DNA of 33,156 nt from Modestobacter excelsi (GTDB lineage: Bacteria; Actinomycetota; Actinomycetes; Mycobacteriales; Geodermatophilaceae), in assembly GCF_005930495.1 (NCBI RefSeq), contig NZ_SJEX01000058.1, positions 1-33,156 of the forward strand, in the 5' to 3' direction. Each line of letters starts with the position of its first letter. Within the stretch, counting starts at the first letter, position 1. Positions 1 to 33,156 of the stretch are shown piece by piece. A program made the position numbers and the translations under genes. The notes beneath the pieces were generated by a model. That model made no database searches. It was given only the letters and a program-made list of their open reading frames with translations, and was not told where the DNA came from.

Positions 1-99
1 GCCCGCCCCGGCCGGGCCCTGCCCGTGCAGGCGGGCGTTCCCCCTGCTGGGCCGCATCGACGGCCGCGTGGAGGACGCCTTCACCGCCGCCGACGGACG
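1..99 (+). repeat. Direct repeat copy A (99 bp exact)
   Basis: Bases 1-99 are identical to 4446-4544. The match runs off the left edge, so the true repeat may be longer. Downstream the two ligase genes diverge (A/C at the first mismatch, base 100 versus 4545). Confidence 0.9.
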
Positions 100-361
100 C
101 TCCCTCCCCCTCCCCGCCACCGTGGTGGACGACCTGTCCGGTCTCCGCGAGGTCCAGGTCGCCCAGCTCGCCCCCGGCCGGTTCGAGTTCCGGCTCGTCC
201 CGACCTCCGGCTCAGACCTCACCGCGGTCCAGGCCCAGGCGCGCCGCAACGTGGACGAGCTCTTCGGTCCGGGTCAGACCGTCACCTTTCGCGTCCTGGA
301 CCACATCCCCCGCCCACCCAGCGGGAAGCTCAAGCCCGCCGTCCGGGTGCCCGATGACTGA
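1..361 (+). CDS. Adenylate-forming ligase (CapK/PaaK-like), C-terminal fragment cut by window edge
   Basis: Only the last ~119 codons are inside the window; the frame is open from base 2 with stop TGA at 359-361. The residues match the C-terminal end of the complete ligase at 3511-4806: GRIDGRVEDAF (acyl-adenylating core motif A8 region) and, near the end, DHIPRPPSGKLK, whose Lys after PSG corresponds to the A10 catalytic lysine. About three quarters of the last 97 residues are identical to that paralogue. CapK/PaaK-type enzymes activate a carboxylic acid as adenylate, usually for CoA transfer; in polysaccharide loci their substrate is generally unknown. The stop overlaps the next gene's ATG by 8 bases, so the two are translationally coupled. 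The first 99 bases are identical to 4446-4544. Identity as a ligase is firm by paralogy; substrate unknown. Confidence 0.85.
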   Translation, partial: PAPAGPCPCRRAFPLLGRIDGRVEDAFTAADGRSLPLPATVVDDLSGLREVQVAQLAPGRFEFRLVPTSGSDLTAVQAQARRNVDELFGPGQTVTFRVLDHIPRPPSGKLKPAVRVPDD

Positions 362-1748
362 CCCACGGGAGACGTCCCCCTTGACCAGCCCTGCGGTCGC
401 GGAGCCGTCCCGCGACAGACCCCGGATCCTCATCGACGACAGCGAGTACTGGCTGCTGAACATGGGCGACCTCGCCATGCTCGACGTCACGGTCCGACGG
501 CTCCGCGAGCGGTGGCCAAGGGCCGACATCGGCGTGCTCACGGAGGCACCGGCCTTGCTGCGGGCCTACCTGCCGGGGGTCCGTCCCATCGTGCCCTGGG
601 GGACGTCCGCCTGGTCCTCCGCCAGTCCGCTGGCCCGGCTGGCCGAGACTCTCGGCCCGCGGGTCGTCGGCCCCTACTCCATCGGCCGACTCCTCGTGGG
701 CGCTCGGGTGCGGGAGGTGGTGGGCAGCTGGGCGCGGCGCCTGGGCCACGCCGCGCCGACTGTCCTCCGGCGCGGCCGCACCGAACCGGCTCGCGGGACG
801 GACGAGGGGGTGGCAGTCGGCGCGGGTCCGGCCGGACGGCTGCCTCCCAACACCGCGGCGGCCGCCGCTGCCTCGTCGCTGGTCGTGGCCCTGGGTGGCG
901 GTTACCTCACCGACGTGGATCCCACCCAGACCACACGCGTTCTGGACTTGCTCGAGCTCGCGTCCCGCCGGGGGATCCCGACGGCCATGCTCGGGCAGGG
1001 CCTCGGTCCTCTCGAGGACCCGGCGCTGCTGTCCCGAGCGGCCGCGGTGCTGCCGCACGTCGACGTCATCGCGCTGCGCGAGAGGAGGAGCGGGCCGGCC
1101 TTGCTGGAGCGGGTGGGAGTGGCGTCGTCCCGGGTGGTGGTCACCGGCGACGACGCCATCGAGCTGGCGCACTCCCGGCGTCCAGCGGACCTGGGCCACG
1201 ACCTCGGGATCTGCCTGCGCATCGCCGGGTACTCACCGGTCAGCGAGCGTGCCCGGGCTTCGGTGGCCGCCGGCCTGCACTCCACGGCGCGGGAGCTCGG
1301 CACCCAGCTGGCACCGGTCATCATCAGCGAGTTCCGGTCCGAGGACCGCCGGTCGACGCTGCCGCTGGTCGAGGGCTCCCAGCGCGCCCGGCGACCTCTC
1401 GGCCGCTTCGCCCGCCCGCAGGACGTGGCCGCGCAGGTGGGCCGCTGCCGGGTCCTGGTGACCGGTGCGTACCACGCGGGCGTCTTCGCCCTGTCCCAAG
1501 GCGTCCCGGTGGTGGCGCTCACGTCGTCGGCGTACTACGACGACAAGTTCCTCGGGCTGGCCGAGATGTTCGGCGCCGGCCTGGAGCTGGTCCGGCTGGA
1601 CGGCGACGACCTCGGGGCGCGACTGCCCGACGCGATCCGCTCGGTCTGGGCCCAGGCTCCTGGGTTGAGGATGGCCCTGCTGGCCAGCGCAGCCGAGCAG
1701 ATCGCGCTCGGCCGGTCGAGCTTCGAGCGGGTCTGCGGCCTTGTCTGA
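354..1748 (+). CDS. Polysaccharide pyruvyl transferase family protein
   Basis: 464 aa. The family (PF04230, CsaB/WcaK-like) transfers pyruvate from phosphoenolpyruvate to sugars as a ketal, adding negative charge to capsules and wall polymers. Visible family features: N-terminal NMGDLAMLD (residues ~36-44, a classic N-x-GD nucleotide-fold start), GGGYLTD (~181-187), GIPTAMLGQGLGPL in the middle, and the C-terminal TGAYHAGVFAL (~369) followed by YYDDKF (~393), the normal ending of this family. A low-complexity insert rich in Arg/Ala lies at ~120-175. ATG at 354 overlaps the upstream ligase stop; the C-terminus overlaps the next gene by 8 bases, so the three genes form one coupled operon. Cytoplasmic enzyme. 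Acceptor sugar cannot be read from sequence. Confidence 0.9.
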   Translation: MTDPRETSPLTSPAVAEPSRDRPRILIDDSEYWLLNMGDLAMLDVTVRRLRERWPRADIGVLTEAPALLRAYLPGVRPIVPWGTSAWSSASPLARLAETLGPRVVGPYSIGRLLVGARVREVVGSWARRLGHAAPTVLRRGRTEPARGTDEGVAVGAGPAGRLPPNTAAAAAASSLVVALGGGYLTDVDPTQTTRVLDLLELASRRGIPTAMLGQGLGPLEDPALLSRAAAVLPHVDVIALRERRSGPALLERVGVASSRVVVTGDDAIELAHSRRPADLGHDLGICLRIAGYSPVSERARASVAAGLHSTARELGTQLAPVIISEFRSEDRRSTLPLVEGSQRARRPLGRFARPQDVAAQVGRCRVLVTGAYHAGVFALSQGVPVVALTSSAYYDDKFLGLAEMFGAGLELVRLDGDDLGARLPDAIRSVWAQAPGLRMALLASAAEQIALGRSSFERVCGLV

Positions 1749-3369
1749 GTCGTCGGTGCACCCGCCGGACGGTCGCCCGAGGGTCCTGGGCGCCGGCGAC
1801 GGTCACACGACCGGCCCAGGCGAGGGCGCTCCCCCGGCCGCGCCGAACGTCGGCTCGCTGCGCTCGCGCATCGGCAGGGTGGCCGCCGCCTCGGCGGCCG
1901 CACTCGCCGTCGGGGAGATCATCACCCTCGCCCAGACGGTCGCGCTGGCCCGGTTGCTCACCCCAACGGAGGTGGGCCTGTACGTGGCCGGCGGCGTCCT
2001 CATCGCCTTTGTCGGCGACTTCGTCGAAGGGGGGTTGCGGTCGGGGTTGGTCCACCGGGACGGCGACCTCGACGACGCAGCCGCCACGGTGTTCTGGGTG
2101 ACCCTCGGAACGGGTGTCCTGATGACACTGCTCGCCTTGGCCGCAGCCCCGATCATCGGGCACGTCTTCGACAGCCACACCGCCGGTCTGGTCGCCGCGG
2201 CCATGTCGGGGGGAGTGCTGCTGTCCGCGCTCACCAACGTCCCGGAGGCGCTGTTGCAACGCGAGTTCAGCGTCCGACGGCGACTGATCGTGGGCCCCTC
2301 CGTAGCTGCGACGTTCGCGGCGGTCGCCGTGTCCGCCGCCGCTCTGGGCCTCGGTGTCTGGAGCATGGTCCTGGGCACCTACGCGTCCTCGGTCGTGTGG
2401 GTGCTGAGTGTGTGGTGGCTCTGTGACTGGCGGCCCGGGAGGGGACGACCCTCGTACCTGTTGTGGCGGCAGTTGGCCGGTTTCGGGTTCCCGCTGGTGC
2501 TCGGGATGCTGGGTGACCGGGCGCAGAAGGCGACCCAAGCGGTGGTCACCGGATCGGTGCTGGGAGCGAAGGACCTCGGCCTGCAGCGTTACGGCGAGCG
2601 GATCGCGCGCATCCCGGTGATGGGTCTCGTCCAGGTGAGCTCCGTCTCCCTGTTCCCCGCGTTCACCCGTCTCGCCCCTGACCGCAGGCGGTTCCAGACC
2701 GGGTACCTCCACGCCCTCCGGCTCTCGGTCGTGGTCGCCGCGGCGACCTCGGCGATGGTGGTGGCGGTCGGAGTGCCGCTCGTGGTCATCGTCCTCGGGG
2801 AGGAGTGGCGTGGGGCCGGGTACGCGCTCGTCTCGATGGCCGGCCTGAGTCTCGGCAAGTCGGCGAGCACGGTCGGAGAGGAGGCGATCAAGGGGGCCGG
2901 CCGCACCCGGCTGATCAACTGGTGCACGTTGACGGAGACGACCCTGAGCGTCGTGCTGCTGCTCGTCCTCATCCGTCCGCTCGGGCTGGTGGGTGTGGGC
3001 CTGTCGATCTCGTTGACCACCATGGTCGTCGGGACGGTCGTCGCGGCAGTCGCCGCCCCCGTAGTCGGTGTCTCGGCCCGCCAGACGCTGGGCGCGACCG
3101 CGCCGACCATCGTGAGCGCTCTGGTCGGGTGCGCGGCCGTCGTTCCGCTGGAGCACCTGGTCCTGCACTCCGAGAGCCGGGGGGCGTGGGGGCTCTGCTT
3201 CATCGTGGTGGACGCCCTCGTCTTCCTCCTGGTCTACACGGCAGCGCTCCGGGTCCTCGCTCCGACCACGTTCCACGACCTGACCGCTCTGCTGGCCGTC
3301 GTGCGGCGACGAGTCCTGCACTGGAGGCGTCCACGAGAGCTCGCGCCGGGCGCCGGTCGTCCGGGATGA
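1741..3369 (+). CDS. Wzx-type lipopolysaccharide/oligosaccharide flippase
   Basis: 542 aa integral membrane protein of the polysaccharide biosynthesis (MATE/MOP superfamily, Polysacc_synt) type. After a ~40-residue polar N-terminus come SLRSRIGRVAAASAAALAVG and ALARLLTPTEVGLYVAG, the usual start of Wzx/TuaB-like flippases, then about a dozen hydrophobic segments through residue ~520. VPEALLQREFSVRRRL (~165-180) is typical of the TuaB/Polysacc_synt_3 branch. Role: moves undecaprenyl-diphosphate-linked repeat units across the membrane for Wzy. Start is TTG at 1741, overlapping the pyruvyl transferase stop by 8 bases; an in-frame GTG at 1756 is an alternative. It is the only flippase in the window, so it probably serves the whole locus. 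Confidence 0.9.
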   Translation: MSESSVHPPDGRPRVLGAGDGHTTGPGEGAPPAAPNVGSLRSRIGRVAAASAAALAVGEIITLAQTVALARLLTPTEVGLYVAGGVLIAFVGDFVEGGLRSGLVHRDGDLDDAAATVFWVTLGTGVLMTLLALAAAPIIGHVFDSHTAGLVAAAMSGGVLLSALTNVPEALLQREFSVRRRLIVGPSVAATFAAVAVSAAALGLGVWSMVLGTYASSVVWVLSVWWLCDWRPGRGRPSYLLWRQLAGFGFPLVLGMLGDRAQKATQAVVTGSVLGAKDLGLQRYGERIARIPVMGLVQVSSVSLFPAFTRLAPDRRRFQTGYLHALRLSVVVAAATSAMVVAVGVPLVVIVLGEEWRGAGYALVSMAGLSLGKSASTVGEEAIKGAGRTRLINWCTLTETTLSVVLLLVLIRPLGLVGVGLSISLTTMVVGTVVAAVAAPVVGVSARQTLGATAPTIVSALVGCAAVVPLEHLVLHSESRGAWGLCFIVVDALVFLLVYTAALRVLAPTTFHDLTALLAVVRRRVLHWRRPRELAPGAGRPG

Positions 3370-3500
3370 CCTCGGCGAACCGACCACGGTGCGACCTGGT
3401 GCTGACGCTCCGCTGTGGGAGTCGCGTGATGCCCAAGTCGGGCGCTGTTCCCATGGTCCAGGGCAACAGCTCGGGTGCACACTGCGCCAGTGGCGCCGCC

Positions 3501-3507
3501 AGGGAGG
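3501..3507 (+). promoter_or_regulatory. Ribosome binding site deciding the ligase start
   Basis: AGGGAGG lies 3 bases before GTG 3511. Spacing is on the short side, but the alternative in-frame GTG at 3475 has no purine-rich element before it, so 3511 is preferred. Confidence 0.5.
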
Positions 3508-3510
3508 TTC

Positions 3511-4806
3511 GTGAGCCTGCAGCACCGGGTGCGGCACGCCTTCCCGCTGCGCAGAGCGATGGTGGGCTCGCTGCAGCGGATGGAGCGGGCCTCGGCGGAG
3601 GAGATCGCCGCCTACCAGGAACGTCGCCTACGAGCGCTGGTGCGACTGGCGGCGCGGCGGTCGCCCTTCTACCGCGAGTGGTTCGACCAGGCCGGGGTCC
3701 ATCCCGCGTCGATCCGCACCCTGGCCGACCTGCCCCGGCTGCCCCTGCTCGACCGCGGCCTCCTGCTGCACGAACCCGACCGTTTCCTGGTCTACCCCCG
3801 CCGGCTGACCTGGCCGGCGCACTCCAGCGGAACCTCCGGCCAGGTGGTCACCGTGCACCGGACCGCCGGCTCCTCGGCGTTCGAGCTGGCGGCGTTGCAA
3901 CGGCAGTGGAGCTGGTTCGGGGTGCCGCACCGGCCGCGCAGCCTGCTGCTGCGCAGCAACGACCCCGACCCGCACCGGACCGGGACCCTGACCCGGCACG
4001 TGCCGGGCGCGCGGCAGCTGGTGGTCTCCAGCTACCGGCTCGACCGCGACCGGCTGCCCCGCCTGCTCGCGGAGATCCGCGCCTTCGACCCGCAGGTGGT
4101 CGAGGGCTGGCCCTCGGCCATCACCCTGCTGGCCGGCCTGCTGCGCGACGCCGGGCAGCAGCTGCCGGTCACCGCGGTCATCACCTCCTCGGAGGTGATG
4201 ACGACCGAGCAGACGAGCCTCATGCGCGAGGTGTTCGGCGGCCCGGTCATCGACCACTACGGGCAGACCGAGCGGGTGGCCATGGCCGGCAATTGCGAGG
4301 CCGGCGGCTACCACCAGTTCCCCGACTACGGGATCACCGAACTGCTCGCGGTCCCCGGCCACCCCGACCGCTGGGAGATCGTCGGCACCCCGCTGCACAA
4401 CTGGGGGTTCCCGTTGTTCCGCTACCGCACCGGCGACGAGGTCGGGCCCGCCCCGGCCGGGCCCTGCCCGTGCAGGCGGGCGTTCCCCCTGCTGGGCCGC
4501 ATCGACGGCCGCGTGGAGGACGCCTTCACCGCCGCCGACGGACGACCCTTGCCGCTCCCGCACACAGTGGTCAAGAACCTGGTCGGCCTCCGCGAGGTCC
4601 AGGTCGCCCAGCTCGCCCCCGGCTGCTTCGACTTCCGGCTTGTCCCGACCACCGCCACCGACCTCCCCGCAACCCAGGCTCAGGCCCGCACCAACGTCGA
4701 CAGGTACTTCGGCCCCGGCCAGACCGTCACCTTCACGATCATGGACCACATACCGCGCGAACCCAGCGGCAAGCTCAAAGCCGCTGTCCGGGTGACCACG
4801 ACCTGA
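3511..4806 (+). CDS. Adenylate-forming ligase, CapK/phenylacetate-CoA ligase-like
   Basis: 431 aa from GTG 3511 (443 aa if GTG 3475 is used). Motifs in order: HSSGTSGQVVTVHRT (~103-117, the phosphate-binding loop), ITSSEVMTTEQ (~225), YGQTERVAMAG (~250, adenine-binding motif A5), RTGDEVG (~305, A7), GRIDGRVEDAF (~329, A8) and PSGKLKAAV near the C-terminus (A10 lysine). This is the CapK/PaaK branch of the ANL superfamily: ATP-dependent activation of a carboxylate, typically to its CoA thioester. N-terminus MSLQHRVRHAFPLRRAMVGSL is like other CapK proteins. It follows the flippase after 141 bases and is convergent with the GT4 gene at 4829. No dedicated acyltransferase for its product is obvious except possibly the hexapeptide enzyme at 29974. 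Its 3' third repeats the ligase fragment at 1-361. Confidence 0.88.
   Translation: MSLQHRVRHAFPLRRAMVGSLQRMERASAEEIAAYQERRLRALVRLAARRSPFYREWFDQAGVHPASIRTLADLPRLPLLDRGLLLHEPDRFLVYPRRLTWPAHSSGTSGQVVTVHRTAGSSAFELAALQRQWSWFGVPHRPRSLLLRSNDPDPHRTGTLTRHVPGARQLVVSSYRLDRDRLPRLLAEIRAFDPQVVEGWPSAITLLAGLLRDAGQQLPVTAVITSSEVMTTEQTSLMREVFGGPVIDHYGQTERVAMAGNCEAGGYHQFPDYGITELLAVPGHPDRWEIVGTPLHNWGFPLFRYRTGDEVGPAPAGPCPCRRAFPLLGRIDGRVEDAFTAADGRPLPLPHTVVKNLVGLREVQVAQLAPGCFDFRLVPTTATDLPATQAQARTNVDRYFGPGQTVTFTIMDHIPREPSGKLKAAVRVTTT
4446..4544 (+). repeat. Direct repeat copy B (99 bp exact)
   Basis: Partner of 1-99, inside the complete ligase gene. The copies lie 4445 bp apart in the same orientation and bracket the pyruvyl transferase and flippase. 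Confidence 0.9.
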
Positions 4807-4828
4807 CCGGGCTGCAGCCGCCGGGTCG

Positions 4829-6022
4829 CTACGCGCGCCGCTCGAAGAAGCGGTCGTAGAACTCGACCAATGCTCGGCGGGAGTGTTCCCACGAGAGGGA
4901 GGTCTCGATGCGCTGCCGCCCTCGCCGGCCCATCCTGTCGCGCAGCTCCTCGTCCCGGAGCAGCTGGTCGATCGCCGCGGCGAACTCGGCCTCGTCGTCT
5001 GGAGGGGCATAGACCGCAGCGTCGCCGGCGGACACCCGTGCCTCTCTGAGGTCGAAGGACACCACCGGGCGGCCCATCGCCATGTACTCCAGCACCTTGT
5101 TCATGGTCGAGACGTCGTTGAGGGGGTTCTTGGGGTCCGGCGACAGGCAGACGTCGGCGGTCGACAGGCACCGTTGCACGAACTCGTCGGGGACCCGGCC
5201 GGTGAACTCCACCATGTCCCGGAGGCCGAGCTCCTCGCTCAGCGCGATCATGTCCTGCTGAGCGTCTCCAGCGCCCATGAAGATGCAGTGCACGTCGTCC
5301 CGACCCAGGTCGTTCCTCAGGCAGTGCAACGCCCGCAGCGCGTAGTCCACGCCGTCCTGCGGACCCATGACGCCGAGGTACGCCGCGAGGTGGCGCTTCC
5401 CCCGGCGCAGCTCCGGATCGGGCGGACGCTGCAGGAACCGGGAAAGGTCCGGCCCGCTCCGGACCACGGTCACCTTGCTCGGGTGCACGCCCCCGCGGCC
5501 GGTGGCCACGGCCCGGTAGCTCTCGTTCGTGGCGATGACGCCGTCCGCGCACGCGAAGGTCAGCCTCTCCAGCACCCGGGTGGCCCAGTACAGCGCCCTG
5601 CCGCCGCCGGCGAACCGGGACACGAAGAGCTCGGGGACCAGGTCGTGGTGGTCGAAGACGAAGCGGGCGCCTCTCGGCCGGAGCAGCAGGGCGACCAGGA
5701 ACAACAGGTCGGGTGGGTTGCAGGCCTGCACGACGTCGACCGGGTGCGCGCGCTGCACCCGGAGCGCAAGCCGCGTGGTGTGGAACATCGCGGCGGCGTA
5801 CTCACGCACGAACCCGAACGGGCCGCCCTGGGCCGGGCGGAGCGGATAGCGAAGGACGTGGACGCCCTCCAGGGTCACGTCGGCTTCCTCCGCGCCGGTC
5901 CCCATCGGGCAGATCACCGTGACCGTGTACCCGGCGTCGGTCAGCGCGCGGCTCTCCTGCCAGACCCGGCGGTCGAACGGGACGGGCAGGTTCTCCACCA
6001 GGACGAGGACATGGCGGCTCAT
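4829..6022 (-). CDS. Glycosyltransferase family 4
   Basis: 397 aa, GT-B fold retaining transferase. The N-terminal domain opens with HVLVLVENLPVPFDRRVWQE (residues 4-23), the usual FDRRVWQE motif of this GT4 subgroup; VFDHHDLVPE (~125) follows. The C-terminal donor domain has YLGVMGPQDGVDYAL (~225), SPDPKNPLNDVSTMNKVLEY (~293-312) containing the E-x7-E type donor-site motif, then a Rossmann-like end. ATG 6022 is chosen because it overlaps the upstream gene's TGA (ATGA) and begins exactly where the fold starts; the longer open frame upstream is antisense noise. It is the last gene of the minus-strand operon and ends 22 bases from the convergent ligase. Donor and acceptor sugars unknown. Confidence 0.9.
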   Translation of the reverse strand: MSRHVLVLVENLPVPFDRRVWQESRALTDAGYTVTVICPMGTGAEEADVTLEGVHVLRYPLRPAQGGPFGFVREYAAAMFHTTRLALRVQRAHPVDVVQACNPPDLLFLVALLLRPRGARFVFDHHDLVPELFVSRFAGGGRALYWATRVLERLTFACADGVIATNESYRAVATGRGGVHPSKVTVVRSGPDLSRFLQRPPDPELRRGKRHLAAYLGVMGPQDGVDYALRALHCLRNDLGRDDVHCIFMGAGDAQQDMIALSEELGLRDMVEFTGRVPDEFVQRCLSTADVCLSPDPKNPLNDVSTMNKVLEYMAMGRPVVSFDLREARVSAGDAAVYAPPDDEAEFAAAIDQLLRDEELRDRMGRRGRQRIETSLSWEHSRRALVEFYDRFFERRA

Positions 6023-8304
6023 CGGTTCCCCACCAGGTCCACCAGCAGCTCCTCGTACCCGCGTGCCGTCTGGTCGATCCGGTACCGCTCCTCTACCCGC
6101 TTGCGTGCGGCGGCTCCGAGCTGCTGCCGCAGCGCGCCGTCCTCCGCGAGCCTGCACAACCGGTCGGCCAGCGCTTGCGCGTCCCCGACCGGGACGAGCC
6201 ATCCGTGCTCCCCGTCGACGACGATGTCCCGCAGCGCTCCGCAGTCGGTGGCCACCACGGGGATCGCCGCAGCCATCGACTCGATGACCGCTACCGGGAC
6301 ACCCTCGTGCACCGACGACAGGCAGGAGACGTCGAAGGCGGGCAGCACATCAGGGACGTCCCGCAGGATGCCGGTGAACTGGACACTGTCACCGAGTCCG
6401 AGGTCCGTGGCCAGCTGCCGGAGTTCCTGCTCGCGCGGACCGCCGCCGACGACGACCAAGCGCGCCCGGGAATGCGACCTGCGCAGTGCAGCGAACGCCT
6501 CGAGGAGGACGTGGTGAGCCTTCTGGGGGCTCAACCGGGCGACGATCCCGGCGACGAAGGCGTCCGCCGGCAGACTCAGCCGGGCCCTGGCCGCTGCCCT
6601 GGCAGTTTCATCAGGGAGGGGCCCGACGACGACCCCGTTGGGGATGACGACCTCGCGTGTTCGGCTCCACGGGCGACGCCCGACCCCCTCCTCCCGATGC
6701 AGGTACTCGCCCTGGCTGGGTGCCAGCAGGGCGAGTGCATCGGCTTCCCGGAGCGTCGCGACCGCCCACCTGGGCAGGACCCGCCCGCCGACGTTCGTGA
6801 GGTCCATGTCGTGCGCGGCCACCAAGGTCACCGGGACCCTGGCCACTCGAGCGGCCAGCCGCCCGAGTGCCAGGGAGGCTCGGTGGTGGTGGGACACGAG
6901 GACGGCGTCCGCCCTGCTCCGACGTAGGGAACGGACCAAGCGGGGCAGGGTCCGGAGGTCGTACTTCCCGCTCCGTTCCATCGCGTCGACCTGAAACCCC
7001 GACGCTCGGTAGTCCGCCGCGAGCGGCCCGGCCGCCCGCAGGCAGATGAGGCTCGGCTCGACGACCCGGGGGTCGAACGCCCGGAAGACGTCGAGCATGA
7101 GCATCTCGACCCCACCGATGAACGCCTCGTCCAGCACCAGGGTCAACCGGAGCGGCCTCCCGGCCGCGTGTCCCGCCCGTGGGGGGGACGCGACCTCGAG
7201 AAGGCGCCGCTGCGCCTCCTCCACGCTGCGCTCGAGAGTGAAGTCCGCCTCCACCCGCGACCGAGCGGCGGCGCCGAACGAGCGGCGACCCTCTTCCGAC
7301 CCCAGTAGTCGGATCACCCGATGCGCCAGCGTGGTGGGGTCCCGAGGAGGCACCAGGTACCCCGACACCCCGTCCTCCAGCACCTCCGGGACACCCCCCA
7401 CCGCGGTGCACACGGACGGGAGCCCGGAGGCCATCGCCTCCAGCAGGGCCATCGGGAAGCAGTCGCTGGAGGAGCTGAGCACGAAGACGTCGACCGTTGC
7501 GAGCAGGGACCCCACGTCGTCGCGTACGCCCGTGAAGACCACCCTGTCCGAGATGCCCAGCCGGTCGGCCAGCGCTTCGAGCGCTGGTCGTCGGACCCCG
7601 TCACCGACGACGAGGAACCGCGCCCTGGCGTCGGCCGCGGCGACGAGCGCGGCCGCTTCCAGGAACGTCTCGTGGTCCTTCTCGGGCCGCAACGCAGCCA
7701 CGATGCCCACGACGAGGTCGTCCTCGCCCAACCCGAGATCGGTCCTGGTCGCCGGGAGCGCCCCGGTGTCGGGGTGCGCCGGTTCGACCCCGTTGTGGAT
7801 GATCCGCACCTTGTGACGCGGGAGGTGCAGGTCCTCCACGAGGTACGGGACCTGCGCGTGCGCGACTCCGAAGTAGGCGTCCGTGACCGGATCGAGCACG
7901 GCGTCCACCAGCCGCCTCAGCGGGCTCCGCGGTCCGAGGCCCTCGCTGTTGTGGACCCAGATGACCGTCCGGGGAACCCGCGCCAGGACCGCTGCCAACC
8001 GTCCGAGCGTCTCGGCGTTGTACCCCCGGAGGACCACCACGTCCGGTGTGGCCCTCCGCAGCTCGCGAACGAGTTCGACGAGGCACTGCAGTGCCTGCCG
8101 CTTGCTCCGGTGCAGGGCAGTACCCGGAACCCCGCTGGCTGCGAGCGCGGGGAAGAGCCCTCCCTCCTCACCGAGGCAGATAACGGAGGGATCGAACATC
8201 CCCCGGTCGAGCCGGCTGACCAGGGTCGTGACGTGCCGCTCTGCCCCACCGACAGCGAGGTCGGGGACGACGAAGGCGACCCGGAGCGGACGCGTAGGAC
8301 TCAT
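6019..8304 (-). CDS. Double-domain glycosyltransferase (GT4-GT4 fusion)
   Basis: 761 aa with two complete GT4 modules in tandem. Module 1 (~1-375): VPDLAVGGAERHVTTLVSRL (~13-32), RPEKDHETFLEAA (~205) and SDCFPMALLEAMASGLPSV (~278, E-x7-E). Module 2 (~380-761): LVLDEAFIGGVEMLMLDVFR (~384), SPQKAHHVLLEAF (~588) and SSVHEGVPVAVIESMAAAIP (~660, second E-x7-E). The frame is open through the junction, so this is a real fusion, not two overlapping genes. It could add two successive sugars or keep two activities in fixed stoichiometry. ATG 8304 overlaps the upstream GT4's TGA by 4 bases, and its own TGA overlaps the next ATG likewise, showing tight translational coupling. Both modules keep their key motifs, so neither looks dead. 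Confidence 0.9.
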   Translation of the reverse strand: MSPTRPLRVAFVVPDLAVGGAERHVTTLVSRLDRGMFDPSVICLGEEGGLFPALAASGVPGTALHRSKRQALQCLVELVRELRRATPDVVVLRGYNAETLGRLAAVLARVPRTVIWVHNSEGLGPRSPLRRLVDAVLDPVTDAYFGVAHAQVPYLVEDLHLPRHKVRIIHNGVEPAHPDTGALPATRTDLGLGEDDLVVGIVAALRPEKDHETFLEAAALVAAADARARFLVVGDGVRRPALEALADRLGISDRVVFTGVRDDVGSLLATVDVFVLSSSSDCFPMALLEAMASGLPSVCTAVGGVPEVLEDGVSGYLVPPRDPTTLAHRVIRLLGSEEGRRSFGAAARSRVEADFTLERSVEEAQRRLLEVASPPRAGHAAGRPLRLTLVLDEAFIGGVEMLMLDVFRAFDPRVVEPSLICLRAAGPLAADYRASGFQVDAMERSGKYDLRTLPRLVRSLRRSRADAVLVSHHHRASLALGRLAARVARVPVTLVAAHDMDLTNVGGRVLPRWAVATLREADALALLAPSQGEYLHREEGVGRRPWSRTREVVIPNGVVVGPLPDETARAAARARLSLPADAFVAGIVARLSPQKAHHVLLEAFAALRRSHSRARLVVVGGGPREQELRQLATDLGLGDSVQFTGILRDVPDVLPAFDVSCLSSVHEGVPVAVIESMAAAIPVVATDCGALRDIVVDGEHGWLVPVGDAQALADRLCRLAEDGALRQQLGAAARKRVEERYRIDQTARGYEELLVDLVGNR

Positions 8305-9368
8305 TTCACCAGCTCCTCGTAGAGCGCGTCGAGCGTGCGCCAGGTCAGGTTCACGTCGAACCTCTCCCGCACCCGGGCCAGCGCTCGGGCACCCAGCTGC
8401 GCGCGCTTCTGCGGGTCCGCGATGACGGTGCTGAGAGCCGTGACCAAGGCGTCCTCGTCGTCCACCGGTACGAGCACCGCGCACCGCTCGTCGACGAGGT
8501 CAGGGATGCCTCCCACCTCAGTGGCGACCACGCAGAGTCCGTGCGCCATGGCCTCCAGCACGGCCATCGGCTGCCCCTCGAAGCGCGAGGGGAGCACCAG
8601 GACGTGCGAGCGGCTCAACAGGCGCTCCACCTCAACGGGCGCCACCCACCCCAGGACCCGGACCTGCCCGACCGAGCCGAGGTCCTCGGCTGTCCGCTGC
8701 GCCCGTTCCACGGCTCCCGGCCCGACCATGACCAGGTCGGCCGGGGGGAGCTGCGGCCCGTCCTGCAGCCGCCGCCACGCCTCCAGCAGGGCGAACGCGC
8801 CCTTGTCCTCCGTCATCTCTCCCACGAACAGCAGGTGCACAGGCTCACCTGGGCCGGGTTGTCCGACCAGCGCTCGCGGGCTGACGGCGTTGGGGACGAC
8901 GGCGACCCGGGCGTCCGGGGCTATCTCCTGCAGCACTTCCGCCCACCGGTCCCCCAGGCCGATGACCCGGGCCGCGCTGCTGAGGGTCCGGCGGATGTAC
9001 CGCTGCAGCAGGTGTGGGGACCGGGCGTAGAAGTCGCCGAAGGCGCCTCCGTGGACGTGCAGCACCACGGGCACGCCGGCAGCCCGGCAGATCCACGCCA
9101 GTGTCGACTTGCGGGCGAAGCTGCCGTAGGAGGCCGTGTGCAGGTGCACGATCCCGGGCCGACGCAGGACGAGCTCCCGGAGGAACGACCCGACCCCCAC
9201 GGCGAACGCAGCTGCCCGCGCGGCCAGCGAGCCGTTCCTGTGGGTCGCCACGTGACGGACCTGCCACCGGTCCCACATCGGAGTCTGCTGCATCGTGCGG
9301 ACGAACGTCGCCACGCCACCCCGCGTCTCGGTGCTGGTGGAGACCCACAGCACGCGCCGGGCTCTCAT
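8301..9368 (-). CDS. Glycosyltransferase family 4
   Basis: 355 aa GT-B enzyme. N-terminal VLWVSTSTETRGGVATFVRT (residues ~6-25) carries the glycine-rich acceptor-side loop; VLHVHGGAFGDFYARSP (~102) and VPNAVSP (~158) are usual GT4 landmarks. The donor side has FVGEMTEDKGAFALLEAW (~181) and SRFEGQPMAVLEAMAHG (~258, E-x7-E). Ends LDALYEELVK. Both ends overlap neighbours by 4 bases (ATGA), placing it firmly between the polymerase gene and the double GT4 in one transcript. Cytoplasmic, probably membrane-associated on the undecaprenyl-linked intermediate. Sugar specificity cannot be read from sequence. Confidence 0.9.
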   Translation of the reverse strand: MRARRVLWVSTSTETRGGVATFVRTMQQTPMWDRWQVRHVATHRNGSLAARAAAFAVGVGSFLRELVLRRPGIVHLHTASYGSFARKSTLAWICRAAGVPVVLHVHGGAFGDFYARSPHLLQRYIRRTLSSAARVIGLGDRWAEVLQEIAPDARVAVVPNAVSPRALVGQPGPGEPVHLLFVGEMTEDKGAFALLEAWRRLQDGPQLPPADLVMVGPGAVERAQRTAEDLGSVGQVRVLGWVAPVEVERLLSRSHVLVLPSRFEGQPMAVLEAMAHGLCVVATEVGGIPDLVDERCAVLVPVDDEDALVTALSTVIADPQKRAQLGARALARVRERFDVNLTWRTLDALYEELVK

Positions 9369-10972
9369 CCCGCGACCATGTCCCCGGCCGGCACGGCTCC
9401 CGTGGCGGGACCATCTGCGGAGCTACGAGGCTCGGCGAGGTGGGCCTGCTGCTGCTGGTGACCGATCACCGCTCCCGCCAGGACCATCACCATGATGTTC
9501 GGGAAGTCGAAGAAGCGCAGGTCCACGGTCAGGCCGGTGACCGTCTGAGCGACCAGGCAGAACAAGGCCGTCAGTCCCAGGGCGCGGCCGTACATCCCGT
9601 CTGCGGGAAGGCGGCGGGTCGCCCGCACCAGCCGCGTGTACACCAGCACGAAGATCGCCAGCCAGAGCGCCAGCCCGATGATGCCCAGCTCCACCAGGAT
9701 GCCCAGGCTGTCGAGATGCGAGGCGATGCCGAACCCCCGCTGCCAGGGGACAGCCGGGGACCACTGTTGGTGGTGGTAGGTGTTCACGGCGGTGAACCGA
9801 CCGATACCCCACCCGGAGATCGGCTCGCGGGGGAAGGCCCAGAGCGACGTGGCGATGTTGTTCAGCCGGTCCTGGATCTCGTCCGGTGACCCCACTCCGC
9901 CCGCGTCCCGATCGGCACTGGTGAACGTCGACCAGTTCGCGAGCACTGCCCCCACGATGGCCGCCCCGACGAGCACGAAGACGCTGCGGAAGCCCCTGGC
10001 CGCGCCGACGCCGCACAGGACGACCAACCCGAAGGCCAGCCAAGCCACTCGCGTGTGCGTCAGGTAGACGGCGTAGACGCTCGCCACGGCCACCACACCC
10101 GCGAGCGCTCGGAGCGCAGGTCGCTCACCGTCGTTGCAGGCGATGAGCACACCGACGAGGAACCCGACGACGAGCACCAGACCGTTGACCACCGGCTGGT
10201 TGAAGACCCCGACGGCCCGATCCGGCCAGCTGGGGTTCTCGCCGATGTACCGGGGCCAGACGACCTGGGGTGCGGCGAACTGGAGGACACTCACTGCCGC
10301 CGAGTACGCGGCCGCGGCCAGGACGGACCACAACAGAACTCGGATGGCTCGCTCGGTGACGAACAGCCGGCGCCCCACCAGGAACATCGTCAGCGGCATG
10401 GCGGTGCCGATGAGCACGAAACGCAGCACCGAGAACGCCTGCGGATCCCGCTCGTCCCCTGCCGGCAAGGCGTGCGGCGTCACCATCGAGAGCAGGTTCC
10501 ATGCGATGTACAACCCGATGGCACACGTGAGGAGATCGACGTGCACGTCGGTCAGCCGACGCTCCCACGGTCTGGACCACAGCCAGATGGACGCGATCAC
10601 CCCCGCGAAGGCAAGGATGAACGGGTCGACCGGCAGGGTCCCGGACGGGACGGCCAGGCGGAAGAAGGTGGTGACGAGGAGGTACGTGCAAGCCACGATC
10701 GGGCTCCGCAACCCCAGCGCGACAGCGAGCAGGCCGATGGCGGCCATGCAGAGCACCAGGCCCAGCCGGCCGGGAGCCTCCACGAGGACACCGAGCCACA
10801 TGAGGGTGATCCCCACGAGCACGGCTGCCCCGACCGCCTTCTCCCGCCAGGCTGCGCGGCCGCGGAGCAGCGGCGCGGGCCGGCTCAGCCCGGTCAAGGC
10901 ACCGTCGGCGGGACCGAGCTCATGCCCGTCCCTTCTCGGCGTCCCGTCCAAGGGCACCCGAAGGGGCCGCAT
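9365..10972 (-). CDS. O-antigen polymerase/ligase-like membrane protein (Wzy type)
   Basis: 535 aa, polytopic membrane protein with roughly a dozen hydrophobic segments. After a ~45-residue polar N-terminus come AVGAAVLVGITLMWLGVLVE, LVLCMAAIGLLAVALGL and further helices; a long loop in the second half contains RLNNIATSLWAFPREPISGW and GIGRFTAVNTYHHQ (~387), which fits the PF04932 (Wzy_C/WaaL) pattern of a short Gly-x-Gly element followed by a conserved His in an external loop. Role: polymerises flipped repeat units, or ligates the chain. It overlaps the upstream Wzz-like gene by 53 bases if ATG 10972 is used; the ATG at 10923 that would give the usual ATGA overlap is out of frame, so the start is uncertain. 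Immediately followed by GT4 with ATGA overlap. Confidence 0.85.
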   Translation of the reverse strand: MRPLRVPLDGTPRRDGHELGPADGALTGLSRPAPLLRGRAAWREKAVGAAVLVGITLMWLGVLVEAPGRLGLVLCMAAIGLLAVALGLRSPIVACTYLLVTTFFRLAVPSGTLPVDPFILAFAGVIASIWLWSRPWERRLTDVHVDLLTCAIGLYIAWNLLSMVTPHALPAGDERDPQAFSVLRFVLIGTAMPLTMFLVGRRLFVTERAIRVLLWSVLAAAAYSAAVSVLQFAAPQVVWPRYIGENPSWPDRAVGVFNQPVVNGLVLVVGFLVGVLIACNDGERPALRALAGVVAVASVYAVYLTHTRVAWLAFGLVVLCGVGAARGFRSVFVLVGAAIVGAVLANWSTFTSADRDAGGVGSPDEIQDRLNNIATSLWAFPREPISGWGIGRFTAVNTYHHQQWSPAVPWQRGFGIASHLDSLGILVELGIIGLALWLAIFVLVYTRLVRATRRLPADGMYGRALGLTALFCLVAQTVTGLTVDLRFFDFPNIMVMVLAGAVIGHQQQQAHLAEPRSSADGPATGAVPAGDMVAG

Positions 10973-12644
10973 CGGCCGCCGCCAGACCGACGCGCGCGGT
11001 CAGGTCGGGGCGGTGGTGGTGGTGGTGAGGCCCCTCGGGCGGCGGTTCGTCGGACGAGGGCCGACCGGCCGTCGAGGACGCCGGGCGGGTCCCCGACGCG
11101 TCCTGGTCAGCGTCCTCGCCCACCGCGGCCACCACGGCACCCATCAAGGTGGCGCCCATCTGCCGGAGGACGGCTACGGCCTCCCGAGCCGCTGCGACGC
11201 GCGTGACGTCGCTGTCGACGACGAGGATGGTCTGGTCAGCCGCCTGGCAGATGGCCTGGCCGATCGCCGACTGCACCACCGCGGGCGCCGCGACGACGAC
11301 GTACTGCCCGGCCTGCGCCTCCTGCTGGAGCAGGTTGCTGAGCTCGCTGACCGACACAGCCTGCGCATCCTCGGTTGAGCGCGGTGCCAGCTGGAGGAGC
11401 GACAACCCGGGGAGGAGACCGGATCGCATCAACGGCGTCGCGACCCGGCCGTCGGTCAGGATGCCGCCGCCCGCGTCGACGAGAACCGTCGCGTATCCCT
11501 GCTTGGCCCATTCACGTGCCAGCCTGCGCGCGATGAGCGGAGCCGCGGAGCCCTCCTCAGGCTGGGCGACGGCAAGCACCCGGGGCCCGGTCAGTCGGGC
11601 TCGGGCGATGTTGGCCAGCTGACCCAGCCGTTGCTCCTGCTCGGGCCAGCCCTCTCTGCTCCGCGTCCGCGGGAGCTCCACCAATGTCCGCAGCCCGACC
11701 TTGTCCGCGACGTCCTGCCCGGAGTGGAGACGTCGGGACAGGCTCGCCAGGACCAGCGCCGCGACCAGGCCGAGGAAGAGGCCACCCACGACGGCGGGCA
11801 GGAGGTTGCCGAACAGCGACGGAGGTTGGGCCGACACGCCGCCCTGCGCCTGGAGCTCCTGGAGGACGTTGACCTGATCGGTGCGGATCTCCTCGATCCG
11901 ACCCTGCAGATCGGTGACCACGGCCTGGTCCGCGGGCGTGTTCGACCCCAGAGCCGTGTCCAGCTGGTCCTGCAACGCGACCAGTTGCTCGGCCTGCTCC
12001 TGCGCGCGCACCCGGTTGATGTCGTCCATGAACGCCTTGGCCACCTGGATGGCATACGCCTGGGCGGTCTCCGGGTCAGACGTGGTGGCGCTGATGACGA
12101 GTATGGGGCTGGCTGCCGCCGACTGCGCGGAGACCTGGACGTCGCTGGGCACCTGAGCAGTTCGCAGCAGCTGCCTCTGGTAAGCACCGTTGTCGAAGTA
12201 GACGGCGTACCCCTGGACGAGGACGGCGTCCTGGTCCGGCGACCTGTCGTTGGAGGAGACGATCAGCGAGGTCCGACCCTCGTACGTGGTCGGGGTCCTG
12301 GACGTCACGGCGAAGGCTGCCATCACGGCGACTGCGGTCACTGCCAGCACGAGCAACCAGTAGCGACGCAGTCGCGCGAGCAGGACACCCACGGTCGTGC
12401 CGTCGACCGCCCTGCCTTCCGCGCGCAAGACGTTCGACTCTGCGTGCGCTCCTGACACTGCCGCTCCCCTCGCCGGTACCGCCTGAGCGGTGCCTCCGAC
12501 GGTTGGATCCCCGTCGACCCGTTCGCCAGCCGCGGCCACAGCCGGCGGCCGACCCACCATAGGTTCTCGGCGGCTGATTTCGGTCCCTGTTCGCGCGGCT
12601 ATTCCGGGCCCGGGTCCGGTGGCAGCGGTGTGGTCACCGCCCAT
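10920..12644 (-). CDS. Wzz-like polysaccharide co-polymerase with degenerate kinase-like domain
   Basis: 574 aa. Transmembrane helix 1 (~95-113, YWLLVLAVTAVAVMAAFAV), an extracytoplasmic coiled region rich in Gln/Glu (~190-265, e.g. AQEQAEQLVALQDQLDTALG) and helix 2 (~278-300) form the chain-length determinant (PF02706) layout. The cytoplasmic part resembles the BY-kinase/ParA fold (LAREWAKQGYATVLVDAGGG ~370-389, TILVVDSDVT ~470), but where a P-loop should be it reads AQPEEGSAAPLIA with no GKS/GKT, and there is no Tyr-rich tail; it instead ends in a polar tail with five consecutive His (~541-545). So it probably does not phosphorylate. Role: sets chain length with the Wzy protein encoded next. 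Start ATG 12644 lies 12 bases after the upstream stop; ATG 12560 is an alternative. Confidence 0.85.
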   Translation of the reverse strand: MGGDHTAATGPGPGIAARTGTEISRREPMVGRPPAVAAAGERVDGDPTVGGTAQAVPARGAAVSGAHAESNVLRAEGRAVDGTTVGVLLARLRRYWLLVLAVTAVAVMAAFAVTSRTPTTYEGRTSLIVSSNDRSPDQDAVLVQGYAVYFDNGAYQRQLLRTAQVPSDVQVSAQSAAASPILVISATTSDPETAQAYAIQVAKAFMDDINRVRAQEQAEQLVALQDQLDTALGSNTPADQAVVTDLQGRIEEIRTDQVNVLQELQAQGGVSAQPPSLFGNLLPAVVGGLFLGLVAALVLASLSRRLHSGQDVADKVGLRTLVELPRTRSREGWPEQEQRLGQLANIARARLTGPRVLAVAQPEEGSAAPLIARRLAREWAKQGYATVLVDAGGGILTDGRVATPLMRSGLLPGLSLLQLAPRSTEDAQAVSVSELSNLLQQEAQAGQYVVVAAPAVVQSAIGQAICQAADQTILVVDSDVTRVAAAREAVAVLRQMGATLMGAVVAAVGEDADQDASGTRPASSTAGRPSSDEPPPEGPHHHHHRPDLTARVGLAAADAAPSGALGRDAEKGRA

Positions 12645-12656
12645 CCGCGCAGGGCA

Positions 12657-13667
12657 TCAGCCGACGCGCGAGGGGAGCCCAGTGGGATGCGAGTCCCCCC
12701 AAGGCGCCGCGCCCCTGTAGTCCGACTGCTGGTTGACGTAGGCGTAGCAGTTCGAGTCGACGTACTCGGCCAGGCCGGCGGCGGTGTCGGTCACCGCGAA
12801 GTTGACCGCCTTGCCCCGGGTGACCGGGGACTGCGCGGCCCACTGCAACGAGCACCCGTAGGGCCCGAAGAAGTCGATCTGCCCGTCGTGGTACTCCACG
12901 AACCCGCCGTCTGCCAGGGCGTTGCCCGACTTGGCGGCATTGGGGTAGCCGCCGCCGTCGTTGGCGGACCAGGTCCCGTTGACGATGAAGATGAGCCCGT
13001 GCTCGTCGGCCACCGACCGCAGCGTCTGGGTCAGCGCGATCGCCCCTTCCCGGTAGGCCGCCTTGTCCGGGAAGGTGGCCCAGTCGATCCCGGCGAACCA
13101 CGAACGGGAGCCGAGGTCGTCGGCGAACCAGCCGGCCATGTGCGGGTTCTCCGCCACCATCGCCTCCAGCACGCACCGGAGCTTGCCCTGCAGCACCGAC
13201 CCGACCCGGAAGTCCGTGAGGTACCCCCCGGAGTTCGCCTGGTGGTCCCCCGGCCATCTCGCGGTCGCCGGACCGCATGGCGAGGCGTTGAGCAGCATGT
13301 CGTGGTAGCGGCCGTGCGAGTTGTCGATGGTCGCGTCGATGTAGAGGAGGACGCTGCCGCCGCCGGCCGAGACGGTCGTGAAGGCATGGTCCTGGTAGTT
13401 GTCCCGGCCGGCAACCACAAGGCCACCGGGATGCGCGTACTCCACCGCACCGGCCGAGGCCTCGTAGAAGATGCCACCTGCCTGCGGGGGGAGGTTCTGG
13501 ACGGTTGCCACTTCCGGCGAACCGGCGGGTCGCCGGCTCGCCGTGGTGGACGCAGTCGTCGCGGCGATGACCGCGACCGAGACCAGCACGGCGGCAGCCA
13601 CTGCGGCGATCGTCCCGACCAGTTGCCGCGCTGCAGTGCCGGTCCAGCGTTCGCTGTGGGCCGCCAT
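12657..13667 (-). CDS. Secreted glycoside-hydrolase-like protein, copy 1 of 3
   Basis: 336 aa. N-terminus has a signal/anchor (residues ~15-40, LVGTIAAVAAAVLVSVAVIA), then a ~281-residue domain shared with the proteins at 13866 and 16082. Conserved landmarks: AHPGGLVVAGRDNYQD, SVLLYIDATIDNSHGRYHDM, GWFADDLGSRSWFAGIDW, FIVNGTWSANDGGGYP, GGFVEYHDGQIDFFGPYGC. Alternating beta-strand-like stretches ending in acidic residues suggest a TIM-barrel hydrolase of the GH114/spherulin-4-like kind; this is inference, and I do not recognise a named family. Four Cys (CGPA, RCVL, GCSL, NCYA) are kept in all three copies, suggesting two disulfides outside the cell. GAGGA at 13674-13678 precedes ATG 13667. First gene of the operon leading into Wzz, 12 bases upstream of it; a role in trimming or releasing the polymer is plausible. 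Confidence 0.85.
   Translation of the reverse strand: MAAHSERWTGTAARQLVGTIAAVAAAVLVSVAVIAATTASTTASRRPAGSPEVATVQNLPPQAGGIFYEASAGAVEYAHPGGLVVAGRDNYQDHAFTTVSAGGGSVLLYIDATIDNSHGRYHDMLLNASPCGPATARWPGDHQANSGGYLTDFRVGSVLQGKLRCVLEAMVAENPHMAGWFADDLGSRSWFAGIDWATFPDKAAYREGAIALTQTLRSVADEHGLIFIVNGTWSANDGGGYPNAAKSGNALADGGFVEYHDGQIDFFGPYGCSLQWAAQSPVTRGKAVNFAVTDTAAGLAEYVDSNCYAYVNQQSDYRGAAPWGDSHPTGLPSRVG
12731..12873 (-). repeat. Inverted repeat pair 2, left arm (143 bp perfect)
   Basis: Reverse complement of 16837-16979 without mismatch, read base by base. It lies in the 3' part of copy 1 and codes for the FFGPYGC to NCYAYVN stretch. Separated from the 343-bp arm by ~113 bp in which the copies differ. Confidence 0.9.
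12987..13329 (-). repeat. Inverted repeat pair 1, left arm (343 bp perfect)
   Basis: Reverse complement of 16381-16723 without a mismatch, including synonymous positions. It covers the centre of the hydrolase-like domain in copy 1. Flanking sequence is clearly diverged, so the edges are sharp. Confidence 0.92.
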
Positions 13668-13765
13668 GGTCGTTCCTCAGTCTCCCGAGACGAGATGTGG
13701 CCAGCGTGACCGGGTGAGTGCGGTCAGCCGTCCACGCAGCCGCGGTGGGACGAGCGGCCGCCAGG

Positions 13766-13771
13766 AGCATA
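13766..13771 (-). promoter_or_regulatory. Possible -10 element for secreted copy 1
   Basis: TATGCT on the minus strand, ~98 bases before ATG 13667, in the 198-bp gap between copies 2 and 1. No convincing -35. It would give copy 1 and the Wzz-Wzy-GT operon their own promoter. Confidence 0.3.
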
Positions 13772-13865
13772 GCCAGCGAGAAGGCCGTCCTGACCGCACG
13801 ATCACGCTGCCATCGCTGCTCTCGCAGCCGGTGGCAGCGCGACCGTCGGTGACCTCAGGACGTCG

Positions 13866-15596
13866 TCAGCGGGCGACCCGTGACGGGAGTCCGGTGGGGT
13901 GGAACGAGCCCCATGGAGCCACACTGCTGTAGTTGGACTGCTGGTTGACGTAGGCATAGCAGCCGGAGGCGGCGTACTCGGTCCGGCCGGCGGCGGTGTT
14001 GGTCACCGCGTAGTTGATCGCCTCGCCGTCGGTGACCGGCGACTGCGCGGCCCACTGCGCGGAGCAGCCGTAGGGCCCGAAGAAGCTGATCTGACCGTCG
14101 TGGTGTTCCACGAAGCCGCCGTCGGCGAGCGCGTTGCCGTGCTGGGCGACGTTGGGATAGCCGCCGCCGTCGTTCGCCGACCAGGTCCCGTTGACCACGA
14201 AGACCAGCCCGTGTGCGTCGGCCACGCTGCGCAACGTCTGGGTGAGGGCGATGGCGCCCTGCCGGTAGGCCGCCTTGTCGCTGAAGCTGCTCCAGTCGAT
14301 GCCCGGGAACCACGACCGGGACCCGAGGTCGTCGGCGAACCAGCCGGCCATGTGCGGGTTCTCCGCCACCATCGCCTCCAGCACACACCGGAACTTGCCC
14401 TGCAGCACCGACCCGACCCGGAAGTCGGTGAGGTGTCCGTACGAGTTCGCCTGGTAGTTCCCCGGCCAAAGGGCAGTCGCCGGACCGCAGGCTGACGCAT
14501 TGAGCAGCATGTCGTGGTAGCGGCCGTGCGGGTTGTCGATGATTGCGTCGAGGTAGATCAGTACGCTCCCGCCGCCGGCCGAGACGGACTTGAACGCTTG
14601 GTCCTGGTAGTTGTCCCGGCCGGCGACCACGAGGCCACCGGGATGCGCGTACTCCACCGCGGTGGAGGAAGAGTCGTAGAACAGCCCGGCCGCCTGTGCC
14701 GGCAGGTTGGTGATCGTCCCCGAGGTGGCCGGCGCTACTGCCACCGTGGTGGGGCTCGCCGTGGTTGGGGTCGCCGTGCTGACCGTCGAGGGCGCCGGGG
14801 TGGCGGTGGCCGTGGTGGGCTTCGGAGTCGTCGGGGTCGCCGTCGTCGGGGTCGCCGTCGTCGGGGTCGCCGTCGTCGGGGTCGCCGTCGTCGGGGTCGC
14901 CGTCGTCGGGGCCGCCGTCGTCGGGGCCGCCGTCGTCGCGGTCGTCGGGGCCGCCGTCGTCGCGGTCGTCGGGGTCGTCGGGGTCGTCGTCGTCGCCGGG
15001 GCCCGGACGTCGTGCTGCGTCACCTGGACGGACGCAGAGGTGGCAGATCCCAGCACGTTGACGACGGTCTGCGCGGTGACGGCACCAGCGGGGACCGGGA
15101 GCGCCGCAGCGACGCGGGTCCAGCTCGTGGGAGTGACCGTTTGGGTCTGGCCGCCGGTCCACGAGAGGAACGCCCCAGTCCCGCTGAACCATGAGACCGT
15201 GATCTGCGCCTTGGCCCCGGTCCTGGCCTTGACGTCGGAGGCGAACGTCCAGGTCGCGCCGGCCCGGACGCTCACGTTCGGTTCGCGGATACGGGTGGTG
15301 GCCGCGGTCGAGGTCACCTGCGCCGCCCAGGACGCTGCGACATGGTCCGACACGGACACCCGCTTCAGGCCGGTGCCACCTTCCTGGACGGCGTAGCCCG
15401 TCGAGGAGGACGCGAGGACGGGGTTGGGCGACAGGTTCAGCTGGCTCGAGGTCGATCCGGCTGCCTGGGCGGAGGGGGTGGCGGCCATGGCGGCGACCGG
15501 CACCAGCACGGCAGCGGTCACTCCGGCGAGGGTCTGGACCAGTCGCCGGACCGCGGTGCTGGACGAGCGTTTCCTGAGGGCGGCATGTACTGCCAT
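13866..15596 (-). CDS. Secreted modular glycoside-hydrolase-like protein with CBM-like domain, copy 2 of 3
   Basis: 576 aa. Residues 1-46 are a clear signal peptide (Arg/Lys-rich start, LVQTLAGVTAAVLVPVAAMA, cleavage near AQA-AG). Residues ~47-198 form a beta-rich domain opening LNLSPNPVLASSSTGY, like CBM4/9-type jelly rolls (inference). Residues ~199-290 are a Thr/Pro/Ala linker encoded by 15-bp tandem repeats. Residues ~295-576 are the hydrolase-like domain shared with copies 1 and 3, with DDLGSRSWFPGIDW, VVNGTWSAND, FVEHHDGQ and the same four Cys. ATG 15596 is chosen for the GAGGA at 15604-15608 (7-base spacing) and because it starts the signal peptide; longer frames upstream look non-coding. 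Ends 198 bases before copy 1, same strand. Probably binds and acts on the exported polysaccharide. Confidence 0.87.
   Translation of the reverse strand: MAVHAALRKRSSSTAVRRLVQTLAGVTAAVLVPVAAMAATPSAQAAGSTSSQLNLSPNPVLASSSTGYAVQEGGTGLKRVSVSDHVAASWAAQVTSTAATTRIREPNVSVRAGATWTFASDVKARTGAKAQITVSWFSGTGAFLSWTGGQTQTVTPTSWTRVAAALPVPAGAVTAQTVVNVLGSATSASVQVTQHDVRAPATTTTPTTPTTATTAAPTTATTAAPTTAAPTTATPTTATPTTATPTTATPTTATPTTPKPTTATATPAPSTVSTATPTTASPTTVAVAPATSGTITNLPAQAAGLFYDSSSTAVEYAHPGGLVVAGRDNYQDQAFKSVSAGGGSVLIYLDAIIDNPHGRYHDMLLNASACGPATALWPGNYQANSYGHLTDFRVGSVLQGKFRCVLEAMVAENPHMAGWFADDLGSRSWFPGIDWSSFSDKAAYRQGAIALTQTLRSVADAHGLVFVVNGTWSANDGGGYPNVAQHGNALADGGFVEHHDGQISFFGPYGCSAQWAAQSPVTDGEAINYAVTNTAAGRTEYAASGCYAYVNQQSNYSSVAPWGSFHPTGLPSRVAR
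14827..14931 (-). repeat. 15-bp tandem repeat in linker of copy 2
   Basis: Five perfect 15-bp units (plus strand GTCGTCGGGGTCGCC) at 14827-14901, followed by two units with one substitution; degenerate versions continue to ~14998. Each unit codes for five residues of the Thr/Pro/Ala linker, so unit gain or loss keeps frame. Confidence 0.9.
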
Positions 15597-15769
15597 GGGG
15601 GGGTCCTCGGTGTTCGGTGGGCGCGGTGACGCCGAGCGGATCGCCGGGTGCGGCGGGGGCCATCCGGGCCGAGTCCACGGCCGGGTCTGCACGGTCCAGC
15701 GACCGGGTCCACCCGGCGTGGCGTCAGGCAGTGACCACGGGGGCATCGGTGCACCCCGTGAATCGGCCT

Positions 15770-15783
15770 GTGGGATCTCCCAC
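15770..15783. promoter_or_regulatory. 14-bp palindrome, possible operator
   Basis: GTGGGA-TC-TCCCAC, a perfect 6-bp inverted repeat with a 2-base centre, in the middle of the divergent region, ~18 bases downstream of the putative ECF -10 in the minus direction. Could be a regulator site; in GC-rich DNA chance is possible. Confidence 0.3.
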
Positions 15784-15800
15784 CCAGGGAACCACTCCCC

Positions 15801-15826
15801 GACCGACAGGGGGTGACGCCTGTTCC
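15801..15826 (-). promoter_or_regulatory. Possible ECF-sigma promoter for secreted copy 2
   Basis: On the minus strand GGAAC (15822-15826) is followed after 16 bases by CGGTC (15801-15805), resembling the GGAAC-N16/17-CGTC layout of ECF sigma factors. It would leave a leader of ~200 bases before ATG 15596. Confidence 0.25.
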
Positions 15827-16081
15827 GGATGTGACGCGCGAGGTGGGTGAGGTCCGCCTGCTCGGTGGCGGGCCCGCCGCGGCCACGCACGTGCCATCCG
15901 GCTCACGGGCGAGGGCCGGAGAGGTGAGCATCGGCGGCTTGCAACGAGGCGCTGCCCGGCTGCCCGGCACCGAGGCCATTGCCGCATCGGCCCGGACGAC
16001 CCACACTTGGTCGTGGACCTGGTCCGGATGCCACCGCCGCATCCGACGATCCACCCGCCGTCACCCCTGCCCGAGGTGCCG

Positions 16082-17056
16082 ATGCGCGCCCATGGCCGCG
16101 GTTGGCGGTGGCCTGGGAGCCGATCCGGTGGTGCCGCCCGGCGGCTCGTCCAGGCACTGGCGGTCGTGATCGCTGTGGCGCTGGTCCCCGCGTCCGAGGG
16201 GCCGAGCATCGTGAACCTGCCGGCACAGCCGGGCGGCATCTTCTACGAGTCCTCGGCCGGTGCGGCTGCATATGCGCATCCGGGGGCGCTCGTCGTCGCA
16301 GGGCGGGACAACTACCAGGACCAGGCGTTCCAGGATGTCTCAGCGGCCGGCGGCAGCGTGCTCATCTACCTGGACGCCGTCATCGACAACTCGCACGGCC
16401 GCTACCACGACATGCTGCTCAACGCCTCGCCATGCGGTCCGGCGACCGCGAGATGGCCGGGGGACCACCAGGCGAACTCCGGGGGGTACCTCACGGACTT
16501 CCGGGTCGGGTCGGTGCTGCAGGGCAAGCTCCGGTGCGTGCTGGAGGCGATGGTGGCGGAGAACCCGCACATGGCCGGCTGGTTCGCCGACGACCTCGGC
16601 TCCCGTTCGTGGTTCGCCGGGATCGACTGGGCCACCTTCCCGGACAAGGCGGCCTACCGGGAAGGGGCGATCGCGCTGACCCAGACGCTGCGGTCGGTGG
16701 CCGACGAGCACGGGCTCATCTTCGTCGTCAACGGGACCTGGTCGGCCGACGACGGCGGCGGCTATCCGGACGTGGCAGTGCACGGCAATGCCCTGGCCGA
16801 CGGCGGCTTCGTGGAGCACCACGACGGCGAGATCGGCTTCTTCGGGCCCTACGGGTGCTCGTTGCAGTGGGCCGCGCAGTCCCCGGTCACCCGGGGCAAG
16901 GCGGTCAACTTCGCGGTGACCGACACCGCCGCCGGCCTGGCCGAGTACGTCGACTCGAACTGCTACGCCTACGTCAACCGGCAGTCCGACTACGACGGCG
17001 TGGCCCCTTGGGGGACCTTCCACCCCACCGGACTCCCCTCGCGCGTGGCCCGCTGA
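16082..17056 (+). CDS. Secreted glycoside-hydrolase-like protein, copy 3 of 3
   Basis: 324 aa. Signal peptide ~1-38 (RRLVQALAVVIAVALVPASE), then the same ~283-residue domain as copies 1 and 2, starting SIVNLPAQPGGIFYE. Landmarks: SVLIYLDAVIDNSHGRYHDM (~100), FADDLGSRSWF (~168), VVNGTWSADDGGGYP (~214), FVEHHDGEIGFFGPYGC (~243), CYAYVN, ending HPTGLPSRVAR as in copy 2. All four shared Cys are present. ATG 16082 is preferred to ATG 16007: GAGG at 16073-16076 sits 5 bases upstream and the signal peptide begins there. At DNA level it is a mosaic: perfectly identical to copy 1 over 343 and 143 bp, but between these blocks it resembles copy 2 (for example EHHDG). It is transcribed away from copy 2 and converges on galE. 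Function as for the other copies: likely extracellular polysaccharide processing (inference). Confidence 0.87.
   Translation: MRAHGRGWRWPGSRSGGAARRLVQALAVVIAVALVPASEGPSIVNLPAQPGGIFYESSAGAAAYAHPGALVVAGRDNYQDQAFQDVSAAGGSVLIYLDAVIDNSHGRYHDMLLNASPCGPATARWPGDHQANSGGYLTDFRVGSVLQGKLRCVLEAMVAENPHMAGWFADDLGSRSWFAGIDWATFPDKAAYREGAIALTQTLRSVADEHGLIFVVNGTWSADDGGGYPDVAVHGNALADGGFVEHHDGEIGFFGPYGCSLQWAAQSPVTRGKAVNFAVTDTAAGLAEYVDSNCYAYVNRQSDYDGVAPWGTFHPTGLPSRVAR
16381..16723 (+). repeat. Inverted repeat pair 1, right arm (343 bp perfect)
   Basis: Partner of 12987-13329 in opposite orientation. The arms are ~3.05 kb apart and enclose copy 2 and the divergent region. Confidence 0.92.
16837..16979 (+). repeat. 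Inverted repeat pair 2, right arm (143 bp perfect)
   Basis: Partner of 12731-12873. Ends at a single G/A difference at 16980. Confidence 0.9.
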
Positions 17057-17140
17057 GGCTTGCCGGGCCGGCGGAGGGCGCGGCTCCGTGGCAGGACACC
17101 GGCGAACCCCTCCCCAACCAGCCAGCCACCTGGCTCGGGT

Positions 17141-18118
17141 TCACTGCGGGCGGCGCGCCACCCACCCGGCCCAGGCGGAGGACACCATGTCCTCCAGGTC
17201 GTGCTCGGCAGCCCACCCGAGCACATCGCGGAGGGTGCCCGCCGCGGCGACCACCCGCGCCGGGTCACCGGGTCGCCGGGGCATGACCACCGGCTTCGCC
17301 CAGTCCTCCCCCGCGGTGCCGGTCACGTCGAGGATGAGGTCGATCATCTCCCGCACGGAGACCCCCTCTCCGCGCCCGATGTTCGCGGTCAGGGAGTCGA
17401 TCCGCCGTTCCTCCAAGGCCCGCGCTGCGGCCCGGTGAGCTGAGGCGATGTCTGCCACGTGGATGAAGTCGCGAACGCAGGTGCCGTCGGGCGTCGGGAA
17501 GTCGGCGCCGAAGACCTGCGGCGGCTGACGGGCGTCCAGCTGCCGGAAGACCATGGGCACCAGGTTGGCGGCTCCCCGGTCTGCCCATTCCGCCCGGCCG
17601 GCACCGGCGACGTTGAAGTACCGCAGGTCGGCATGGCGCAGCCCGCTCACCGCGGCGACGTCGGCGACCATCTGCTCGCCGATGAGCTTGGTCCAGCCGT
17701 AGGGGTTCACCGGCCGGCACTCGGTGTCCTCACGAACCAGCTCGACGTCCGGAGCGCCGTAGACGGCAGCACTCGAGGAGAACACGAAGGACTCGACACC
17801 CGCGTCGGTGACGGCCTCGAGCAGGACCCGCAGCCCCTCCACGTTCTCGCGGTAGTAGTGGAGGGGACGGCGGATCGACTCCTCCACCTGCTTCTTCGCT
17901 GCGAGGTGGACCACGCCGTCGACCGCGTGCTCCTGCAGCGTCCGCCCGACCAGCGCGCCGTCGAGAACGCTGCCCGTCACCAGGGGGACGTCTGAGATCC
18001 GCGCCGGATCTCCGGAGGACAGGTCGTCGAGCACGACGACGTCGTCCCCCGCCTCACGCATCGCCGCGACCACGTGCGCACCGATGTAGCCGGCACCGCC
18101 CGTCACCAGCCAGGTCAT
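17141..18118 (-). CDS. galE: UDP-glucose 4-epimerase
   Basis: 325 aa, the usual GalE length. Extended short-chain dehydrogenase: NAD-binding GGAGYIG (residues 7-13), DDLSSG (~31), VHLAAKKQVEESI (~71), SSSAAVYG (~113) with the catalytic Ser, YGWTK (~140) giving the Tyr-x3-Lys pair, LRYFNVAGA (~165) and DGTCVRDFIHVADIA (~212), all classical GalE signatures. Interconverts UDP-glucose and UDP-galactose, supplying galactosyl donors to the locus transferases. TAGCCT lies exactly 6 bases before ATG 18118, so the transcript is probably leaderless. 57 bases separate it from the ugd stop upstream; since it has its own -10, it may be expressed separately or from both promoters. VHLAAKK instead of the usual HFAA is a minor variation. 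Confidence 0.93.
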   Translation of the reverse strand: MTWLVTGGAGYIGAHVVAAMREAGDDVVVLDDLSSGDPARISDVPLVTGSVLDGALVGRTLQEHAVDGVVHLAAKKQVEESIRRPLHYYRENVEGLRVLLEAVTDAGVESFVFSSSAAVYGAPDVELVREDTECRPVNPYGWTKLIGEQMVADVAAVSGLRHADLRYFNVAGAGRAEWADRGAANLVPMVFRQLDARQPPQVFGADFPTPDGTCVRDFIHVADIASAHRAAARALEERRIDSLTANIGRGEGVSVREMIDLILDVTGTAGEDWAKPVVMPRRPGDPARVVAAAGTLRDVLGWAAEHDLEDMVSSAWAGWVARRPQ

Positions 18119-18124
18119 CCCGGC

Positions 18125-18130
18125 AGGCTA
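18125..18130 (-). promoter_or_regulatory. -10 element of a probable leaderless galE transcript
   Basis: TAGCCT on the minus strand, 6 bases before ATG 18118. No clear -35. The distance would put the transcription start at or next to the A of ATG. Confidence 0.55.
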
Positions 18131-18175
18131 ACCGTCTGAGGACGACCCGATGCCGCTGCTCGGGATGGCAAAGAT

Positions 18176-19495
18176 TCAGCCGGCGCGGCGGCCCAGCGCC
18201 CGGTAGGTCCACCCGGCGGCGGTCCAGCGGTCCCGGTCGAGGGCGTTGCGTCCGTCCAGCACCCGCTTCTGCGTCACGAGTTCGCCGAAGGCGACCGGGT
18301 CCAGCTCGCGGTACTGCGCCCACTCGGTGAGCAGCAGCACCGCATCGGCCCGCTCGGCGGCCTGCTCCGGGGTGTCCACGACGTCCAGCTGCGGCCAGCT
18401 GGTGCGGATGTTGTCCCCCGCCGCCGGGTCGGTCACCCGGACCACCGCGCCCTGCAGCTGCAGCTGGGCGGCGACGTTGAGCGCCGGGGAGTCGCGGATG
18501 TCGTCGCTGTCGGGCTTGAAGGCGGCCCCGAGCACGGCGATGCGCTTTCCCAGCAGCGAGCCGTCGCAGACCTCCCGGGCCAGCTCCACCATCCTGATGC
18601 GGCGGCGCATGTTGATGCTGTCGACCTCGCGCAAGAAGGCCAGCGCCTGGTCCGCCCCCAGCTCCCCGGCGCGCGCCATGAAGGCGCGGATGTCCTTGGG
18701 CAAGCAACCGCCACCGAAGCCGAGACCGGCGTTGAGGAACTTGCGGCCGATCCGGTCGTCGTGCCCGATCGCGTCGGCCAACAGCTTGACGTCCGCCCCG
18801 GTGGCCTCGCACAGCTCCGCCATCGCGTTGATGAACGAAATCTTGGTGGCCAGGAAGGAGTTGGCCGCCGTCTTCACCATCTCGGCGGTGGCGTAGTCGG
18901 TGACCACCTGCGGAGTGCCCGCCGTGACGATGGCGGCGTAGACCTCGTCCAGCCTGGCCCGGGCGGTGTCCGCCTCGGGTCCCTCCGGCAGTCCGTAGAC
19001 CAGCCGGTCGGGGTGCAAGGTGTCCTGTACGGCGAAGCCCTCGCGGAGGAACTCCGGGTTCCACGCCAGCATCGCCCCGGGCACCTTGCCGGACACGAGC
19101 TCCGCCAGCCGCGCCGCCGTGCCCACCGGCACCGTGGACTTGCCGGCCACCAGGTCACCGGGCTTGAGCACGTCCAGCAGCGACTCGATGGCGGCGTCCA
19201 CGTAGCGGAGGTCCGCGGCGTACTCCCCCTTCTTCTGCGGCGTGCCGACGCAGAGGAAGTGGACGGTCGCCTCACGCGCATCGGCCATGTCAGTGGAGAA
19301 GCGGAGGCGGCCCGTGGCGAGCGTCGTGCCGAGCAGGTCCTCGAAGCCGGGCTCGTAGAACGGCGCCTCGGCCCGCTGCAGCGCCTCGACCTTCGACCGG
19401 TCGACGTCGATGCCCACGACGTCATGGCCGAGCTCGGCCATCGACGCGGCATGCACCGCGCCCAGGTAGCCGCAGCCGATCACCGAGATCCTCAT
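18176..19495 (-). CDS. ugd: UDP-glucose 6-dehydrogenase
   Basis: 439 aa, standard length. N-terminal NAD-binding ISVIGCGYLGAVHAASMAEL (residues 3-22), VGTPQKKGEYADL-like loop (~88-100), KSTVPVGTA (~127), NPEFLREGFAVQDTLHPDRL (~148), KTAANSFLATKISFINAMAE (~205, catalytic Lys/Asn), GLGFGGGCLPKDIRAF (~256, the nucleophilic Cys) and the C-terminal LGAAFKPDSDDIRDSPAL (~318). Oxidises UDP-glucose to UDP-glucuronate with two NAD+. This supplies the acidic sugar donor, and together with galE suggests a polymer with Gal and GlcA or derivatives. ATG 19495 is preferred over the longer frame because the Rossmann motif starts there and GGAAGGG lies about 10 bases upstream. Divergent from the LCP gene across 254 bases. 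Confidence 0.93.
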   Translation of the reverse strand: MRISVIGCGYLGAVHAASMAELGHDVVGIDVDRSKVEALQRAEAPFYEPGFEDLLGTTLATGRLRFSTDMADAREATVHFLCVGTPQKKGEYAADLRYVDAAIESLLDVLKPGDLVAGKSTVPVGTAARLAELVSGKVPGAMLAWNPEFLREGFAVQDTLHPDRLVYGLPEGPEADTARARLDEVYAAIVTAGTPQVVTDYATAEMVKTAANSFLATKISFINAMAELCEATGADVKLLADAIGHDDRIGRKFLNAGLGFGGGCLPKDIRAFMARAGELGADQALAFLREVDSINMRRRIRMVELAREVCDGSLLGKRIAVLGAAFKPDSDDIRDSPALNVAAQLQLQGAVVRVTDPAAGDNIRTSWPQLDVVDTPEQAAERADAVLLLTEWAQYRELDPVAFGELVTQKRVLDGRNALDRDRWTAAGWTYRALGRRAG

Positions 19496-19749
19496 GGACG
19501 CCGTTCCCTTCCAGCACACAGACGGGCGGACGCCCGGTACAGCGCGAACGGTAGGAGACGAGGTCGGCGGGGCGCCACCCGCCCCGACGCGGACGGGCAC
19601 CCTTCGACGCCCGGCGACAGGGGAGAAGAGCCTGAGGGTGAGCGGCGCGGCTCCCACCCGCAGGGGTGAGGAGAGTCGTCGCACCCCTCCGTCCGAGGTG
19701 TCGGCGCCCTTACCTTCGCTCCGTCGATCACCGAGCACGGGGGCAGTAC

Positions 19750-20793
19750 ATGACCGATCGCGAGCCGGACGGTCACATACGCCCTGCCAGACTCCGGCGC
19801 ACGCTCCTCGCGCTCGGGGTGCTCGGCCTGGTCCTCGCGACGGTGGCCGGCGGGGGCCTCTGGTTCCTGGCGAGCCGTTACGGCGGCAACGTCGACCGGG
19901 TCGGCGACGTCTTCGCGGACCTGGCGGACACCCCGCGTCCCGCGGCCTCCTCGCCGACGGACACGACGGCGGCGGTCTCGGACCCGATCACGTTCTTGCT
20001 GGTCGGCTCGGACACCCGCGAGGCAATCGCATCCGGAGACCTGCCCGATGCCCGCTCCGACGCCATCATGATCGCCCGCATCTCGGCCGACCGGCAGCAC
20101 GCGCAGGTCGTCTCCATCCCCCGCGACTCGTGGGTCGACATCCCCGGCCACGGCAAGGACAAGATCAACGCGGCGTACGCGTTCGGCGGCCCGACGTTGC
20201 TCATCCAGACGGTCGAGCAGCTCACCGGCGTCCGCGTCGACCACTACGCGGCCATCGACTTCGACGGGTTGATCCAGGTCACCGACGACCTGGGCGGTGT
20301 GGACGTCGTCGTCCAGGACACGACCAGCAACGGCCCCTACACCTTCACCGCCGGCTGGAACCACCTGGACGGCGATCAGGCCCGCTGGTACGTCGGCCAG
20401 CGGTACGACCTGGCAGGCGGCGACTTCGACCGCGTCAAGCGGCAGCAGAACTACCTGCGGGCGATGTTCGGCAAGCTCTTCAGCCAGGACGTCTTCAGCT
20501 CCCCCACCCAGCTCGACGCGGCGCTGCGGGCGGTCACCGGTGCTATAGCGGTCGACGACGAGTTGAGCAACGGGGACCTGCTGTCGATCGCCCACTCGTT
20601 GCACGGCCTCGACCCGGGCGACGTCGAGTACTTCACCGCGCCCGTGCTGGGGACCGGGACCGAGGGGTCGGCGAGCGTGGTCTACCTCGACGCCACGGCC
20701 GGGGCACGGATGTGGGGCTACCTGCAGACCGACTCGCTCGGTCAGAACGCCGACGAGTTCGCCGGAGAGGCGTTGTCCGAGACCCCGAACTGA
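19750..20793 (+). CDS. LytR-CpsA-Psr (LCP) family glycopolymer transferase
   Basis: 347 aa. Short cytoplasmic N-terminus, one membrane helix (~21-43, TLLALGVLGLVLATVAGGGL), then an extracellular LCP domain: TFLLVGSDTRE (~80), ARSDAIMIARIS (~102), VVSIPRDSWVDIPGHGKDKI (~119) and GGDFDRVKRQQNYLRAMF (~223), including the Arg/Asp residues that hold the polyprenyl pyrophosphate in this family. LCP proteins move undecaprenyl-linked glycopolymers onto peptidoglycan or arabinogalactan. In this locus it would anchor the finished polysaccharide to the wall. ATG 19750 is used because the longer frame only adds Arg-rich sequence, and GGGGG lies ~6 bases upstream. It converges on the sugar transferase gene with an 18-base gap. 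Confidence 0.92.
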   Translation: MTDREPDGHIRPARLRRTLLALGVLGLVLATVAGGGLWFLASRYGGNVDRVGDVFADLADTPRPAASSPTDTTAAVSDPITFLLVGSDTREAIASGDLPDARSDAIMIARISADRQHAQVVSIPRDSWVDIPGHGKDKINAAYAFGGPTLLIQTVEQLTGVRVDHYAAIDFDGLIQVTDDLGGVDVVVQDTTSNGPYTFTAGWNHLDGDQARWYVGQRYDLAGGDFDRVKRQQNYLRAMFGKLFSQDVFSSPTQLDAALRAVTGAIAVDDELSNGDLLSIAHSLHGLDPGDVEYFTAPVLGTGTEGSASVVYLDATAGARMWGYLQTDSLGQNADEFAGEALSETPN

Positions 20794-20811
20794 GGCCGTG
20801 GTGCCGGCTTC

Positions 20812-22362
20812 TCAGCCGCCCTGCCGTCGGACCACCTGGCCGACCGTCTTCAGGACGATCTTCATGTCCAGCCAGGGCGACCAGTTCTCGATGTAGTAGT
20901 TGTCGAAGCGTGCCCGGTCCTCGATCGAGGTGTCACCGCGGAGTCCGTGCGCCTGAGCCCAGCCGGTCAGTCCTGCAGGGACGCGGTGCCGCGCCGTGTA
21001 ACGCGGGATGTGCCCTGCGAACTGCTCGACGAAGTACGGACGCTCCGGGCGAGGACCGACCAGGCTCATGTCGCCACGGAGGATGTTCCACAGCTGGGGG
21101 AGCTCGTCCAGCGACGTGGCGCGGAGGAACCTGCCGACCGGCCCCAGCCGGTCGTCGTGCTTGATGTTCCAGTTCGTCTGCGACTCGGTCTGGTCGACGG
21201 GCTTGAGGGAGCGGAACTTGAGGACGTCGAACGGGCGCCCGTCGATGCCCACCCGCTGCTGCCGGAAGATGATGCCGGGGCCACCCTCGAGGCGCACGGC
21301 CACCGCGCACGCGAGCAGCACCGGCGAGACCACGACGAGGGCCACGGCTGACACGGCGACGTCGATGAGCCGCTTCACCTTCCACCACGGGCTGCGGAAC
21401 ACCGCCCGGCGGGCCCGGATGAGCGGGATGCCCCAGACCTCGTCCGTGTAGCGGTTCACGTTGTGCAGCTCGAACAACCGGGGCACGAAGAAGACCTCGA
21501 CGTCCAGCCGGTCACAGGTCCGGAGGATGTCGACCAGGTCCTCCTCGTCCACCGCCCCGAACGCGACGATGACGTCCCGAACCGCGTTCTGGCGGATGAC
21601 CCGACCCAGTTCGTCGTAGGTGCCCAGGAAGGGTGCCGGCAGGAGGGCTGGTTCCTCGTCGGGTGCCTCGCAGTCCACGAAACCCACAGGATCGAGGCCG
21701 TAGGAGCGGTGCTCGAGCAGGGTCTCGGCGACCCGGACGCCGACCTGCCCCGCCCCGATGACCAGGGTGCGGTGACGCACCCTGCCCAGGGACCGGGCTC
21801 TGCGGACGACCGTGTAGGCGACCCGCCGTACGAGGAGCACCGCCACGAGGAGGACCACCGCGTGGACCACCTGCCGCGGTGGTGGGTCGACCGAGGGGAG
21901 GAGGGAGATGAGCGCCAGCTTCAGCGCGAACCCGACGATGGACGCCCCCACGATGTAGGGGAGGTCGTCGAGCAACGAGAGGCTGAGTCGGGAGCGGTAC
22001 AGCCCCGCCGTCTGGCAGACCACCAGGTAAGCGAGCAGCGCGAGGACGTGGAACCGGCTGCCAGGTGAGGTGATCGCCGTGGCGGCGACGAAGGCCAGAA
22101 CGTCACCGACCAGGAGGTAGGGCCGCACGCCGGCGCGCAGCCACCACGGTTCTAGTCCGCGCCAGGAGCCCTCCAACACCAATGGTCTGATCGCGGGAGC
22201 CTTGGACGCAGCGGCTGGTTCGCTGTCCTCTGCATCCGGGTTCGAGGCGTCGAGCAGGCTGACGTCCGCCAGCTCACCGTCCTGCTGCTCCTGGTCCAAC
22301 GGGATCCTCCGGCCAAGGACGCTGTGCTCGACCGCTGGTGTCCCCCCCGGTGTGGCCGGCAC
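20812..22362 (-). CDS. Initiating sugar-1-phosphate transferase (polyprenyl glycosylphosphotransferase)
   Basis: 516 aa, WbaP/WcaJ/CpsE-like. Layout: ~75 polar residues, four to five membrane helices (~80-190), a CoA-binding-like Rossmann domain with TLVIGAGQVGVRVAETLLEH (~197), then the PF02397 domain from VKRLIDVAVSAVALVVVSPV (~328). The latter contains FRQQRVGIDG (~362), FDVLKFRSLKP (~376), TSLDELPQLWNILRGDMSLV (~416, the catalytic Asp-Glu) and GPRPERPYFVEQF. It transfers a sugar phosphate from a UDP-sugar to undecaprenyl phosphate, the first committed step. GTG 22362 is the start; TACCCT at 22375-22380 would give a very short 5' leader. Divergent from the GT14 gene at 22517. It is the only initiating enzyme in the window, so it probably starts the repeat unit for the whole locus. 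Confidence 0.92.
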   Translation of the reverse strand: MPATPGGTPAVEHSVLGRRIPLDQEQQDGELADVSLLDASNPDAEDSEPAAASKAPAIRPLVLEGSWRGLEPWWLRAGVRPYLLVGDVLAFVAATAITSPGSRFHVLALLAYLVVCQTAGLYRSRLSLSLLDDLPYIVGASIVGFALKLALISLLPSVDPPPRQVVHAVVLLVAVLLVRRVAYTVVRRARSLGRVRHRTLVIGAGQVGVRVAETLLEHRSYGLDPVGFVDCEAPDEEPALLPAPFLGTYDELGRVIRQNAVRDVIVAFGAVDEEDLVDILRTCDRLDVEVFFVPRLFELHNVNRYTDEVWGIPLIRARRAVFRSPWWKVKRLIDVAVSAVALVVVSPVLLACAVAVRLEGGPGIIFRQQRVGIDGRPFDVLKFRSLKPVDQTESQTNWNIKHDDRLGPVGRFLRATSLDELPQLWNILRGDMSLVGPRPERPYFVEQFAGHIPRYTARHRVPAGLTGWAQAHGLRGDTSIEDRARFDNYYIENWSPWLDMKIVLKTVGQVVRRQGG

Positions 22363-22374
22363 GCAGCGGACCTG

Positions 22375-22380
22375 AGGGTA
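22375..22380 (-). promoter_or_regulatory. Possible -10 of the sugar transferase gene
   Basis: TACCCT on the minus strand, 12 bases before GTG 22362; predicted leader only about 5 bases. No clear -35. Confidence 0.4.
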
Positions 22381-22504
22381 AGGGTGCTACCGATACGACG
22401 CTCGTCGAGCCGGAACGAGCGATGAGTGGCCGGCGGCGATCTACCGCTGCAGGACGCCTCCGCCTGACGCCTGCGACCGTCGTGGGCCCAAGCGGACCGC
22501 GGGC

Positions 22505-22510
22505 TAGCCT
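22505..22510 (+). promoter_or_regulatory. -10 element of a probable leaderless GT14 gene
   Basis: TAGCCT 6 bases before GTG 22517, the same hexamer and spacing as at galE. No ribosome binding site lies between, which supports the GTG as a leaderless start. Confidence 0.55.
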
Positions 22511-22516
22511 GGACCG

Positions 22517-23518
22517 GTGCCCGCGGGCGAGCGACTCGACAGTGGTGCGTCGTCAGACGGGCTGCCCCGTCCGCGCGTCTGCTACCTGGTCTGGTCCTAC
22601 CGGGACCCCACCCGGGTGGCTCGACTCGTCCGGCGACTTCTCAGCAGTGATCCTGCGGCCGCAGTCGTCGTCCGGCACGACCAGCACGTCACTGTTCTCG
22701 ACTCAACGATGTTCGCCGACCTCCCCTCAGTCACCGTGCTCCCAGCCGGTGTGCGGGTGACGTGGGGTGACTTCAGCCAGGTCGTGGCGCTGCTGGAGCT
22801 CTTCCGCGCCGCCCGGGCAGTACCGGCGGACTGGTACGTGCTGCTGTCGGGCGAGGACTACCCGGTCCGGCCGCCGGAGGACCTCCCCACCTTCCTCGCT
22901 GCGACCGGGGCCGACGCCCTGCTGGAGGAGACCCGGACCGAGGACCGCCAGCAGACCCGGGGCGACCACGGCCGGTCCCTCTACCGCTTCCAGTACGCAG
23001 CGGTCCCACTGCTGGACGCCCTGACCGCCCGGCTCGGGATCCGGGAGGCCGTCCTCCGCCGAGCCCCCGCCCTGGCGCGCCGGCTGGGAGTCGTCTCGGT
23101 GCGACCGCGGGCTCGGGGACTGGCCACCCTCGTGGGCTTTCGCGCGCCTTGGCATCCCTTCCGTCACGGGCTGGAGCCGGAGCGCAGTCGCAACTGGTTC
23201 GCGCTGGACGACCGAGCGCTCGCCGCGCTGCTCGACCGACTGGACCGGGATCCCGGCCTCCTTCGCTGGTACCGGCGGACGCTCGTGCCGACCGAGGGGC
23301 TCTTCGCGACGGTCCTGCGGCACACCCCCGGGTTGACGGTGCACGACGGCGACCTGCACTGGGAGCGGTGGCAGGGGGATGCGGCCTCTCCCGCCGAGCT
23401 CGGGCTGGACGACCTGCCAGCTGCCGTGACCTCCGGAGCCTTTTTCGCCCGCAAGATCACCGACGCCGCCGTCCTCGATCGGCTCGACGCTCTGGTGGGG
23501 CCCCGGGCGACGGGCTGA
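22517..23518 (+). CDS. GT14-type (core-2/I-branching-like) glycosyltransferase
   Basis: 333 aa. PF02485 features: N-terminal CYLVWSYRDPTRVARLVRRL (residues ~22-41) with the acceptor-side strand, VTWGDFSQVVALLELFRAA (~81), WYVLLSGEDYPVRPPEDLPT (~105, the hallmark LSG-x-DYP element) and the C-terminal YRRTLVPTEGLFATVLRHTP (~253), where the Glu corresponds to the catalytic base region. It ends in FFARKITDAAVLDRL, also shared with its neighbour. In animals GT14 adds beta-1,6-GlcNAc or xylose branches; bacterial members are found in surface polysaccharide loci. A branching role here is inference. Start GTG 22517 follows a TAGCCT hexamer. Convergent with a second GT14 at 23639. Confidence 0.88.
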   Translation: MPAGERLDSGASSDGLPRPRVCYLVWSYRDPTRVARLVRRLLSSDPAAAVVVRHDQHVTVLDSTMFADLPSVTVLPAGVRVTWGDFSQVVALLELFRAARAVPADWYVLLSGEDYPVRPPEDLPTFLAATGADALLEETRTEDRQQTRGDHGRSLYRFQYAAVPLLDALTARLGIREAVLRRAPALARRLGVVSVRPRARGLATLVGFRAPWHPFRHGLEPERSRNWFALDDRALAALLDRLDRDPGLLRWYRRTLVPTEGLFATVLRHTPGLTVHDGDLHWERWQGDAASPAELGLDDLPAAVTSGAFFARKITDAAVLDRLDALVGPRATG

Positions 23519-23638
23519 CGTCATGAGGCTGACGGGCGCAGGCGCTGCGCTGGCTGCCCATGACATCCGTCGAGACCGCGTTGGTCGCCACACTCCGGAC
23601 CGCACCCGAACTCTGGCAGGCGGAGCGTGCAGACGTGT

Positions 23639-24544
23639 TCAGTCCCCGACCGCTCGCAGGCGCGCGTCGACGAGGTCGAGGACGTCCGGATGGACTCCCA
23701 CGTCGAACTTGCGGGCGAAGAGGGCGTCCGAGCCGGCCAGCGCCGGCAGGTCACCCGGTCCGAGGACCTCAGGGTGGTCGCCGTTCGCCGTCCAGTCGGC
23801 ATGGACCAGGTTGCGGCTGACCACTTGGTGCCGTAACCGGGAGTTGGCGAGCACGGTGTGCACCGCAGTCTCGTCCGGGATCTGCACGGCCGCGAAGCGA
23901 CGTCTGACCGGTCGCCTCGACAGCTGCTCGACCACGTGGTCCGCGGCTGCTGAGTGCAGGGCGAAGCTGGGACTGCCGTGGTGCGGCACCCAGGTCCCGA
24001 GGTCGACCGGCCGCGAGGGCATCCACGAGGTCCTGCGTCGGTCCTTCCAGACCACGGACCTGCCCAGGACCGACCATCCCCGGCCGTCGTAGAGCTGCAG
24101 ACCCCCCCGGCCCGGCCAGTCCTCCCTGGGCAGTGGTCGGACCTCGATGAACGAGCGACCGGGGTTCGCGGCGAAGAAGGCGACGATCTGCGCCGTCGGC
24201 TTGATCGGGTAGTCCTGGCCGCTGAGGATGACCACTGTCTCTGCACCGGCTCGCCTGGCGGACCGGATGCCCTCCACGGTGGCCAGCACCTGGCCGAGGG
24301 ACCCCCAAGGGGTGTCCATCCGCGGGAGGATCGTGACGTCGGCACGCGGGCCGAGCACGGTGGAAGCCTGGTCGAAGACCGCCGCCGGAGCTCGGCGGTC
24401 GATGTGGACGTGGAACGACGTCGCTGCCGAGGTCAGGGAATCGACCATCCGGATCAGCTGCTGAGGCAGCCGATGCGCGAGCACGACGAACGCCAAGCCG
24501 TCCACCGTGTCAGTACAGCAGATCGATGCCCAGGTCAGGTGCAC
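23639..24544 (-). CDS. GT14-type (core-2/I-branching-like) glycosyltransferase
   Basis: 301 aa. Motifs parallel the gene at 22517: LAFVVLAHRLPQQLIRMVDS (~17-36), FHVHIDRRAP (~44), WGSLGQVLATVEGIRSA (~80), VVILSGQDYPIKPTAQIVAF (~103, the GT14 LSG-x-DYP signature), VQIPDETAVHTVLANS (~220, catalytic Glu region) and LFARKFDVGVHPDVLDLVDA at the end. It is nearer to the standard bacterial GT14 pattern than its neighbour. GTG at 24505 (residue 14) is an alternative start, closer to the beginning of the fold; no strong ribosome site decides. 57 bases separate it from the GMC oxidoreductase stop upstream on the same strand. Likely adds a branch or an HexNAc-type sugar; exact sugar unknown. Confidence 0.88.
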   Translation of the reverse strand: MHLTWASICCTDTVDGLAFVVLAHRLPQQLIRMVDSLTSAATSFHVHIDRRAPAAVFDQASTVLGPRADVTILPRMDTPWGSLGQVLATVEGIRSARRAGAETVVILSGQDYPIKPTAQIVAFFAANPGRSFIEVRPLPREDWPGRGGLQLYDGRGWSVLGRSVVWKDRRRTSWMPSRPVDLGTWVPHHGSPSFALHSAAADHVVEQLSRRPVRRRFAAVQIPDETAVHTVLANSRLRHQVVSRNLVHADWTANGDHPEVLGPGDLPALAGSDALFARKFDVGVHPDVLDLVDARLRAVGD

Positions 24545-24601
24545 ATGAGGCTGGTCGCCGACCGTTCCCGCTGTCAGGGTCGCAGCCGACCGAGGTGCGG
24601 C

Positions 24602-26287
24602 TCAACGGGAGCGCGACGAGGACATGGGGACGCGGCCGGCGCTCTGACGCAGTTGCCCGGCCAGGTGGTGTGCGAGCCGCACCGCAAGCGTCACCGCCAT
24701 GAACGTCGGGTTGGCCTCCCCCGCGGTCGGGAAGACGGCGCTGGAAGCGACGTAGAGGTTCCGCACCCCGTGCACCCTGCAGTCGGGATCGACCACACCG
24801 TCACCGGGGTCCGCGCTCATCCGGACAGTGCCGATCTGGTGGTACCCGTCCATCGACTGTGCCTGGACTGAGTCCTCCCGCCCCGCGACGGCGTCGTGGT
24901 ACTCGAGGTGCCCGTAGCCGGCCGAGCGGAGCTGCTGGTCGAGGACGTCATGCGCCCGGAGGACCGAGTCGACGTCCTGCCGGGAGTAGCGGAAGTCGAT
25001 GTCGATGCCCGGCAACCCGTCCCGGCCGGTGCCGTCGTTGAGGGTGACCCGGTTGTCCTGCTGTGGCACCTGCTCTGCGTGGTACCGCAGCGCATAGGTC
25101 CCGGCGTCGCTGCGCAGGACGAAGACGGACCTCCGGGGCGAGGCGAGGTACCGCTGGTGTGCGACCCCGGCCACGTCGGCGAATGCCCGCGCAGGGTGCC
25201 GCAGGACGTTGCGCACGTGTGCGCCCAGCTGGTGCGCCACCGGCCGGTCGTTCCGGCGACGGGTCTCCCGCTGCACGAGCCTCGAGCCGACGACAGGTGC
25301 GCGCAGCGCCAGGTAGACCAGCGACAGCCCGCCGCTACGGTGACCGGCGTCGTGGAAGGGGAGGTTGCCGAGGTGGAACGACGTGTTCAGGATTCCCTCC
25401 CGGCGCTGCGCCTCCTGGGCGAGGGTGAACCGACGGCGGACGAACGTCCCGTCCTGGTCCCGCTGGAAGCCCCAGTCCCCGAAGTCGTCCGGTCGGGCCA
25501 GCACGATGGTGGCGATGCTGCCGGTGAGGTGCCCCATGTAGTAGCGCCCCAGAGCCCCGGACGGCCCTCCAAAGAGTGCTGGGTGCTCGCGCTGCAGACT
25601 CAGCAGGAGACGCGTCGTCCCCAGTCCACCGCACGCGAGTGCGTACGTTCGCGCCGTCACCGGGACCACGCGGTCGCCATGGCTCACGAGCAGCCGGCTG
25701 ATCCCGGTGCGATCGCCGTCGTACTCGGCACCGGTCACGACGGCGTCGGTGAGGACGAAGATCCGTGGGTGCGCGAGGACCCGCGATCCGAGGTGCGCTG
25801 CCAGCTGCGGACGGCGGGACCAGCGCTCCCGCTGGGACGTGCTCACGACGTCGTCCGAGAAGCCGGCGGCCGGGTCGACGTGGAACTGCGCGTCGCCGCA
25901 GTCGAGGTGTTCAGCGGCCCGCGCCTGCCACGGGACGACGTCGGCCTGCTCGATCGGCCAGCCGGAACCCGGGATGAAGTCACGGGCCTCGAAGTCCACC
26001 GGCTCGAACGGCACGCACCGCCCGCCCCAGAGCCAGGAGGCACCCCCGACCGCACTTCTGGTGGTCTCGCGCAGCGGGGCATGCGACCCGGGGTGGAGCA
26101 CCGTGGCGATCGGCGGTTCGTCCACGCCCGTGGCCGAGGGCTGCGCCGAGGCCTGGCCCGCCTCCACCAGGACGACGGTCAGGCCTGCGTCCGCTGCCTC
26201 TAGAGCGAGTGCGAGGCCCGAGGGGCCAGCGCCGACCACGCAGAGGTCGACGTCGCCGCTGGGGGACGGCGGCACCTGCAGTCGCAT
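24602..26287 (-). CDS. GMC-family FAD-dependent oxidoreductase
   Basis: 561 aa. N-terminal FAD dinucleotide fold CVVGAGPSGLALALEAADAG (~16-35) ending in LVEAG, SAVGGASWLWGGRC (~82, FAD-contacting GG-x-S-x-x-W element), ARTYALACGGLGTTRLLL (~212) and the C-terminal PF05199 part: YHQIGTVRMSADPGDGVVDP (~481) and YVASSAVFPTAGEANPTFMA (~509-528), where the His/Asn-type active site lies. Such enzymes oxidise sugar or other hydroxyl groups; in polysaccharide loci they may make keto-sugars on lipid-linked units, but the substrate here is unknown. ATG 26287 is preferred to TTG 26302 because GGAAGGGG at 26293-26300 sits 5 bases upstream. No signal peptide, so cytoplasmic. Lies between a GT14 and a methyltransferase on one strand. 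Confidence 0.88.
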   Translation of the reverse strand: MRLQVPPSPSGDVDLCVVGAGPSGLALALEAADAGLTVVLVEAGQASAQPSATGVDEPPIATVLHPGSHAPLRETTRSAVGGASWLWGGRCVPFEPVDFEARDFIPGSGWPIEQADVVPWQARAAEHLDCGDAQFHVDPAAGFSDDVVSTSQRERWSRRPQLAAHLGSRVLAHPRIFVLTDAVVTGAEYDGDRTGISRLLVSHGDRVVPVTARTYALACGGLGTTRLLLSLQREHPALFGGPSGALGRYYMGHLTGSIATIVLARPDDFGDWGFQRDQDGTFVRRRFTLAQEAQRREGILNTSFHLGNLPFHDAGHRSGGLSLVYLALRAPVVGSRLVQRETRRRNDRPVAHQLGAHVRNVLRHPARAFADVAGVAHQRYLASPRRSVFVLRSDAGTYALRYHAEQVPQQDNRVTLNDGTGRDGLPGIDIDFRYSRQDVDSVLRAHDVLDQQLRSAGYGHLEYHDAVAGREDSVQAQSMDGYHQIGTVRMSADPGDGVVDPDCRVHGVRNLYVASSAVFPTAGEANPTFMAVTLAVRLAHHLAGQLRQSAGRVPMSSSRSR

Positions 26288-26365
26288 CCGCACCCCTTCC
26301 AAACCTGAGGGTTCGCGGCACCCGGCAGGCGGCGGGCTACAGCGGTTTGAGCCAGTCGCATCCCG

Positions 26366-26371
26366 AGCCTA
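26366..26371 (-). promoter_or_regulatory. Possible -10 for the GMC oxidoreductase
   Basis: TAGGCT on the minus strand, 78 bases before ATG 26287, in the 212-bp gap after the methyltransferase gene. Same hexamer class as other candidates here; no clear -35. The rest of this gap shows no gene. Confidence 0.35.
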
Positions 26372-26499
26372 GCTGTCACCAGTCCAACACGCCGAGCCAC
26401 GACGAAACGCCGAGTGACTGGTGATCTCCGTTCGAGGGCGGCTGCTCATCAGCGGGTCTGTCAGTCACGTCGCACGGGACCTTCCGCTGGGGGCGCGTG

Positions 26500-27150
26500 T
26501 CACGGCCGCCTCCACACCGTCGTCTGGGCGGTGCCGCCGCCGCCGACCTTCAGCCCGACGAAGTCGGCCCGCTCCCAGCCGGACAGGGCGTCGACCAGCG
26601 CTCCGTAACGTGGCCTGTCCGAGTCGTCGAGCAGCAACATCCCACCCGACTTGACCTTCCCCCGGGCAACGAGACCGCAGTCGACGCGCGCCCGGCCATC
26701 GACGACGATGAGGTCGAACGACTCGTCGGCGCGGGATGCGAGCTCCCCGACGTAGGCGTCGAAGAAGTGCCCAGGCTCGGCGACGGACCCGATGGCGCCC
26801 ACCAGTGCCGGCGGTCGGAGCACGAGCTCGACGCTTGCGGGCAGCGCATCTCGCAAGACCTCGAACCACTCGGGGTCGTGCTCGACCGAGGTGATACGAG
26901 CGCCGAGGTCGTGCAGCCAGAGCGTCGAGCCGCCACCGCCGAACTCGAACACCGTCGGCTCGGGAGGCAAGGACCCGCCCACCGCCTCGACGGCCACCCG
27001 AGGCCACCAGGGAGTCCGGGAATCGATGGTCGTCCGACGGCGGTGGCGCAACCACCACCCGACCTCCGCCAAGCGGCGCGGACTGCGGGCCACGTAGCCC
27101 CCGATGTTCCTCACCATCCAGACGCGAGAAGCCCATCGGCTGGTTCCCAT
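26500..27150 (-). CDS. Class I SAM-dependent methyltransferase-like protein
   Basis: 216 aa. After a basic N-terminus (~1-45) comes VFEFGGGGSTLWLHDLGARI (~67-86), the SAM-binding glycine-rich motif I, then SVEHDPEWFEVLRDAL (~88, motif with acidic residue binding the ribose), ESFDLIVVDGRARVDC (~142) and GGMLLLDDSDRPRY (~167). This is the Methyltransf_24-like pattern often found in glycan loci. Likely O-methylates a sugar or nucleotide-sugar, but the acceptor is not visible. TAGGGT lies 6 bases before ATG 27150, suggesting a leaderless mRNA. Divergent from the GT2 gene at 27444 across 293 bases. Confidence 0.85.
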   Translation of the reverse strand: MGTSRWASRVWMVRNIGGYVARSPRRLAEVGWWLRHRRRTTIDSRTPWWPRVAVEAVGGSLPPEPTVFEFGGGGSTLWLHDLGARITSVEHDPEWFEVLRDALPASVELVLRPPALVGAIGSVAEPGHFFDAYVGELASRADESFDLIVVDGRARVDCGLVARGKVKSGGMLLLDDSDRPRYGALVDALSGWERADFVGLKVGGGGTAQTTVWRRP

Positions 27151-27156
27151 CCGCGC

Positions 27157-27162
27157 ACCCTA
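27157..27162 (-). promoter_or_regulatory. -10 element of a probable leaderless methyltransferase gene
   Basis: TAGGGT on the minus strand, 6 bases before ATG 27150. Confidence 0.5.
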
Positions 27163-27308
27163 GGGAAGTCGAGTCTCCGGCGCTGCGGCATCCGGGCCCA
27201 CGGCGCGTTCGGACCGCAGGCCGTCTCGTTGCACAACACCAGTCGTCAGCGTGTCGATGACCCGTCGCGCCGCCGGTCCTGAGGATGGCCGGAGCTGGCC
27301 ACAGCGCT

Positions 27309-27314
27309 AGTCTG
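27309..27314 (+). promoter_or_regulatory. Possible -10 for the GT2 gene
   Basis: TAGTCT on the plus strand, ~130 bases before GTG 27444, in the divergent gap 27151-27443. No clear -35. Nothing else is seen in this gap. Confidence 0.3.
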
Positions 27315-27443
27315 CTCACTCACGCACGCGATCACCGACCCTTCGCTGTGCCAGGGCAGCCCCCCGGTCTGCGGGCGTGACACGTTCGGGCACTCCGAGC
27401 GGCACGGCAGTGGCTCGATGCACGGACGGGGAGGTGGGATGGC

Positions 27444-28517
27444 GTGGCGGAGTCGGCCCCCGGGCGGATCAGCGTCATCATCGCCAACTACAACTACGGC
27501 GCGTTCGTGGGTCAGGCCATCGAGAGCGCCCTGGCGTTGGACTGGGACGACGTCGAGGTGATCGTCGTGGACGACGGGTCCACGGACGACTCCCGTGAGG
27601 TGATCGCGCGGTTCGAGGACCGAGTGACGGTTCTGCACCAGGAGAACGCCACGCAGCGTGTCGCCCGGAACCGCGGCTACGCCGTGTCGACCGGCGACGT
27701 CGTCATCCACCTGGACTCCGACGACGTGCTCTTCCCCGAGCTCCCCCATGAGCTGGCCCGCGTCTGGCGGCCCGGGATCAGCAAGGTGCAGTTCCAGATG
27801 CTCCGCATCGACGAGGACGGCCAGTCATTGGGCTCCGTGTTCCCCCACTTCCGCGAGGAACCGACACCTGAGCAGGTACGGGCCTGGGCCGACCGGACCT
27901 CCGCGTACCCCACACCGCCGGGGTCCGGCAACGCGTACTCCCGTTCCCTCCTCGACCGGATCTTCCCCCTCGACGACAGCTGCGGCGCGGCCACCGACTC
28001 GGCGTGCCTGGCCGTCGCCCCGTTCCTCGGGGACGTGGTCACGGTCGTGAGACCGCTGGTCGGCTACCGGGTGCACGGCTCGAACACCAGCGACCTGGTA
28101 GTGGACCTGGGCAAGTTCCCGCGGGCTGTTGAACGGGCCCGCCAGCGGTACGAGTACTCAAGCCGGGTGCGAGGTGTCCGCCCGGATGCCCGCCACCGGC
28201 CTTTACGCCGCAGTCGGCCCCTGCTCGAGCTGCGGGTGGCGTCGTACCGGGTCCGTCGAGAGGACCGGCCCATCCCCGGGGAGGGCTTCTCCCGGTTGCT
28301 GTGGGACATCCTGCGCTCCCCGGTCCATACGGGGCCCGAGTCCGCGCTCAAGCGGGCGCAGGTGCTGACGTGGAGCCTCCTCACGCTGGTCTCCCCCACC
28401 TGGTTGGCCCTGCGCCTGGTCCACCTGCGGTTCCGCCGCGACAGGCCCCTGCTGGTCGGCCGCGTCTTCGGATCCGACGCAGCCACGCGCCGTCCCCGTC
28501 TTCGCACGCGGTCATGA
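27444..28517 (+). CDS. Glycosyltransferase family 2
   Basis: 357 aa. GT-A fold: SVIIANYNYGAFVGQAIESA (residues ~10-29), VIVVDDGSTDDSREVI (~38, nucleotide-binding Asp pair), NATQRVARNRGYAVSTGDVV (~68) and HLDSDDVLF (~88, the metal-binding DxD). C-terminal ~100 residues are basic and amphipathic (VASYRVRREDRPIPGEGFSR), suggesting membrane association. Inverting transferase adding one sugar to the lipid-linked unit. GTG 27444 is chosen for GGAGG at 27430-27434 with 9-base spacing; an ATG at 27439 is out of frame. Followed after 136 bases by a GT4 on the same strand. Confidence 0.9.
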   Translation: MAESAPGRISVIIANYNYGAFVGQAIESALALDWDDVEVIVVDDGSTDDSREVIARFEDRVTVLHQENATQRVARNRGYAVSTGDVVIHLDSDDVLFPELPHELARVWRPGISKVQFQMLRIDEDGQSLGSVFPHFREEPTPEQVRAWADRTSAYPTPPGSGNAYSRSLLDRIFPLDDSCGAATDSACLAVAPFLGDVVTVVRPLVGYRVHGSNTSDLVVDLGKFPRAVERARQRYEYSSRVRGVRPDARHRPLRRSRPLLELRVASYRVRREDRPIPGEGFSRLLWDILRSPVHTGPESALKRAQVLTWSLLTLVSPTWLALRLVHLRFRRDRPLLVGRVFGSDAATRRPRLRTRS

Positions 28518-28653
28518 GCACCGGTCGCGCGACCGCCCGGCCTGCGGTGTGTGAGGCTGCTGGCATGACCTGCGGCGTCGACAGGACGGGGGCCGACGCT
28601 CCGGCCGGCCCGCGCGACCCGGACCGGGTCGGTCCGGACGTTGAGTCGGGAGC

Positions 28654-29850
28654 ATGACGCGACCCCTTCGCTGGCTGCTGATGGCCGGCCACGTCCCGGC
28701 GAACGCCCGGGGCGGCGGGATCGTCCGGTACACGGTCGAGCTGGCCCGGGCGCTGGCCCGGCGCGAGGACGTAGAACTGCACCTGCTCACGTCCCCCGGC
28801 GCGGCTGGACCGCTCGCCGAGCTGGCGGGGAGCCCGGACCGGATCGTCCCGCTGCCCGCCCTGCCAGGCGCGGCCGTGCCCGCCTTCGAGCGGTTCGCCC
28901 TCGGACGGCGGCTGGGCGACCGGTTCGACGTCGTCCAGGGCACCAAGCACCTGCTGCCGCGGGGCGTGGCCGCCCGGACGGCGCTCACCGTCCACGACCT
29001 GCTGCTGTTCGACCGACCCGGGGACTTCCCGCTGCCCAAGCGGACCCTGCTGGGCCTGCCCTACGCCGGCTCGCTGCGACAGGCGGACACCCTGCTCTGC
29101 GTCAGCGCCGCCACCCGGGAACGGCTCGTGCGCTGGGACGCGGCCCTCGCGTCGCGGGCGGCCGTGGCGCCGCTGGCCACCAGCCCGGGTCTGCTGGGCA
29201 GCGCGGCGGTCCCTGTGCCGTCGCTGGTGGGCCGGCCGTTCGCCCTGGTGGTCGGGGACGCGTCCCAGCGGAAGAACGTCGCGGTGGTCGTGTCCGCCTG
29301 GGCGCAGGTCGTCCGCCGCCGCCCGGACGCAGTGCTGGCGCTCGTCGGCCCGCCCGCGTGGGGTGCCGAGGCCTACGGCCCCGACCATGCCCGGCTGGTC
29401 GCCGCCGGCAACGTCGTCCAGCTCACCGGGGTCGACGACGGCACGCTGCGCTGGTGCTACGAGCACTGCGCCGTCGTGCTTGCGCCGAGCCTGGCCGAGG
29501 GCTTCGGGCTGCCCGCCGTCGAAGCGCTCGACCTGGGCGCGCCGCTGGTTACCTCGCTGGACCCGGCGCTGGTCGAGGTGAGCGGGCACGCCGCCGAGCA
29601 CCTGGCCGCGGACGACGTCGCCGGCTGGGCGGAGGCCGCGCTGCGCAACCTCGACCGACCAGCGACGAGCCGGGACGCCGTTGACCGGCGCCGCCGGTCC
29701 TGGGACGACGTGGGTGCAGAGACGGTCGCCGCGGTCACCGCCAGCCCCCGACGCTCCTCGGGCGAGGGGCGGCTATTGCACCGACTGCTGAACCGGGCGG
29801 GACGGCCGGGGACCTCCGCGTCCGGTCCGGTTCACCGTGAGACGGAGTAA
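28654..29850 (+). CDS. Glycosyltransferase family 4
   Basis: 398 aa GT-B enzyme. N-terminal NARGGGIVRYTVELARAL (~16-33), VVQGTKHLLPRGVAARTALT (~92), TVHDLLLFDRPGDFPLPKR (~111), CVSAATRERLVRW (~148). Donor side: FALVVGDASQRKNVAVVVSA (~196), VQLTGVDDGTLRWCYEHCAV (~254) and PSLAEGFGLPAVEALDLGAP (~278, E-x7-E type). The RKN and EGFG elements place it with mannosyl- or rhamnosyl-type GT4s, but the sugar is not certain. ATG 28654 is close to GGGAG (spacing very short); ATG 28681 is an alternative. A shortened, decayed copy of its 3' half lies at 30652-30918. Unlike that copy, this gene has all motifs intact. Confidence 0.9.
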   Translation: MTRPLRWLLMAGHVPANARGGGIVRYTVELARALARREDVELHLLTSPGAAGPLAELAGSPDRIVPLPALPGAAVPAFERFALGRRLGDRFDVVQGTKHLLPRGVAARTALTVHDLLLFDRPGDFPLPKRTLLGLPYAGSLRQADTLLCVSAATRERLVRWDAALASRAAVAPLATSPGLLGSAAVPVPSLVGRPFALVVGDASQRKNVAVVVSAWAQVVRRRPDAVLALVGPPAWGAEAYGPDHARLVAAGNVVQLTGVDDGTLRWCYEHCAVVLAPSLAEGFGLPAVEALDLGAPLVTSLDPALVEVSGHAAEHLAADDVAGWAEAALRNLDRPATSRDAVDRRRRSWDDVGAETVAAVTASPRRSSGEGRLLHRLLNRAGRPGTSASGPVHRETE

Positions 29851-29973
29851 AGAAGATTCTGCGGGTGGCGGCCCGTCCGATCGACTGCCGCGCACACGCG
29901 GACCGCCCACTTCAATCATCGATGGGTTACCGCTCGCTTGAGCGGGGAGAACCTAACCAAAGGTCGCAACTGG

Positions 29974-30474
29974 TCATGCTAGCGACCTGATCCTACGCGC
30001 TGGCACCCCGACATAGAGACCATCTGGCTGAGTATCCCTGGTTACAACAGCGCCGGCAGCAATAACGCACCCTGGCGCAACTGTCACACCTGGCAGGACG
30101 GTCGCAGCTGCACCGATCCAGGACCCGCGCCCGATGATTACCGCGCGAGACATCACTGCGCCGGCGCGCTTGCTCGGCGGCCCAATTTTGTGCGTCGCAG
30201 CAGTGATGGTGACATTCTGCGCTATGAAAACATCGTCCTCGATGTCGATCCCGGCCCGTCCCGGTTCGAACGTGCACCGCCCATTGACGAAAACGCGATC
30301 GCCAAAGGTCATCCGTCCGGGCCGAATCAGTTGACCCGGGAATATGAATACGTCGCGGCCGACCTGGATTCCACAATGTCTGTACAGCCGATTCCTAAGG
30401 CTGCGCGGCATCCAGTACAGACTCGCGACGGAGTTGACGACGACCATCCGGACGATCCTGGGGAGTTGGGCCAC
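29974..30474 (-). CDS. Hexapeptide-repeat O-acetyltransferase (WbbJ/Maa-like)
   Basis: 166 aa. A short N-terminal helix with RSLRNRLYRHCGIQVGRDVF (~24-43), then left-handed beta-helix repeats: FIFPGQLIRPGRMTFGDRVF, DIEDDVFIAQNVTITAATHK (~76-95, with the catalytic-type His at 94), VIIGRGSWIGAAATVLPGVT (~113) and VIAAGAVVTRDTQPDGLYVG (~137), ending VPARRI. Transfers acetyl (or another acyl) from CoA to a sugar hydroxyl or amine. Frame is closed by TAG 12 bases upstream of GTG 30474; ATG 30447 with AGGAT nearby is an alternative. GC is low: 30 of 60 bases at 30181-30240, against 45 of 60 at 29041-29100 in the neighbouring GT4. Opposite strand to both neighbours. Probably acquired by transfer. 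Confidence 0.9.
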   Translation of the reverse strand: MAQLPRIVRMVVVNSVASLYWMPRSLRNRLYRHCGIQVGRDVFIFPGQLIRPGRMTFGDRVFVNGRCTFEPGRAGIDIEDDVFIAQNVTITAATHKIGPPSKRAGAVMSRAVIIGRGSWIGAAATVLPGVTVAPGCVIAAGAVVTRDTQPDGLYVGVPARRIRSLA

Positions 30475-30651
30475 TTGACAGTTCTACCGCCGGGTTCACC
30501 TCCTGGACAATCAACCCCATCAGATGCAGGCCCGGAACTCGCCGATAGGCGAGCGTGAGCAGACGACGTCGGCGCTTCCAGCACACTCATGCGGGAGGTC
30601 CCACCTCTCACGGGTCCTGTTGAGCGTCATGACAGGAACGATCGCCGTCCA

Positions 30652-30918
30652 CGGGATCATGGGAGTGCTTCACTTACCACCAGCCCGCAGCTGCTGAGCC
30701 GCCAACCGGTCCTGGTGCCGTCACTAATCGACCGCCCCCTTGGCCCTAGTCGTCGGGGATGCCTCCAGACCAAGAAGGTCGCGCCGCGCCACCTCAATCG
30801 ACCTGTCACGGCCCGGGAACAGAGTGCTCGACGCCGCCGGACCTCGGACGACGTGGGTGCGGAGACGGTCGCCGCGGTCACCGACAGCGCGACTTCCGGA
30901 ACGGTCGGGTCGAGCTGA
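30652..30918 (+). pseudogene. Decayed, internally deleted copy of the GT4 at 28654
   Basis: Two blocks match the upstream GT4. Block 1 (~30652-30783) matches ~29152-29284, including LVPSLIDRP for VPSLVGRP and ALVVGDAS in a shifted frame; a one-base insertion near 30742 and a one-base loss near 30761 disrupt it. Block 2 (~30790-30918) matches from ~29646, with RRRTSDDVGAETVAAVT nearly identical to RRRSWDDVGAETVAAVT. About 360 bases between them, including the EGFG donor-site motif, are missing, as is the whole 5' half. It therefore cannot encode a working transferase. It ends with TGA just before a strong hairpin. Confidence 0.85.
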
Positions 30919-30928
30919 GCCGCGCCCA

Positions 30929-30953
30929 GCACCACGCTCCAAGAGCGTGGTGC
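30929..30953 (+). terminator. Hairpin terminator after the GT4 remnant
   Basis: GCACCACGCTC-CAA-GAGCGTGGTGC: a perfect 11-bp stem with 3-base loop, 10 bases after the TGA at 30916-30918. No T-tract, as is common in high-GC actinobacteria. Its position suggests it was the terminator of the now-decayed GT4; it also insulates the deacetylase gene downstream. Confidence 0.75.
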
Positions 30954-30986
30954 CCGACGCCAGGCACCCCTCGGCGATCGATCATC

Positions 30987-30992
30987 TAGGCT
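30987..30992 (+). promoter_or_regulatory. -10 element of the deacetylase-GT2 operon
   Basis: TAGGCT, 8 bases before GTG 31001, right after the hairpin at 30929-30953. Suggests a leaderless transcript; this supports 31001 over far-upstream starts. Confidence 0.5.
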
Positions 30993-31000
30993 GCGGCACC

Positions 31001-32020
31001 GTGGTGCCCCTGCGTTGGCTCACCGCCCCGCCCTCTGCGGAGCGGGTCGCAACCGGGGTCCGGCGTCGGTGGAGGCAGCGGCCGGCGTGGCCACGGCGCT
31101 GGCGACCCCGCGGGCAGGACGTGGTGCTCCTCTACCACCGCATCACCGACGTCGACGAGGCTGACGACCCGGGCGGCATGGTCGTGCCACCCGAGCTCTT
31201 CCGAGAGCACATGACGGCCCTGGCCGACTGGTTCGACGTCGTGCCGGCCCGGGACGTCCTGGGGTCCCACGACCGCCCGACGGCGGCGGTCACGCTCGAC
31301 GACGGGTACCTCGACAACCTTGAGCAGGCAGCGCCGGTGCTCCGTGAGTTGGGCATCCCGGCGACGTTCTTCATCGTCGCCGACGCCATCGCCGCTGACC
31401 CGCCCGAGTACTGGTGGGACCGGCTCGAGCACCTCCTCCTGGAGCCGGGGTCGGGAGCGGAACGGATACGGGTCGCCGCCGGTCCGCGACACCTGGACCT
31501 GGACCTCGGGACACCGCTGTCGTCGCGCGCGGCGTACCGCGAGCTCTCCGCCGTCCTGCAGCGCCAGGGGCACGATGCCGCGATGCAGGTCCTGTCGACA
31601 CTGGAGGCCGCACGGCCCCGTCCGCCGTTGTGCGCACGGCACCGCCGGCTGTCAGCTGAGCAGGTGCGGGCCCTCGCGGAGCAAGACTTGTTCGAGGTCG
31701 GGTCGCACACGTGCACCCACTCCGCGCTCGCGGCGTTGTCCCGCCGAGCCGGCCGCGAGGAGCTGGCACGCAGCCGGCAGCGCCTCGCCGATCTGCTCGG
31801 GGAGGCCCCCGACCTGCTCGCGTACCCCTACGGCTCGGTGGGCGCAGTGGTCCGCCGCAACGCGCGGGACGCACGGTCGGCCGGGTACCGGGCAGCCTTC
31901 GCCAACGTGGCGGGCCCGGTCGAGGGGGCCTCGCCCTTCGCCGTACCCCGGATCACGGTCGGACGGTGGAGCGTGGCGCAGTTGCACGCGGCGGTCACCG
32001 CCTTCAGGGGGCCCGGATGA
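31001..32020 (+). CDS. Polysaccharide deacetylase (CE4/NodB-like)
   Basis: 339 aa from GTG 31001 (a second GTG follows at 31004). Core motifs: VVLLYHRITD (~41), AVTLDDGYLDNLEQAAPVLR (~94-113, motif 1, TLDDG with the catalytic base and metal Asp), GIPATFFIVADAI (~115), FEVGSHTCTHSALAALSRR (~231, motif 2, H-x3-H metal ligands) and LLAYPYGSVG (~271, motif 3). An insert of ~90 residues between motifs 1 and 2 is common in the glycan-locus branch of this family. It hydrolyses N- or O-acetyl groups on sugars. No signal peptide is seen, so it probably acts in the cytoplasm on precursors, unless anchored otherwise. Longer open frame upstream runs through the pseudogene and is not used. Overlaps the next gene by ATGA. 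Confidence 0.9.
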   Translation: MVPLRWLTAPPSAERVATGVRRRWRQRPAWPRRWRPRGQDVVLLYHRITDVDEADDPGGMVVPPELFREHMTALADWFDVVPARDVLGSHDRPTAAVTLDDGYLDNLEQAAPVLRELGIPATFFIVADAIAADPPEYWWDRLEHLLLEPGSGAERIRVAAGPRHLDLDLGTPLSSRAAYRELSAVLQRQGHDAAMQVLSTLEAARPRPPLCARHRRLSAEQVRALAEQDLFEVGSHTCTHSALAALSRRAGREELARSRQRLADLLGEAPDLLAYPYGSVGAVVRRNARDARSAGYRAAFANVAGPVEGASPFAVPRITVGRWSVAQLHAAVTAFRGPG

Positions 32021-32967
32021 CCAGCGAGTGGCCCTATCTCGCCCCATCCGGCGATCTGCGCTCACCGCCGCAGCCGATCACGGTCGGGGTCCTCCTCACC
32101 GCCCACAACGTCGCGCCACACCTGCCCGCGGCGCTGCACTCGGTCTTCACCCAGACGCGGCTGCCCGATCAGGTCGTGGTGTGCGACGACGCCTCGTCGG
32201 ACGACGTCAAGGGCGCGGTCCACAACTTCGGCGACCGCGTCCGTCTCGTTCGCCACCCCGTGCAGCGCGGTGAGGGAGCGGCCAAGAACACCGCCGTCGC
32301 GGCACTCGACACCGACCTCGTCGTCGTCCTGGACGGCGATGACGAGATGGCCCCGCAGCGCCTCGAGGCCCTGGCGTGGCTCGCTGAGCGCCGTCCCGAC
32401 CTGCACCTGCTGACGACGACGTGGGAGGACTTCGGGCCGGGCGTCGAGCCGACCGACTGGACCCTTGCCGATCACTTCCCCACCGTCGACCAGCGGGCGG
32501 AGATGCTGCGGTGGAACTTCGTGCCTGCCCCGGCCATCCGCCGCGTGCCGCTGCTGGAGGCAGGTGGGTTCGACGAGACGCTGCGCTACGGACCCGACTG
32601 GGAGTGCTACGTCCGGATGTTCCTCCGCGGAGCGTCCGCCGGCCTGGTGCCCCTCCCCCTCTACCGCTACCGCCGGTGGACCGGGCAGCAGACGGCCGAC
32701 CGGGAGCGCGTGCTGGCCGGCCGCGTCCGCGTGGGCGAGCTCATCGCGGCCAACCGGTCACTCACCCCGGCCGATCGCCGCGTCGCCGACCGCTCGCTGC
32801 AGGAGCTGCGGCACGACTACTGGGCCTGGCGGCTCGCCCGCGGCGCGGCCACCCGGTCGGAGAGCCTGGCCCTGCTGCGAGGTGGCCGCTGGTCGGCCCG
32901 GCGGACAGCGATGCTCACGCTCGCGACCATGGCCCCGCACGTCGCCCGCCGCCTGCGGGAGCGCTGA
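32017..32967 (+). CDS. Glycosyltransferase family 2
   Basis: 316 aa. GT-A motifs: TVGVLLTAHNVAPHLPAALH (~22-41), QVVVCDDASSDDVKGAV (~51), GEGAAKNTAVAALDTDLVVV (~86) and LDGDDEMAP (~105, metal-binding DxD). GGFDETLRYGPDWECYVRMF (~186) carries the E/D catalytic-base region typical for GT2 (the WE pair). Basic C-terminus ending MAPHVARRLRER may contact the membrane. ATG 32017 overlaps the deacetylase TGA by 4 bases, so the two are co-translated and may act on the same residue, for example deacetylating then extending an amino sugar (inference). Convergent with a partial gene at 33002. Confidence 0.9.
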   Translation: MTSEWPYLAPSGDLRSPPQPITVGVLLTAHNVAPHLPAALHSVFTQTRLPDQVVVCDDASSDDVKGAVHNFGDRVRLVRHPVQRGEGAAKNTAVAALDTDLVVVLDGDDEMAPQRLEALAWLAERRPDLHLLTTTWEDFGPGVEPTDWTLADHFPTVDQRAEMLRWNFVPAPAIRRVPLLEAGGFDETLRYGPDWECYVRMFLRGASAGLVPLPLYRYRRWTGQQTADRERVLAGRVRVGELIAANRSLTPADRRVADRSLQELRHDYWAWRLARGAATRSESLALLRGGRWSARRTAMLTLATMAPHVARRLRER

Positions 32968-33001
32968 ACGGACGGCATCCCAGCCGGCGGGGTTCGCCGC
33001 C

Positions 33002-33156
33002 TCACCCCGGGCGCCCTCGCACCACAGCGGTGACGACGAGCGGGAACGAGGGATCGTCCACGTGGCGTACGGCAGTCGGGAGCTCCTCGATGGCCGCCCC
33101 CAGGAGGAAGGCGCGGCACACGAGCTGGTTGCCGTGGCCCACCACCACTCCCGTCC
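33002..33156 (-). CDS. Partial gene, C-terminal end of an unidentified protein
   Basis: The minus strand is open from the window edge to TGA at 33002-33004, giving ~50 residues: TGVVVGHGNQLVCRAFLLGA and so on, ending VVRGRPG. The VVxGHGN pattern followed by a helix resembles the second half of histidine-phosphatase (phosphoglycerate mutase-like) proteins, but the piece is too short to be sure. Third-position GC looks coding. Convergent with the GT2 gene, 34 bases apart, so it may mark the end of the polysaccharide locus. Confidence 0.45.
   Translation of the reverse strand, partial: TGVVVGHGNQLVCRAFLLGAAIEELPTAVRHVDDPSFPLVVTAVVRGRPG

Follow-up and report, generated by a model that had tools for sequence, protein, structure and literature searches.

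Patchwork identity between two inverted paralogs in a putative exopolysaccharide locus of Modestobacter excelsi

How can two paralogous genes on opposite strands be identical at every silent position over two stretches of their coding sequence, and differ at roughly a fifth of the sites between and around those stretches? The question is raised by a cluster of three genes, c1, c2 and c3, on a 33,156-nucleotide stretch of DNA from Modestobacter excelsi, which we refer to as the window and which is one whole contig (C133). A first-pass annotation had attributed the pattern to recent gene conversion, and had added that the inverted arrangement might also allow the enclosed segment to flip. We consider recent ectopic gene conversion between c1 and c3, acting through their homologous coding sequence, to be the best explanation, and very probably the correct one.

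The gene cluster and its surroundings

From its gene content, the window reads as an exopolysaccharide locus. It encodes a pyruvyl transferase, a flippase, several glycosyltransferases, an O-antigen-ligase/Wzy-type protein and an epimerase, together with a UDP-sugar dehydrogenase, a LytR-CpsA-Psr protein, a sugar transferase and a polysaccharide deacetylase. Rfam gave no matches in the window. The conserved neighbour on the c1 side is a Wzz-like gene, and in relatives the copy lying beside the Wzz-like gene occupies the position of c1. G. pulveris, Blastococcus URHD0036, URHA0031 and Trujillonella all have the copies followed by the Wzz-like gene, the Wzy-type gene and the glycosyltransferases, and G. 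aquaeductus and Trebonia retain this arrangement in part. In the DNA available around the copy from Kitasatospora (53%), genes of the locus were not seen. Our literature search found no paper joining Geodermatophilus, exopolysaccharide and glycoside hydrolase.

The three paralogs would encode secreted TIM-barrel enzymes that we predict to cleave exopolysaccharide. Concerning their classification, they appear to belong to a family without a name, whose nearest predicted counterparts are the GH191, GH114 and GH166 galactosaminidases and the GH168 fucanases. Identity to the GH114, GH166 (PelA hydrolase domain) and GH191 endo-galactosaminidases and to the GH168 endo-fucanases is 8-16%. An AlphaFold2 model of the 349-residue frame of c3 (mean pLDDT 87.8) displayed a predicted (beta/alpha)8 fold like that of solved GH114, GH166 and GH191 members. 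In the model, residues D195, D196 and E270, each at least 90% conserved, lie where strands 4 and 6 end; in TmGH191, the catalytic residues are reported to be Asp156 and Glu225 (PMC12054363). Sequence searches were less informative. The core of c1, c2 and c3 had no Pfam or NCBIfam match, a search of the own genome for PF03537 found nothing, hhalign of the family profile against the GH114 alignment was not significant (probability 1.8%, E 0.027), and a PDB sequence search with the family profile returned matches at chance level (best E 0.073). The c3 cut-off was passed by 317 proteins among 7997 candidates scored, and the best Pfam model matched at most 6 of the 92 family members scanned.

The members of the cluster differ in build and orientation (Table 1). 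c2 lies between the other two and is composed of a leader, a CBM_4_9-like domain, a Pro/Thr-rich linker and the glycoside hydrolase (GH)-like domain, while c3 is inverted with respect to both c1 and c2. In Pfam, the whole c2 frame gave no match and its N-terminal part alone matched CBM_4_9 below the cut-off (E = 0.012); in a relative, P0128, the match was above the cut-off (E = 1.1e-5). Copies of this CBM type are also found in relatives (URHA_a and Blas_a), with a build resembling that of c2. c1 and c3 share 86% amino acid identity over their aligned part. Because a segment of about 65 bp (80%) upstream of c2 is shared with c3, and no such match was found in the region upstream of c1, the upstream end of c3 may go back to a c2-type gene that was duplicated in inverted orientation long ago. 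The c3 leader itself showed no preference for c2, scoring 57 to c2, 55 to c1 and 61 to G. pulveris copy b. For the c1 leader, the scores were 87 (c2) and 74 (G. pulveris copy a).

Table 1. Features of the paralog cluster, in window positions
Feature	Position	Strand	Description
Wzz/tyrosine-autokinase-like gene	10920..12644	-	Weak matches, below cut-off (Wzz E = 7e-4, eps_fam E = 1e-7); synteny
Copy 1 (c1)	12657..13667	-	ORF; 336 aa, secreted GH-like protein; adjoins Wzz-like gene
Block B arm in c1	12731..12873	-	143 bp identical to c3
Diverged middle patch in c1	12874..12986	-	22/113 sites differ from c3
Block A arm in c1	12987..13329	-	343 bp identical to c3
Copy 2 (c2)	13866..15596	-	ORF; 576 aa from likely start 15596; open frame from 15890
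Pro/Thr-rich linker repeat of c2	14720..15005	-	Mostly 15-bp units
c2 upstream segment	15619..15682	-	80% homologous, over about 65 bp, to segment upstream of c3
c3 upstream segment	16009..16072	+	Homologous to c2 upstream segment
Copy 3 (c3)	16082..17056	+	ORF; 324 aa from likely start 16082; open frame from 16007
Block A arm in c3	16381..16723	+	Residues ~126-239 of 349-residue frame; contains D195/D196
Diverged middle patch in c3	16724..16836	+	Residues ~240-277; contains E270
Block B arm in c3	16837..16979	+	Residues ~278-324 of 349-residue frame

Identity blocks between c1 and c3

Exact inverted repeats of 343 bp (block A) and 143 bp (block B) were indeed present where the annotation had placed them, with c2 enclosed, and both blocks share a single axis without gaps (p + q = 29710). 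Between the inner ends of the 343-bp arms lie 3051 bp (13330-16380), which fits the spacing of about 3 kb given before. The surrounding inverted homology extends over 865 bp at 90% complementarity and is the coding homology of the oppositely oriented paralogs c1 and c3. The divergence reported between and beside the blocks was also borne out, c1 and c3 being 74.6% identical in the 5' stretch (13330-13514), 77.9% in the tail (12663-12730) and 80.5% in the 113-bp patch between the blocks. Counting only columns in which all three copies have letters, mismatches between c1 and c3 numbered 0/486 in the blocks and 82/363 outside (Fisher p = 1.5e-33), which corresponds to a divergence below about 0.6% (rule of three) in the former against 22.6% in the latter.

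The claim that silent positions are included in the identity proved accurate. At third codon positions within the blocks, c1 and c3 agreed at all 163 sites (115 + 48), whereas c1 and c2 agreed at 131 of the same 163 (89/115 and 42/48). In ten control pairs, the block sites differed at 14-19%, which is 0.63-1.00 of the rate outside the blocks (0.63 for c1-c2), and these regions are thus only modestly conserved. The 343-bp run was reached by none of 2000 codon-order shuffles; the 62-bp runs of c1-c2 and c2-c3 were reached by 3 and 6 of 2000, respectively. With the identical third positions, the sharp borders, the control pairs and the recurrence in relatives described below, the proposal of recent gene conversion is well supported.

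One part of the earlier description was weak. In the middle patch, c3 had been said to look more like c2 than c1; the counts (97/113 against 91/113) did not differ significantly, with 12 sites supporting c2-c3, 6 supporting c1-c3 and 8 supporting c1-c2 (p = 0.24 and 0.50). A conversion of this patch of c3 from c2 was accordingly rejected as a candidate (12 versus 6 sites, p = 0.24).

As for the course of events, a recent recombination between the homologous coding sequences of c1 and c3 would, most likely, have left no lasting crossover. Over two stretches of 343 and 143 bp, the sequence of one copy would have been overwritten by that of the other, with the leader, the 113-bp patch and the C-terminal tail remaining different. 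RecA-type homologous recombination is the presumed machinery, and the process presumably involved no crossover and either one patchy event or two. Comparing c1 and c3 for their distance to G. pulveris gave no separation of the two directions of copying. Two tracts parted by a diverged patch call for patchy repair or two events, a requirement that we counted against conversion.

Copies in related genomes

The gene was present in 6 of 112 genomes of the bacterial family, our own included; five of these carry two or three copies, and one carries a fragment at a contig edge. Besides this search, two others matched 6/97 and 3/394 genomes, again including our own each time. In the 394-genome search, in which at most five candidates per genome were scored, the two matches from other genomes were rejected as relatives (E 3.4e-4 and 5.8e-4; 32-33% over residues 12-104).

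The annotation had proposed comparing the copies in relatives for conversion tracts, and long identical runs were found in three genomes. Leaving out gap columns, the longest run within a genome was 418 bp in G. aquaeductus, 224 bp in G. pulveris and 79 bp in URHA0031, compared to 343 bp in our own. In all three relatives the runs are central, lie between diverged ends and occur in pairs of copies arranged head to tail. When the partial copy from Trujillonella was omitted, runs exceeding those of all 2000 shuffles were observed in 4 of 11 within-genome pairs, coming from four of the five multi-copy genomes, and in none of 94 between-genome pairs. In a run with 500 shuffles, one between-genome pair (Blas_b-c3, 51 bp) was unreached; with 2000, none was. 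These comparisons of sequence indicate that conversion has probably been recurrent in the relatives.

Block borders do not coincide between the window and the relatives, but in G. aquaeductus and G. pulveris the first long run begins at almost the same place in the alignment (columns 135 and 136, respectively). Two close metagenome proteins, P0001 and P0002, are nearly identical in their C-terminal halves but differ at their N-terminal ends; their stretches of agreement with c1, c2 and c3 follow each other in a sequence found in no copy of the window. The assemblies compared across the relatives are drafts.

Phylogenetic trees and AU tests were then considered, with Trujillonella and Kitasatospora left out. 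In the tree of flank plus middle columns, c1 and G. pulveris formed a group (80/86), but a grouping of c1 with c3 was not rejected by the AU test (p = 0.298). A clade of the three own copies was likewise not rejected (blocks p = 0.342, flanks p = 0.213), and p was 0.048 for c1 with G. pulveris copy b alone. This copy b shares 82.7% identity with both c1 and c2 in the 5' stretch, and 80.9% with c3, and its near-equal closeness to all three means that c1 is not singled out. As the trees add little, the case rests on the patchwork itself. The G. pulveris pair and the G. aquaeductus pair each group by genome in the flank columns as well (97/95 and 100/100). For these two pairs, a fairly recent duplication with faster-changing ends is therefore an alternative to conversion.

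Inversion, assembly and selection as alternatives

Among the competing explanations, the first is that the inverted arms act as a flip switch, in which the 3.05-kb segment inverts, moves c2 and swaps the leaders and promoters of c1 and c3. The arms are in register with the coding frames, and a flip would be expected to give two intact chimeric genes. General recombination can invert inverted homologous genes; with inverted tuf genes of Salmonella, as many as a quarter of the recombination events were inversions, and in a kan-cassette system in the same organism 8% (5/59) of selected clones were inverted (PMC8262849). P0001 combines an N-terminal end like that of c3 with a middle patch matching c1, but the part before that patch also matches c2, and the protein is no simple flip product. 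No site-specific recombinase was recognised when 23 window genes were scanned with Pfam (the last gene, at about 32000-32967, was left out). Inversion by general recombination does not need a recombinase gene.

The leaders bear on the orientation of the assembled segment. Against the leader of the copy on the Wzz side, c1 scored higher than c3 in G. pulveris (126 vs 61), URHA0031 (84 vs 44) and G. aquaeductus (84 vs 36), where the leaders compared were of 50 and 40 residues and the scores stand on unequal footing. The scores in Blastococcus were uninformative (39 for c1 and 33 for c3). Since the c1 leader is favoured in three relatives, the assembled order appears to be the ancestral, or parental, one. 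Furthermore, the copies in other clusters run head to tail, and as identical runs are found between direct copies in three of four multi-copy relatives, inversion is not needed to account for them. Like this locus, phase-variable invertible DNA segments carry promoters and coding sequence enclosed by inverted repeats. They differ in that the repeats here are coding-sequence homology, with no recombinase found among the 23 genes scanned. Taken together, we judge a flip switch to be quite unlikely, and favour conversion.

The second possibility, which we regard as very improbable, is an assembly artefact in which the sequence of one copy was pasted into the other or the blocks were collapsed. 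The assembly is a draft of 178 contigs, and it breaks within the second paralog pair of the locus, at the ligase paralog. There, the end of contig C13 shares 127 bp with 3775-3901 and the start of C133 shares 99 bp with 4446-4544, both exact repeats, as would be left by a k-mer assembler halting at a repeat. On the other hand, the contig spans both copies with their frames intact, assemblies of other genomes show similar patterns, and the metagenome protein clusters also share halves and differ in their N-terminal ends. The fact that the draft broke at the ligase repeat, yet ran through the 343-bp arms, suggests that the arms were bridged. Short-read assemblies may break or blur such loci, and the copy number and mosaics of the family could thus be under-reported.

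Finally, identity through purifying selection or a recent whole-gene duplication, without conversion, is hardly credible: most of the family's invariant columns do sit in the central domain, but the third positions and control pairs speak against selection alone, and c1 and c3 are 20-25% diverged in their 5' stretch, middle patch and tail.

Conversion between c1 and c3 has counterparts in known systems. Ectopic gene conversion or concerted evolution is described for the bacterial paralogs tuf, rrn and nif (PMC8262849), and 26 recurrently concerted prokaryote genes are reported in PMC6053082. The likeness lies in identity of tracts within one genome, with other parts diverged, in several species; the tuf genes, moreover, are inverted, as are c1 and c3. 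Unlike these systems, c1 and c3 are closely linked and encode secreted GH-like proteins, and the tracts cover only part of the gene. The mechanism is real and ordinary, and is well displayed here.

A broader reading, which we consider unlikely, is that conversion and, in this locus, inversion continually redistribute a single catalytic core over copies that differ in their leaders, tails and carbohydrate-binding modules, as a diversity system fed by recombination. If so, a population would carry several chimeric enzymes and promoter-enzyme pairings at once. The locus offers a clean natural case of partial concerted evolution among linked bacterial genes for secreted proteins, in which direct and inverted copies can be compared, and it points to an unnamed family of enzymes that are likely to cleave exopolysaccharide.

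A candidate glycoside hydrolase family

At E ≤ 0.001, 317 proteins matched c3, one of the three paralogous genes for secreted proteins c1, c2 and c3. The core of this secreted protein family, to which these genes (window 12657-17056) belong, matched no Pfam model, and the fold predicted for the family resembled those of GH114, GH166, GH191 and GH168. The unnamed family is a candidate for a new glycoside hydrolase family.

Copies at contig edges and on other contigs

The edge-cut copy of T. endophytica and the Geodermatophilus copy P0121 on its tiny contig (see table) are as expected if assemblies break at near-identical copies. Between the CBM-bearing copy of G. aquaeductus and the clustered copies, the longest identical run was only 46 bp.

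Features within and outside the window
Feature	Location	Remark
Phenylacetate-CoA-ligase-like pair	window 1-361 and 3475-4806; edge of C13, another contig of the M. excelsi draft (L054)	one intact, other split over two contigs
Family copy, Trujillonella endophytica	L009 1-525	truncated by contig edge
Family copy P0121, Geodermatophilus sp. SYSU D00867		sole gene on 567-bp contig
CBM-bearing copy, G. aquaeductus	L026 2849-4420	different contig, outside exopolysaccharide cluster
Direct repeat	window 29633-29745 and 30776-30888	113 bp, 80%
c2 Pro/Thr-rich linker	window 14720-15005	near-perfect 15-bp repeats as coding sequence

Other repeated sequences

Besides c1/c3, the phenylacetate-CoA-ligase-like genes form a second paralog pair. 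The contig edges in the split copy end in exact repeats, 99 bp long for window 4446-4544 and 127 bp long for window 3775-3901, and its absent middle (~770 bp) may be another long identical tract between diverged ends.

In the direct repeat, the end of a glycosyltransferase gene is found again ~1.1 kb downstream, where the second unit is possibly a gene remnant. The c2 linker is possibly variable in length.
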